Below, piece after piece: positions 1 through 39,037 of a stretch of 39,037 nucleotides of DNA (its first letter is position 1; the number at the start of each line of letters is the position of its first letter). The stretch is from a virus. The notes below the pieces were generated by a model that was not told the DNA's origin, searched no databases, and saw only the letters and a list, made by a program, of their open reading frames with translations. The stretch lies in IMG/VR virus record IMGVR_UViG_3300010885_072385, positions 1 through 39,037 of that record; one strand, given 5' to 3'. Both the position numbers and the translations under genes were made by a program.

Positions 1-3000
1 ATCAATATCTTGTTGTGTGGCATCCCATCCAAATTGATCCCAAGGAGCAACAGACCAGCCGGTTTCATAATTCAGTGGCGTTTGATCTAATACAGTTCCT
101 CGATAAGCAACCCCGCTTATTAGATTGGGATCATCCTTGGGAATTTGTGTTTCAGTTGGCCAATAAAAATCAGCAATCCTAGTTGCAGCACCCCCAGTAG
201 TTGCAGCACCCCCAGTAGTTGCAGATATCCTATCAAAAACCAACTGAGTTTGTATATTTCTAATTAACCCAGGGTTAGACAAATAATTTTGTTGCCAACC
301 ATCATATTGAGTACTTACAGTGCTTGCATTGGATGTGAATGGTATTACAGTAGAATTCAATACTGGTCTGTCGAAATCCAAAGTAGAAATTGTCGCAGTA
401 TCCATTGCGGTTCTTCCGCTAGCAAATTCACGTATTTTTGCGCGATATGGTTTGGATTCATTAATAAAATTCAATATACTGTCTGTTAAATCAACAGTAT
501 ATAATTGACTTGTATCAAAAGGTAATTTGAAACCAGTCAATACAATAAAGCTGGTTTTGAATGCCCAATCCACAAAGTTTTGTTCAGTTAATATATAATT
601 AAGCATCGCAAAAAACAATGTATTGAGATCAACTGTTCCAGGAGTTGCTAATATTGAATTAACCACCCCATCAAACATGTAAGACAATTCAATGTCAGGA
701 GTGGCATCAAATCCTCCAGAATCCCAAGGCAATTCATCCCATCCAACATAGTTTACCACTATTTCTATTGATCCAGATTGTTGCGCAACAAGATCCCATC
801 CAGTCCCGTTATATTCATAATATTGCCAAAGTCCAGCACCATCATTTAAAACTTTGGTTATGTTTCCAACTTTAACAGTATTATCATTTAAATTAGAAAC
901 CGTATTAACAACAAAATCTGCGATTATTGAAGCGTCTTTTCCTGATGCATACCAATCGATTAAATTCCAGTAGTTGGCAGTATTATACGCTTGTTGTTGT
1001 ACTAATTGCCAACTTGAAGTCTGTGATTGCCATTCATATATTGTCCATAAATTATTCGTGATCGGATCTTGATCAACCAATACTCGATCACCATTAACCA
1101 AACTTTTCTGAATGGGTAGATTGTTTCTATCAGTGATGGTTGTTACATGATACGTCCATTGTGCTGCTGTAATTGGTTCAGCAGCATTGAAATATGTTTG
1201 CCAGCCAACAATGTCAGGGTTGTTCAATATTGGTATGGTTTGAGCAGCAATCAACTTGTTAACTACAGATATCCAAGTATTGACTGCTGACAGTCTATCT
1301 TTAAACATTGTTTGTCTAGGACGAATTTTTATACCAAGTTTAACAAGATCATTTAATTTTACATCCGGAACTTGATTTCCCAATTTATCAAACCCAACCA
1401 AACTGTCTCGTAATTTATTCCAAAGTATCGTTGGTATAGTAGAATAGGGATCAGATTCCCGCACCAGTTGCCATTGTTTAAAACTATTTGCTGAATTATA
1501 ACTAGCAGCATAATTCATTTGTAAAAATACATCAGTTTTTGACAAATGTCCTGTTATATTAGAAACAATAATTGATTTATCACTTATTACAGCATACCAA
1601 GATAATCCCACGGAATTGGGATTTTGAATAATTGTTGATATTTCTTTGGTAGTTAATGATCTACTGGAATCCATTGGACTCATCGTACTATTTTTTACCC
1701 AAAAATAATACCAAGTCTGTAAATTTCCCGTTGAATCAGTAACTGAAATTTCTGTCCAACTAGGAGATTCAGAATTTAATATTTCACCAGATGGCGTATA
1801 AATAATTCCAGAATCAATATACTGAGTCACATTAGCTACGAGGTTTGCCCATCCAGTAGGAGCTACCGGACTCTTTACCCATTCATAAATATCTATGGTC
1901 GTTCCGGGAGCTAGTTTTCCCCAGTTGGCCCATTTGAAACTGTCGTCGCCTGCGGCGTAATCAAACCATCTGGTAGAAGAAAGATTCCACCAGACTAACC
2001 CGACTTGTTCTGAACCCCAAGCAGATGAAGAATTGGTTGCACCACTTTGTGTTTGACTATATATTGCCGGATCATATTCAGTTTTATAAGTTATTTCTCT
2101 GTCAGCAATGCCTGGTATAACACCAGATATTGGATCCCAATATACTAGATTTTGAAGTAATTTCAAAGTGGTCTTGTCAAATAATTTGGCCTGTTTAATA
2201 AGAGAGGTATCTGGTAATAGATGCTGTTTTCTAATAGACACCCAGCCCGAATAAGTGTAAATGTAAGTTTGGTTTCCAGTTGTTGTTTGATCAACCCAAC
2301 ACACATCATTAATTTTCCAACCAGCAGGAGGAACAAAAGCGTCTCGCTGGGTAATAGTTGAGAAACGAACAGGAACATAAACCCCGACAGAACCACCAGT
2401 TCCTGGTCCATTTGACGTAAATTGAATATCAAGCGTAGTATCAGTAACTGATTCTACTATAAACGTAGAATTAAGAGATGTCACATTGGCCACATCGGAT
2501 ACCACGATTTGGTTTCCTGCAGATATACCATGTGCTCCATCAAAAAATAAAGTAGTCGTCGTATTTGAACCAGAAAGGGTGTTGGTTTGTTCAGTCGATA
2601 TTAAGTTGGCTGATGGAGAAACCAGTTGCCACACCTGCCATTGATTTGCAGAATCAAATATCTGCCATACTCGATCTTGTAATTGAATCTGCTTGCCTTC
2701 CAATAGTAAATTTTGGCTAAGATTCAATAAATCAGTTGAGTTCAACACTGTATACGTGACGTCAGTTTGTCTCACGGGACCTGCTGTCATAGTATCACCT
2801 GTTCTTGGCAATAAACTATTTCGCAATGGAAATATTCCAGATTCCAGTACATTGTCTGGCTTGGTAATTATTCTTGGATCTGCTATAGACAAGTTTATCG
2901 CAGCATTATCCAACAGTTGATAATTCGAATTAACTGTGATAGTGATCATCTGGGGATTGGATTGGAAATCCTGTTCATTCAATATTATGTCTATTGATTG

Positions 3001-6000
3001 ATTTATTGCAGTGTCTCCAAAATCACCAATTCTAAATGCCCATTCTTCATAGTAATTAAAATTTTCTGCTGCTGGAATCACGTTTGTGTTTCTAAGCAAT
3101 TTATCAATAACAGACGGAGTGCCCTTTTGTCGTATAAAACCTTGATAAAATTGAAATTCAACACTGTCTTCAAGCAATAGGTTTTGTAGATAATCACGTT
3201 TCTGATATCCAATTAAGTGTTTACTTAAATTTGAAATTTGTGAATTGTTTACTGCTGCAAGTTCGGTTGTTTGTTGCTTCACAATGCCAGTGGAATCTGT
3301 TGCATCGGGCAATTGATTTACCACAGTTGGTTGTTCAATATTAAAATATCGACGAACGTCATCCACGGTTTTTTCGAAATTTGCAACCATATTCCAAGTA
3401 TTGGTGGTGGTGTCCTGTGTTAGAAAATACCCAGGCGCATCAAGTCTTCCAGTCCAGCCATTGGTTCTATAAGCCATGATTTTAATACGAGGCTGTGCCA
3501 AATTGTACAATGGCGCATAAACAACATCTTGGAAACTTGTGGTATTATCAAATAGCACTGCATGCTCAAGTGTGGTCACAAACAAACGAAGGCCATATAT
3601 AGCTTGTCCATTAGTTGGCCGCACGATCAATTCACCATCTTCTCGCAGGACTTCCAAATTTTGACTTTCTATATTTTCACCTTCTTTGCTCAATACTGGG
3701 TAAGTACCACTCACGATGCCATTGATAAATTGTATATTACCAAATGATTGTTTGAATTTCGCTTGGGTTGCAAATGGACTCAACGCAATAGTCATACCAT
3801 GTGCCCAGTTGCCTTGACTCCAAAATAGAAAATCAGTGGCTTTTTGACGCCAGTTGTTTATTTGATTTTGATCTGTTAACGCATCAAATACCCAACCCTG
3901 AGCTTCCAAATATCGTCCATAACTTATGATAAAATCAAATACTGTTTGTCGATCAGGGAGCACGGTACCATAAGGAATCGTTTTAACAAAACTTTTTCCA
4001 CGTGTATATTCAAACGCGGTTTGGTTTCCGATTGCGATTCTATTTTTTGGTCCGTTTGTGTCACTGGGAATTGTTGCGAAACTCAAAGAGATACTGTCAT
4101 ATCCCAACACTTGCCATCCTGAAACAACTTGTTTGATAATTACACCACCATAGAAAAATTCTCCAATACTATTACTTTTATAAAGATAACAGTTTACATT
4201 TTCACTGGGGATAATCTGAGATTGATATCCCACTTGTCCAAAACTATCAACCAATGCTCTAATTGAAGTTGTGTTTACATAGCCTGCAAATTTGTGACCC
4301 AACTTAACTGTTGCGCCCCTTAGTAATGCACCCAAATATTGGCTTACTGATAAATTTTTTGAAACCAAATATTCAGATATCCAATGCTGTATTCCTCCGC
4401 TGCCATAATATGTCAAACTGGTTTCATTTGGAACAACAATGTCTAATCCAACTAGACTGGGATTTTCACGATGGAAATAAAAATCCAAGCTTGATCGTCT
4501 TTGATTTGTGTCTACATAGTAGGTTTCTGAATTGGTATTTTCTATTCGAAGGGTGTCCCAATTATATTCAATAAAACTTGCCGGTTTTAACAAATATGTT
4601 GTTTGCGCAACCACAAAATCAGCATCTATACTTTTTTTCCAAACTGCTTCAATTGGCGCGCCATCTCCAAAATTCCAATCGGCGGATGCATCAAATTCAC
4701 TGGGTAGACTTGCAATACACCCTGCTGCAAAAGGAGGCAATAAATCACCCTGAGCATCCACGGGTATACAGGCTAATAGTCCTGGTCTAGCCCAATTTAA
4801 ATCTATACCTGCTCTGACACCTTGTCTAATGCGACCGTCTCGGAGATCTTCCCATAGAAATTGATTGCCTGAAGTCCATGGTGCAGGACCATATTCTAAA
4901 TCCCACCAAGTTGGCTTTTGACTGAATCCCAACATTTCCCAGGGATGGGTATGTGGACGATCGGTGTCATAAAACCATTCAAAAATTCCTCGCCAGTTAC
5001 CAGGCACATATCTATTTTGTTGATCTCTACATGTTCTGTAATTGTAGGTCCATGGATCCAGGTTTTTGAAAATGGTATTTGCTTTATAGTCCAATTGGTT
5101 TTGAATCGTCCATTTGTCAAATAACGGGCGTTGAATGTTCAATATCTCTGCGCGGGTATATTCTGTAGTTCTCCATTTTCCTGGTCGCAGAGTTTTCAAA
5201 TCAACCAGTGGCAATCTGTCAACTGATCGATATGAGGCAGGCAAATTATTATACAATTTAATTTCAAAAGACAACCATACCGAAGCAATTGGATGAGTCA
5301 ATAATATTGGATCACTCGTCTCTGACAGAGAATTTGCAATGGTACCAAGTGTTTTTCCTGCTGAATCAACGAGTGCAATCTGAGAACCAGAAATAGTTTC
5401 TATGTATAGTTGAGGGGCGCCAAATGACGAATCCCAATAAACTCGAGGCTTATGGGTTCTTGTAATACCCAATCGAGTGGCATTCGGAGGAACCCAGGTT
5501 GGTGAACTACTTGATTTCCAGCAATAGTCTCCAGGATTCCCTTCAAAACCAGAATTCGCCCATGCAAAACTAGATGACTTCCCTACATTTATTTTCTTCA
5601 GTGCTTGTGATATCCAAATATCAGCAGACTGTGATAAGCTATAGCCTTGTTTTTCAAATAAATCAAATAGTGCGTTTATAAATTTATTATAAAAGCGTGA
5701 ATATTCTCGTTGAGCAAATTGCTGTGTTAACATGGGATCAACTAGTGATTCGCTCACTTGGGTGATATTATTCAGCTGAGTGCTATTAAGCATCATCAAC
5801 TTAAGCATTGGTGCACGGTGTTGCAAAATGCTTAGTCCAAGTGACCTATCTTGAAACGTGTCTCGGTAATTATTGGCGCCCAATGCAGTACCAGTTAGAC
5901 CCGCTTGATTTCCTATTATTTCTAAAAAATGTCCAAGAAAATTACTTTTGCTGACAATCGTGATTTCTTCATTATTTGGATTCGCTGTTAGATTAACCGG

Positions 6001-7845
6001 TAATTCATAATAACCAGTCAACATTGGAGGAGTAGTTGAACTCCATGTTTTAATTTGAATCCTATCTCCAACTTGAGTATCACAATGGATTATATTACCT
6101 TCAACAGTAAAATCTTGATTTAAAACCAATTGAGTGGATATTTTGTTGCGTATTCTATTTAGAAAAATAGCCGGAAGTCCAGTTGACGACAATTCCGGTG
6201 CTTGGTCAACCACAAATGAATGTGTAGTCTCAGTCACATTAAATTGATTGACTATATACTGTCTACTTAAATTTGGTGCACGATACCAACCATTTGTCAA
6301 CGATTCCACTGTTCCTGCAATTTTTGCATATTGATAACCCACATAATCAGTTATTACATTATTAAACACCCAAGTTGGTTTTTGCGTAACCAAGTAGTTT
6401 TCAAACTGAAAATCACCAAATTGATCTAATGCAGCAGAAAATCCAAGTACTGGATCAACTGAAAATGCTGATGATTGTTTGTAGCCAAATATGGCATTTC
6501 CTTGAAAATTGCTTCCGGGATATACACTCACATCATCCAGTGCATTGCCTCCTGCATCAAACAGTTTGAATAGTGGAGATTTATTATTTTGTTTTTGTTG
6601 CGATTTAATCCAACTAGTACCATCAAACCAATACTGAGTATCTGCTGTTCCTGTTGTTTCTCCCAATATAACATATACACTATCACCTGTTACAGGAGCA
6701 CCCGTTGAAGATTGTCCATTTGCAAACAAAACAGGCGTAATTACTCCAGTATCTCGCATACCAGTGATTTTATAAATTCGATTATTAACTTCTGGATCCA
6801 AGTCAGCAGTTATAAGAATTAATTGATCGTCTGCTAAATCAATTCCATTTAACTTGAATGCGGTTTGGCCAGCTACTGTTGTTAAAAAGTCAGTGGATGT
6901 TTGGTCAATAAGAGTCACAGTTCCTCTACCAAAACTACCATGATTATAGAGAACTAGATTTCTATCAAACTCAATAATCGGACGTTGAGCTTTTACAAGA
7001 CTTTCATCAAGTAGTTGTGCACCACTCAATGCAATTATATCTCGGTGATACCAATAATTTGTTACGCCCCAACGATTTTGATCCTGCCCTGCACGCTCTA
7101 TGGTGACATAATTGGGAATATAATTTGCACTGTCTCCATCCCAACCACTGGTATCCCACCCCACAGTATCCCAAGACGCGTTGTTGAGTCCTACAGGCAA
7201 ATAAAGTATTATTGATCGGCCAACATTTTCAATAATAAATTCCTGATTTATTATTTGACTATTGACATCTTGAGAAAATTTGATTCTTAGTCCGGAAGAG
7301 AATTTTAAATCTCCAACTATTTCAACTCCAGTTGATTCAACTCTATATGTTCCTGAGTAGGTATATTGACTTTGTCCTTTTATATGGTTTAACGCATCTG
7401 TTGTATCAAGCAGCGTAATTGTCCCCGGTCCCTGCGGCAACCAAAAGTATTGATTATAATTTATCAACTTATCCAAATTTATGGGAGGTGACCATGAATA
7501 ATATTCCTGTGCAAATAACCTACTGTGATTTGAAACATTTGCTCCTTGATAACGCAATTGATTAATCAAATCATCATAAAATAAGATATTGTTTACTTTA
7601 CCAGATATAACGTCAACTGAAGTTGCTGCAACAGACAACTGATAATCAACGCGAGTTTTATTGGGTTCACCAATATAAAAATCTTGTTCAGGATTCCAAT
7701 AGCTGGGAGTTGAACCAACATAGGCATTCAGAAATTCCACATCTTCTGGTTGAAACAAATGATCAACCGTTGCAGAAAACTGTTTGGATAGAGTTGTTGT
7801 TTGATTATATTCAGGTAGTAATTTTATAGTTTTTCTTTTAGACAT
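1..7845 (-). CDS. Giant virion structural protein in the gp7 position (C-terminus beyond window)
   Basis: On the minus strand the frame is open from an ATG at 7845 to the left edge, giving at least 2615 residues; I read the frame through most of its length and met no stop. The start overlaps the end of gp6 by 8 nt (stop TAA at 7840-7838), so translation is probably coupled. The protein begins MSKRKTIKLLPEYNQTTTL and is rich in Trp, Tyr, Asn, Asp and Gln, as in beta-rich tail proteins. Near the C-terminal part it has a segment KPYRAKIREF, similar to what I recall from very large structural proteins of marine T4-like phages. In T4 the gene after gp6 is gp7, a baseplate wedge subunit of about 1030 residues, so a wedge or tail-periphery role is inferred from position. 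Homology to gp7 is not established by the residues seen. Confidence 0.75.
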   Translation of the reverse strand, partial: MSKRKTIKLLPEYNQTTTLSKQFSATVDHLFQPEDVEFLNAYVGSTPSYWNPEQDFYIGEPNKTRVDYQLSVAATSVDVISGKVNNILFYDDLINQLRYQGANVSNHSRLFAQEYYSWSPPINLDKLINYNQYFWLPQGPGTITLLDTTDALNHIKGQSQYTYSGTYRVESTGVEIVGDLKFSSGLRIKFSQDVNSQIINQEFIIENVGRSIILYLPVGLNNASWDTVGWDTSGWDGDSANYIPNYVTIERAGQDQNRWGVTNYWYHRDIIALSGAQLLDESLVKAQRPIIEFDRNLVLYNHGSFGRGTVTLIDQTSTDFLTTVAGQTAFKLNGIDLADDQLILITADLDPEVNNRIYKITGMRDTGVITPVLFANGQSSTGAPVTGDSVYVILGETTGTADTQYWFDGTSWIKSQQKQNNKSPLFKLFDAGGNALDDVSVYPGSNFQGNAIFGYKQSSAFSVDPVLGFSAALDQFGDFQFENYLVTQKPTWVFNNVITDYVGYQYAKIAGTVESLTNGWYRAPNLSRQYIVNQFNVTETTHSFVVDQAPELSSTGLPAIFLNRIRNKISTQLVLNQDFTVEGNIIHCDTQVGDRIQIKTWSSTTPPMLTGYYELPVNLTANPNNEEITIVSKSNFLGHFLEIIGNQAGLTGTALGANNYRDTFQDRSLGLSILQHRAPMLKLMMLNSTQLNNITQVSESLVDPMLTQQFAQREYSRFYNKFINALFDLFEKQGYSLSQSADIWISQALKKINVGKSSSFAWANSGFEGNPGDYCWKSSSSPTWVPPNATRLGITRTHKPRVYWDSSFGAPQLYIETISGSQIALVDSAGKTLGTIANSLSETSDPILLTHPIASVWLSFEIKLYNNLPASYRSVDRLPLVDLKTLRPGKWRTTEYTRAEILNIQRPLFDKWTIQNQLDYKANTIFKNLDPWTYNYRTCRDQQNRYVPGNWRGIFEWFYDTDRPHTHPWEMLGFSQKPTWWDLEYGPAPWTSGNQFLWEDLRDGRIRQGVRAGIDLNWARPGLLACIPVDAQGDLLPPFAAGCIASLPSEFDASADWNFGDGAPIEAVWKKSIDADFVVAQTTYLLKPASFIEYNWDTLRIENTNSETYYVDTNQRRSSLDFYFHRENPSLVGLDIVVPNETSLTYYGSGGIQHWISEYLVSKNLSVSQYLGALLRGATVKLGHKFAGYVNTTSIRALVDSFGQVGYQSQIIPSENVNCYLYKSNSIGEFFYGGVIIKQVVSGWQVLGYDSISLSFATIPSDTNGPKNRIAIGNQTAFEYTRGKSFVKTIPYGTVLPDRQTVFDFIISYGRYLEAQGWVFDALTDQNQINNWRQKATDFLFWSQGNWAHGMTIALSPFATQAKFKQSFGNIQFINGIVSGTYPVLSKEGENIESQNLEVLREDGELIVRPTNGQAIYGLRLFVTTLEHAVLFDNTTSFQDVVYAPLYNLAQPRIKIMAYRTNGWTGRLDAPGYFLTQDTTTNTWNMVANFEKTVDDVRRYFNIEQPTVVNQLPDATDSTGIVKQQTTELAAVNNSQISNLSKHLIGYQKRDYLQNLLLEDSVEFQFYQGFIRQKGTPSVIDKLLRNTNVIPAAENFNYYEEWAFRIGDFGDTAINQSIDIILNEQDFQSNPQMITITVNSNYQLLDNAAINLSIADPRIITKPDNVLESGIFPLRNSLLPRTGDTMTAGPVRQTDVTYTVLNSTDLLNLSQNLLLEGKQIQLQDRVWQIFDSANQWQVWQLVSPSANLISTEQTNTLSGSNTTTTLFFDGAHGISAGNQIVVSDVANVTSLNSTFIVESVTDTTLDIQFTSNGPGTGGSVGVYVPVRFSTITQRDAFVPPAGWKINDVCWVDQTTTGNQTYIYTYSGWVSIRKQHLLPDTSLIKQAKLFDKTTLKLLQNLVYWDPISGVIPGIADREITYKTEYDPAIYSQTQSGATNSSSAWGSEQVGLVWWNLSSTRWFDYAAGDDSFKWANWGKLAPGTTIDIYEWVKSPVAPTGWANLVANVTQYIDSGIIYTPSGEILNSESPSWTEISVTDSTGNLQTWYYFWVKNSTMSPMDSSRSLTTKEISTIIQNPNSVGLSWYAVISDKSIIVSNITGHLSKTDVFLQMNYAASYNSANSFKQWQLVRESDPYSTIPTILWNKLRDSLVGFDKLGNQVPDVKLNDLVKLGIKIRPRQTMFKDRLSAVNTWISVVNKLIAAQTIPILNNPDIVGWQTYFNAAEPITAAQWTYHVTTITDRNNLPIQKSLVNGDRVLVDQDPITNNLWTIYEWQSQTSSWQLVQQQAYNTANYWNLIDWYASGKDASIIADFVVNTVSNLNDNTVKVGNITKVLNDGAGLWQYYEYNGTGWDLVAQQSGSIEIVVNYVGWDELPWDSGGFDATPDIELSYMFDGVVNSILATPGTVDLNTLFFAMLNYILTEQNFVDWAFKTSFIVLTGFKLPFDTSQLYTVDLTDSILNFINESKPYRAKIREFASGRTAMDTATISTLDFDRPVLNSTVIPFTSNASTVSTQYDGWQQNYLSNPGLIRNIQTQLVFDRISATTGGAATTGGAATRIADFYWPTETQIPKDDPNLISGVAYRGTVLDQTPLNYETGWSVAPWDQFGWDATQQDID
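181..224. repeat. 18-nt in-frame tandem repeat
   Basis: The unit AGTTGCAGCACCCCCAGT occurs twice in direct succession (181-198, 199-216), followed by the first 8 nt of a third copy. It lies within the giant minus-strand gene and encodes a six-residue repeat of Thr-Thr-Gly-Gly-Ala-Ala type. It is probably a replication-slippage product in a flexible linker. Confidence 0.8.
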
Positions 7846-10800
7846 TAGTGAACCCCAAGGTACTTTCTGTTAATCCAGTTACTGTCTGCACATCAGACAC
7901 TCTTGCACAGCTAATAAATATCTCGTCTGGATTACAAGTTATTTCAAACAAATCTCCAAATTTAGATTGTGCGTTAATTGGAGAGATAACAATGGAACCA
8001 ACAACCGTGGCCAAGTTGATATGAATATAAGCAGCCAATTCAGTAAAGAAAAAGCTTTGTCCAAAATCCCAATTGGTTAATTGAAAATATTGATTGATTT
8101 GTGCAATTACCAAACTCTTTACTTCATTATCACTCACAGTGGTCCCACCTGCTTTGACTACTAAAAATTTTACTTGGTATGCTGAATCAGCTTGGCTTCC
8201 AAACAACAATTTATATTTTACAGGGTGCCATATTATGGTGTCGGTCATCATTTTGAATGAGTCAAAATAACTAAACGTAGATCGAATTTCTTCTGAAGTG
8301 GGAACTTGAGGCTGACTGGTTGCAGCACCATTAGTAGCGATCCAATTTCTCAATGCAGTATCATAACTGGCTGTCAAAACATACATGTCTATTATGTTCA
8401 TTATCGCAGGATTAATCCTCTGATCATTTGGAGCCCAATGACGCCATTGATATATGATTCCATTTCTTCCCAATCTAACTTTCAAATCACTGGTAACATC
8501 TACTAGACTACCAGATTGATATTGGTATGCAGATCCTGTTGAAACAATATAAGCATATTCTCCTTCAACCCAGAGTGGGTCAGTGGATGGAGGAATCTGA
8601 GTTGGTAATTGATATTGTCGGTTGGCGGCAATAGTAATGGGATTATAATATTGATATCCATCTGTTGACAAATACCTAATCCAAAAAAGCAGCAGTCCTG
8701 AGCCATTTTGAACAATCTGTTTATATTCAAATGGATTATCAGGAATTCCAAGCTGCTGTGAATCCCAGAAGGTAACTCTGACCGCACGTGATTCTGCATA
8801 TCCATCTGGATAAATTTCTTGGTCTTTGATTTGCCAATAATAGTCTGATATTAAAGTACCACTGGCTGAATTTGATGACACGTCTTGATTAATTTTTAGC
8901 ATATTGATGTAATCAACTTTTGCAAGACCAGTATTCACATCAATTATTTTTTCACCAGAGCTAAAATAAAAACGCACATCCGCGACACTTTCAAAAATAT
9001 ATCTCTGACTTCTAACCAATACTGCCCAAGAATTTTTAGAATATATTAGTTTCAGTAACCAGCTGGCATCTGAATTTGATCCATTTTTATTACCCGCATT
9101 TGTTAGATCAAAAGTATCTGACGTTGACAAGTTGGAATTTGAAATTACGCGCCAGGATTGTGTCAAATAATCATACCTGATACCAAATGTAGATTTAGCA
9201 TCCAATGCACTGGAAATTGCGGTTACTTCATCTGTTGAAAAACTGGTTGACCATGGTGCAAAAACTAGTTTGGGTTTGATTCCTGACTGTATATTTTGAT
9301 TTAATGTTATCGCACCAATTCCACTACTAGTAATTCCAGTTTTGGCAAGTCCTGCTCCTGATCCCACGACAGTAACAATGGATGCCCAGGTTGAATCTTC
9401 AAATTGAATTACGGCGCCTGGAGCACAGACCGCAACTCCTGTACCAGGATATCCTGATTGAGAACCCACTGCAACCGCCGGGCTACCTAGACCACCTGAC
9501 AATAACGCGCCTGAACAACTTGAATTACCGGGAATCACTGTCTGCCAAGTTAAATTCGAAATATCCAAGCTTGGAAAATTAGCATAATAAAAATCTCGCA
9601 ATTCTGTAGCCGCAGATTTATGTGTACCTGCACCAGAAATGATAGGCAATATATTATTCAATACCAGCGTTGAAGATGTTTGGGAAACCACATCTGAAAT
9701 TATTACTTGATTTTGATCTTGTTCAGCATATAATATGCCATCATCACTGAAAATATTAGTGTTTTGATAGCTACCCGTAGGATCATTAATATCAATATTT
9801 CGACTATGTCCTGCATAAGTACGATTGATACCAGAAATCTTTAGTGCTTGATTACTAAGCAGTGGATATAGATTATAATCCTGCGCATTCACCATTCTGT
9901 CTTGTGAATAATATACTTGGCTTGCATTTAATTGAATTTGGTCATTAGTTTCACCACTTTGTGCATTTGCAACCGTATACTGTAGACCAGCAGTGAAAGC
10001 TAGGCTATAGGTATTATTCAATTGGTCTGCATAATTAAACGTGAATTTTAAACCATTTAATTCATTTGGTCGAATTTGGTAACTCAAACCATTGCTAGTC
10101 CTATACCAAATTCGAATATATCCGGTTGGAACATTGCCAAAATTTCCATCTGCAAATCTAACACTTACTTGATCAACACCATTTGAATCTCGAGTAATAA
10201 CACTAAAAATGTTTCTTTCATTTTTATTTAGGCTATTATATATTACGTTATATCCATTGACACTTGGTACAGGTTTCCATTTGGTAGTAACCAAACCTGA
10301 CGTATCAATAGTTTGAACAAATACATCTGTTTGATTTACATTATCAACATTGATATCAATCACTCGGTTGGCAATAGGTAAATCAATTTTGTAATCTGAA
10401 TAGCCAATAGATCCCTGTTTGAACATTAGGAAAAATCCAGTATTCGCTGATCCATACCCATTGCCGTCTGCTTGGTATATTAAATTCCAAGCATTCATGG
10501 GGTCTGGATCTAATTCTGAAAAATAACCAGTTGAACCCAATGTATTTGCAGTTTCATCAGAAAAGGTGGGGTTTACTAATTCAAAAGTCATATTATTTCC
10601 ACCCACAGAAGCAGTAAATGGAATAGTGCTGGTTGGAATAATAGTATTATTGAGTTGATAAATGTCAGTGTTAATACCATTAACAGTACCAGATTTTAAT
10701 GGGTTACCAAAAACATTGTTTGATTCAAGACTGGCATTCAATACCAGTATAAATTGTTCCCACCAATCTGGATTATTTTGATCATTCCATTGTATCAACA

Positions 10801-11224
10801 CATTTTTTAAATTGGTTCCATTTGAATCATATATGTCTTGGTTAACCACCACTTGGGTAATTTTCAAAAGTCCAGTAGCCGGAATACACCGTTGCGGTTG
10901 ATAACTCAACATGCGTGCTAGACGAAAAATAGACTCTCGTCTTTGTGCAGTATCCATGAAATTTTCACGAGTATTTAAATCATTTCTGAAAGCCAGACTG
11001 GTACCTAGGTAACTGAGCAAATCAATTAAAATTACCAGCTCTTGACTCTCTATCCAATCATTAAAGTCTTCAGGATAATTGAGCCTAATATAATCAATCA
11101 TCGCAGTTCTGATTGTGGTAAAATCATAGGAGGCAAAATTGACTGACGTAAAGCTTTGGTAAATATTTTGCCAAGCTTCTGCTGCGAATAATTGTGTTTG
11201 TCTTTGTTGTTGGCTTACAGTCAT
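7838..11224 (-). CDS. 6: Baseplate wedge subunit gp6-like
   Basis: 1128 residues. The N-terminal part contains YIRLNYPEDFNDWIESQE, followed by an LIDLLSYLGTSLAFRNDLN segment; this arrangement is typical of T4 gp6/Mu gp47 (J-like) wedge proteins. In T4, gp6 forms the inner ring of the baseplate that holds the wedges together. The protein is far longer than T4 gp6 (660 residues), with an expanded middle region of about 500 residues. The start ATG at 11224 follows an AGGA Shine-Dalgarno at good spacing and lies 8 nt after the gp25 stop, so the two are co-transcribed, as in many contractile systems. The 3' end overlaps the start of the giant structural gene. The assignment rests on motif appearance and gp25 adjacency. 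Confidence 0.85.
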   Translation of the reverse strand: MTVSQQQRQTQLFAAEAWQNIYQSFTSVNFASYDFTTIRTAMIDYIRLNYPEDFNDWIESQELVILIDLLSYLGTSLAFRNDLNTRENFMDTAQRRESIFRLARMLSYQPQRCIPATGLLKITQVVVNQDIYDSNGTNLKNVLIQWNDQNNPDWWEQFILVLNASLESNNVFGNPLKSGTVNGINTDIYQLNNTIIPTSTIPFTASVGGNNMTFELVNPTFSDETANTLGSTGYFSELDPDPMNAWNLIYQADGNGYGSANTGFFLMFKQGSIGYSDYKIDLPIANRVIDINVDNVNQTDVFVQTIDTSGLVTTKWKPVPSVNGYNVIYNSLNKNERNIFSVITRDSNGVDQVSVRFADGNFGNVPTGYIRIWYRTSNGLSYQIRPNELNGLKFTFNYADQLNNTYSLAFTAGLQYTVANAQSGETNDQIQLNASQVYYSQDRMVNAQDYNLYPLLSNQALKISGINRTYAGHSRNIDINDPTGSYQNTNIFSDDGILYAEQDQNQVIISDVVSQTSSTLVLNNILPIISGAGTHKSAATELRDFYYANFPSLDISNLTWQTVIPGNSSCSGALLSGGLGSPAVAVGSQSGYPGTGVAVCAPGAVIQFEDSTWASIVTVVGSGAGLAKTGITSSGIGAITLNQNIQSGIKPKLVFAPWSTSFSTDEVTAISSALDAKSTFGIRYDYLTQSWRVISNSNLSTSDTFDLTNAGNKNGSNSDASWLLKLIYSKNSWAVLVRSQRYIFESVADVRFYFSSGEKIIDVNTGLAKVDYINMLKINQDVSSNSASGTLISDYYWQIKDQEIYPDGYAESRAVRVTFWDSQQLGIPDNPFEYKQIVQNGSGLLLFWIRYLSTDGYQYYNPITIAANRQYQLPTQIPPSTDPLWVEGEYAYIVSTGSAYQYQSGSLVDVTSDLKVRLGRNGIIYQWRHWAPNDQRINPAIMNIIDMYVLTASYDTALRNWIATNGAATSQPQVPTSEEIRSTFSYFDSFKMMTDTIIWHPVKYKLLFGSQADSAYQVKFLVVKAGGTTVSDNEVKSLVIAQINQYFQLTNWDFGQSFFFTELAAYIHINLATVVGSIVISPINAQSKFGDLFEITCNPDEIFISCARVSDVQTVTGLTESTLGFTNV

Positions 11225-11232
11225 TTAAATTC

Positions 11233-11619
11233 CTAATTTGATACTGATCGTTTGTCGAAATCAATTGAAAATGAATTGACTACATCAAATGGTACATATA
11301 GCAAGTCCATTTGAACTTGAATACCATATTCATATTCAGTGACAACCGCATTTAATAATTTGACTCGACTATCTGATGCTATGATTTGCTCACAACTTGT
11401 GGCTATTTGATCTTTGACATATTCGTCAAATGGTTCAAACAACAAATCCCATCCAGCAAATCCCCAATTTGGCATCATGATACGTTCACCTCTTCGAGTC
11501 ATAAATTGGCAATATAGATCTCGATTAACCAAATCAATGTCAGTCCATCGGGTTTGTTTTGATGTTGTGTTGTTGGTGCTGAAACCAACAAATAAACCTG
11601 TTGTTTTAAGTTTTGTCAT
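11233..11619 (-). CDS. 25: Baseplate wedge subunit gp25-like
   Basis: 128 residues, close to T4 gp25 (132). It has the gp25 pattern: an N-terminal DLVNRDL segment, the MMPNWGF motif, a central FEPFDEYVKDQIATSCEQII helix, and a C-terminal beta region ending in FSIDFDK. gp25 homologues are part of the conserved wedge core (gp6-gp25-gp53) of contractile tails. No Shine-Dalgarno is visible before the ATG at 11619; instead an ATAAATA-type box lies 6 nt upstream. It is followed directly by gp6 on the same strand. Confidence 0.9.
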   Translation of the reverse strand: MTKLKTTGLFVGFSTNNTTSKQTRWTDIDLVNRDLYCQFMTRRGERIMMPNWGFAGWDLLFEPFDEYVKDQIATSCEQIIASDSRVKLLNAVVTEYEYGIQVQMDLLYVPFDVVNSFSIDFDKRSVSN

Positions 11620-11625
11620 TACATT

Positions 11626-11633
11626 TATTTATG
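11626..11633 (-). promoter_or_regulatory. Late-promoter-like box before gp25
   Basis: The minus strand reads CATAAATA, seven of eight matches to the T4 late consensus TATAAATA used by gp55-programmed polymerase. Six nt separate it from the gp25 ATG, so the RNA 5' end would lie at or almost at the start codon. It is paired with a divergent plus-strand box 20 nt away. Confidence 0.5.
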
Positions 11634-11652
11634 TTGGGAAATAAAGTACCGA

Positions 11653-11660
11653 GATAAATA
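11653..11660 (+). promoter_or_regulatory. Late-promoter-like box before the first small gene
   Basis: GATAAATA on the plus strand, seven of eight matches to TATAAATA, with 6 nt (TATCAA) before the ATG at 11667. It is divergent to the gp25 box. No Shine-Dalgarno sits between box and start. Confidence 0.5.
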
Positions 11661-11666
11661 TATCAA

Positions 11667-11861
11667 ATGGATAATCCTTTTCCCTATGAAACCAAATTGA
11701 CTGGGTATCATGATGTCAATCGCGTTTGTCATGACATGGGGTTGATTTATCTAAAGGATTATATCTATCGAAGTTCAATTGAATTTGGTAGTCGAGATTG
11801 GACGATTACCATTAATTTCCGAGAAATCTCAGATTTGGTATTGTTTAAAATCACCATATGA
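11667..11861 (+). CDS. Small hypothetical protein, 64 residues
   Basis: I do not recognise this protein. It starts MDNPFPYETKLTGYHDVNRV and contains RVCHDMGLIYLKDYIYRSSI; there is no membrane segment or signal peptide. It is supported as a gene by its position just downstream of a late-promoter-like box, by the divergent arrangement with gp25, and by a second small gene with the same type of upstream box following at once. Only 15 nt separate its stop from the next start. Confidence 0.5.
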   Translation: MDNPFPYETKLTGYHDVNRVCHDMGLIYLKDYIYRSSIEFGSRDWTITINFREISDLVLFKITI

Positions 11862-11863
11862 TA

Positions 11864-11871
11864 GATAAATA
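11864..11871 (+). promoter_or_regulatory. Late-promoter-like box before the second small gene
   Basis: GATAAATA followed by 5 nt (TAGAT) and the ATG at 11877. There is no Shine-Dalgarno. The geometry matches the box in front of the preceding gene. Confidence 0.45.
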
Positions 11872-11876
11872 TAGAT

Positions 11877-12116
11877 ATGACAAAAAAGCCATTTATAGAT
11901 CTGGAAAACCTATCAATATATTTGAAACGCACCAGCATTGATGCAATAAAAGCAGCCATGGGTGAATTAGATTATGTGGTTGACCGTGATTATTGGATAT
12001 ATACCGATCAATACCTGGGTTTCAAACAATTTAGAATCAAATGTAGAAATGCAGCAATATTTGGCAAAATATCAAAATTAATCAATATTGAATCCAATCA
12101 AATAAATAAAGCATGA
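11877..12116 (+). CDS. Small hypothetical protein, 79 residues
   Basis: Unrecognised; begins MTKKPFIDLENLSIYLKRTS. The centre, DYVVDRDYWIYTDQYLGFKQFRIK, suggests a small alpha/beta fold. It overlaps the start of the large GH19 gene by 4 nt (ATGA at 12113-12116), so the two are probably translationally coupled. A helper or regulator of the downstream muralytic protein is possible but not shown by the sequence. Confidence 0.55.
   Translation: MTKKPFIDLENLSIYLKRTSIDAIKAAMGELDYVVDRDYWIYTDQYLGFKQFRIKCRNAAIFGKISKLINIESNQINKA
12101..12108 (+). promoter_or_regulatory. ATAAATA box before the GH19 gene
   Basis: AATAAATA lies inside the end of the preceding small gene, with 4 nt (AAGC) before the ATG at 12113. 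It has the same spacing as boxes at 26265, 34377 and, on the minus strand, 27261. Confidence 0.4.
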
Positions 12117-15100
12117 CACGTGAATTATTTGAATTTGTGACAACTGAATTATTGACTCATCCTGGTGGGTGGATAGATAATCTCGGAAATTTATATCATT
12201 TGGGAAATTTATCCCATGATGAAGCTGCTAAAACAATTTTTGATTTTGAATATGGTTCTGCTTCTGCACTGAATATGGGTTTCATAAAATTCGATTACAG
12301 CATAGAAAATCGAAGACTAATTGCAGTACTAAGAATCAAAAATGATCGTGCAATCAAAAAATTAATTGATTTAATAAAAAACAATACTCCCAAACATGTT
12401 ACTATTCATATGGAAAATGAATTCACGTTCAAAACTGATTATGAAGATGCCGTTCAAATATTATTTGATTTTTTGAATCACAGTAAAAAACCAACTACAA
12501 ATACGCATTACCAACCCATATCTGAATCAGAAGCAGTTCCTCATACTGATTATGGTTATTGGATAATAATGACTGGAGAAATTGAACCAGTGCCTTTTGA
12601 AAAGCATCAGTATGTTGGTCGGGAACTGATTAGAAAACACAATTTAATTATCGCATATGACAAAGATGTAAACGGGTTTTTATTGAGTATAGGATGTATT
12701 CGAGTTGCAATAGAAGATGACAACAGAGTTGCAGTTGAAATGTATGAATATAAACGTCCTGCATTAAAGTCACTGCTAAGAATATTAAAAGAATTGGAAA
12801 AATTTTCTGAACAATCCCTGGACATAATATTAGAATGGGGCAGTAATTACGAAGAAGTAGATTTTATTACTGCGGTGAGAAAAATAAACAAAAAGATAGA
12901 AAGTTTAGTCAATATGAAACATATGGCAGAAAATCGAGGATTTCGTTCTGAAATCTCTAGACAAATCACATTGAGAGAAAATCTAAGATTGAAAGAAGAC
13001 TACACACTTTCATATGAAGATCCTCAGTTACAGCGGATATGGGGTCCAGCTGAAGCTGACATAGTTTACAATGATGATGGCAGTAAAAAAGGATCACGTG
13101 CTGGGAAAATAATACTTGCACTCGCCGGTTTGAGTACTACCTGGGGCATATATTTTGCGTTAACTAATGAGCAACTTGAATCTGTCACAGCTGACATTTT
13201 AATAAAAACGTCAGTTGATCATTTGGTAGATAGCATTGCATCTACATTACCATCACAACAGGACGTAGGTAATATTGATCATATCGATCAACATACTGAG
13301 AACGGACACCAAGTAGTAAAAATCCCTGACAATATACAGCCAGCAGTGGGACTACCTGATTCAGATGGTATAGCAAATGTTGACAATATAGATACCACCA
13401 CGCCTGACATCAATCTTCATCCCTATCAAGATAAGATAGATCCCAGTAAAACCATACATGTTCCCAAACACATTAACCATGAAATAAGAGTTCCAAAAAA
13501 TATGGAACACTTGCCAGTAATTACACGTGAAAAATTTGTTGCTGAAGCACATCATATGAAGGGGGTTGATGAATTACTTCATACTCCAAATGGACAAGCT
13601 CTTCTAGCAGAAGCTCAATCACAAGGACTCAAAGGTACTGAACTACTCCAGTTTGTTGCGCAATGTGCACATGAAACACAGGGCTTTACAAAATTGGAAG
13701 AGGCTGGAAGTCATCGATATTTCCGTAAATATGAACCCAATCATACATTGGGACAGATGTTGGGAAATAAACATCCCGGAGATGGAGAATTATACAAGGG
13801 GCGCGGATTCATACACATTACAGGACGACACAATTATGAAGTTGCTGCCAAAGCATTGCACATGCCGGAATTAGTTGAACATCCTGAGCTTGGTAGTAAA
13901 CCAGATGTGGCAGCAAAAATAGCAGTATGGTATTGGAAAACTCGTGTACAAGATCACGTACATGATTTTTCAAACACATCTCATGTAACTCAATTCATCA
14001 ATCCCAACGAACTTAAGAATACAGAGCACAATACTAGATTGCATGATCGTCATCAAAGATTCTTGGATTTAAAGAAGTTTGCAAGTTTCATTTATAGCGC
14101 ATTAAATTTGGATAACTCACAAACAGTTACAGTTGAACCACTAGTAATTACTGTACATCGAGATCATCCACATCAACCACACCACTCGACCCATCATGAC
14201 CAAACATCTCCTACAGACCTGCATAATGATCAATTACATGAGCAAATTTTGAATGAATTTGAATTCACTACTATAGCAGGAATACTTACCGTTGCTTCTG
14301 GTCTATTGGGTGGGGGCGCAACTGGTGCAGTGGGCGCATTGGATCCTTACAAGAAGGCAAAGGATTTAACCAAACGTGGTGCTCGACGAATTAAAAAAGC
14401 AATGGGTGCATATCCTCTAAAGGGACATATTGAATTCGACAACTTATCAAATGTTATTGGCTATAATCCAGATAATAATTCTGCTCTTGAAATGGGAGTT
14501 GCTTTAATGAGGCGCAACAAAAGTCCAGATGTCAAAGCTCTACAGGCTGGTGGGCTGGCATTTTGGGCACTATTAGTATGTAATCCTGTTGCTCAACAAC
14601 AAGCATTTCAACAAATAAACCAAATATACCGTGGTCCAGACAATATTGCAGAAAATGCCCTGGATAATGTTACACAAGTATTTAAATCTGTAAAAACTGG
14701 TGATGTTCTTGGTTTGGCAGCTGATGTTGCATTGGTTTCTGGAGCTGCTGGTATTTCAGGATATATTGGACGACATATTGGGCACGATATGGTAATGGCA
14801 TTGAAGAAGAGATTCAATAAAAATCGAAGCAAGATGGAACAATCTGTAAGAGCTATAACATCAGCTTTGAAATGTGGAGAAGATGCAAAATTTATTACCC
14901 AAGGCCTGGCTGCATTAATTGAAGGGCAACACCCTATTGAAATTCGAGGTGCGTTGTTATGCGGAGGTATCATATTTTTCAGACTGCTGGAAGCGGAAAA
15001 AGCAACCAAAGCCGTTGTATTCGGTGAAATCATGAAAATACAAACTGAAATCTATAGTGCGATAACAGCAAGCGTTCAAGCAATAGATTATGATGATGAG

Positions 15101-15229
15101 TTTAGTGACAAAACTAGTTCAATGCCTAATGAACCACTCAGTGTGGATCAAATAGGGAAACAACAAACCAAATCAGACAAAAAATTTGTGCCCGTTTGGG
15201 AAGGTAATAAGCGTCAAGGACGGAATTGA
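12113..15229 (+). CDS. Large GH19 (chitinase-like) muralytic virion or lysis protein
   Basis: 1038 residues. The N-terminus holds two diverged tandem copies of a domain of about 110 residues (about 18-118 and 148-265), joined by a linker containing I-S-E-S (136-139). A hydrophobic segment at about 331-350 could span a membrane. A GH19 domain lies at about 498-660, with the catalytic-type AHETQGF motif (E521) and GRGFIHITGRHNY (563-575), as in phage endolysins of the chitinase-19 class that cut peptidoglycan glycan strands. A His-rich linker follows, then a C-terminal part with Gly/Ala-rich hydrophobic stretches (about 720-745, 813-825, 864-885, 945-960). Simple endolysins of this class are usually 180-300 residues, so this may be a virion-associated or injected enzyme that inserts in a membrane. 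Its 3' end overlaps the convergent M15 gene by 16 nt. Confidence 0.8.
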   Translation: MTRELFEFVTTELLTHPGGWIDNLGNLYHLGNLSHDEAAKTIFDFEYGSASALNMGFIKFDYSIENRRLIAVLRIKNDRAIKKLIDLIKNNTPKHVTIHMENEFTFKTDYEDAVQILFDFLNHSKKPTTNTHYQPISESEAVPHTDYGYWIIMTGEIEPVPFEKHQYVGRELIRKHNLIIAYDKDVNGFLLSIGCIRVAIEDDNRVAVEMYEYKRPALKSLLRILKELEKFSEQSLDIILEWGSNYEEVDFITAVRKINKKIESLVNMKHMAENRGFRSEISRQITLRENLRLKEDYTLSYEDPQLQRIWGPAEADIVYNDDGSKKGSRAGKIILALAGLSTTWGIYFALTNEQLESVTADILIKTSVDHLVDSIASTLPSQQDVGNIDHIDQHTENGHQVVKIPDNIQPAVGLPDSDGIANVDNIDTTTPDINLHPYQDKIDPSKTIHVPKHINHEIRVPKNMEHLPVITREKFVAEAHHMKGVDELLHTPNGQALLAEAQSQGLKGTELLQFVAQCAHETQGFTKLEEAGSHRYFRKYEPNHTLGQMLGNKHPGDGELYKGRGFIHITGRHNYEVAAKALHMPELVEHPELGSKPDVAAKIAVWYWKTRVQDHVHDFSNTSHVTQFINPNELKNTEHNTRLHDRHQRFLDLKKFASFIYSALNLDNSQTVTVEPLVITVHRDHPHQPHHSTHHDQTSPTDLHNDQLHEQILNEFEFTTIAGILTVASGLLGGGATGAVGALDPYKKAKDLTKRGARRIKKAMGAYPLKGHIEFDNLSNVIGYNPDNNSALEMGVALMRRNKSPDVKALQAGGLAFWALLVCNPVAQQQAFQQINQIYRGPDNIAENALDNVTQVFKSVKTGDVLGLAADVALVSGAAGISGYIGRHIGHDMVMALKKRFNKNRSKMEQSVRAITSALKCGEDAKFITQGLAALIEGQHPIEIRGALLCGGIIFFRLLEAEKATKAVVFGEIMKIQTEIYSAITASVQAIDYDDEFSDKTSSMPNEPLSVDQIGKQQTKSDKKFVPVWEGNKRQGRN

Positions 15230-16116
15230 GTAGGCATATTTGTCGTATTCAAATAGGGTGCATCTCCGGTTGCTGAATACAATATGCGCGTTAAATCAGA
15301 TTGTTGTGCACCTTTGGCCACATGTAGAAATTTTCCATTTTCGTAAAGTATTAACTGTGTGAATGGCAAACCACTTTTAGCTATCCATTTGAACATCTCT
15401 ATATTCGTTTGGTTATTTGCCATGGTAATATCAGCAGCTGATGCAATACTATGATCCGAATGGTTTCCCGTATGAGCATGAGCAGTATTATAAGACACTG
15501 ATCGAAACCCACTAGTAATGATGAAATTGTATTTCTCTTTAATATGATCAAGTACATCAGTGCATAAATTTTGCCAACGACATGCCAGTTCACTGGTTGA
15601 TAATCCTCGACTGGGTTCTAATTTTTGACCATGCGCTGCTAAATCAATCAACTTAAAATATCGGCTGACCGGAGTATTGTAATCAGCATCAGTTAATGGA
15701 GTGTGAAAATCTCGGCAATTGGTCGCTGGTGTTAAAGCTTTTGCCGGCCCCACCGGCTCATGTAATCCGGCACCTCGATCTCCTATTAGAGCTTGTTGAT
15801 GTGCCGCAGCCAATTTAATACCCTGTGGAGTATTATCGTAAAATACTACCCCATTTTGAGCATATGTATGTGCAGCAATTTGTGTTGGTTCATCTGTTAC
15901 AGGAACAAGTGCTGCTGATCCACCAGCAGTACTCGGACTTGCACCAGGTTGTCCAGAAATAACAGCCGCTCTATTATTAATAAAAACGTCTTTGCTTATG
16001 GGACTGGATATGGTATTTGAAGAAAGATCACCAACCCCACTGATGTTTTTTCCATTTGCAGATAGACTTCCGCCTAAACTGGGACTTGGATCCTGTTGAA
16101 CTCTATCAATTGCCAT
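15214..16116 (-). CDS. Tail-tip protein with PAAR-like N-terminus and M15-type peptidase domain
   Basis: 300 residues. The C-terminal half has the M15 (D-Ala-D-Ala carboxypeptidase/endopeptidase) signature: SGFRS, then S-D-H222-S-I-A-S-A-A-D229 matching SxHxxGxAxD with Gly replaced by Ala, and H265 in FLHVAKG, together a plausible zinc triad. The N-terminal half has a DVFINNRAAVISG segment resembling PAAR-repeat tips that sharpen spikes, but this part is less certain. The ATG at 16116 directly follows the stop of the gp5-like gene, and GGAAAG in that gene's end serves as Shine-Dalgarno. Position after the spike gene suggests a tip component that cuts peptide cross-links during entry. A lysis endopeptidase is the alternative. 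Confidence 0.75.
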   Translation of the reverse strand: MAIDRVQQDPSPSLGGSLSANGKNISGVGDLSSNTISSPISKDVFINNRAAVISGQPGASPSTAGGSAALVPVTDEPTQIAAHTYAQNGVVFYDNTPQGIKLAAAHQQALIGDRGAGLHEPVGPAKALTPATNCRDFHTPLTDADYNTPVSRYFKLIDLAAHGQKLEPSRGLSTSELACRWQNLCTDVLDHIKEKYNFIITSGFRSVSYNTAHAHTGNHSDHSIASAADITMANNQTNIEMFKWIAKSGLPFTQLILYENGKFLHVAKGAQQSDLTRILYSATGDAPYLNTTNMPTQFRP

Positions 16117-18900
16117 TTATGCTTTCCATATGTTACCTTCACGTAAACCATCAACCAAGTGTTTTGAAATTGATACAGTGATATCTGATTTTGCAACGTA
16201 ACCTTTTCTGGTAGTATCAAATCCATGATTTGCTTTATATGCAGCTTCTGTTGAATTCCAAAGCACGTAATTATCCGCTTTGCCAATTGCTTTGGGCCAC
16301 AGCACCGACAAATACAGATCCGTAAGTGATTGATACTTTCCTGAATAGACACTCAGATATTTATATACCCAATCAAGTTGAACTTCTGGTGTCATTTGAG
16401 CTAGTGCGGCAGTGGTTGTTCCCATACTTACGGCGGTTGCTGCCATGAATTGGATTAATCCGGTTGCACTACTCACTCCACATTTTACCGCGGGACTAAA
16501 TGTGCCCGCCGATTCCAAATGCATAACTGCCATTAACCAGTCTGCACCACTGTAATTGGGAGCCAATGTGTCCGCAGGAGGCAATCCCAATTTGGTTGCC
16601 ATGTCCCATACCTTACCTCTGAAAGTCGCACCACCCTTGTCATAACTGTTGACTTTTGTGCCCCACGCTAAATGTGGTCCTGTAATACTAGCTAGTGGCG
16701 GCAAGGTTTTATTAGTACCAGCAAATGCCGCGCCGCGACCGTTTGCAGGAACACCGCCAGTTTGACCAACTTGTAGATGTTCGAAATAGGGTTCGTGAGT
16801 AGGCATTCTAACAACTGTAGTTTGTCGATCCTTGTATGTTTGACTTTTAGAATCATAGGTGACATCAGTCAAAATATTGTCTAATATTTGATCTGCCTGT
16901 TTGGCTTGTTTTGCAACTGATGCCAGTGGACCATTAGCATGTACTTTGGCACCACTTAGTAGGATATCATTTCCGGCTCGAATACTGGCCCCGCCGATTG
17001 CTTGAACAGCGATTTCACCACCACTTAGAGTTTGATGATCCCCAATAGCAGTATCATATGTCGATCCACCAGCTATTCTATGAGTATCACCAATTGATTT
17101 TTGATATAAGCCATCATGAGCCAATTGGTGAATATCAGACGCAGCTTCCATTTTAATATTGCCAATATCATCAGCAGTACCAGTATCAACCAATTTTATG
17201 GATTTACCAACGCCTTCAACCAAAAAGATGGGTCCATTATATGATGTACCAACATCTTTTTTAAATTGTATGTATTGACCATTCATCAATGTCACTCCTC
17301 CAGAAAGTGCGCCTGGTTGAGCCGAGGAAGAACTATTGGCAACCGTGGGATCACTGGTTCCAGGCAATACTGGGCTGCCTGTTATTTGATTCACAACATC
17401 TGCATAATTTTTTGGAAATACGTCTGTTGAATCAAGTGGGATAAATGGATTTTTATATAGATCAATTATCGTATCTCCATTTTGTGCAGCAATTTGTTTT
17501 TGGAATGCAGCAGCCACTCTGTTATTCGCCGGAGCTACCCAAACAATTTTTATGCCAGCCGGGATAGCAGACCTAACTGTTTGATAGGGAGTTATAGTAT
17601 TAACCACTCTCCAATCATCATTCGAACCTGTTGATATGATTACGTATGGGTTGATAATTTGTGATTTTGATAGATCAGAAATTACACTGGAAGTCAAAAC
17701 TCCCGGAGTTGTAATGTTTTGATTGCCAAAAATTCTAGCTATACCAGCAGCTATTCCATCACCAACAACGGTTGTATTTGTTGTTGTCATCTTAACTGCA
17801 ACGTTGGAACTTTGTGTAATGGCGTTGGATGTTGCTGGAAATTGTTGATCTGCAATAACCGGCGGTATTACAGTGTTGGTTGACAGTGTTTGCCCACCTA
17901 GTTGATAGTTTCCTTGATAAGTATAAGTGGGTTGTCCAACTATATTGTTTGCTGCGTCAGTTACATCTAAAAATATGGTGGGATTAAATTCACGTGATTC
18001 ACCTCGAGCCTTCATATAAATACTACCACCTGCATCAAAATAGATGTTGGCATCTGCTCGAAAATTCATATTTCCCTGTGTGCGCAAACTAATATCATTT
18101 TCAGAATAAATGTCTAAAAACCCGTCACCACTTAATTCAATCCAATTTAACCCATCTCGACTAGCAATATAAACACTACCAATTGTGTCATTCACAACTA
18201 TTTGTGCGCCCTGTCGAGTTCTAATCCTAATAAAACTATTGGCATCATTGTCATCAAATACCAATTGACTACCACCGGGAGTTAAAATCCCACTAACTTT
18301 ATTAACGGGAGTAGTACGTCTAGCTCCACTTGAACTTGTACCTCTAGTAGCATCAGTTGCTAGACCCTGTAAAACCAATTGGTCGGCCAGTGGTGAATAA
18401 CGTGGTCTTACCACAGTATTGGGGTCAATTGATTCGTTTAATTTATTGTATTCACTAACAGGCAATGTGGTTGAACTATTATTACCTGGTATACCAGGTA
18501 CCATGTGATTCATATATTGGTTGTATAAACCTCCCCACCAAATGCCTCGACCGGGATCTCCTGCAATAAAAGCACACACAACTTCATTGTCGATGTCAGG
18601 TGGTACGAACCACATGCCATAACTGGTTTGACTGTCTTCCCAGGAGGTGCCAGTTCCATTATCATATAAATTTGTTGCTCCAGCAAATGGCGCACAGTAT
18701 GTTACTGTAATCCAACTGCTTTCATCATCTTGTCTAGCTCCAAATTCTGGAATCCAAACTCGCAATCTTCCTAGTCGTTGTAGATCATTTGCGTCTTTAA
18801 CGAACCCAATATATATTTTGTCCAGGCTGGAATTTCGGCCATCTGGTTGCAAATCCCAACTAGAGCCTGATATAGTAGTTCTTTTGTAGACATTTGACAT
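16117..18900 (-). CDS. 5: gp5-like baseplate hub/spike with SLT domain and degenerate SGNH insert
   Basis: 927 residues. The N-terminus (about 28-130) matches the gp5/VgrG OB-fold: YIGFVKDANDLQRLGRLRVW, then WFVPPDIDNEVVCAFIAGDP and GIWWGGLYN. A beta-rich spike-like segment follows (GGSQLVFDDND, IRIRTRQGAQIVVND, with recurring Ile/Asp patterns to about 310). Residues about 375-510 resemble an SGNH hydrolase but lack key residues: GDG (380-382) replaces GDS, TGSND (424-428) is kept, and DVFP (493-496) replaces DxxH. The C-terminus holds a lytic transglycosylase-like domain with HLESAG (E796) and ATGLIQFM. T4 gp5 instead carries a T4-lysozyme domain in its middle. Start ATG at 18900 overlaps the preceding stop by 1 nt (TAATG) with AAGGAAG upstream. 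Confidence 0.85.
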   Translation of the reverse strand: MSNVYKRTTISGSSWDLQPDGRNSSLDKIYIGFVKDANDLQRLGRLRVWIPEFGARQDDESSWITVTYCAPFAGATNLYDNGTGTSWEDSQTSYGMWFVPPDIDNEVVCAFIAGDPGRGIWWGGLYNQYMNHMVPGIPGNNSSTTLPVSEYNKLNESIDPNTVVRPRYSPLADQLVLQGLATDATRGTSSSGARRTTPVNKVSGILTPGGSQLVFDDNDANSFIRIRTRQGAQIVVNDTIGSVYIASRDGLNWIELSGDGFLDIYSENDISLRTQGNMNFRADANIYFDAGGSIYMKARGESREFNPTIFLDVTDAANNIVGQPTYTYQGNYQLGGQTLSTNTVIPPVIADQQFPATSNAITQSSNVAVKMTTTNTTVVGDGIAAGIARIFGNQNITTPGVLTSSVISDLSKSQIINPYVIISTGSNDDWRVVNTITPYQTVRSAIPAGIKIVWVAPANNRVAAAFQKQIAAQNGDTIIDLYKNPFIPLDSTDVFPKNYADVVNQITGSPVLPGTSDPTVANSSSSAQPGALSGGVTLMNGQYIQFKKDVGTSYNGPIFLVEGVGKSIKLVDTGTADDIGNIKMEAASDIHQLAHDGLYQKSIGDTHRIAGGSTYDTAIGDHQTLSGGEIAVQAIGGASIRAGNDILLSGAKVHANGPLASVAKQAKQADQILDNILTDVTYDSKSQTYKDRQTTVVRMPTHEPYFEHLQVGQTGGVPANGRGAAFAGTNKTLPPLASITGPHLAWGTKVNSYDKGGATFRGKVWDMATKLGLPPADTLAPNYSGADWLMAVMHLESAGTFSPAVKCGVSSATGLIQFMAATAVSMGTTTAALAQMTPEVQLDWVYKYLSVYSGKYQSLTDLYLSVLWPKAIGKADNYVLWNSTEAAYKANHGFDTTRKGYVAKSDITVSISKHLVDGLREGNIWKA

Positions 18901-21368
18901 TAACTTCCTTGAGCAATTTGACTGGCTAGTGACTGGTCTACTAATTGACTATGCACATCCTTGTAAGCTGTCAACCTTTGTGTAAACTGTCCTTGTTTAA
19001 AATGGTGTTCCACCAACATTGTTCTATATAGTCCATTGAATGACGTGCTTGATCCAGAATTGAAATCCATTATTCCCGTGTCTTCTGAAGGAGCTGTACC
19101 AATATTGAAATTTAAAATAAACATTTCATCTCCAGACAAATATTGAGCTTGGTTTGAAACAACATCATATTTACTCTTGTCAATCGCACCATTTGAATCT
19201 TTTACTAATTTATCCATATCAATATTACTGGGACCCAGCCAATAGGGATCTCCTCGTATTTCCAAATCGATTTGTAGGAATGTAGTGGGATCTTGTATAT
19301 TCCCAAGTATAGTACCAAACAATCCACGCCCCAAAGGCATCGTCAAATTATTATTATCAGCCGCTTGTTGATTTTTACTGGCATCACTATTTCGATCAGC
19401 ATTTTGAAAGCTGGGTTCTTTTTTTGCAACAGTAGAAACTTGCCAAGACTGACGAGTTGTATCTGATTCACCAAACAATTCTTGATCTTCTGCAAATTTC
19501 ACTGTTCTAATGGTATCGGTTGGCTTGTTTGCTTGATTATAAGCTGCTCGTAATTTAGCTTGATCCCGTGCCGATAATGCCAGAGTATCTTTTAATTTGT
19601 CGGGATTGTTTTTTAAATCACCAAATAGGAAAATACTTCGATTATGTTCTGCAACCTGTTGATTTGCCAAAGCAGCTGAATTTGCATCAATTGCTTTTTG
19701 ATCAGCAGCAATTTTCTCTGCTAATTGAGACTGCTCAGTGGCATCTGTTGATTTGGCACGAGCCGCTTCATCAGCTTGTAGTTGTGATTGTAATTGTGCA
19801 GATTTTACTCTAAGTGCATTTCCTCCTCGAGTATGATAACCACGTCCTTCAATAAATCCAGTTGATTTTTGTGCAGCAAGTGGACCATGTGTTTTTTGAC
19901 TATATGAATTGTTGCCATCAAATTGTTGAAGAGCTATTACCCAAACATTGTCTATATCAATATCAAAATGTATTATTTCAGTATTCAATCCCGTATATAG
20001 ATATTGGTATCCCTTGGCTACTCGATTTAATTGGTTCAAGGCTTCAACTTTGTTTTGTTGAATCGTTTTATTATTCAATTTTGAATTAGTTCCTTGATCA
20101 ATATAAGCTTTGGTTGACGTATATGGAACCACCGTATAAGTATATTCTCGAACATATTCACTTGTATATGCATCCCATCCAATAATTTTTGCGTGACTGT
20201 GAATTTGAAATACCTTTATTAATCCATTATCAAATAAACTGGGTCCTGCGGCTGAATTATTAGTTGAGTTCGTTCTTCCCACAATCCACTCATTTGCATC
20301 AGGGCACAAACTGGCGGCGGAATTGATCATCTGTCCAACATCCATACCTTTGTTAAACTTAATTAATTTTTTATTTCCTCCAATAGTACTGGATTCCCAG
20401 TCAGCATTTCTCTGGGAATCTTTGATGGGATCTGGACCGATCAATTTCCAGTTAGCGACTTCAGGAGGACAAACAAATTTATAAGTAGCTGCTGTTACAT
20501 TATTGTTATCAACTGTGCGAGTTTGGTCTGTCATTTTTTGAGTAAGTTCACTCAAAAATTCCCCAAACGTTCCGGCAGATATTTCTATTAGGGCTGGACT
20601 GGTTGCTATTTGGTTATTATTAGCAAATTCATTGTCGATTGATCCACTAATACTCCACGTGGTTCCTGCTTCAGTGGCTTTGGCTTGTATACTTAAAATG
20701 AGAAGTCTATATAAATGATAATATAATCTATCTTCAGTTATGTTACCCATTTCATCATAGCCAGTAAACCAAATTTCCATGAAATAGGGACATCTATTTT
20801 GATTCACAACATTTAACTCAATTGAACTAGTTAATAGCTTATCAACCAAGCTCATACCATAAGCTTCAGTTATATTCATTGTCCACGTGGTAGCAGGCAT
20901 ATTGGCTGTTTGAAAATTAGGCCCACAAATTGTATTCAAACTAAAATCACGAATATTAAACCCAGCAGTCACACCTGATTCAGCAATTGTAACTTGTTCA
21001 ATAGTATTATCCAGTTGAATTGTTCCTGCTGCATTAGAACCGATTCGATTATAAGCATCATAGTCATTAGTCATTACCCATCGCAAATGATATGAATAAC
21101 TTGCTAAATCATTTAAATTATTTGGTTGTATTTGTAATTTAGTAAAAATATCACTTATTGAATTTGGTTTTATTGGATTTGCAGAAACACTGGGTACACT
21201 CCAGTTATTTGATATTGAATTAGTTTGACTTGTTGTTTTTGTAGGCAGTGTCTCCATCAAACTATATGGCCGAGAAGTAAACTGATCCACATTGTCTTGC
21301 GGAGTCGCAAAAACAATTGATAAATGATCAGGGTTTTTTACTGAACGTGGTGGGATAGGAGCAGTCAT
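18900..21368 (-). CDS. Large baseplate hub protein (gp27 position)
   Basis: 822 residues, not firmly recognised. The N-terminal half is beta-rich, with segments such as SYHLRWVMTNDYDAYNRIGS and VTAGFNIRDFSLNT, plus a motif CPYFMEIWFTGYDEMGNI that looks like a hub or tube-type tail domain. Residues about 520-580 are rich in Ala, Gln, Lys and Glu and probably form a coiled coil. The C-terminus returns to a beta-type domain (RGDPYWLGPSN, LSGDEMFILNFNIG, FNGLYRTMLVEHHFKQGQFTQRLTAYKD); the last segment resembles hub/gpD-like proteins whose end packs on the spike. It lies immediately before the gp5-like gene, where a gp27-type hub is expected. It starts in an ATGA overlap with the gp53-like gene, with AAAAGG upstream. 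Confidence 0.65.
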   Translation of the reverse strand: MTAPIPPRSVKNPDHLSIVFATPQDNVDQFTSRPYSLMETLPTKTTSQTNSISNNWSVPSVSANPIKPNSISDIFTKLQIQPNNLNDLASYSYHLRWVMTNDYDAYNRIGSNAAGTIQLDNTIEQVTIAESGVTAGFNIRDFSLNTICGPNFQTANMPATTWTMNITEAYGMSLVDKLLTSSIELNVVNQNRCPYFMEIWFTGYDEMGNITEDRLYYHLYRLLILSIQAKATEAGTTWSISGSIDNEFANNNQIATSPALIEISAGTFGEFLSELTQKMTDQTRTVDNNNVTAATYKFVCPPEVANWKLIGPDPIKDSQRNADWESSTIGGNKKLIKFNKGMDVGQMINSAASLCPDANEWIVGRTNSTNNSAAGPSLFDNGLIKVFQIHSHAKIIGWDAYTSEYVREYTYTVVPYTSTKAYIDQGTNSKLNNKTIQQNKVEALNQLNRVAKGYQYLYTGLNTEIIHFDIDIDNVWVIALQQFDGNNSYSQKTHGPLAAQKSTGFIEGRGYHTRGGNALRVKSAQLQSQLQADEAARAKSTDATEQSQLAEKIAADQKAIDANSAALANQQVAEHNRSIFLFGDLKNNPDKLKDTLALSARDQAKLRAAYNQANKPTDTIRTVKFAEDQELFGESDTTRQSWQVSTVAKKEPSFQNADRNSDASKNQQAADNNNLTMPLGRGLFGTILGNIQDPTTFLQIDLEIRGDPYWLGPSNIDMDKLVKDSNGAIDKSKYDVVSNQAQYLSGDEMFILNFNIGTAPSEDTGIMDFNSGSSTSFNGLYRTMLVEHHFKQGQFTQRLTAYKDVHSQLVDQSLASQIAQGS

Positions 21369-21676
21369 AGATACCTTTTTAAAGCAGATTTATCAGGCAC
21401 ATAGATAACACTACCTGCAATAAAATCCCAAATGGGATCACGAATAACATCAGGATTCCTAACTGCGAATACCCACCAGAGTTTGGAAGTTTGATACATA
21501 TCATTGCTTAGCAAATCTGGACGATGCTCATATTTTTTTGACAGTTGTATCAATTTATCACTGGGAGTTTTATCAATTACAACACCTGGCCAAAAATCCA
21601 AATAATTTATTTGATTTTTTGAAACCTGGGGAGTGTTTGCCCAAGGACTGGATTTATCATATGCGACTTGTGTCAT
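21365..21676 (-). CDS. 53: Baseplate wedge gp53-like (LysM-like) protein
   Basis: 103 residues from the ATG at 21676; an upstream in-frame TTG at 21682 is less likely because the ATG forms an ATGA overlap with the preceding gene. It contains YLDFWPG, then LSKKYEHRPDLLSNDMYQ, KLWWVFAVRNPDVIRDP and AGSVIYVPDKSAL, the pattern of T4 gp53 and LysM-like tail proteins (LysM-fold proteins such as gpX/gp53 connect wedge to hub). It is shorter than T4 gp53 (196 residues). The 3' end overlaps the start of the hub gene by 4 nt. Confidence 0.8.
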   Translation of the reverse strand: MTQVAYDKSSPWANTPQVSKNQINYLDFWPGVVIDKTPSDKLIQLSKKYEHRPDLLSNDMYQTSKLWWVFAVRNPDVIRDPIWDFIAGSVIYVPDKSALKRYL

Positions 21677-22446
21677 GTCCAACGTCCTTTCTTAAGCAGA
21701 GATCCAGTTCTAAATTGATCCAAGTCAAATTGTCTTAGTCTATCAGGAGTATTTTGTACAGTTAAATCAACTGATATATTGAATACAGAGGGCAACCAAA
21801 CATATCCAGCTGAACTAGTTAAATTTGTTCCACCTCTAAGTAGTGATTGTATACCAAATATGTCTTGATTTAAACTAGGTGTTCTTGAAGTTGATGAACT
21901 ATCACTATTATCATCCCAGGAAATATTTGCCAAATCAATGGGGACATAGTCAACGTCATTTGGTAGAGTTACAGTAAATCGTTCCAGTATTACAGGCAGC
22001 TTGTTAAACATCATTGCACCATATGCTGAAAATTCCAGTACGGGAGGTGGTGTGCCGGGATTTTGACTGGCACCAAATGCCATCTTACTCACGGTTCTTA
22101 AAAAGTGTATACAAGCTAGTGAATACAACCCATCTGTTTGATTTTGTACAGTAAACATACCGTCCACTCCAAAGGTAGCAGCACTTGAACGAGTATATGA
22201 TTTAAACTCTTGAATAGTATGTATCATGTCTTGACTGGAATAATTGATACCCTGTGCCCAATTTATAGTGGGTTGGTAGGGCCATACCAAGCCATTGGAT
22301 TCTCTTAAAGGTTGTAATAATCCATATGTTCCCAAGATCTGGTCCATTGCTCCAGATTTGGGTTTCAATCTAACTCGACGGGGATCAACTGGTTTTGAAA
22401 CAGTGACTGTAACTGCTGAAACATCTGTGATATCTGTTATTGCCAT
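21673..22446 (-). CDS. Baseplate tail-tube initiator/cap, gp48/gp54-type
   Basis: 257 residues; T4 gp54 has 320 and gp48 364. The middle has SSAATFGVDGMFTVQNQTDG and the C-terminal half has YGAMMFNKLPVILERFTVTL followed by PNDVDYVPI, which resembles the tube-fold signature of gp48/gp54 proteins that nucleate tail-tube polymerisation on the hub. Which of the two T4 proteins it corresponds to cannot be decided. It is the first gene of the minus-strand hub operon; a CATAAATA late-type box lies upstream on the same strand, 22 nt from the ATG. Confidence 0.75.
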   Translation of the reverse strand: MAITDITDVSAVTVTVSKPVDPRRVRLKPKSGAMDQILGTYGLLQPLRESNGLVWPYQPTINWAQGINYSSQDMIHTIQEFKSYTRSSAATFGVDGMFTVQNQTDGLYSLACIHFLRTVSKMAFGASQNPGTPPPVLEFSAYGAMMFNKLPVILERFTVTLPNDVDYVPIDLANISWDDNSDSSSTSRTPSLNQDIFGIQSLLRGGTNLTSSAGYVWLPSVFNISVDLTVQNTPDRLRQFDLDQFRTGSLLKKGRWT

Positions 22447-22468
22447 TTATTACCCAAATATTATCCAC

Positions 22469-22476
22469 TATTTATG
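22469..22476 (-). promoter_or_regulatory. Late-promoter-like box of the hub operon
   Basis: The minus strand reads CATAAATA (seven of eight to TATAAATA), 22 nt upstream of the tube-initiator ATG. Unlike several other boxes here, it leaves room for a short leader. It would drive the five-gene hub operon down to 15214. Confidence 0.55.
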
Positions 22477-22561
22477 TGGAAAAATTAAGCACTGTTTTTA
22501 TTGATTTTTCTATTTCAACACCGCAATACTTAAAATTGCAATATCAAATAGAAGGATTTAG

Positions 22562-23410
22562 ATGAGTGGCACAGTAAAAAAAGTAATTTACCTAACAAAT
22601 CGTGATTTATTAGAAGAAATTCACAAAAGTAAAAACAGTTATTCTGAATTTACTGATAAAAAATATGAAAATTATGATTTTATAGTTACAAGTTTGGATC
22701 AAGTCACTCCTGAACGATTAGAGCAAGCACAACAAAAAAAAGTTGCAGATCGAATATCCAGAATAAAAAAAGAATATGCCGCAAATGGCGTCAAAAATTA
22801 CAAACCAGTAGTTGATATCGCTGAATTTCCACTTGATGAAATTGTTATTCGATTGATGACATTTGATCATATCCCACCCAATCCCAATGAAGAAAAACTA
22901 GCAAAAGCAAAAACCACTAGTGAGCGACATATACGCTGCAACTTTCCACCATTCCAACATTATATTTTTCAAGCAGGTGAATTTAAATTAGTTGGACAAA
23001 GCCACTACAAAGACGGTGAATTCAGTTTGACACATGGAAAAATGACCAATCGACTTGCAAAAATGTTCATGATGTTGGTAGAAAAATATGGGCATCGAGG
23101 AAACTGGAGAAACTATACTTATTTGGATGAAATGAAGGGACAAGCCCTATTACAACTCAGTCAAGTTGGCCTACAATTTGATGAATCACGTTCAGACAGC
23201 CCCAACCCATTCAGTTATTTTACAACAGTATTGAAGAGTTCATTTATTAGGAATTTAAACTTGGAAAAAAGAAATCAAGATATTCGAGATGATTTATTAA
23301 TAATGAGTGGTGCTATGCCTAGTTATACTCGACAAACTGAAAATGACATCCAAAATCAAAAAACAACTGCTGAACACAAAAGCAAGAAGGCGGCAGCCGA
23401 TACTGAATAG
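22562..23410 (+). CDS. 55: Late-transcription sigma factor gp55-like
   Basis: 282 residues against 185 in T4 gp55. The sigma region-2-like part is at about 190-250: YLDEMKGQALLQLSQVGLQF, then NPFSYFTTVLKSSFIRNLNL, the gp55 family pattern. T4 gp55 replaces the host sigma factor, recognises TATAAATA and couples transcription to the sliding clamp through its C-terminus. The N-terminal half includes an extension with DFIVTSLDQVTPERLEQA and FDHIPPNPNE that I cannot assign. The start has a good Shine-Dalgarno (AGAAGGA). The presence of this gene supports reading the ATAAATA boxes in the window as late promoters. Confidence 0.88.
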   Translation: MSGTVKKVIYLTNRDLLEEIHKSKNSYSEFTDKKYENYDFIVTSLDQVTPERLEQAQQKKVADRISRIKKEYAANGVKNYKPVVDIAEFPLDEIVIRLMTFDHIPPNPNEEKLAKAKTTSERHIRCNFPPFQHYIFQAGEFKLVGQSHYKDGEFSLTHGKMTNRLAKMFMMLVEKYGHRGNWRNYTYLDEMKGQALLQLSQVGLQFDESRSDSPNPFSYFTTVLKSSFIRNLNLEKRNQDIRDDLLIMSGAMPSYTRQTENDIQNQKTTAEHKSKKAAADTE

Positions 23411-23418
23411 TCTAATTA

Positions 23419-23448
23419 TTGAACCAGAAGGACAACAACCCTTATAAT
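23419..23448 (+). promoter_or_regulatory. Sigma70-like promoter before gp47
   Basis: TTGAAC (23419-23424), an 18-nt spacer and TATAAT (23443-23448) form a bacterial vegetative-type promoter in the gap between gp55 and gp47. The start would be near 23455, about 23 nt before the gp47 ATG. A 7-bp inverted repeat, ATTGAAC/GTTCAAT (23418-23424 and 23456-23462), brackets it. This suggests gp47 and gp46 are expressed early by host polymerase. Confidence 0.5.
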
Positions 23449-23477
23449 GAAGAAAGTTCAATAGTTGAGATTATTTT

Positions 23478-24485
23478 ATGTTATTTAAAAAAGCCATAGT
23501 ATTTACTGACCTACATGTTGGTAAATCTTCCAATAGTGATATTCATAACCAAGATTGTCTCAACTTTGTCAAATGGGTTGCAGAAACTGGTAAAAAAGAA
23601 AACTGTGACATGTGTTTGTTTTTGGGAGACTTTCACCACAATCGATCTACTATGAATCTCAAAACTATGAGTTATGCCAACAAAGTCTTGGAAATACTAA
23701 ATACCGCATTTCCGAAAACCATGATGATTATGGGAAATCACGATCTCCATTACAAAGAAAAACGTGATGTGCATAGTATTGAATGGGGAAAACATTTGCC
23801 CAATATTGAAATCGTCAATGATTTTATAGAACGTGATGACACAGTATTCATCCCTTGGTTAATTGGAGATGAATACAAAACGCTGGCAAATATTCGAGCC
23901 AAATATGCGTTCGGTCATCTGGAACTCCCAACCTTTATGATGAATGCTCAAATTTCCATGCCCGACCATGGTGAAATTAACATCAACTATTTGAAGAATT
24001 TTGAAAAAGTATTCACCGGCCATTTCCATAAAAGGCAAAAGTCTGGCAACGTTTACTATATTGGCAACGCATTCCCACATAATTTTTCTGACACAGGTGA
24101 TGATGATCGAGGGGTGATGATTTTGGAATGGGGAGTCGAACCCGAATTTCGAGCTTGGCCTGCTGCTCCAAAATACCGCAACTATCAACTGAGTAACGTT
24201 TTGGCAAATCCATTCGACCTAATAGACGACAAAACCTATGCAAAAATTAATGTGGATGTTGATTTGAATTATGAAGAAATAAACTTCATGAAATCACTTT
24301 TGGAAACAGAATTGAACGCTCGTGAAATTACCATGATATCACCAAAGATAATTGACCTACAATATGATGATACAGCTGAAATAAATTTTGAATCAGTTGA
24401 TACTATTGTCGTTGGTCACTTACAAACAATTGAATCAAACACAATTGATAAAAAATACCTCATTGAATTATATGGACAAATTTAA
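23478..24485 (+). CDS. 47: Recombination endonuclease subunit gp47 (Mre11/SbcD-like)
   Basis: 335 residues; T4 gp47 has 339. The calcineurin-like metallophosphoesterase motifs are all visible: D11-L-H13, GD (50-51) in LGDFHHN, GNHD (86-89), and GHFH (181-184). With gp46 it forms the Mre11-Rad50-type complex that resects DNA ends for recombination-dependent replication. A sigma70-like promoter precedes it; the Shine-Dalgarno is weak. The stop lies 6 nt before gp46, the usual paired arrangement. Confidence 0.95.
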   Translation: MLFKKAIVFTDLHVGKSSNSDIHNQDCLNFVKWVAETGKKENCDMCLFLGDFHHNRSTMNLKTMSYANKVLEILNTAFPKTMMIMGNHDLHYKEKRDVHSIEWGKHLPNIEIVNDFIERDDTVFIPWLIGDEYKTLANIRAKYAFGHLELPTFMMNAQISMPDHGEININYLKNFEKVFTGHFHKRQKSGNVYYIGNAFPHNFSDTGDDDRGVMILEWGVEPEFRAWPAAPKYRNYQLSNVLANPFDLIDDKTYAKINVDVDLNYEEINFMKSLLETELNAREITMISPKIIDLQYDDTAEINFESVDTIVVGHLQTIESNTIDKKYLIELYGQI

Positions 24486-24491
24486 AGAAAA

Positions 24492-26261
24492 ATGATTAAA
24501 TTAAAAAAAGTAACCATAAAGAACTTTCTATCAATCGGCGCGGTTGAACAAGTTTTGGATCTGACCAAAACGGGCATTAGTCTAATACTGGGCGAAAACA
24601 TTGATCTTGGAGGATGCGGTCAACGCAACGGAGTTGGGAAATCCAGTATTCTAAATTCCATAAGTTATGCCCTATATGGACAGGCGCTGACCAATATCAA
24701 ACGTGATAATTTGATCAACATGATCAATAAAAAGAATATGGTGGTATCAATTGAATTTGAAGCCAATAATCACACTTATAAAATTGAACGTGGGCGTAAA
24801 CCCAACTTTATTAAATTTTATGTTGACGATAATGTGAGTTCTGAAGACACTGATGAAGCACAGGGCGAAAGTCGTGAAACGCAGGCTGAAATAAACAAAG
24901 TGCTGGGTATGAGTCACGAAATGTTCAAACATATTGTGGCACTCAATACTTCCACTGAACCATTTTTAAACATGGGTGCAGCCAAACAGCGACTCCTAAT
25001 TGAAGAACTACTTGGTATTACAATGCTGAGTGAAAAAGCCAATAACTTAAAAGAACTTATCAATTCAACCAAAATTGAAATCGACAAAGAAGAACTGGTA
25101 ATTAAAACAATTCGACTCAGTAATGAACGCATTCAAAACACAATTGCGGATGTTGAAACCAAAGCTACCAACTGGGATAAGAAACAAGCAAAGACGCTTG
25201 AAGAACTTGTTGCGGCAATGGAAGCTTTAGCCACTTTGGATATTGATGAAGAGCTTAAAAAGCATGAAGATTTAAAAATTTGGCTGGAATTAGACCAATG
25301 CCAAAAACAATTTGAATCCAACCGTTCTCACAAACAACGACATTTGAATCAACTCAATGCTCAAATGAACAAGTTGATCGCCAATTATGAACACACTGCT
25401 GAAAAGAAATGTCCCACGTGTCACCAATCAATTGATGCCGAACAGCATCAGAAAATGACTGATGACTTGGAAACTGCTATTGGTAAGCTGGATGCAGAAG
25501 TCACAACTGAAACTGCTGAGATTTCAAATATTGAACTTCAACTGGCAGAAGTTGTAGAAGCTAAATCAACAATTTCAAAACCCACTACATTTTATAATAC
25601 ACTGACTCAAGCATTAAATCACAAAAACACTTTGGATCAATTGGCAAAAGACTGGGAACGTGAATCAGAAGCAAAAAATCCATTCACTGGTCAAGCTGCT
25701 GATCTTGCAAATACCATACAAGAAATCAATTTTGATAATTTGAACACTTTATCCAAGCAAAAGGATCATCAGGAATTCCTCTACAAATTACTGACCAACA
25801 AAGACAGTTTTATTCGAAAGAAAATCATTGATCAAAATTTGAATTTCCTCAATAACAGATTAAACGAATATTTGGAAAAACTCGGGTTACCACATAATGT
25901 TATCTTCCAAAATGATCTCACAGTTGAAATCATGCTATTAGGACAAGACTTGGATTTCAGTCAATTAAGCCGAGGTGAACGTACTCGTCTCATACTTGGT
26001 TTGAGTTGGGCGTTCCGAGACATATTTGAAAGTTCTGTGGAAAATGTCAATCTCATGTTTATTGATGAACTACTTGATCAGGGAATCGACAGCGCTGGAA
26101 TGGAGAATGCCTTGGGTGTTCTCAAGAAAATGGAACGTGAACGCAACAAAGATGTGTTTGTGATTTCACACCGTGAAGAACTGGTTTCCAGAGTCAGTCA
26201 AGTACTAACTGTCATAAAAGAAAATGGTTTTACTAGATTTGATTGGGATTACCAGAATTGA
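24492..26261 (+). CDS. 46: Recombination endonuclease subunit gp46 (Rad50/SbcC-like ATPase)
   Basis: 589 residues; T4 gp46 has 560. A Walker A-type loop RNGVGKSS is at 45-52, a zinc hook CPTC at 307-310 lies between two coiled-coil arms, the ABC signature SRGE is at 493-496 (LSRGERTRLILG), Walker B ends in D525-E526 (LMFIDE), and the H-loop histidine is H560 (ISHRE). Together these are diagnostic of the SMC/Rad50 family. It drives ATP-dependent clamping on DNA ends for the gp47 nuclease. The weak AAAGAA upstream of the ATG suggests coupling to gp47. Confidence 0.95.
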   Translation: MIKLKKVTIKNFLSIGAVEQVLDLTKTGISLILGENIDLGGCGQRNGVGKSSILNSISYALYGQALTNIKRDNLINMINKKNMVVSIEFEANNHTYKIERGRKPNFIKFYVDDNVSSEDTDEAQGESRETQAEINKVLGMSHEMFKHIVALNTSTEPFLNMGAAKQRLLIEELLGITMLSEKANNLKELINSTKIEIDKEELVIKTIRLSNERIQNTIADVETKATNWDKKQAKTLEELVAAMEALATLDIDEELKKHEDLKIWLELDQCQKQFESNRSHKQRHLNQLNAQMNKLIANYEHTAEKKCPTCHQSIDAEQHQKMTDDLETAIGKLDAEVTTETAEISNIELQLAEVVEAKSTISKPTTFYNTLTQALNHKNTLDQLAKDWERESEAKNPFTGQAADLANTIQEINFDNLNTLSKQKDHQEFLYKLLTNKDSFIRKKIIDQNLNFLNNRLNEYLEKLGLPHNVIFQNDLTVEIMLLGQDLDFSQLSRGERTRLILGLSWAFRDIFESSVENVNLMFIDELLDQGIDSAGMENALGVLKKMERERNKDVFVISHREELVSRVSQVLTVIKENGFTRFDWDYQN

Positions 26262-26264
26262 CTG

Positions 26265-26272
26265 CATAAATA
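26265..26272 (+). promoter_or_regulatory. ATAAATA box before the nuclease gene
   Basis: CATAAATA with a 4-nt spacer (ATTG) to the ATG at 26277. The whole stretch GCATAAATAATTGATG is nearly identical to the start region of the Acb1-like gene on the other strand (GCATAAATATTTGATG). Confidence 0.45.
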
Positions 26273-26276
26273 ATTG

Positions 26277-26852
26277 ATGGCAAAAGTTAATGGAAAAAAT
26301 AAAGGCAATGGATTTGAAAGAAAAATTGCCAATCTACTTAGTACACGGTTTGAAACTGAAACTGGTCTAAAATCTTCTTTTAGAAGAAATTCAGATTCCG
26401 GGTCATTTTTCGGAGGAACAAACAAGCAACGCACTGAAACACACAATTTGGATTATGCAGTGTTTGGTGATTTGATTACTCCAAAAAATTTCAAATTTTC
26501 CATTGAATGCAAACATTATAAAACTGCTCCCACGTTTCAATCACTGGTAAATCACAACATTACCATGTGGGATTCTTGGTTGAAACAAGCACAACAGGAT
26601 GCCACATCATCTAATAGAAAGATGTGTTTGATAATCAAATACAATAATGTGGACGAAATTGTCTTGGTTGCAGACAAGCTACTTGACATATATGATTATT
26701 CCAAGTACAAAACCTGGTACGTCTATAAATTGACTGATTTTCTAGCTATGCCAGATGGCTATTTTTTCGAACGTGATCAGTTTTTGTCTTCTGACCAATT
26801 ATCAACAAATGGTTCAAACTTTTCCGGACCCAAAATCAGTTCTCCTGAATAG
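26277..26852 (+). CDS. PD-(D/E)XK nuclease, possible Holliday junction resolvase
   Basis: 191 residues from the ATG at 26277 (a TTG codon just before is not needed). Residues that fit the PD-(D/E)XK core are E14 in GNGFERKIA, D65 in DYAVFGD, and E77-C-K79 in FSIECKHYK. The N-terminus is basic (MAKVNGKNKGNG) and R36-R37-N-S-D-S-G-S-F resembles resolvase-type nucleases (Hjc/RecU-like). Placement directly after gp47 and gp46 suggests a role in resolving or trimming recombination intermediates. A restriction-type nuclease is the alternative. Its last 76 nt overlap the end of the convergent Acb1-like gene. Confidence 0.75.
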   Translation: MAKVNGKNKGNGFERKIANLLSTRFETETGLKSSFRRNSDSGSFFGGTNKQRTETHNLDYAVFGDLITPKNFKFSIECKHYKTAPTFQSLVNHNITMWDSWLKQAQQDATSSNRKMCLIIKYNNVDEIVLVADKLLDIYDYSKYKTWYVYKLTDFLAMPDGYFFERDQFLSSDQLSTNGSNFSGPKISSPE

Positions 26853-27256
26853 GGCATCACGTCTTCCCAGTTTGACCACTCGGAATTATAAGTAATTGAA
26901 ACATGCGGGATGTATTCCGGAAAATCCCACTTGGCGCCCAGTGAACAAAATTCCATCCAGCGATCTTCAAGTTTTTTGGATTCGAATGACAAAACAATGG
27001 TTGTTTCTTCTTCACCAAATGCCAACAACTTTCTATCATTGGTTTCTGGTATGACTAGTTCTCTTTTCTTTGGTCGGATGAGTAACCAATCAACTGGTGT
27101 TTTTGAATGCGCAATAGTCACATGCATGTCTTCGGGTTCAAGTGGTGTCTTACAACCATTTTTTCGAGCCCATTCCCAAACCTCTTCAGCATTAAGTAGT
27201 GGACGTGATACATAAAGGGTATCCTGCTTGGATTCAAATAGATCGATAAGTTTCAT
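26777..27256 (-). CDS. Acb1-like 2H phosphodiesterase, probable anti-CBASS protein
   Basis: 159 residues from the preferred ATG at 27256 (an upstream in-frame ATG at 27271 would add five residues). Two 2H-superfamily motifs are present: H45-V-T47 in DMHVTIAHSKTPVDW and H118-V-S120 in YIPHVSITYN, spaced as in Acb1 of T4-like phages (T4 gp57B family, about 150 residues). Acb1 hydrolyses the cyclic di- and trinucleotide signals of CBASS immunity. The ending GELILGPEKFEPF also fits that family as I recall it. The N-terminus MKLIDLFES contains L-F-E followed by S, like the capsid-targeting peptides of T4 internal proteins. RNA 2',5'-ligase-like activity is the alternative for a 2H fold. Confidence 0.75.
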   Translation of the reverse strand: MKLIDLFESKQDTLYVSRPLLNAEEVWEWARKNGCKTPLEPEDMHVTIAHSKTPVDWLLIRPKKRELVIPETNDRKLLAFGEEETTIVLSFESKKLEDRWMEFCSLGAKWDFPEYIPHVSITYNSEWSNWEDVMPYSGELILGPEKFEPFVDNWSEDKN

Positions 27257-27260
27257 CAAA

Positions 27261-27268
27261 TATTTATG
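27261..27268 (-). promoter_or_regulatory. Late-promoter-like box before the Acb1-like gene
   Basis: The minus strand reads CATAAATA, then TTTG, then the ATG at 27256. This box argues for the shorter start, since the upstream ATG at 27271 would lie before it. Confidence 0.5.
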
Positions 27269-27307
27269 CATTTTTATTTGAAAAATATTTTTTTTATTTT
27301 GCGATTC

Positions 27308-27315
27308 AATAAATA
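27308..27315 (+). promoter_or_regulatory. Late-promoter-like box before the structured RNA region
   Basis: AATAAATA in an A/T-rich stretch; transcription would start near 27320, where the base composition changes abruptly to higher G+C. It is the likely source of the candidate non-coding RNA. Confidence 0.45.
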
Positions 27316-27377
27316 GATGCCTATACTACTAATGTTGACGGAATAATTACCCGGACATCTTAGGAAAAAAGGCACCA

Positions 27378-27662
27378 ATGACTGCAGAATGCGGAAAAAT
27401 GAAAAACCTGGTTGTTCAGACCTGGTACCCCATCATGGGTGTTGCTGACGAAGAATTCGTCGGAAAGGCAGTCGCCTCTGTCACTGTTCTTGACTCACAA
27501 AAAAGAAGGGATTGGAAACAACCGCTGCATAGTCCGAAAATAGTAGGGCGCCGTAGATTGACCGTTTTCCAATCCCCTCGTCAATCACAAAATCAGAAAA
27601 CACAAGACGACATTTCAATGAACGTTCAACTACGAACGGAACCAGCGCCGCTAGCTGCCTAG
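27378..27662 (+). CDS. Doubtful ORF of 94 residues inside the structured region
   Basis: ATG at 27378 with AAAAAAGG upstream at good spacing. The first 45 residues look protein-like (GKMKNLVVQTWYPIMGVADE), but the rest is basic and low in structure (RRDWKQ, VGRRRLTVFQSPRQSQ), uses AGA, AGG and CGC codons uncommon in the neighbours, and coincides with the 11-bp stem of the RNA. It ends APLAA. It may be a real small protein with an unusual tail, a leader peptide, or chance. I recognise no family. Confidence 0.25.
   Translation: MTAECGKMKNLVVQTWYPIMGVADEEFVGKAVASVTVLDSQKRRDWKQPLHSPKIVGRRRLTVFQSPRQSQNQKTQDDISMNVQLRTEPAPLAA
27508..27576. repeat. 11-bp perfect inverted repeat in the RNA candidate
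   Basis: GGGATTGGAAA (27508-27518) pairs with TTTCCAATCCC (27566-27576) around a 47-nt loop that is itself G+C rich. It is the longest perfect stem in the candidate RNA apart from the terminator. Confidence 0.75.
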
Positions 27663-28155
27663 TGTGGTGACCCCACATTATGGAAAAACGGAGACATACC
27701 TATACTGAATAGTGGTTATCCGGTTTAACCGTACCACTCGTGCCACTGGAAGCGGCGAGGCGGCCATCACGTAAGGGGACTTCTAGTCATAAGCCCCAGT
27801 AGGAAAAATGACACAAAGGATCTAGAGTCGGGACAACGCTGACTCTATGATGCATCACCAGTCACATTGTGCATAGACGGTGGTGTAGCTTGGGTGAGAC
27901 TCCCATAACCGAGTATGATGACAACATCAGAGTATTGGGTCCGAAAGCTGGAAACTAGGTACTCCGCCAGCACCGGTAAACATTCCGGAAGGACATATGC
28001 ACATCGTTTCCAAAACTGCAATACATGAAGACCAATTCTATTTTTTGGCAATTTCTTCGATCAGTTCAGAACGAGTAACTCCTGGCAACGGGAGTACCGT
28101 GACACCCAGCAAACATGAAGCCTATTGGGCTACGCCAATTAAATTATCATTCACC

Positions 28156-28274
28156 AACTAATTAGAAAAACCTAACCGAAGTGATACTTGAGTACCTTTA
28201 GGTACGAAAAGTACACGAGGTTAAGCCAAGCGTAGCTTGTGCTTGTTATAGTTGATTAAGATTGAAAATTAGTT
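28156..28274. repeat. Multibranched inverted-repeat domain
   Basis: AACTAATT (28156-28163) pairs with AATTAGTT (28267-28274), closing a domain that contains AACCT/AGGTT, the hairpin GTACC-TTTA-GGTAC (28192-28205) and the hairpin AAGC-CAAGC-GTA-GCTTG-T-GCTT (near 28223-28244). Nesting of this kind is hard to explain as chance and indicates a folded RNA domain. Confidence 0.65.
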
Positions 28275-28390
28275 AGATTGCTTAGATCACTTAGAACAAC
28301 TGATTAAACAAATTACTGAATGACTAATTGAAAAGAGAAACTAAAAATTGCTCCCGACAATTAAGGTGTTCTATGACTTGAATTCCTTGT

Positions 28391-28413
28391 TCAGGAACGC
28401 TTCGCGCCCCTGA
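28391..28413. repeat. Short G+C hairpin before the terminator
   Basis: TCAGG (28391-28395) pairs with CCTGA (28409-28413) around an inner CGC-TTC-GCG. It sits 6 nt before the long A/T stem of the bidirectional terminator and may be the last helix of the RNA. Confidence 0.5.
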
Positions 28414-28418
28414 CCAAC

Positions 28419-28473
28419 AAAAAGAAAAATCTTGACCTCATCGCTTCGCTCTGATGTCAGACTTTTTCTTTTT
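28419..28473. terminator. Bidirectional terminator-like hairpin
   Basis: AAAAAGAAAAA (28419-28429) is the exact reverse complement of TTTTTCTTTTT (28463-28473). The inner arms TGAC-n-TCA and TGA-n-GTC also pair, around a loop TCGCTTCGCTC. Read on either strand, an A-rich arm, a stem and a T-rich arm result. It lies between the plus-strand RNA candidate and the minus-strand gp26/gp51 operon, where convergent transcription must stop. Confidence 0.75.
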
Positions 28474-28525
28474 GAAATTTTCAGAATTATTGGTTTTCAG
28501 AAATTTTTCTGTGATCTTCTTGACT

Positions 28526-28544
28526 GATTTTTCGGAGAAAAATC
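28526..28544. repeat. 8-bp hairpin downstream of the gp51-like gene
   Basis: GATTTTTC (28526-28533), loop GGA, GAAAAATC (28537-28544). It lies 32 nt beyond the end of the minus-strand chaperone operon; no T tract follows, so termination is uncertain. Confidence 0.5.
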
Positions 28545-28575
28545 CAATAGAGTTCCGCAGGAATCCACGCCAATT

Positions 28576-28803
28576 TCAATTGGAAACCAGCAGCTCTTCA
28601 GTGCCACCATTCATTTTGCTGTAATACTCTTCAATGACTTCTGCCATTAGTTCACGTTGATTGCGATCAATTTCATAGACTGCATTAATATCAATTGCGC
28701 CGCGTGAATAAAACATGAGTCGCATTAATTCCAATTCAATCAATTTTTTAGTTTTTTTCATGCTCTTGAGTAACGATTCAATAGAATTGGAATCAAATGT
28801 CAA
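28576..28803 (-). CDS. gp51-like tail assembly chaperone part, made by -1 frameshift from gp26
   Basis: This frame encodes 75 residues if counted from a TTG at 28803, which overlaps the gp26 stop (TTGA). No ATG or Shine-Dalgarno is present there. The same frame is entered from gp26 by a -1 slip at T-TTT-TTC (28821-28815), giving a 357-residue fusion (278 residues of gp26 plus 79). The sequence has two helices, ELELMRLMFYSRGAIDINAV and EIDRNQRELMAEVIEEYYSK, similar to the C-terminal domain of G-T type chaperones of tape measures. In T4, gp51 lies beside gp26 and aids hub assembly. The homology call is from position and helix pattern. Confidence 0.6.
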   Translation of the reverse strand: MTFDSNSIESLLKSMKKTKKLIELELMRLMFYSRGAIDINAVYEIDRNQRELMAEVIEEYYSKMNGGTEELLVSN

Positions 28804-29648
28804 GAGCGTTTGGCGAAAAAATGAGTGGGTTCAAACTCCAAGTTTTCTTCCCATGTATGCGGACAGTTTTGGCATTCAAATACAATTGTTTTGTTAATAC
28901 CAATTGCATTCAGTTTTTTAACTGCTTCAAAAACTTGATCAGCTTGTTCTTTTTCAATATTAACTAACCATTCATTGATAAAACTCAAATCTTCCACTAC
29001 TTGATTGGTATCTAGTATCTTAATACTAACAATGCTTTTTGCTACCAAACTAAACGTAATTTGACTTAGTCGTTCCACACTTTCCGATATGCGAGCAGCT
29101 TGTAGGAATTCGTCGTCTGGTGATTCAACGACCGACATTTTAATCAATTTTTCTTCTTCAAATTGATGTTGTAGAAACAACTGCTTCATTTCAAAATTAT
29201 AGGGTTGTATTTCTACGAGCAACTGTTGATTCATCTCAATAAAACAATCAGAGTCATCCACAAAACTCATTGTATCCAACAACATTTGACAATTGAGATC
29301 AACCAGATTTTCATGACTGCAACGTTCACATTTGCGTTCAAGTTCAATTAACCCATTGTTGGTTGCTGCTTTGATTGCAACATAGAGAGCATCTAGATCA
29401 GGTGATTTGAAATTTTTAACATTTTTGATATCAGGGCAACAGCCAGAAATAATAGTTTCTAGGGCATGCCCATTTAATAAAGCATCTGGAGTATTCAACA
29501 TGATGTCGTCAATTGCTCTCATGGCATAGACCCCATGTTCTTTTTGCTGGTTATCAATGTCAGATTCCTTGTACCAACGATCTTGACTTGGAAACTTAAC
29601 AAATAATTGTGGTTGTCTGAAGTGTGACTTGAGTGGGTTTTGTGTCAT
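28800..29648 (-). CDS. 26: gp26-like baseplate hub/tail assembly protein
   Basis: 282 residues; T4 gp26 has 208. Two Cys pairs, C-E-R-C (near 105-108) and C-Q-N-C (near 259-262), fit the zinc-ribbon-like pattern of this family. The middle is helical (QLFLQHQFEEEKLIKM, LSFINEWLVNIEKEQADQVF). T4 gp26 acts in central hub formation with gp51, gp27, gp28 and gp29. The start has AGGAAAA upstream and a perfect TATAAATA box 28 nt before the ATG. Its end contains a T-TTT-TTC slippery heptamer in the correct frame. The tape-measure gene is divergent from it. Confidence 0.75.
   Translation of the reverse strand: MTQNPLKSHFRQPQLFVKFPSQDRWYKESDIDNQQKEHGVYAMRAIDDIMLNTPDALLNGHALETIISGCCPDIKNVKNFKSPDLDALYVAIKAATNNGLIELERKCERCSHENLVDLNCQMLLDTMSFVDDSDCFIEMNQQLLVEIQPYNFEMKQLFLQHQFEEEKLIKMSVVESPDDEFLQAARISESVERLSQITFSLVAKSIVSIKILDTNQVVEDLSFINEWLVNIEKEQADQVFEAVKKLNAIGINKTIVFECQNCPHTWEENLEFEPTHFFAKRS
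28815..28821 (-). other. -1 ribosomal frameshift heptamer T-TTT-TTC
   Basis: On the minus strand gp26 codons read CAT TTT TTC GCC. The heptamer T TTT TTC is of the X-XXY-YYZ class in the zero frame. Slipping -1 continues as CGC CAA ACG CTC TTG ACA, exactly the gp51-like frame, which is closed by a TGA only a few codons upstream. No downstream pseudoknot was identified by eye. Confidence 0.65.
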
Positions 29649-29658
29649 GTTTTTCCTG

Positions 29659-29666
29659 GATAAATA
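29659..29666 (+). promoter_or_regulatory. Late-promoter-like box for the tape-measure gene
   Basis: GATAAATA on the plus strand, 36 nt upstream of the tape-measure ATG. A 12-codon ORF begins 5 nt after the box (ATG at 29672) and ends overlapping the tape-measure start, which might couple initiation. Confidence 0.5.
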
Positions 29667-29676
29667 TGTATATGAC

Positions 29677-29684
29677 TATTTATA
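29677..29684 (-). promoter_or_regulatory. Consensus late promoter for the gp26/gp51 operon
   Basis: The minus strand reads TATAAATA, a perfect match to the T4 late -10 element, 28 nt before the gp26 ATG with AGGA between. It overlaps the divergent promoter region of the tape-measure gene, so both sides of the tail-length module are probably expressed together. Confidence 0.7.
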
Positions 29685-29702
29685 CAATAAAAACGGTACT
29701 TT

Positions 29703-32102
29703 ATGGCTGATAATCTTACATATAACAATACGCCGGTTAAGGATTCCAATCCGCTGCCTATTAAAATAGTCAATAAAGATCGTATTGACTGGGCAACTGA
29801 AAAAACCCTTAAGGATTTGGTTGCAAAAACAACTACCAATGGACAAATACTAATAGAAGCTTTTAAAAAATACATTGTCAAAAACAATGATGATGGTGCG
29901 AAAAAGCTTCGTGAATTTGAAGCAGCTTTAAATCGAACTACACAAGCAGCTAAAGACAGTGTTAATGAAAATCAACAAGCTAGTCAGTCACGACGTGGTC
30001 GACTATTAGCTGAAGAAGAAGCCAACAAGCAACAAGCGACTGAAGCTGAACGAAGTGGTGATGCAGCAAAACGACAAGCTGCTGTTTTTAGAAATGCCAT
30101 GTCATCTTATACATTGGGATTGGTGGGAGGCTCGGCTTCAGCAGGTTCTGCGATATCTTCTGTTATTGGTAATTTGGGAACATTGGCTCTGGAAGGAACT
30201 GAATTAGCAATTGGATTTAGTATACTTGAAAAAACTGTGGAAATGGTGGAACACCGTTTCGCACAGATATCAAAAAGTCTGCTGGCGCTAGATGATGTGG
30301 GACAGGGATTCAGTCTAGGACTAACACAATATACAGACATGCTTTATGCTTCGGGTTTGAAGTCTGAAGAACTCAATAAAGAACTGACTCAGCATTCTGC
30401 TGCCACTGCTTATCTGGGTATTCAACGCACAGTGGAATTGGGAAATGCTTTTAGTAAATTGACTAAATTTGGTTCTGAGCTGTTCATGACCAATGAAGAA
30501 GCTCGTGATGCGCAACTGGATTATTTGGAAACACTGCGTTTAACAGGCGATATGCGAGGCAAATCTGACGGTCAATTGGTGGTCAGTACCAACAAATATT
30601 TACAGGAATTGAATCAAGTTGCTGAAGTAACTGGTATGAATCGTCGTGAACTGGAAAAACAAATAAATTCATCCTATAATAATGCAGATATGCAAATCGC
30701 CCTAGCTGGGTTGCCTGGTGCAGTTCGTCAAAATATGATTGAGAAAGTACTTCCTGAAATTGCAAAAACATTTGGTACACAACATACACAGATAGATAAT
30801 GCACTGGGTGGTTACATAAGTCGTGGCTTAGCTGGTGTTGGTCCTGAAATGACCATGGTTCTAAATCAAGCTGGAGCATTTGACGCTTTCCGTGAGTTAG
30901 GTGATATTGCCAAAGCAGGTGGTGATACAACGACTGCTACCAAAAAATTAGCACAGGCAATTGCCAATCCCGAAGCATTGGCTAGACTACAAGCATTTGC
31001 TGGCATGAGTGGGCCAGTGGGTGATTCAGCTCGCCAACTAGTTGCTTTAACACAAGCTAGTCGAAATGCCCTGGAAGGACGAAATGCTGATGGTACTCTA
31101 CAAAGTGCTGAACAAAAAGAAGCGATCAGAGTTCAGGAAAAATTAAAAGTACAGATGAATAAGTTGTCTGCTTCATTCGATAGATTGCTGTTAAATTTAA
31201 TTCCAGTTCTAATTCCAGCGATGGATGTTTTAGCAGATATGATTGGTGTGGTCAGTGAGTCACTACAAGATACCAGTCATTTTATTGATGATTTGGGAAA
31301 AGGTTTCAAAAACGTGGGACAAATGTTAACTGATTTTCTGGCAAATCCATTAAAAACAGTTAGTAAAGCATTTGAATCTCTATTTAATTTCTTCAAACGC
31401 ACATTTGGTATCGATGTGAATAAAGAAGACAAATCGAAAACTGGTGAAAAAACTGAGCCTGGTGCTGGTAGAATAGCTCGAGATATAGGAGTTGTTGGCG
31501 GCGGCGCATTACTCGCTGGTTGGGCAACCAAAGGAATTATTGGTACCGGAGCCAACTTAATTAAAGGTTTAACGGGGTTAGCTGCTAGTCCAGTTGGTGA
31601 AGAAGCTGCACAGGTAGCTGCCAAAGGTGGTGGCAAAGTATTGGGTAAAACACTGGGTCGTTTTATTCCGGGTGTTGGTGCGGCATTGGATGTAGCTGGA
31701 GCAGCGAGCCAAGCACAAAAGGGTAACTGGTTGAGTGCTGGACTTTATGGAGCAGGTGCAGCAACAGGGTTGCTTGCCACAGGACTTGATGCAACGGGAG
31801 TAGGTGCTGTTGCTGGTGTACCTCTGGGTCTGTTGAGTGGTGGATTGGGACTAGCTGGTATGATGACTGAAGGTAAGGCGGTTTCAACACCAAATGTTCC
31901 CGCAACTGGCTCAACTAATACCATGGATGTTGTAATAAAGAAGACCCTGGAACATTATGTAGCAGTACAAAAAGCCAATCAACGACAAATAGAATTACTA
32001 GTACAAGTAGAAACGGCCGTAAATATACTGGCAAATGTTACTGCTCGAGGACATGGTGACATGGTATCTCAATTAAAGAAATCTGGAAATCAAATATATT
32101 GA
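29703..32102 (+). CDS. 29: Tape-measure/central hub protein (gp29-like)
   Basis: 799 residues; T4 gp29 has 590. The N-terminal quarter is a long charged helix (about 30-130, rich in Lys, Glu, Gln and Ala). Hydrophobic Gly/Ser-rich stretches follow at about 134-185, a helical middle, a segment LLLNLIPVLIPAMDVLADMI near 497-516, and a Gly/Ala-rich C-terminus with several hydrophobic stretches (about 595-725). Long helix plus membrane-like segments is the tape-measure pattern: it sets tail length and is ejected with the DNA. Divergence from the gp26/gp51-like chaperones, which bind tape measures in other phages, supports the call. Confidence 0.75.
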   Translation: MADNLTYNNTPVKDSNPLPIKIVNKDRIDWATEKTLKDLVAKTTTNGQILIEAFKKYIVKNNDDGAKKLREFEAALNRTTQAAKDSVNENQQASQSRRGRLLAEEEANKQQATEAERSGDAAKRQAAVFRNAMSSYTLGLVGGSASAGSAISSVIGNLGTLALEGTELAIGFSILEKTVEMVEHRFAQISKSLLALDDVGQGFSLGLTQYTDMLYASGLKSEELNKELTQHSAATAYLGIQRTVELGNAFSKLTKFGSELFMTNEEARDAQLDYLETLRLTGDMRGKSDGQLVVSTNKYLQELNQVAEVTGMNRRELEKQINSSYNNADMQIALAGLPGAVRQNMIEKVLPEIAKTFGTQHTQIDNALGGYISRGLAGVGPEMTMVLNQAGAFDAFRELGDIAKAGGDTTTATKKLAQAIANPEALARLQAFAGMSGPVGDSARQLVALTQASRNALEGRNADGTLQSAEQKEAIRVQEKLKVQMNKLSASFDRLLLNLIPVLIPAMDVLADMIGVVSESLQDTSHFIDDLGKGFKNVGQMLTDFLANPLKTVSKAFESLFNFFKRTFGIDVNKEDKSKTGEKTEPGAGRIARDIGVVGGGALLAGWATKGIIGTGANLIKGLTGLAASPVGEEAAQVAAKGGGKVLGKTLGRFIPGVGAALDVAGAASQAQKGNWLSAGLYGAGAATGLLATGLDATGVGAVAGVPLGLLSGGLGLAGMMTEGKAVSTPNVPATGSTNTMDVVIKKTLEHYVAVQKANQRQIELLVQVETAVNILANVTARGHGDMVSQLKKSGNQIY

Positions 32103-32121
32103 TTTGATAGAATAAATCAAT
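32098..32121. repeat. 8-bp inverted repeat between tape measure and portal
   Basis: ATTGATTT (32098-32105) and AAATCAAT (32114-32121) pair perfectly around an 8-nt loop. The right arm runs into the AATAAATA box of the portal gene. It could be a weak terminator of the tape-measure mRNA or a regulator of the portal promoter. Confidence 0.55.
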
Positions 32122-32126
32122 AAATA
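32119..32126 (+). promoter_or_regulatory. Late-promoter-like box of the portal gene
   Basis: AATAAATA with 25 nt to the portal ATG and a Shine-Dalgarno TTAGGA between, a conventional late gene leader in contrast to the 4-6 nt cases elsewhere. Confidence 0.55.
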
Positions 32127-32151
32127 CTTGTAATGTATATTTAGGAATTCA

Positions 32152-34374
32152 ATGGCTCGTTGGCAAAGGTATTTTTCAGCTGTTCCCACAGCAGCAGAAG
32201 TTCAAAAACGTTTAGAGAAAAAACAAACAACTGCAAATGGATCAGCCACATCCATGGACAAATATGGTAGTCCACTGCCAGAAGTCTATAGTGGTTCAGC
32301 AAATCGAATTGAACGCTATATGCAGTACGAACAAATGGATAATGATTCCGATGTGAATCGCGCCCTTGATATTATTGCAGATTTTTCTACTCAAACATTC
32401 GAAATTGATGATGCGCCATTTACCATATTATATGGTGATGATTTAACTGAAACAGAGATTAAAATACTCAAAGAAGCTCTAACACAATGGGCTACAATCA
32501 ACGACTGGAAAAAACGTGTTTGGAGAACATTTAGAAACACTTTAAAATATGGTGATCAGTTTTTCATACGTGATCCAGAAACATGTCAACTTATTTGGGT
32601 TGATCCCAACAAAGTGGAAAAGATTATTGTTAATGAATCCAAAGGCAAGAAAATTGAACAATATGTGGTAAGTGACTTGGATCTCAATTTGATATCACAA
32701 GTTGGATCCAACATGTTGGTGCATGATGCCTATACTTTCCCCAGTGGTGTTCCTCGTAATGCCAATACTGGATTGGGTGCGGGCGCAGTTAGCATGGGAA
32801 TTCATAGTCAGTCAAGTCGTAATAGTCGTTTTATGAGTCAAGCTAGCAATTTTGCCGTGGATGCAGTGCATGTGGTTCATTTTAGTTTAAGTGAAGGATT
32901 GGACGGACAATGGCCATTTGGAACGAGTATATTAGAAAATGTTTTTAAAATCTTCAAACAAAAAGATTTGTTGGAAGATGCAGTCATTATATATAGAATT
33001 GTTCGAGCACCGGAACGACTGGTATTTAAAATTGATGTTGGTGGGCTGAGTGGACCACGTGCACAACAGTTCGTAGAGAGAGTTAAGCAAGAAATTTATC
33101 AACGTAGAATCCCAGGTGTTTCTGCATCTGGTAAATCTGGACAAGATGCATCCTATTCACCAATTTCAATAACCGACAATTTTTTCCTTGCAACTGATTC
33201 TGAAGGCAAAGGAACAACTATAGAAACACTGCCAGGCGGAGATAATTTGGGTTGTTTTGCAATGGATACCAAAATTGTCTTGCTAGACGGCCGTCATTTA
33301 TCAATTTCTGAGATTGCAACTGAATTGGCCACTGGTAAAAAACTTTGCACTCTAAGTTGTGATCCGGTAACAGGTGAAGTTGCTCCAGGTATTATTGACT
33401 GGGCAGGTATAACACGACGTTCAGCACAAGTAATGAAAATTACTTTAAGTAATGGTAGTAGTTTTGTGTGTACGCCAGACCATGAATTTCCTAAGTTGGA
33501 CCAGGGATTCGTTGAAATACAAGATTGGCAAATTGGTGATGCTTTTATCACAGTAGATCAAAAACAGCCTGTTACTATTGTTGATAAAGAGTTATTAGAA
33601 GATAAAATTGATGTTGGTACACTAACAATTGACCGGGGTGAATTGCTGCATGACTGGCATACATACGCGCTTTCAGCCGGGGTTTTTGCTAAGAATTCAA
33701 TAGACGATTTAAAATTTTTCCAGAACAAGTTGTTCAGAGGACTTGGAATTCCCAGTAGTTATTTGCCAACTGGACCAGATGATGGTACCGCAACCTTCAA
33801 TGATGGTAAAGTTGGTACAGCATACATACAGGAGTTTCGATTCAGTAAGTATTGTGCTCGACTACAAAATAATTTTACTCCTATTCTAGATCACGAATTT
33901 AAAATGTTTTTGAAGAACCGTGGTATTGAAATATCCAGTAGTGATTTTAGTCTACAAATGTGGCCACCGCAAAGCTTTGGTGAATATAGACAAATGCAAT
34001 TGGACTCTGAGCGTATTAATATCTACAGCAGTATTATGTCAACTAATGCAAATCGATTCATGAGTCAACGGTATGCTTTAAAGAAATATTTGGGATGGAC
34101 TGATGAAGATATTTTGGAAAACGAGCGTATGTGGAAAGAAGAAAATGCCAGCAGGTTGAAATCACAAACTGGACAGTCACCAATTGACTCTAATCAATTG
34201 GGATTGAGTTCTGTGGGTGTTAAACCACAAGCTGGTGGATTTGATATGGGTGGTGATTTTGGTGCACCTGGGCCCGAATCCACTGAAGCCGCGCCACAAG
34301 CAGAAGAAAATACACCGGCCTCAACTGAAGTACAAAATGCAGCAACCAATGGAACTGGCTTGGAAGGTCTATAA
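32152..34374 (+). CDS. 20: Portal vertex protein gp20, interrupted by a mini-intein
   Basis: 740 residues, of which 148 (368-515) are an intein, leaving a 592-residue portal (T4 gp20 has 524). Portal hallmarks are the N-terminal YMQYEQMDNDSDVNRALDII, the wing/clip region LKYGDQFFIRDPETCQLIWV, VVHFSLSEGLDGQWPFGTSI, IYRIVRAPERLVFKIDVG, and LPGGDNLG joined after splicing to SIDDLKFFQNKL. The portal forms the dodecameric ring at the head vertex through which DNA is packaged and the tail attached. The C-terminus is Ala, Glu and Pro rich. Without splicing the intein would split one of the most conserved portal motifs. Confidence 0.93.
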   Translation: MARWQRYFSAVPTAAEVQKRLEKKQTTANGSATSMDKYGSPLPEVYSGSANRIERYMQYEQMDNDSDVNRALDIIADFSTQTFEIDDAPFTILYGDDLTETEIKILKEALTQWATINDWKKRVWRTFRNTLKYGDQFFIRDPETCQLIWVDPNKVEKIIVNESKGKKIEQYVVSDLDLNLISQVGSNMLVHDAYTFPSGVPRNANTGLGAGAVSMGIHSQSSRNSRFMSQASNFAVDAVHVVHFSLSEGLDGQWPFGTSILENVFKIFKQKDLLEDAVIIYRIVRAPERLVFKIDVGGLSGPRAQQFVERVKQEIYQRRIPGVSASGKSGQDASYSPISITDNFFLATDSEGKGTTIETLPGGDNLGCFAMDTKIVLLDGRHLSISEIATELATGKKLCTLSCDPVTGEVAPGIIDWAGITRRSAQVMKITLSNGSSFVCTPDHEFPKLDQGFVEIQDWQIGDAFITVDQKQPVTIVDKELLEDKIDVGTLTIDRGELLHDWHTYALSAGVFAKNSIDDLKFFQNKLFRGLGIPSSYLPTGPDDGTATFNDGKVGTAYIQEFRFSKYCARLQNNFTPILDHEFKMFLKNRGIEISSSDFSLQMWPPQSFGEYRQMQLDSERINIYSSIMSTNANRFMSQRYALKKYLGWTDEDILENERMWKEENASRLKSQTGQSPIDSNQLGLSSVGVKPQAGGFDMGGDFGAPGPESTEAAPQAEENTPASTEVQNAATNGTGLEGL
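33253..33696 (+). other. 148-residue mini-intein in the portal gene
   Basis: The insertion starts at C368 (CFAMDTKIVLLDG, splicing block A with a nucleophilic Cys) and ends at N515, followed by S516, the +1 nucleophile. Block B is present as T441-P-D-H444. Block F has H503-T-Y-A-L-S-A-G-V, the histidine 12 residues before the terminal Asn. Block G reads VFAKN: the usual penultimate His is Lys (K514). No homing-endonuclease domain fits in 148 residues. The flanks rejoin as LPGGDNLG and SIDDL, a contiguous T4-like portal motif. This is a class 1-type intein fixed without its own mobility gene. Confidence 0.88.
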
Positions 34375-34376
34375 TC

Positions 34377-34384
34377 AATAAATA
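34377..34384 (+). promoter_or_regulatory. ATAAATA box before the first repeat-protein gene
   Basis: AATAAATA, 4-nt spacer AGGG, then ATG at 34389. The AAGGG can also serve as a very close Shine-Dalgarno. Confidence 0.45.
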
Positions 34385-34388
34385 AGGG

Positions 34389-37265
34389 ATGACATCCCGA
34401 CTTATTACCTTATTGGAAAACAACGCTTATCGATCATATACTAAAGCTGAATATGATGCGATGAAGAAATTGCCTGGTAATATTTTAAATCCACTATTTA
34501 GAACTACCAATTATAGACAGACGTTTTGGAGCGGTGATCCCAATAAATTCTCATTTTCAGCAAAGAGTAAATCTGAATTCGAAGTACTGCAAGGAGTTTT
34601 GACTGAGTTTAATTATCCTTTTGAATATATATCATCAGTAAGTATTGATGTAAATGGATCAAAAAAAATGACTTGGGTGGTAGTTTCTCCGATATTGGTT
34701 TGGTATAAATCGGGAACAACTGAGGGAAAAAACAACTTTGTTCGATTACTTGATACTTCGGGCAAGTTAATCTATGAATGTTCAATTGAACAGATAACCC
34801 AACAAGATCCTTCGGATATTATGGCATTGATTTATAGTAAATTAGGTATTGCAATGCCTTTTTATCAAGATAATCCCTTGGCAACTGATGAACAACAAAT
34901 TGCTTATGCGACACGTTATAAATCTGCTTATCAGGATCTAATAACGAAGGGCATTCAACCCGGTGATGCTGTTAAATTGAAAGTATTGAAAAAATTCCCA
35001 CTTGCTATTCAATGGATGCCGGACCCAACTGAACAAATGCAATTGACCGCGTTAAAATCTATACCAAATAATTCAAAAGCATATACCCGTTTCTACACAC
35101 TATCCACGGTTGTAAAGAACCCAACTGAAGAATTTTCAATGAAGCTCATTGATCATTATCCAGGTCATATTAAGCACTTGGTTAATCCCAGTGACAAACT
35201 TATTTTTCATGCATTGCAGAACCAGCCCAATCTTATTCAATATTTTTGTGATGGTCCACAGACTTTAAAATTCCAATTGGCTGCGGTTAAACAAACTTAT
35301 ACAGCATTGCGTGAAATTAAAAATCCGGCTCCACTAATACAGGCAGTGGCATGTCAAAAATCTCCGTCTGCAATAAATCTTGTAATTCCTGTGGAATCAG
35401 CTGACATAAGTTTGCTCAAACAACATCGATCAATATTGTATCCAGCACAACTAGCTTATTTGGAAAAAATTGAACAGCAAGAACAATTAACAGAATCTGT
35501 TGATGTCGATATGTCTGATTGGAGTGAACAAGAAAAAGCACATTATAGAAAAGCATTGGAAATATCTTCACAAGAACGTGATATTGCAGAAATAGTAGAA
35601 TATATCAACAGTCATAAAATTTCGGACCGAGTATTGATTGCTATATTCGAATATATGGATATAATCGATTATGTTGATTGTGCTAATTTATCAATACCAG
35701 TACAATTGTGGCTTGTTAATGAATATGCTTGGAATATACAATGTATTAAATCACCAGCGCCAATGATACAGGCAGTAGCTTGTCGCAAACAGCCTGGTTC
35801 AATAAATCTTGTAACTCCAATAGAATCAATTGACATATCATTGCTAAAGAAATACAGAGACATATTGAATCCGCCTCGATCGGTTTATTTGGAAAAGATT
35901 GAAAAACAAGAACGACTAACAGAAACAATAAACATTGTTGAATCTTCTGTAAATACACCCGAAGAAATAGAATATATTTTATCTCAAATTAAAGCATATT
36001 ATGACCAATTCGTGTCTAATAGATTGTCATATTTAATTTATATTGATTATTGTGTCAGCTTGATAAAGAAATTAATCAATCCCAGTTTAGAAACACAGTT
36101 GGCTATTGTTGCGATAGACCCTTTCCTTTTGCCCCGGTTGAATACAGACAACATAGACGTGCAAATCGCAGCAATCGGACAGCGACATGGAGTGTTTTCT
36201 CATATCAAAAATCCATCTATTCGTCTACAACTATTGACTGTACAAGAAGAACCTTTATTGATAACATATATATCTCGGCCATCTCCATTGGTACAGTGGG
36301 CAGCAATAAAAGCAGGAATCGTATACGATTATGATATTCAAAAAATAATCAATTTGATTAATCCTCCTGCCTGTATAGACCCCAGTATTATCACCTGGTG
36401 GGAAGAACAACAATCAAACCAATTAACGGAATCAACCGATCATTCTGAGTTTAGTCATCGTGAACAAGCACAGTTTGATCAAATACTTGAGATTCATAAC
36501 ACACTACCTAACGCAGATTTAAAATTTTATTTTGAAACTACTAATATTAGTGAACGAGTTTTGATTTCGTTAATTAAAATTGAACCATATTTAATATGGG
36601 ATATACCTCGCGATAAAATTACTGTTAAAATGCAATTGGCAGCAGTACACGAAAATAGCAAAGCACTAGTCGATAATCCTCCTCCGTTGGTACAAACAGT
36701 AGCTTGTAAAAATTATCCTCGGGTAATAAATCTTATAAATCCTATTAGTGCAATAGATTTTAATTTGATGAAAAAATACTATGAATACCTCACGCCTGAA
36801 CGCCGCAGTTATTTTGAAGCAATAAAAGACGAATTATTGGAATCAGTTGATCTAAACATGCCTAAAAGAACTTTGAATGGTCTGACTGAAGAACAACAAG
36901 TAGAATATGTCAAACTGCATCAAGATGATGAACCAGACCATATATTAGATGATGTAATTATGGACTCTAATTTAAGTGAAGCAGTCAAATTAAAAATACT
37001 TGCGATTAATGGTGCCTTTTTGGGATGTTTTGAAAAACCTTGGAGTTTAATATTTCAATTAGCGGCAGTTAAATCAAAACCGGGTAGTATTTTGATGATA
37101 GAAAATCCCGCACCTATGATACAATGGGCAGCTTTCCAAAAATCCAAATCAGCAATCTGGGACATATATCCTCCATCTTGCGTACTACCTGAAATTATTG
37201 CCGCTTATAATGAATGGGCTTCAGAAGATCCATGGCATAGAAAACCCTATACAGTGAAAGCGTGA
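34389..37265 (+). CDS. Helical-repeat protein with (L/I)-x-E-S linkers, possibly packaged in the head
   Basis: 958 residues, not recognised as a known enzyme. After an N-terminal domain (about 1-200) the protein repeats helical units with a core such as FQLAAVKxxxxALxxIxNPAPLIQ; larger modules of about 140-170 residues include INLVxPIESIDISLLKKYR and end in LTES or similar: 367-370 LTES, 510-513 LTET, 679-682 LTES, 816-819 LLES. The units look like HEAT/ARM-type or DUF4116-like repeats. The linkers fit the T4 prohead protease rule (L/I)-x-E before S, A or G, and the N-terminus (MTSRLITLLEN) has L-L-E at 8-10. A head-packaged, protease-processed protein is inferred. The next gene is a paralogue, with 3 nt between stop and start. 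Confidence 0.7.
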   Translation: MTSRLITLLENNAYRSYTKAEYDAMKKLPGNILNPLFRTTNYRQTFWSGDPNKFSFSAKSKSEFEVLQGVLTEFNYPFEYISSVSIDVNGSKKMTWVVVSPILVWYKSGTTEGKNNFVRLLDTSGKLIYECSIEQITQQDPSDIMALIYSKLGIAMPFYQDNPLATDEQQIAYATRYKSAYQDLITKGIQPGDAVKLKVLKKFPLAIQWMPDPTEQMQLTALKSIPNNSKAYTRFYTLSTVVKNPTEEFSMKLIDHYPGHIKHLVNPSDKLIFHALQNQPNLIQYFCDGPQTLKFQLAAVKQTYTALREIKNPAPLIQAVACQKSPSAINLVIPVESADISLLKQHRSILYPAQLAYLEKIEQQEQLTESVDVDMSDWSEQEKAHYRKALEISSQERDIAEIVEYINSHKISDRVLIAIFEYMDIIDYVDCANLSIPVQLWLVNEYAWNIQCIKSPAPMIQAVACRKQPGSINLVTPIESIDISLLKKYRDILNPPRSVYLEKIEKQERLTETINIVESSVNTPEEIEYILSQIKAYYDQFVSNRLSYLIYIDYCVSLIKKLINPSLETQLAIVAIDPFLLPRLNTDNIDVQIAAIGQRHGVFSHIKNPSIRLQLLTVQEEPLLITYISRPSPLVQWAAIKAGIVYDYDIQKIINLINPPACIDPSIITWWEEQQSNQLTESTDHSEFSHREQAQFDQILEIHNTLPNADLKFYFETTNISERVLISLIKIEPYLIWDIPRDKITVKMQLAAVHENSKALVDNPPPLVQTVACKNYPRVINLINPISAIDFNLMKKYYEYLTPERRSYFEAIKDELLESVDLNMPKRTLNGLTEEQQVEYVKLHQDDEPDHILDDVIMDSNLSEAVKLKILAINGAFLGCFEKPWSLIFQLAAVKSKPGSILMIENPAPMIQWAAFQKSKSAIWDIYPPSCVLPEIIAAYNEWASEDPWHRKPYTVKA

Positions 37266-37268
37266 TTG

Positions 37269-39037
37269 ATGAAACTCAATAATCGCAAACAAATAGTGGA
37301 ATCAAGAATTTTTGAAAAACGTTGTAACTATTTCAAATCATTAACTGATGATCAAAAAATTAATTATGCGGAACGCAATTGGCATATTTCCGATATGCCT
37401 GTGATCATCGCAAGTCAAACTTGGAGTGAAAAAGTACAGCTTGCTTTATTAGACGTAGGTGGGGGTGATTTTTTTAATTATCTCAAGAATCCCACTATAA
37501 AAGTTCAATTGACGGCAGTAAAATATAATGGATTTAATATTGTTGCGATTCAAAACCCGCTTCCCATGATACAGTGGGCGGCGTTTAAAAATGATCCGAT
37601 GTCAATATGGAATATTAGACCTATTACATGTGTATTACCTGAACTTGCAGAAGAATACAATAAATGGGCTGATAACAATCCGGGTTATAGAAAATTTGTA
37701 GTTGAATCAAACATATTTGAGAGTCTAGAACACTTTGGTGACGACCAACCAGACTTTGATGAACTTGGTGAAGATGAACAGATTGAATTTATTAAACAAA
37801 ATTTGGATGATGCTGAATATGATATATTGGTAAATGTACTATGTGATGCGAAATATATCAGTGAAAGAGTTCAACTAGCTGCCGTAAAATTAAAACCGGA
37901 TCTAATTATTTGTTTTAATGATACAAGTATATTGGTGCAGTTAGAAGCGGTCAAAAGAGATGGTACAGCAATTTTTCATATATGGAGACCAAGTCCCTTG
38001 ATTCAAGCTGCTGCTTGCAAACAAGACCCTGATGCTGTCAATCTCATAGAACCAATTAACGTCATCGATATTAATCTTTTGAAAAAATATAGATCTGCAC
38101 TAGGCTTTGAAAGACAGGAATATTTGAAACAACTGGAAAAGCAAACAACGCTAACTGAATCAAAATACGCTATTGAGGATGGTTATTTTAAAACAGGTAC
38201 ATTTAAAGGTAAATGGGCACTTTCTTTTAATGATGATACTTGGCGAGAAGATGATATTATTGATTTTATAAAAGATTTTTATCAAGATGGTTCTTCGAAC
38301 AATGCTGATTTTCTTTTATTTGAAGAAATAATGCGTTCTTCTGATTTAAGTGAACGCGTGCAGTTAGAATTAGTTAAAGTAGACGCATATGGTTTGAATT
38401 TAATTGAAAAACCCAGCATTCGAGTTCAACTGGCAGCAGTAAATAATAAAGGCTTGGCCATTAGTGAAATTTACAATCCACTGCCTATGATCCAATGGGC
38501 TGCGGTAAAAAATAACTATAATGCAATATGGGAAATAAATCCCAAACAGTCAATAATAGAAGACGTTAAAACATATTATAACACCTGGGCCAAAGAACAA
38601 TTTACTCGCCGACTATTTGTAGAATCAAAACGATATAATTCACTGGATCCTAATACTTGGAGTGATCAACAGATACTGGATTATATTGGTGAACGTGTAG
38701 AAAGAATTAACTCAGGCAATGATTATACAACGGAAGTGAATGAAATTCGTCGATTGGTCAAATGCTTGACGTCAGCTAGTGAAAGCCTAATAAAAGCTGT
38801 TATCAAAATAGAACCCGGCTGTTTTGAATTGTTTGCTGATAAATTCCCAATTTCAATCTCACTTCAAATCTGGGCAGTTCAGTATGCGGACTACATGATT
38901 GATTATATCAAAGATCCAGCTCCGCTAGTTCAATGGGCGGCAGTATCTGCAAATAGATCAGCGCTATTTTGTATGAACATCAAAAAATTGGATCCTACGA
39001 TTCGTGAAAAATATCGAGATTTTTTGATAAAAAATGA
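37269..39037 (+). CDS. Second helical-repeat protein, paralogue of the preceding gene (C-terminus beyond window)
   Basis: The frame is open from ATG 37269 to the right edge (589 complete codons). It begins MKLNNRKQIVESRIFEK, with I-V-E before S at residue 11/12. It repeats the same units: VQLTAVKYNGFNIVAIQNPL, PMIQWAAFK, SERVQLAAVKLKPDLI, and IDINLLKKYR. It also has the same linkers: IFES at 149-152 and LTES at 295-298. The core PLPMIQWAA and the TWAKEQ/EYNKWA endings match the last module of the upstream protein, so it arose by tandem duplication. Function unknown; the pair follows the portal where T4 has scaffold and protease genes. Confidence 0.75.
   Translation, partial: MKLNNRKQIVESRIFEKRCNYFKSLTDDQKINYAERNWHISDMPVIIASQTWSEKVQLALLDVGGGDFFNYLKNPTIKVQLTAVKYNGFNIVAIQNPLPMIQWAAFKNDPMSIWNIRPITCVLPELAEEYNKWADNNPGYRKFVVESNIFESLEHFGDDQPDFDELGEDEQIEFIKQNLDDAEYDILVNVLCDAKYISERVQLAAVKLKPDLIICFNDTSILVQLEAVKRDGTAIFHIWRPSPLIQAAACKQDPDAVNLIEPINVIDINLLKKYRSALGFERQEYLKQLEKQTTLTESKYAIEDGYFKTGTFKGKWALSFNDDTWREDDIIDFIKDFYQDGSSNNADFLLFEEIMRSSDLSERVQLELVKVDAYGLNLIEKPSIRVQLAAVNNKGLAISEIYNPLPMIQWAAVKNNYNAIWEINPKQSIIEDVKTYYNTWAKEQFTRRLFVESKRYNSLDPNTWSDQQILDYIGERVERINSGNDYTTEVNEIRRLVKCLTSASESLIKAVIKIEPGCFELFADKFPISISLQIWAVQYADYMIDYIKDPAPLVQWAAVSANRSALFCMNIKKLDPTIREKYRDFLIKN

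Follow-up and report, generated by a model that had tools for sequence, protein, structure and literature searches.

The T4 internal proteins IPI, IPII and IPIII and the T4 ADP-ribosyltransferase Alt bear a short N-terminal L/I-x-E peptide on otherwise unrelated effectors. For IPIII, the first 10 residues are described as sufficient for packaging, with positions 4 and 7 serving in targeting and positions 8 and 10 required for processing, and the protease gp21 is reported to cut after L/I-x-E (PMC9026906); such a capsid targeting sequence (CTS) has been presented as a common feature of diverse counter-defense proteins (PMC3012670, PMC9026906). Both ipII and ipIII start MKTYQEFIAE and ipI starts MKTFKEFTSTTTPVSTITE (read from NC_000866). 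Adjoining the CTS gene ipI is 57B (acb1; NC_000866, locus L339 13592-14411), which starts MMEFKDFSTG; 57B and ipI (MKTFKEFTST) have F4-K5-x-F7 in common, and 57B is without the cleavage motif. The key residues of T4 Acb1 are given as H44, T46, H113, T115 and E141 (PMC9117128, Hobbs et al.), and the same paper describes activity from ~15 min after infection, timing which indicates that T4 Acb1 is not preloaded. Iyer et al. (2017, 2022) proposed that fusions of 2H domains to MuF or portal proteins are packaged and injected against nucleotide-based immunity (PMC5512222, PMC9503650).

The window (the whole stretch of DNA analyzed here, 39,037 nt) is a T4-type myovirus fragment; its Acb1-family gene lies amid those for a gp55-type sigma factor, SbcCD, the baseplate and the portal:

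12113..15229, plus strand: 1038-aa protein (MTRELFEFV...) with a glycoside-hydrolase 19 domain and a TAAATA-ATG layout, candidate
22562..23410, plus strand: late-transcription sigma factor, gp55-type (phrog_12791, 9.3e-79), context
26274..26852, plus strand: PDDEXK_15 / RusA-like nuclease gene, context
26777..27256, minus strand: Acb1-family 2H phosphodiesterase gene, 159 aa (MKLIDLFESKQDTLYVSRP...), starting MKLIDLFES
32152..34374, plus strand: T4-type portal protein without Acb1 fusion (phrog_213, 1.2e-99), context
34389..37265, plus strand: 958-aa protein (MTSRLITLLENN...) adjoining the portal gene, TAAATA-ATG layout, candidate

The Acb1 open reading frame runs on the minus strand from an ATG at 27256 to a stop at 26777, with its 3′ end covered for 76 nt by the convergent nuclease gene. 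A sister phage (G001, a 33 kb record) has an Acb1 gene at the equivalent place with 92% protein identity, a conservation which, together with the Pfam match given below, marks the frame as real rather than a product of chance. Portal identity to the window is 65% in G015, 58% in G004 and 57% in G002. Judged by sequence, the glycoside-hydrolase 19 protein and the 958-aa protein are both possible candidates for co-packaging. The gene for the latter and its neighbor (37266-39035) are two large adjacent genes after the portal; both match phrog_17056 and phrog_5925 (function unknown), neither gave a match in the Pfam scan, and their starts also bear L/I-x-E (LLENN, IVES).

Window positions 27300-28560 form a stretch of ~1.2 kb without a convincing ORF that is 95% identical to the sister phage, vs 88% for the surrounding 10 kb. 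A 294-nt core recurs in G002 at 74% identity, there too beside the Acb1 gene; 921 nt of the stretch give fold z-scores of -2.5 (minus strand) and -3.4 (plus strand), and an exact 25-mer from it occurs in only 2 IMG/VR contigs. Rfam returned no family at gathering score for this stretch, and a sub-threshold FourU match (E 0.45, 20.3 bits vs 60) is taken as chance; we regard the region as a candidate large structured RNA.

The assignment of the window protein to the Acb1 family of 2H phosphodiesterases is close to certain, agreeing in family, residues and predicted fold with what the initial annotation had supposed from two H-x-T/S motifs. A whole-domain match to Pfam Acb1 (PF23474; E 1.2e-35, profile 2-143 of 144) exceeds the curated cut-off of 27 with 122.8 bits, and phmmer finds the C-terminus of the Pam3 portal (8hds, 2.2e-19) and FBB1 Acb1 (7t26, 1.5e-6). 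The two motifs map onto the T4 tetrad:

27116..27124, minus strand: catalytic motif 1, H45-V-T47, equivalent to T4 H44/T46
26897..26905, minus strand: catalytic motif 2, H118-V-S120, equivalent to T4 H113/T115

Alignment with T4 57B, besides placing the HxT/HxT(S) tetrad (H45/T47, H118/S120), pairs the adenine-contact glutamate E141 with window E148, Y12 with Y15, and W147 of the C-terminal lid with W154; we take Y12 and W147 to be functionally important in 57B. H45, T47 and H118 are invariant across 75 aligned Acb1 domains. The structural comparison with Acb1 that had been suggested gives the same answer, in that VIA-align places residues 12-158 of the AlphaFold model (pLDDT 90.6, pTM 0.84) on FBB1 Acb1 (7t27) with Z 17.1 and rmsd 2.0 over 136 residues; the runner-up among the matches listed is the BCSR5 phosphodiesterase (Z 13.9), with LigT-type enzymes at ~10, and the Pam3 portal (8hds) is absent among the 50 Foldseek or VIA matches listed. 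The window protein therefore shares with T4/FBB1 Acb1 (gp57B; PDB 7t26, 7t27) the 2H fold, the HxT/HxT-S tetrad, the adenine-contact glutamate and the C-terminal tryptophan.

These features might also be those of a 2H phosphodiesterase, whether or not it is packaged, whose main substrate is a different one, for example 2′,3′-cyclic RNA termini in RNA repair or a cyclic nucleotide outside CBASS, as the HxT/S tetrad is common to 2H enzymes, LigT-type enzymes match the model at the Z noted above, and the PHROG match of the protein, PHROG 755, is named RNA ligase. We consider this improbable: Acb1 is far ahead of LigT in both the profile search (122.8 vs 15.9 bits) and structure (Z 17 vs 10), equivalents of both E141 and the lid tryptophan are kept, and no RNA ligase family was matched among the neighbors of the gene. 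Cleavage of CBASS signals is the activity that we infer for the window protein.

What sets the window protein apart from T4 57B is its start, and on comparison of starts we lean toward the view that a T4-type myovirus carries it as cargo inside the head. The relevant features lie at the 5′ end of the gene:

27233..27256, minus strand: codons 1-8, MKLIDLFE, putative CTS (L/I-x-E fit, outside the predicted fold, recurrent starts)
27233/27232, minus strand: predicted site of prohead-protease cleavage, E8/S9, where L6-F7-E8 fits the L/I-x-E rule as described in PMC9026906
27257..27271, minus strand: upstream in-frame codons MHKYL, probably untranslated, with TAAATA inside
27261..27266, minus strand: TAAATA, late-promoter-like -10 element by consensus match alone, 4 nt 5′ of the ATG

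Residues 1-10 have a mean pLDDT of 58 and the structural match to Acb1 begins at residue 12, which leaves the N-terminal extension out of the folded domain. A second in-frame ATG, at 27271, would prepend MHKYL, and Shine-Dalgarno sequences leave the choice between the two ATGs unsettled; because TAAATA lies 4 nt before the ATG at 27256 and downstream of that at 27271, 27256 is the start if the element is a promoter, and the upstream codons that contain it disfavor 27271. The sister phage has the full TATAAATA at the TAAATA position. In the window, TATAAATA occurs 4 times vs 3.7 expected, and this lack of enrichment makes it unusable as late-promoter evidence; TAAATA-N3-6-ATG is modestly enriched (11 vs 5.25). 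Set against the IPIII pattern (residues 4, 7, 8 and 10), the window start has I4 and F7 but E8 rather than E10, giving an 8-residue tag instead of the 10-residue form; the exact E10 pattern occurs on the Acb1 of G011, whose start MISFKQFLHE is that of a T4 internal protein (compare IPIII MKTYQEFIAE). The predicted cargo also differs from the T4 internal proteins in being a CBASS-signal hydrolase.

Similar starts recur on other Acb1 proteins. Related-locus scans, which covered the best 80 of 429, of 347 and of 102 confirmed matches, gave L/I-x-E starts on stand-alone or N-terminal Acb1 in at least eight proteins of at least seven lineages among the loci listed: MKLIDLFES (window and L002), MKIEDLFEA (L091), MKITELFEA (L092), MRAFELFEE (L096), MRAIEIFER (L342), MKIIELFEE (L344) and MISFKQFLHEN (L147). 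At that site the motif is absent from L012 (MKLSEITQPNK), L373 (MRLFNISAS), L101 (MRLDEFSGAPK), L108 and L234, from the Acb1 of RcXuper, DSS3P8 and MD18, from the domain-first fusions L104, L112, L113, L207, L215 and L355, and from the Straboviridae T4, FBB1, KP27, Lazarus and 1.081.O; KVP40 (MKLSKFLES) is borderline. G015 (MRLFNISASTLYV) and G002 (MKLSEITQPNKPLYV), the next-closest phages among the matches listed, also lack L/I-x-E there; in both starts residue 2 is basic and I6 is retained but the glutamate is absent, consistent either with targeting without cleavage or with no tag at all.

In L091, L092, L096 and L344, further sequence follows the Acb1 domain after VNES, VNES, LTES and LDES respectively, as if prohead-protease sites might split the modules of a packaged polyprotein. 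In G004 (L189 6715-8934), an Acb1 domain ends a 739-aa DUF6267 and cytidylyltransferase-like protein starting MKLFDLLP, and a similar Acb1 match lies within a 749-aa open frame in G026, G029 and G030.

The starts of G015 and G002 bear on an alternative in which the window Acb1 is of the usual sort, synthesized during infection without being packaged, and has at its N-terminus no more than a short disordered extension like those of Straboviridae. Short N-terminal extensions are indeed found on the Acb1 proteins of T4, FBB1, KVP40, KP27 and Lazarus, and T4 57B, lacking the L/I-x-E start, is described as active first at ~15 min (PMC9117128); that timing and the missing glutamate in the two relatives are the chief doubts about packaging. 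Against this alternative, L/I-x-E starts recur on at least seven lineages of Acb1 and also head unrelated genes in the same phages; RcXuper, DSS3P8 and MD18, whose Acb1 is like that of the window a stand-alone gene (35, 32 and 30% identity with the window protein), have no extension and no S77 protease was found there, and T4 Acb1 itself keeps the F4-K5-x-F7 of ipI. We therefore hold an unpackaged enzyme to be the less likely account, though a serious one. (A prohead-protease fusion labeled in DSS3P8 looks like a misannotation, the gene being a 150-aa stand-alone Acb1.)

A protease of the T4/gp21 type, Peptidase_S77, is present in the sister phage (E 2.9e-27; head maturation protease phrog_207), with no match within the window fragment itself. 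It was found in seven of 12 records (G001, G002, G003, G004, G005, G008, G011), in two of eight further records (G013, G015) and in four of another 11 (FBB1, KVP40, KP27, Lazarus). Among assessable non-Straboviridae with a stand-alone or N-terminal Acb1, the protein is tagged in four of the six with S77 (G001, G008, G011 and G013; untagged in G002 and G015) vs none of the four without (RcXuper, DSS3P8, MD18, G009), a weak association (p 0.07) that would weaken with Straboviridae included. This comparison omits G006, G007, G014, G010 and G012 (fragments or without a T4-type portal), Rhizobium phage N42 and the Straboviridae. G006, G007 and G014 carry a tagged Acb1 on contigs with neither S77 nor a T4-type portal, so the head module is probably missing from these records. 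An S77 protein query on G006, G007, G009, RcXuper, DSS3P8, MD18 and N42 found nothing, an empty outcome that carries little weight.

Tag-like starts extend to unrelated genes, each phage using its own variant. Expectations were obtained by shuffling each N-terminal column among genes, for five patterns in eight records, of which several pairs show nothing. G011 (150 kb) has at least eight other genes starting like MKTFKQF, including two ADP-ribosyltransferases (PF03496), and an excess both of IPIII-type starts (5 vs 1.17 expected, p 0.0035) and of M..[FY]..[FL] starts (15 vs 6.4, p 0.0005). M[KR]...hydrophobic-E starts number 30 in G008 (561 kb; 6.2 expected) and 18 in G006 (415 kb; 3.1 expected), and MK[IVL]x[DE][ILV] starts number 7 in G003 (0.5 expected), each with p <= 0.0005. 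The signal is thinner in the window's own lineage. Six of the 27 sister-phage starts bear an N-terminal hydrophobic-x-E (2.13 expected, p 0.003); they belong to the major head protein, the protease, a gene between them that we infer from its position to be the scaffold, Acb1, and two more TAAATA genes. The window has 3 such starts vs 1.36 expected (p 0.11, not significant), all three with TAAATA, and G015 shows no motif excess (3 vs 3.21 expected). Taken together, the initial claim of a CTS-like start, with L-F-E just ahead of SKQD, draws support from similar starts heading independent Acb1s as well as unrelated genes in related giant phages, and from a T4-type prohead protease in most assessable records; it is weakened by G015 and G002, two of the three closest phages, which lack the glutamate.

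Six short adjacent genes of G003 (107681-110788, L334) start MKIREITE, MKVSEVTE, MKISDLAE, MKIFEIIT, MKVNEISC and MKVCEIIV; the two of the six that were scanned have no PHROG match, and by their starts the group is a possible cassette of tagged cargo.

The tag is linked to the promoter-like element in G008 and G006, where TAAATA lies 3-6 nt before the ATG in 30 of 57 tagged vs 132 of 922 untagged genes (p 9e-11) and in 24 of 44 vs 87 of 599 (p 5e-9), respectively; the window Acb1 gene has the same TAAATA-ATG layout. Within the window the association is not significant (3/7 vs 5/19, p 0.36), and a general link in all relatives was rejected, there being none in G000, G001, G002, G003, G004, G007 and G011. 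Pfam scans of the G008/G006 TAAATA cohorts covered 51 of 54 tagged proteins (three crossing tile edges left out) and 45 of 47 untagged (two giant tail genes left out), and found ART-PolyVal in five of the 51 vs none of the 45, with one ADPrib_exo_Tox among the untagged. It seems to us an even call whether giant T4-type phages possess a late regulon of CTS-tagged cargo, in which dozens of unrelated effectors (ADP-ribosyltransferases, Acb1, many unknowns), with nothing in common but an MRxxxLLxE-like start and a TAAATA promoter immediately next to the start codon, would be head-loaded and injected, Acb1 disarming CBASS at time zero.

Association of Acb1 with the head is itself a known theme, since packaging of the portal and MuF fusions has already been proposed; a separate, tagged Acb1 is the addition here. 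Among 74 Acb1-bearing proteins (those next in score after the top one, out of 129 non-redundant domains; families may co-occur in one protein), the partners are Phage_portal_3 (36), Portal_Mu (4), Phage_portal (4), Peptidase_S78 (4), XkdF S78_2 (5), MuF (3) and DUF2213 (2), counts that come from best-scoring subsets of matches and are not population estimates. The Pam3 portal (PDB 8hds sequence), for example, comprises PF06381 and PF23474. These polyvalent proteins resemble the window system in having an Acb1-family domain linked to the head, for which packaging and counter-signaling are proposed (PMC5512222, PMC9503650); they differ in that the 2H domain is a permanent part of a portal, protease or MuF protein, whereas the window protein is separate, with a predicted detachable tag. 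The 159-aa stand-alone gene is the sole Acb1 match in the window, and the window portal is without a 2H domain. Searches of full-text PMC articles, a collection without bioRxiv and most subscription journals, turned up no description of a separate Acb1 protein with a CTS tag.

In the packaging model that we favor, the Acb1 gene would be transcribed late from the TAAATA element, and MKLIDLFE would dock the protein into the prohead core, where a gp21-type protease would cut after L6-F7-E8. The freed Acb1 would stay in the head until it passed into the next host along with the DNA, and could there hydrolyze 3′3′-cGAMP-like and cA3-like CBASS signals before newly made phage proteins could.

A phage that makes Acb1 anew races the CBASS alarm, T4 activity being described only from ~15 min (PMC9117128). 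Packaging of Acb1, if true, would abolish this delay, and the principle of the T4 internal proteins, seen in anti-restriction by IPI, would then reach anti-signaling as well. The common tag offers a sequence handle for injected effectors in uncultured giant phages and, should the late CTS regulon be true, CTS tags could list injected counter-defense proteins from sequence alone.

Follow-up and report, generated by a model that had tools for sequence, protein, structure and literature searches.

Evidence for a stand-alone gene encoding a folded non-coding RNA, of a family absent from Rfam 15, in T4-like jumbo phages

What occupies a stretch of about 1.15 kb, without a convincing protein gene, that lies between an anti-CBASS gene and a T4-type baseplate gene in a phage genome fragment? 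The fragment, a 39,037-base IMG/VR virus record (here called the window, at its full length), encodes proteins of the T4-like jumbo-phage type, among them a T4-type portal with an intein-like insert, T4_baseplate, a gp25-like wedge, SbcC/SbcD, a PDDEXK nuclease, and Acb1 (anti-CBASS). Its portal is closest, at ~45-48% identity, to those of Sinorhizobium phage Phosso, a Vibrio jumbo phage, PA5oct-like Pseudomonas phages, GAP32, and 121Q. The Acb1 gene directly adjoins the stretch, as it also does in the relative L091. Elsewhere in the window, the insertion in the portal gene (32152-34374) covers residues 375-490 (Pfam Intein_splicing, weak) and is probably an intein, and two adjacent large ORFs (34389-39037; 958 aa and at least 590 aa) have leucine-rich-like repeat motifs in common (VQLAAVK) and match PHROG families without known function.

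The properties that first drew attention to the stretch proved of unequal value as signs of an RNA gene. The G+C contrast with its surroundings is real (47.8% over 27320-27980), although the two neighboring genes measure 35.6-36.8% and not the 33% of the original prediction; the AATAAATA box in front and the strong hairpin at the end are both present (Table 1). Perfect inverted repeats, which had been read as the signature of a folded RNA, are not enriched over shuffled sequence: seven stems of at least 7 bp were observed versus 4.7 +/- 2.1 in shuffles (10 of 60 shuffles reach that many), and two of at least 8 bp versus 1.1 +/- 0.9. Folding energy is below that of shuffles for the whole stretch (z -3.3) and stands at z -3.1 for 28131-28475, while the homologous domain by itself gives a weak signal (z -1.55) and z is -1.06 for 27630-28020. 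Repeats and folding energy of the window are thus insufficient reasons, and the decisive evidence is the covariation and conservation found in relatives.

The absence of a convincing protein gene, in comparison, held up well. No ORF in the stretch has a Pfam or PHROG relative, and none of the alternative genetic codes tried opened a gene. Conservation at the protein level, named beforehand as the observation that would speak against an RNA, is absent: the candidate, a 94-aa ORF (27378-27662), has no Pfam or PHROG match and no equivalent in L091 or other relatives, and its region shows single-base indels between close relatives and many stops.

Relatives were recovered by several routes. A search with SbcC gave L011, a 93% relative, in which the RNA stretch (27328-28250) is 97-98% identical and the flanking genes 85-92%; the stretch is therefore conserved above the neighboring coding DNA. 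A 29-base match in L012, at the expected distance from SbcC, led to the motif GGAAA-(N)-TAGGTnCTCCGCC, and IMG/VR was scanned twice, with this motif and with the pattern AAAGGATC...RACCGAG...TAGGTnCTC, yielding L091, the L012/L094/L097 groups, L108, L111, L112, and L113. Eighteen other pattern matches were set aside as chance occurrences in which the flanking hairpins are absent.

The order of genes at the locus is conserved, as SbcC - ... - RNA - small gene - T4-type baseplate gene - portal region. The RNA lies at this place, with the recombination gene block on one side and the T4-type baseplate gene on the other, in L011, L091, L012, L108, L111, L112, and L113 and in phages 121Q, GAP32, PA5oct, Phosso, Munch, Hallingskeid, and CBB; among loci with enough flank, T4_baseplate is behind the RNA in all and SbcC in front in most, and the portal gene follows further beyond T4_baseplate in each locus of sufficient length. 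RaK2 and PA5oct also carry the RNA, and the copies in 121Q, GAP32, Munch, Hallingskeid, and CBB are much diverged from that of the window. In Phosso, PA5oct, GAP32, and 121Q, the window's locus appears as a gap of 0.7-1.5 kb that is unannotated or poorly annotated. The Phosso gap (L116 3480-3790) holds a hairpin GTTGG..CCAAC abutting GACCG, plus a C-rich/G-rich 3' hairpin, and is a probable distant member of the family, in which hairpin 5 is not placeable.

A DNA search with the 121Q stretch returned 41 phage records (121Q-like, Munch-like, Erwinia, Serratia, Xanthomonas, Pectobacterium, Cronobacter, and RaK2-like Klebsiella phages), and the 121Q RNA has no match in plasmids. The window RNA and six concatenated cores gave no match by DNA similarity against 50,697 phage records. 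Clear copies also occur in two Enterobacteriaceae assemblies, Silvania hatchlandensis and RIT714 (L207, L208), on contigs of 185 kb and 299 kb that are probably co-assembled or carried jumbo phages.

Table 1. Features of the RNA gene and its neighbors in the window
Feature	Position	Strand	Remarks
Acb1 gene	26777-27271	minus	5' neighbor of the RNA stretch
Putative promoter	27299..27327	+	TTGCGA, 17 nt, TATACT; spacer contains AATAAATA box (27308-27315)
5' extension, specific to window and L011	27328..27700	+	98.1% identical to L011
Homologous RNA domain	27701..28130	+	97.0% identical to L011; alignable with L091, L012, L108, L111, L113, and others
Invariant AAAGGATC	27815..27822	+	Immediately 5' of hairpin 1
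Hairpin 1	27823..27847	+	TAGAGTC 27823-27829 / GACTCTA 27841-27847; 45/45 cells paired, 7 distinct arm pairs
Hairpin 2	27852..27886	+	GCATCACC 27852-27859 / GGTGGTGT 27879-27886; 48/48 cells paired, 7 distinct arm pairs
Hairpin 3	27892..27904	+	GGG/CCC, abuts RACCG; position same in all groups
ACCGAGTA, pseudoknot 5' strand (GAGTA 27911-27915)	27908..27915	+	ACCG invariant; pseudoknot covaries
Hairpin 4	27917..27928	+	GATG / CATC; 36/36 cells paired, 7 distinct arm pairs
Hairpin 5	27947..27971	+	GCTGG / CCAGC, loop AAACTAGGTACTCCG
Pseudoknot 3' strand TACTC	27960-27964	+	Within hairpin 5 loop
3' domain hairpin ACTCC TGGCAAC GGGAGT	28078..28095	+	Counterpart: C-rich/G-rich 3' hairpin of all relatives
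Conserved 3' tail with hairpins	28131..28250	+	96.7% identical to L011
Near-palindromic hairpin, A and T tracts	28418..28474	+	12-bp perfect arms; reverse complement matches itself
75-aa ORF and T4_baseplate gene	28576-29648	minus	3' neighbors of the RNA stretch

Within the window, the RNA gene spans 27328-28250 and its homologous domain 27701-28130. The predicted giant size of 1.15 kb has to be reduced for what is shared, which is a domain of ~430 nt, although the 5' extension (~370 nt) and the 3' tail allow 0.9-1.1 kb, a possible length for the window's own transcript. The extension contains an 11-bp stem GGGATTGGAAA (27508-27518 / 27566-27576) and was not found in L091 or other relatives. 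The near-palindromic hairpin at the far end is probably a terminator common to the RNA gene and the convergent minus-strand gene.

Alignment of the homologous gaps, proposed together with the original prediction as a check, gave strong covariation among copies at the same locus. In the window type, hairpins 1, 2, 4, and 5 each occur in 7-8 quite different arm versions that are 100% paired; these arms were hand-picked, which biases them toward pairing, and the RNAalifold and shuffle tests on the 121Q type are cleaner. For that type, 17 copies were aligned, and of the 62 pairs that RNAalifold predicts in them, 39 show compensatory changes. With the structure taken as 57 RNAalifold pairs plus the pseudoknot, two-sided changes occur in 42 of 62 pairs (0 of 500 shuffles), 94.9% of cells are paired versus 76.8% in shuffles and 37-41% with partners slid, and the covariation score is 0.531 versus 0.187 and 0.07-0.10, respectively. 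Hairpin 3 covaries in this type as well (helix 8).

What the groups have in common is a five-pair pseudoknot that covaries across every group: its 5' strand follows (R)ACCG, and its 3' strand comes from the A-rich hairpin 5 loop, in the 3' part, just 5' of C(C)CG. It reads GAGUA/UACUC in the window, L091, L111, and L113; GAGAA/UUCUC in L012 and L108; GGGCA/UGCCC in copy 2 of G002; GUUGC/GCAAC in 121Qa and RaK2; GUUAC/GUAAC in GAP32a; GUCAU/AUGAC in 121Qd; and GUUGU/ACAAC in GAP32c. A descriptor of the pseudoknot and hairpin 5, composed with both groups already known, matched only copies of the RNA family across 1.7 Mb of real sequence, with no match when 3.4 Mb of shuffled sequence was scanned, and a looser one recovered all five GAP32 copies plus one chance-level match. 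The succession of a hairpin, RCC(G)NNNN, and a hairpin 5 with an A-rich loop whose 3' part pairs with NNNN was found in the window, 121Q, and PA5oct types, and shuffled controls of both descriptors gave 0 matches. The 121Q type is missed by a covariance model of the window type that is mostly sequence-based (5 base pairs); the model is poor in structure because MAFFT misaligned hairpins 3 and 4. We therefore base the homology of the groups jointly on locus, architecture, and pseudoknot, and not on a sequence score.

Two peripheral elements were seen in addition. At the 3' end of the 121Q type (e.g., L120 5345-5420) a short motif stands twice, both copies changing together (CGTCAA in 121Q and Munch, CGTCAG in GAP32-like phages, CTTCAAG in RaK2), and the two may compete for a single 5' partner. 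An optional hairpin module with TACAATATAGATCCGTCC is present in twelve loci, those of the two bacterial assemblies included, at differing peripheral positions in the RNA and sometimes two per copy.

Evidence of transcription comes from PA5oct (NC_071039.1), which has three copies, one of them at the window's locus with a pseudoknot that is not placeable, and two with the pseudoknots UCC-GGCA/UGCC and UCC-GGGA/UCCC. In one of the latter, the pseudoknot and hairpin (246507-246618) fall inside 246116-246734, a feature annotated as “ncRNA004, putative lncRNA, based on RNA-Seq” and bracketed by a predicted promoter TTGACA-17-TAAACT and a 3' hairpin. The other two PA5oct copies have a perfect TTGACA-17-TATAAT in front, and a TATAAT -10 element, mostly extended, precedes 14 of the 14 examined copies of the 121Q type. 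These motifs in relatives suggest early transcription by the host sigma70 polymerase, and the late expression originally proposed is not supported. In the window the promoter-like sequence overlaps the AATAAATA box, where both early and late readings are possible, and a promoter scan found 2 against 3.0 expected, by itself no better than chance.

Copy number differs among the carriers. GAP32, CBB, Munch, Hallingskeid, BF, Kaldavass, and G008 (a 358-kb metagenomic genome), all seven of them complete or nearly so, have five each; we found four in 121Q, at least three in RaK2, at least three in PA5oct, two in G002 (a 310-kb contig), one in G001, and one in the 39-kb window fragment. Some copies lie at orthologous loci across genera: all have one beside the baseplate gene, 121Q, GAP32, and RaK2 have one beside dam, and the first two of these also have one beside a Dps-like gene. 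The core of the apparent Dps-linked version is nearly identical in six genomes. Neighboring genes differ among the copies of one genome. A BF copy stands in front of an ADP-ribosylglycohydrolase gene (L202 2102-3031), and the second G002 copy precedes a gene for a 375-aa protein (L165 2263-3390) that is ADP-ribosyltransferase-like by eye and has no Pfam match.

Conserved position, a covarying pseudoknotted structure, several diverged copies, the lack of a conserved protein, and the PA5oct transcript together make it almost certain that the stretch encodes, as a gene of its own, a folded non-coding RNA of T4-like jumbo phages, from a family absent from Rfam 15. The core of the original prediction, a structured non-coding RNA gene, is in this respect confirmed by covarying homologues at the same locus, one of them within a transcript annotated from RNA-Seq. 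As to how it may work, we favor, with reasonable though far from complete confidence, an overall account in which host RNA polymerase would transcribe the RNA early, from its own sigma70-type promoter; the transcript would fold into hairpins 1-5, with the hairpin 5 loop pairing back to the ACCGNNNN segment, and would end at the 3' hairpin; and the RNA would then act in trans, serving host takeover or phage protection either by itself or together with a protein of phage or host, several specialized versions being kept per genome. The trans mode taken separately (host takeover, decoy, or protein partner) is tentative, at a little under an even chance. The early timing is read from promoter motifs, of which the window's own is at chance level in the scan, and a trans-acting RNA leaves the even, one-strand spacing of the copies unexplained.

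That spacing is what the leading alternative would account for. Under it, the RNA would work where it is made, most plausibly by helping to start DNA replication at dispersed origins, and its fold would govern how it hybridizes with the AT-rich DNA that follows. In each of the seven five-copy genomes all copies share a strand and lie about 49-85 kb apart, and random placement on a circle equals or betters this evenness in 0.01-0.3% of trials per genome (p 0.0001-0.003), values that assume a circular genome and come from related genomes, so that the tests are not independent. The orthologous positions across genera point the same way, as do the 200 nt behind the RNA, which have 23-35% G+C in eight of nine copies and 38% in one. 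Against this reading, the GC skew of GAP32 rises smoothly with no turn at the RNA copies, the literature searched gives no mapped origin for these phages, and a pseudoknot with conserved unpaired bases points more to an RNA that binds or catalyzes than to a primer. Further, only four copies were detected in 121Q and at least three in RaK2, and the window-type genome G001 (328.6 kb) shows a single one, the additional copies that even spacing predicted having failed to appear with the descriptor. We regard such position-bound action as possible and clearly less probable than action in trans, and the fuller proposal of an RNA class that acts at fixed, evenly spaced sites, five per 350-kb genome, for example in starting or timing replication, as doubtful.

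A late RNA like GOLLD or ROOL was an idea of the original prediction; such an RNA would form a multicopy cage around tRNAs, ribosomes, or other cargo, and the kind is indeed similar, a long, ornate, pseudoknotted phage RNA of 0.45-1.1 kb. The suggested covariance models (GOLLD, ROOL, HEARO, OLE) were run at the gathering score and at E<=10 without a match, and Rfam 15 as a whole, under the same two thresholds, offers no family for the window, L012, or 121Q copies. ARAGORN and Rfam find no tRNA gene in the 39-kb window, whereas GOLLD and ROOL are often near tRNA islands (PMC12286853), and the promoters look early and not late; a cage is accordingly unlikely, and identity with GOLLD or ROOL is not upheld. 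Slightly less probable still is a cis-regulatory leader, attenuator, or intron of a neighboring protein gene. Some copies do lie upstream of co-directed genes such as dam, but downstream genes vary between copies, and the copy at the window's locus (copy 'a') everywhere runs toward its downstream gene in convergent orientation, besides diverging from the upstream one in the window, so it is not a leader of that downstream gene. Group I and group II introns were rejected, with only a 13.1-bit group-II fragment (E 9.1) and no split protein around it; OLE and HEARO were rejected with their Rfam models unmatched, and tRNA and tmRNA with no ARAGORN or Rfam tmRNA match, 121Q giving only 5.5-bit tmRNA noise. 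A protein gene or its remnant in the 94-aa ORF, whose initial 120 nt look codon-like by eye, is highly improbable given the missing matches and equivalents, the indels, and the stops described above.

Five diverged copies, long maintained, evenly spread, and on one strand, imply that something important depends on these RNA genes. It appears that an RNA family with strong covariation has escaped listing in jumbo phages that are in wide use, whose hosts include Escherichia, Salmonella, Klebsiella, Erwinia, Serratia, Cronobacter, Pectobacterium, and Pseudomonas. Known coordinates in laboratory phages open direct questions about the RNA in host takeover, defense resistance, and the replication of large genomes, and a covariance model built from the present alignments would let annotation pipelines mark the family. 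If position-bound action were true, it would mean an RNA-based handling of very large phage chromosomes with no known counterpart.

Several known RNAs invite comparison. GOLLD forms an RNA-only nanocage, and its level increases during lysis; ROOL is highly abundant and forms a homo-oligomer; OLE comes from extremophilic bacteria and acts with dedicated proteins; and at T4 origins and with ColE1 RNA II, an R-loop or pre-primer RNA starts DNA replication. Large structured phage RNAs without known function, such as GOLLD and ROOL, are a known kind, and OLE is an ornate RNA of ~0.6 kb (PMC12286853). Like GOLLD, the window RNA is a large structured phage RNA whose 3' part is conserved and whose 5' part is less so; unlike it, it has no Rfam match or tRNA neighborhood, several dispersed copies, and early-looking promoters. 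With ROOL it has in common a size of ~0.6 kb, a pseudoknot, carriage by phages, and no known partner protein, and it differs in the missing Rfam match, the locus, and the several diverged copies per genome. The likeness to OLE is that of an ornate RNA of ~0.6 kb, but the window RNA has no Rfam match, and OLE is bacterial and has dedicated proteins. ColE1 RNA II, also a folded RNA, and the T4 R-loop origin transcripts are functional comparisons only, as transcripts before AT-rich DNA at dispersed or fixed sites; no sequence relation was seen, and priming here is an analogy. The RNA family is not described in the literature searched (subscription literature and preprints lay outside it), and as far as checked, within the databases and literature covered, the family, its pseudoknotted core, and its dispersed multicopy layout are new. 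Nearest among earlier records is the one lncRNA feature of PA5oct, ncRNA004, which is much diverged in sequence and stands in its record as a lone lncRNA without family, structure, or relatives, but which has the same pseudoknot and hairpin 5 core (UCC-GGCA...GAGG-AA..GG-UGCC-CG-CCUC), its own promoter, a C-rich/G-rich 3' hairpin, and two further copies in the same genome.

Follow-up and report, generated by a model that had tools for sequence, protein, structure and literature searches.

The window analysed here is a 39,037-base virus record that carries T4-type genes for baseplate wedge and hub proteins, a late sigma factor, an SbcCD-like nuclease, and a portal protein. A gp26-like gene on its minus strand ends in a slippery heptamer from which a second reading frame continues. 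The features of the locus are listed below, with TAC denoting a tail assembly chaperone.

28800..29648, minus strand: TAC-N / gp26-like gene, short form of 282 aa, with PF12322 and PHROG 150 matches
29654..29657, minus strand: AGGA resembling a Shine-Dalgarno site, 9 nt upstream of the gp26 ATG
28815..28821, minus strand: slippery heptamer T TTT TTC, read by gp26 in the register X XXY YYZ that a tandem -1 slip requires
28800..28814, minus strand: frame-0 tail past the heptamer, GCC AAA CGC TCT TGA
28576..28815, minus strand: -1 frame extension (TAC-C domain), 79 codons plus stop, with a homologous -1 frame in relatives
28801..28803, minus strand: TTG (overlapping the TGA as TTGA) from which a separate downstream protein could start
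28762..28807, minus strand: predicted stem-loop (GCUCUUGA ... UCAAGAGC plus an inner stem), starting 7 nt 3' of the heptamer
29703..32102, plus strand: divergently oriented ORF of 799 aa, a tape measure candidate on account of its position

The gp26-like gene and its overlapping reading frame

The 282-aa protein matched the Pfam family T4_baseplate, PF12322, which is the family of T4 gp26 (E 2.4e-9; 37.6 bits, above the cut-off of 24.5), and phrog_150, 'baseplate hub' (E 3.3e-14). It was the single PF12322 match in the whole window record, which is a fragment. The structure model of TAC-N had a pLDDT of 87.3 and resembled T4-like baseplate hub proteins among viral models. Against the PDB, it gave no match with E < 0.1, and the best, VIA at Z 6.9, is an unrelated helical protein; a solved tail-chaperone fold was not among these PDB matches, which counts neither way.

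The ORF running from 29648 to 28800 ends with CCC ACT CAT TTT TTC GCC AAA CGC TCT TGA, and the heptamer lies four codons ahead of the TGA. A -1 slip there leads into CGC CAA ACG CTC TTG ACA... (RQTLLTFDS...), which is open to the stop at 28576. The predicted fusion thus consists of the first 278 residues of TAC-N plus 79, that is, 357 aa. A first-pass annotation of this DNA had stated that gp26 ends with T-TTT-TTC in the correct frame, that the -1 frame from there is exactly a 'gp51-like' frame, and that no ATG occurs at the overlap. The heptamer was indeed located at 28821..28815 on the minus strand, and the frame runs to 28576 as described to complete the 357-residue fusion. The lack of an ATG was likewise confirmed, and the TTG at 28803..28801, which overlaps the TGA, had gone unmentioned. 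Since TTTTTTY is common in this AT-rich 39 kb window (36 on both strands), the evidence lies in register and conservation rather than in the occurrence of the motif.

The conserved heptamer and a predicted downstream stem-loop

The homologous loci comprised the window, 8 related viral contigs, 18 phage records taken in among 61 with a tblastn match or homologue, and 107 loci from four single-protein scans (16, 10, 1, and 80 loci), the cyanophage-type loci being the best 80 of at least 570. The first-pass annotation had proposed that the heptamer be looked for in homologous gp26 genes. An in-frame T TTT TTC or T TTT TTT was found at the end of the gp26 gene in 134 of the 134 loci examined (92 distinct junctions), with no loss in close relatives; these loci share common ancestry, some phages or contigs occur among them more than once (as L073/L074 with L008/L009, L089 with L017, L091 with L019, and L099 with L022, among others), and they are not independent trials. 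The last base was C in 90 of the distinct junctions (TTTTTTC) and T in 2 (TTTTTTT). The -1 frame was open through the heptamer at every locus, and at least 3 of these frames run off their contigs.

This conservation spans considerable divergence, as 15 of 16 aligned homologues were just 20 to 33% identical to the window protein. The codon preceding the TTT TTC of the heptamer always ended in T, though the residue encoded was S, N, H, D, A, R, Y, or T, and other Phe-Phe sites in the same genes were slippery in only 8 of 73 cases. On the sequences compared, heptamer and register are far beyond chance.

The frame-0 tail varied among relatives in both length (1 to 11 codons) and sequence. The -1 frame was conserved from the slip onward in the jumbo-phage set, mostly as R..L...PEE, with beginnings such as RQTLL, RVMLL, RSQLL, and RIKLL, often followed by PEE. 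When the window -1 ORF was searched alone against Pfam and PHROG, no family was obtained, just weak PHROG matches at chance level. The -1 ORFs of 121Q and of a Vibrio phage matched PHROG 18291, a family without assigned function.

RNA folding pointed to a structure directly downstream. The 75 nt past the window heptamer folded with -16.4 kcal/mol (z -4.20; 0 of 200 shuffles as stable), whereas in a longer stretch of 126 nt the z value was just -2.02 (6 of 200 shuffles); in the folding comparison across loci, the window scored -5.08. Values of z < -2 were obtained for 15 of 36 distinct stretches in the jumbo set against 7 of 108 control stretches from the same genes, and for 30 of 46 distinct cyanophage-type stretches (loci from the best 80 of at least 570) against 8 of 138 controls. 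By simple folding, a strong stem was absent from 21 of the 36 jumbo-set stretches (z from -2 up to +1.7), and it was missing in RaK2, PHA46, and many relatives in Mimasvirus/Eneladusvirus. The stimulator is therefore either not universal or missed by simple folding.

Covariation was analysed in 10 loci picked from one related group, with the window and L002 outside the set: 5 of 12 pairs had changed on both sides, and 90% of pair cells were kept. The covariation score was matched by 1 of 500 shuffles, and every slid control scored lower. The same stem was recovered in the RNAalifold consensus. From the predicted fold, the stem-loop of the window is a probable frameshift stimulator.

Proposed programmed frameshifting and alternative explanations

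We propose that the locus is a T4-like gp26/PF12322 TAC gene in which a programmed -1 frameshift yields a short TAC-N and a long TAC-NC from one mRNA, and we put the probability of this reading at roughly 0.93. Most ribosomes would terminate at the TGA to give the short form of 282 aa. A fraction would pause at the stem-loop 7 nt beyond T TTT TTC, slip back by one base, and continue in the -1 frame to give the long form of 278 + 79 = 357 aa. The gene, the heptamer and its register, the open -1 frame, and their conservation are read directly from the sequences, and from them we infer the slippage and that it occurs at some rate. The proposal of the first-pass annotation that a -1 frameshift joins the gp26-like protein to the next frame is thereby strongly supported by the heptamer and register at all loci examined, the conserved -1 frame, the scarcity of usable start codons, and the stem-loop.

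That scarcity bears on a different reading, in which two separate proteins are made and the downstream frame starts, by translational coupling, at the TTG of the TTGA overlap. Both the window and L002 have a TTG of this kind overlapping the TGA, and where public records include the downstream frame, they give it as a hypothetical gene of its own or as gp51. However, the 20 nt that precede the window TTG contain nothing resembling a Shine-Dalgarno site, unlike the region ahead of the gp26 ATG with its AGGA, and the -1-frame residues ahead of the TTG are conserved. In many relatives, start codons are lacking around the overlap or from the frame altogether: the first possible one often lay at least 12 codons past the slip (codon 29 in L003) or was absent, and the -1 frames of PAC2 and PA5oct were without one throughout. 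A separate gene would also leave the invariant heptamer and the spaced stem-loop unexplained. In most cyanophage-type loci (best 80 of at least 570), an ATG lies three codons beyond the slip, and there a separate downstream start may be compatible with the sequence. For the family overall, a downstream gene of its own explains the data poorly, and for the window we regard it as very improbable.

Even less probable is transcriptional slippage, in which RNA polymerase would slip on the T run and mRNAs of differing length would encode the fusion. The motif is indeed a run of 6 T, with 7 or 8 in a few relatives, but 6 T is short for transcriptional slippage. Moreover, 90 of the 92 distinct junctions close the run with a C, a pattern better explained by tandem tRNA slippage than by selection for run length, and a 3' stem-loop spaced by 5 to 7 nt is typical of ribosomal frameshifting. 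Least probable of all, at close to nil, is that a Phe-Phe pair happens to be slippery beside an unrelated ORF, an idea to which the 36 TTTTTTY motifs of the AT-rich window lend some colour but which is already contradicted by conservation, since the heptamer stands in register with the -1 frame at 134 of 134 loci against 8 of 73 for other Phe-Phe pairs.

Relation to T4, cyanophages, and known tail assembly chaperones

T4 carries 26 and 51 as two separate, divergent genes, and both proteins match PF12322. T4 gp51 consists of the PF12322 domain and about 48 extra residues; it is a pre-fused long form, like TAC-NC. A PF12322 search of 19 records gave two genes in T4, one in each of 17 jumbo phages, and none by profile in Salicola phage SCTP-2. 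The gp26 of SCTP-2 (L026) was missed by the profile but found by tblastn, and has both the heptamer and the -1 frame; profile counts of gp26 are therefore lower bounds. In the window record, which is a fragment, no second PF12322 gene bearing the C-terminal domain, as in the two-gene type of T4, was found.

A PF12322 search of eight records gave two genes in T4 and RB43 and one in S-PM2, P-SSM2, HTVC008M, KVP40, phiW-14, and phiM12. All six single-gene T4-like phages had T TTT TTC or T TTT TTT together with the -1 frame, and the heptamer was absent from the two-gene phages T4 and RB43. It was likewise found at 0 of 9 complete T4-type gp26 ends, which were taken from 10 gp51 loci after L065, whose gp26 runs off its contig, had been dropped. 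Phe-Phe was kept in 6 of these 9 ends, written TTC TTT.

S-PM2 and P-SSM2 resemble the window in having a single PF12322 gene, TTTTTTC, and a -1 ORF directly downstream. The gene annotated as 'gp51' (57 aa) in S-PM2 (L180 2191-2364) and P-SSM2 (L181 2218-2391) corresponds to the gp26 gene read in -1. Judged from the sequence, the cyanophage 'gp51' probably represents the C-terminal portion of a frameshifted product, not an independent protein, and this annotation probably explains the 'gp51-like' label of the first-pass annotation. Two differences from the window set were noted: the cyanophage-type C-domain has 60 to 63 codons in related loci against 69 to 80 in the jumbo set, and cyanophage gp26-gp51 is directly followed by a large same-strand ORF, unlike the window.

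Profile comparison matched the cyanophage C-domain to the T4 gp51 C-terminus with 97.1% probability (P 6.7e-11), the gp51 set including one partial row, L071. The jumbo C-domain gave a weak match to the same C-terminus (35.1%, P 4e-4), against P values of 0.13 to 0.84 for 12 reversed or shuffled controls. The jumbo and cyanophage C-domains alone were also weakly matched (7.4%, P 0.0048); the fusions matched across both domains with 97.4% over 279 columns. The pairing of gp26 with gp51 proposed in the first-pass annotation stands in part: a gp26-like gene is joined to the next frame and shares the PF12322 family with T4, but the layout is not that of T4, where 26 and 51 are two divergent genes and no heptamer is present.

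Frameshifted tail assembly chaperones in general were reportedly treated by Xu, Hendrix and Duda in 2004. In lambda gpG/gpGT, the short chaperone ends in an in-frame XXXYYYZ heptamer that leads to a -1 fusion with a second domain, and the proteins have a tape-measure role. The window shares with lambda the in-frame heptamer and, by prediction, the -1 fusion, and differs in protein family and in its poly-T heptamer; its candidate tape measure gene is divergent, whereas in lambda-type systems that gene lies just downstream. By analogy with lambda gpG/gpGT, the short form would coat the tape measure protein, and recruitment of tail-tube subunits would fall to the long form. From this analogy and the work on T4-like TACs we infer a chaperone role, and we judge the link to the tape-measure chaperone system drawn in the first-pass annotation to be probably right.

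Vladimirov, Gautam and Davidson, writing in Virology in 2022, are said to have identified the T4-like tail assembly chaperone genes, with the frameshift reportedly conserved in several T4-like groups and T4 using the separate genes 26 and 51. The T4-like TACs of Vladimirov et al. 2022 reportedly involve the same gp26/gp51 genes as the window, with short and long forms. According to PMC12846349, it is known that TAC-N genes in T4-like phages use poly-T sequences as -1 signals; PMC10885494 describes some T4-like phages that do not frameshift but have a short gene alongside a longer fusion gene; and PMC3004832 had earlier counted T4 gp26 and gp51 among the hub assembly chaperones. PMC12846349 further describes a conserved poly-T (GTTTTT) -1 frameshift at the TAC-N end in Pseudomonas phage Adele and in Vandenendeviridae / Andersonviridae; these are other phage families, with a slippery sequence different from that of the window.

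The first-pass annotation knew of no earlier description of such a frameshift for the T4 gp26/gp51 pair; the main idea is already in print for T4-like phages. The window gene is a well-supported further case of a T4-like TAC with a probable frameshift, not a first. Literature on a jumbo-phage or T4 gp26/gp51 frameshift yielded no jumbo-group case, from which we do not claim absence from print; the jumbo-phage branch and the covarying stem-loop may be unreported.

More tentatively, and with the odds somewhat against it, a poly-T -1 frameshift with a 3' stem-loop at fixed spacing could be the ancestral state for all T4-like chaperones, whose range extends from cyanophages to the very largest jumbo phages. 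It would then have been lost in the T4 lineage after gene duplication, where slipperiness is gone and Phe-Phe mostly kept. Frameshifting and gene duplication as two routes to the same protein pair offer a natural comparison, and the T4 hub genes 26 and 51, whose role was long uncertain, become tied to tape-measure chaperones.

The frameshift reading also corrects an annotation gap, as jumbo phages such as RaK2 and PA5oct lack an annotation for the second half of what is probably an assembly protein, a part that is elsewhere labelled a separate hypothetical gene or 'gp51'. The unannotated -1 frame lies at L012 3849-4214 in RaK2 and at L020 after 2852 in PA5oct. In Atu_ph07 (L022 2930-3052), just the 3' part of this frame is annotated, as a hypothetical gene.

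Regarding the neighbourhood of the gene, the divergent 799-aa ORF at 29703..32102 had no Pfam or PHROG family match. In RaK2, the gene at the corresponding position carries an annotation of similarity to a tape measure protein; judged by location and by this counterpart, the ORF may be a tape measure protein. The motif TATAAATA at 29677-29684 on the minus strand, about 30 nt upstream of gp26, resembles a T4 late promoter; a claim of a late promoter was dropped, as 4 copies in the window against 3.7 expected is at chance level. Farther away, the gene at 26777-27271 (minus strand) matched the anti-CBASS protein Acb1 (PF23474, E 1.2e-35), a counter-defence gene, and its convergent neighbour at 26274-26852 (plus strand), whose 3' end overlaps it, matched a phage putative PDDEXK endonuclease (PF24608, E 3.3e-24).
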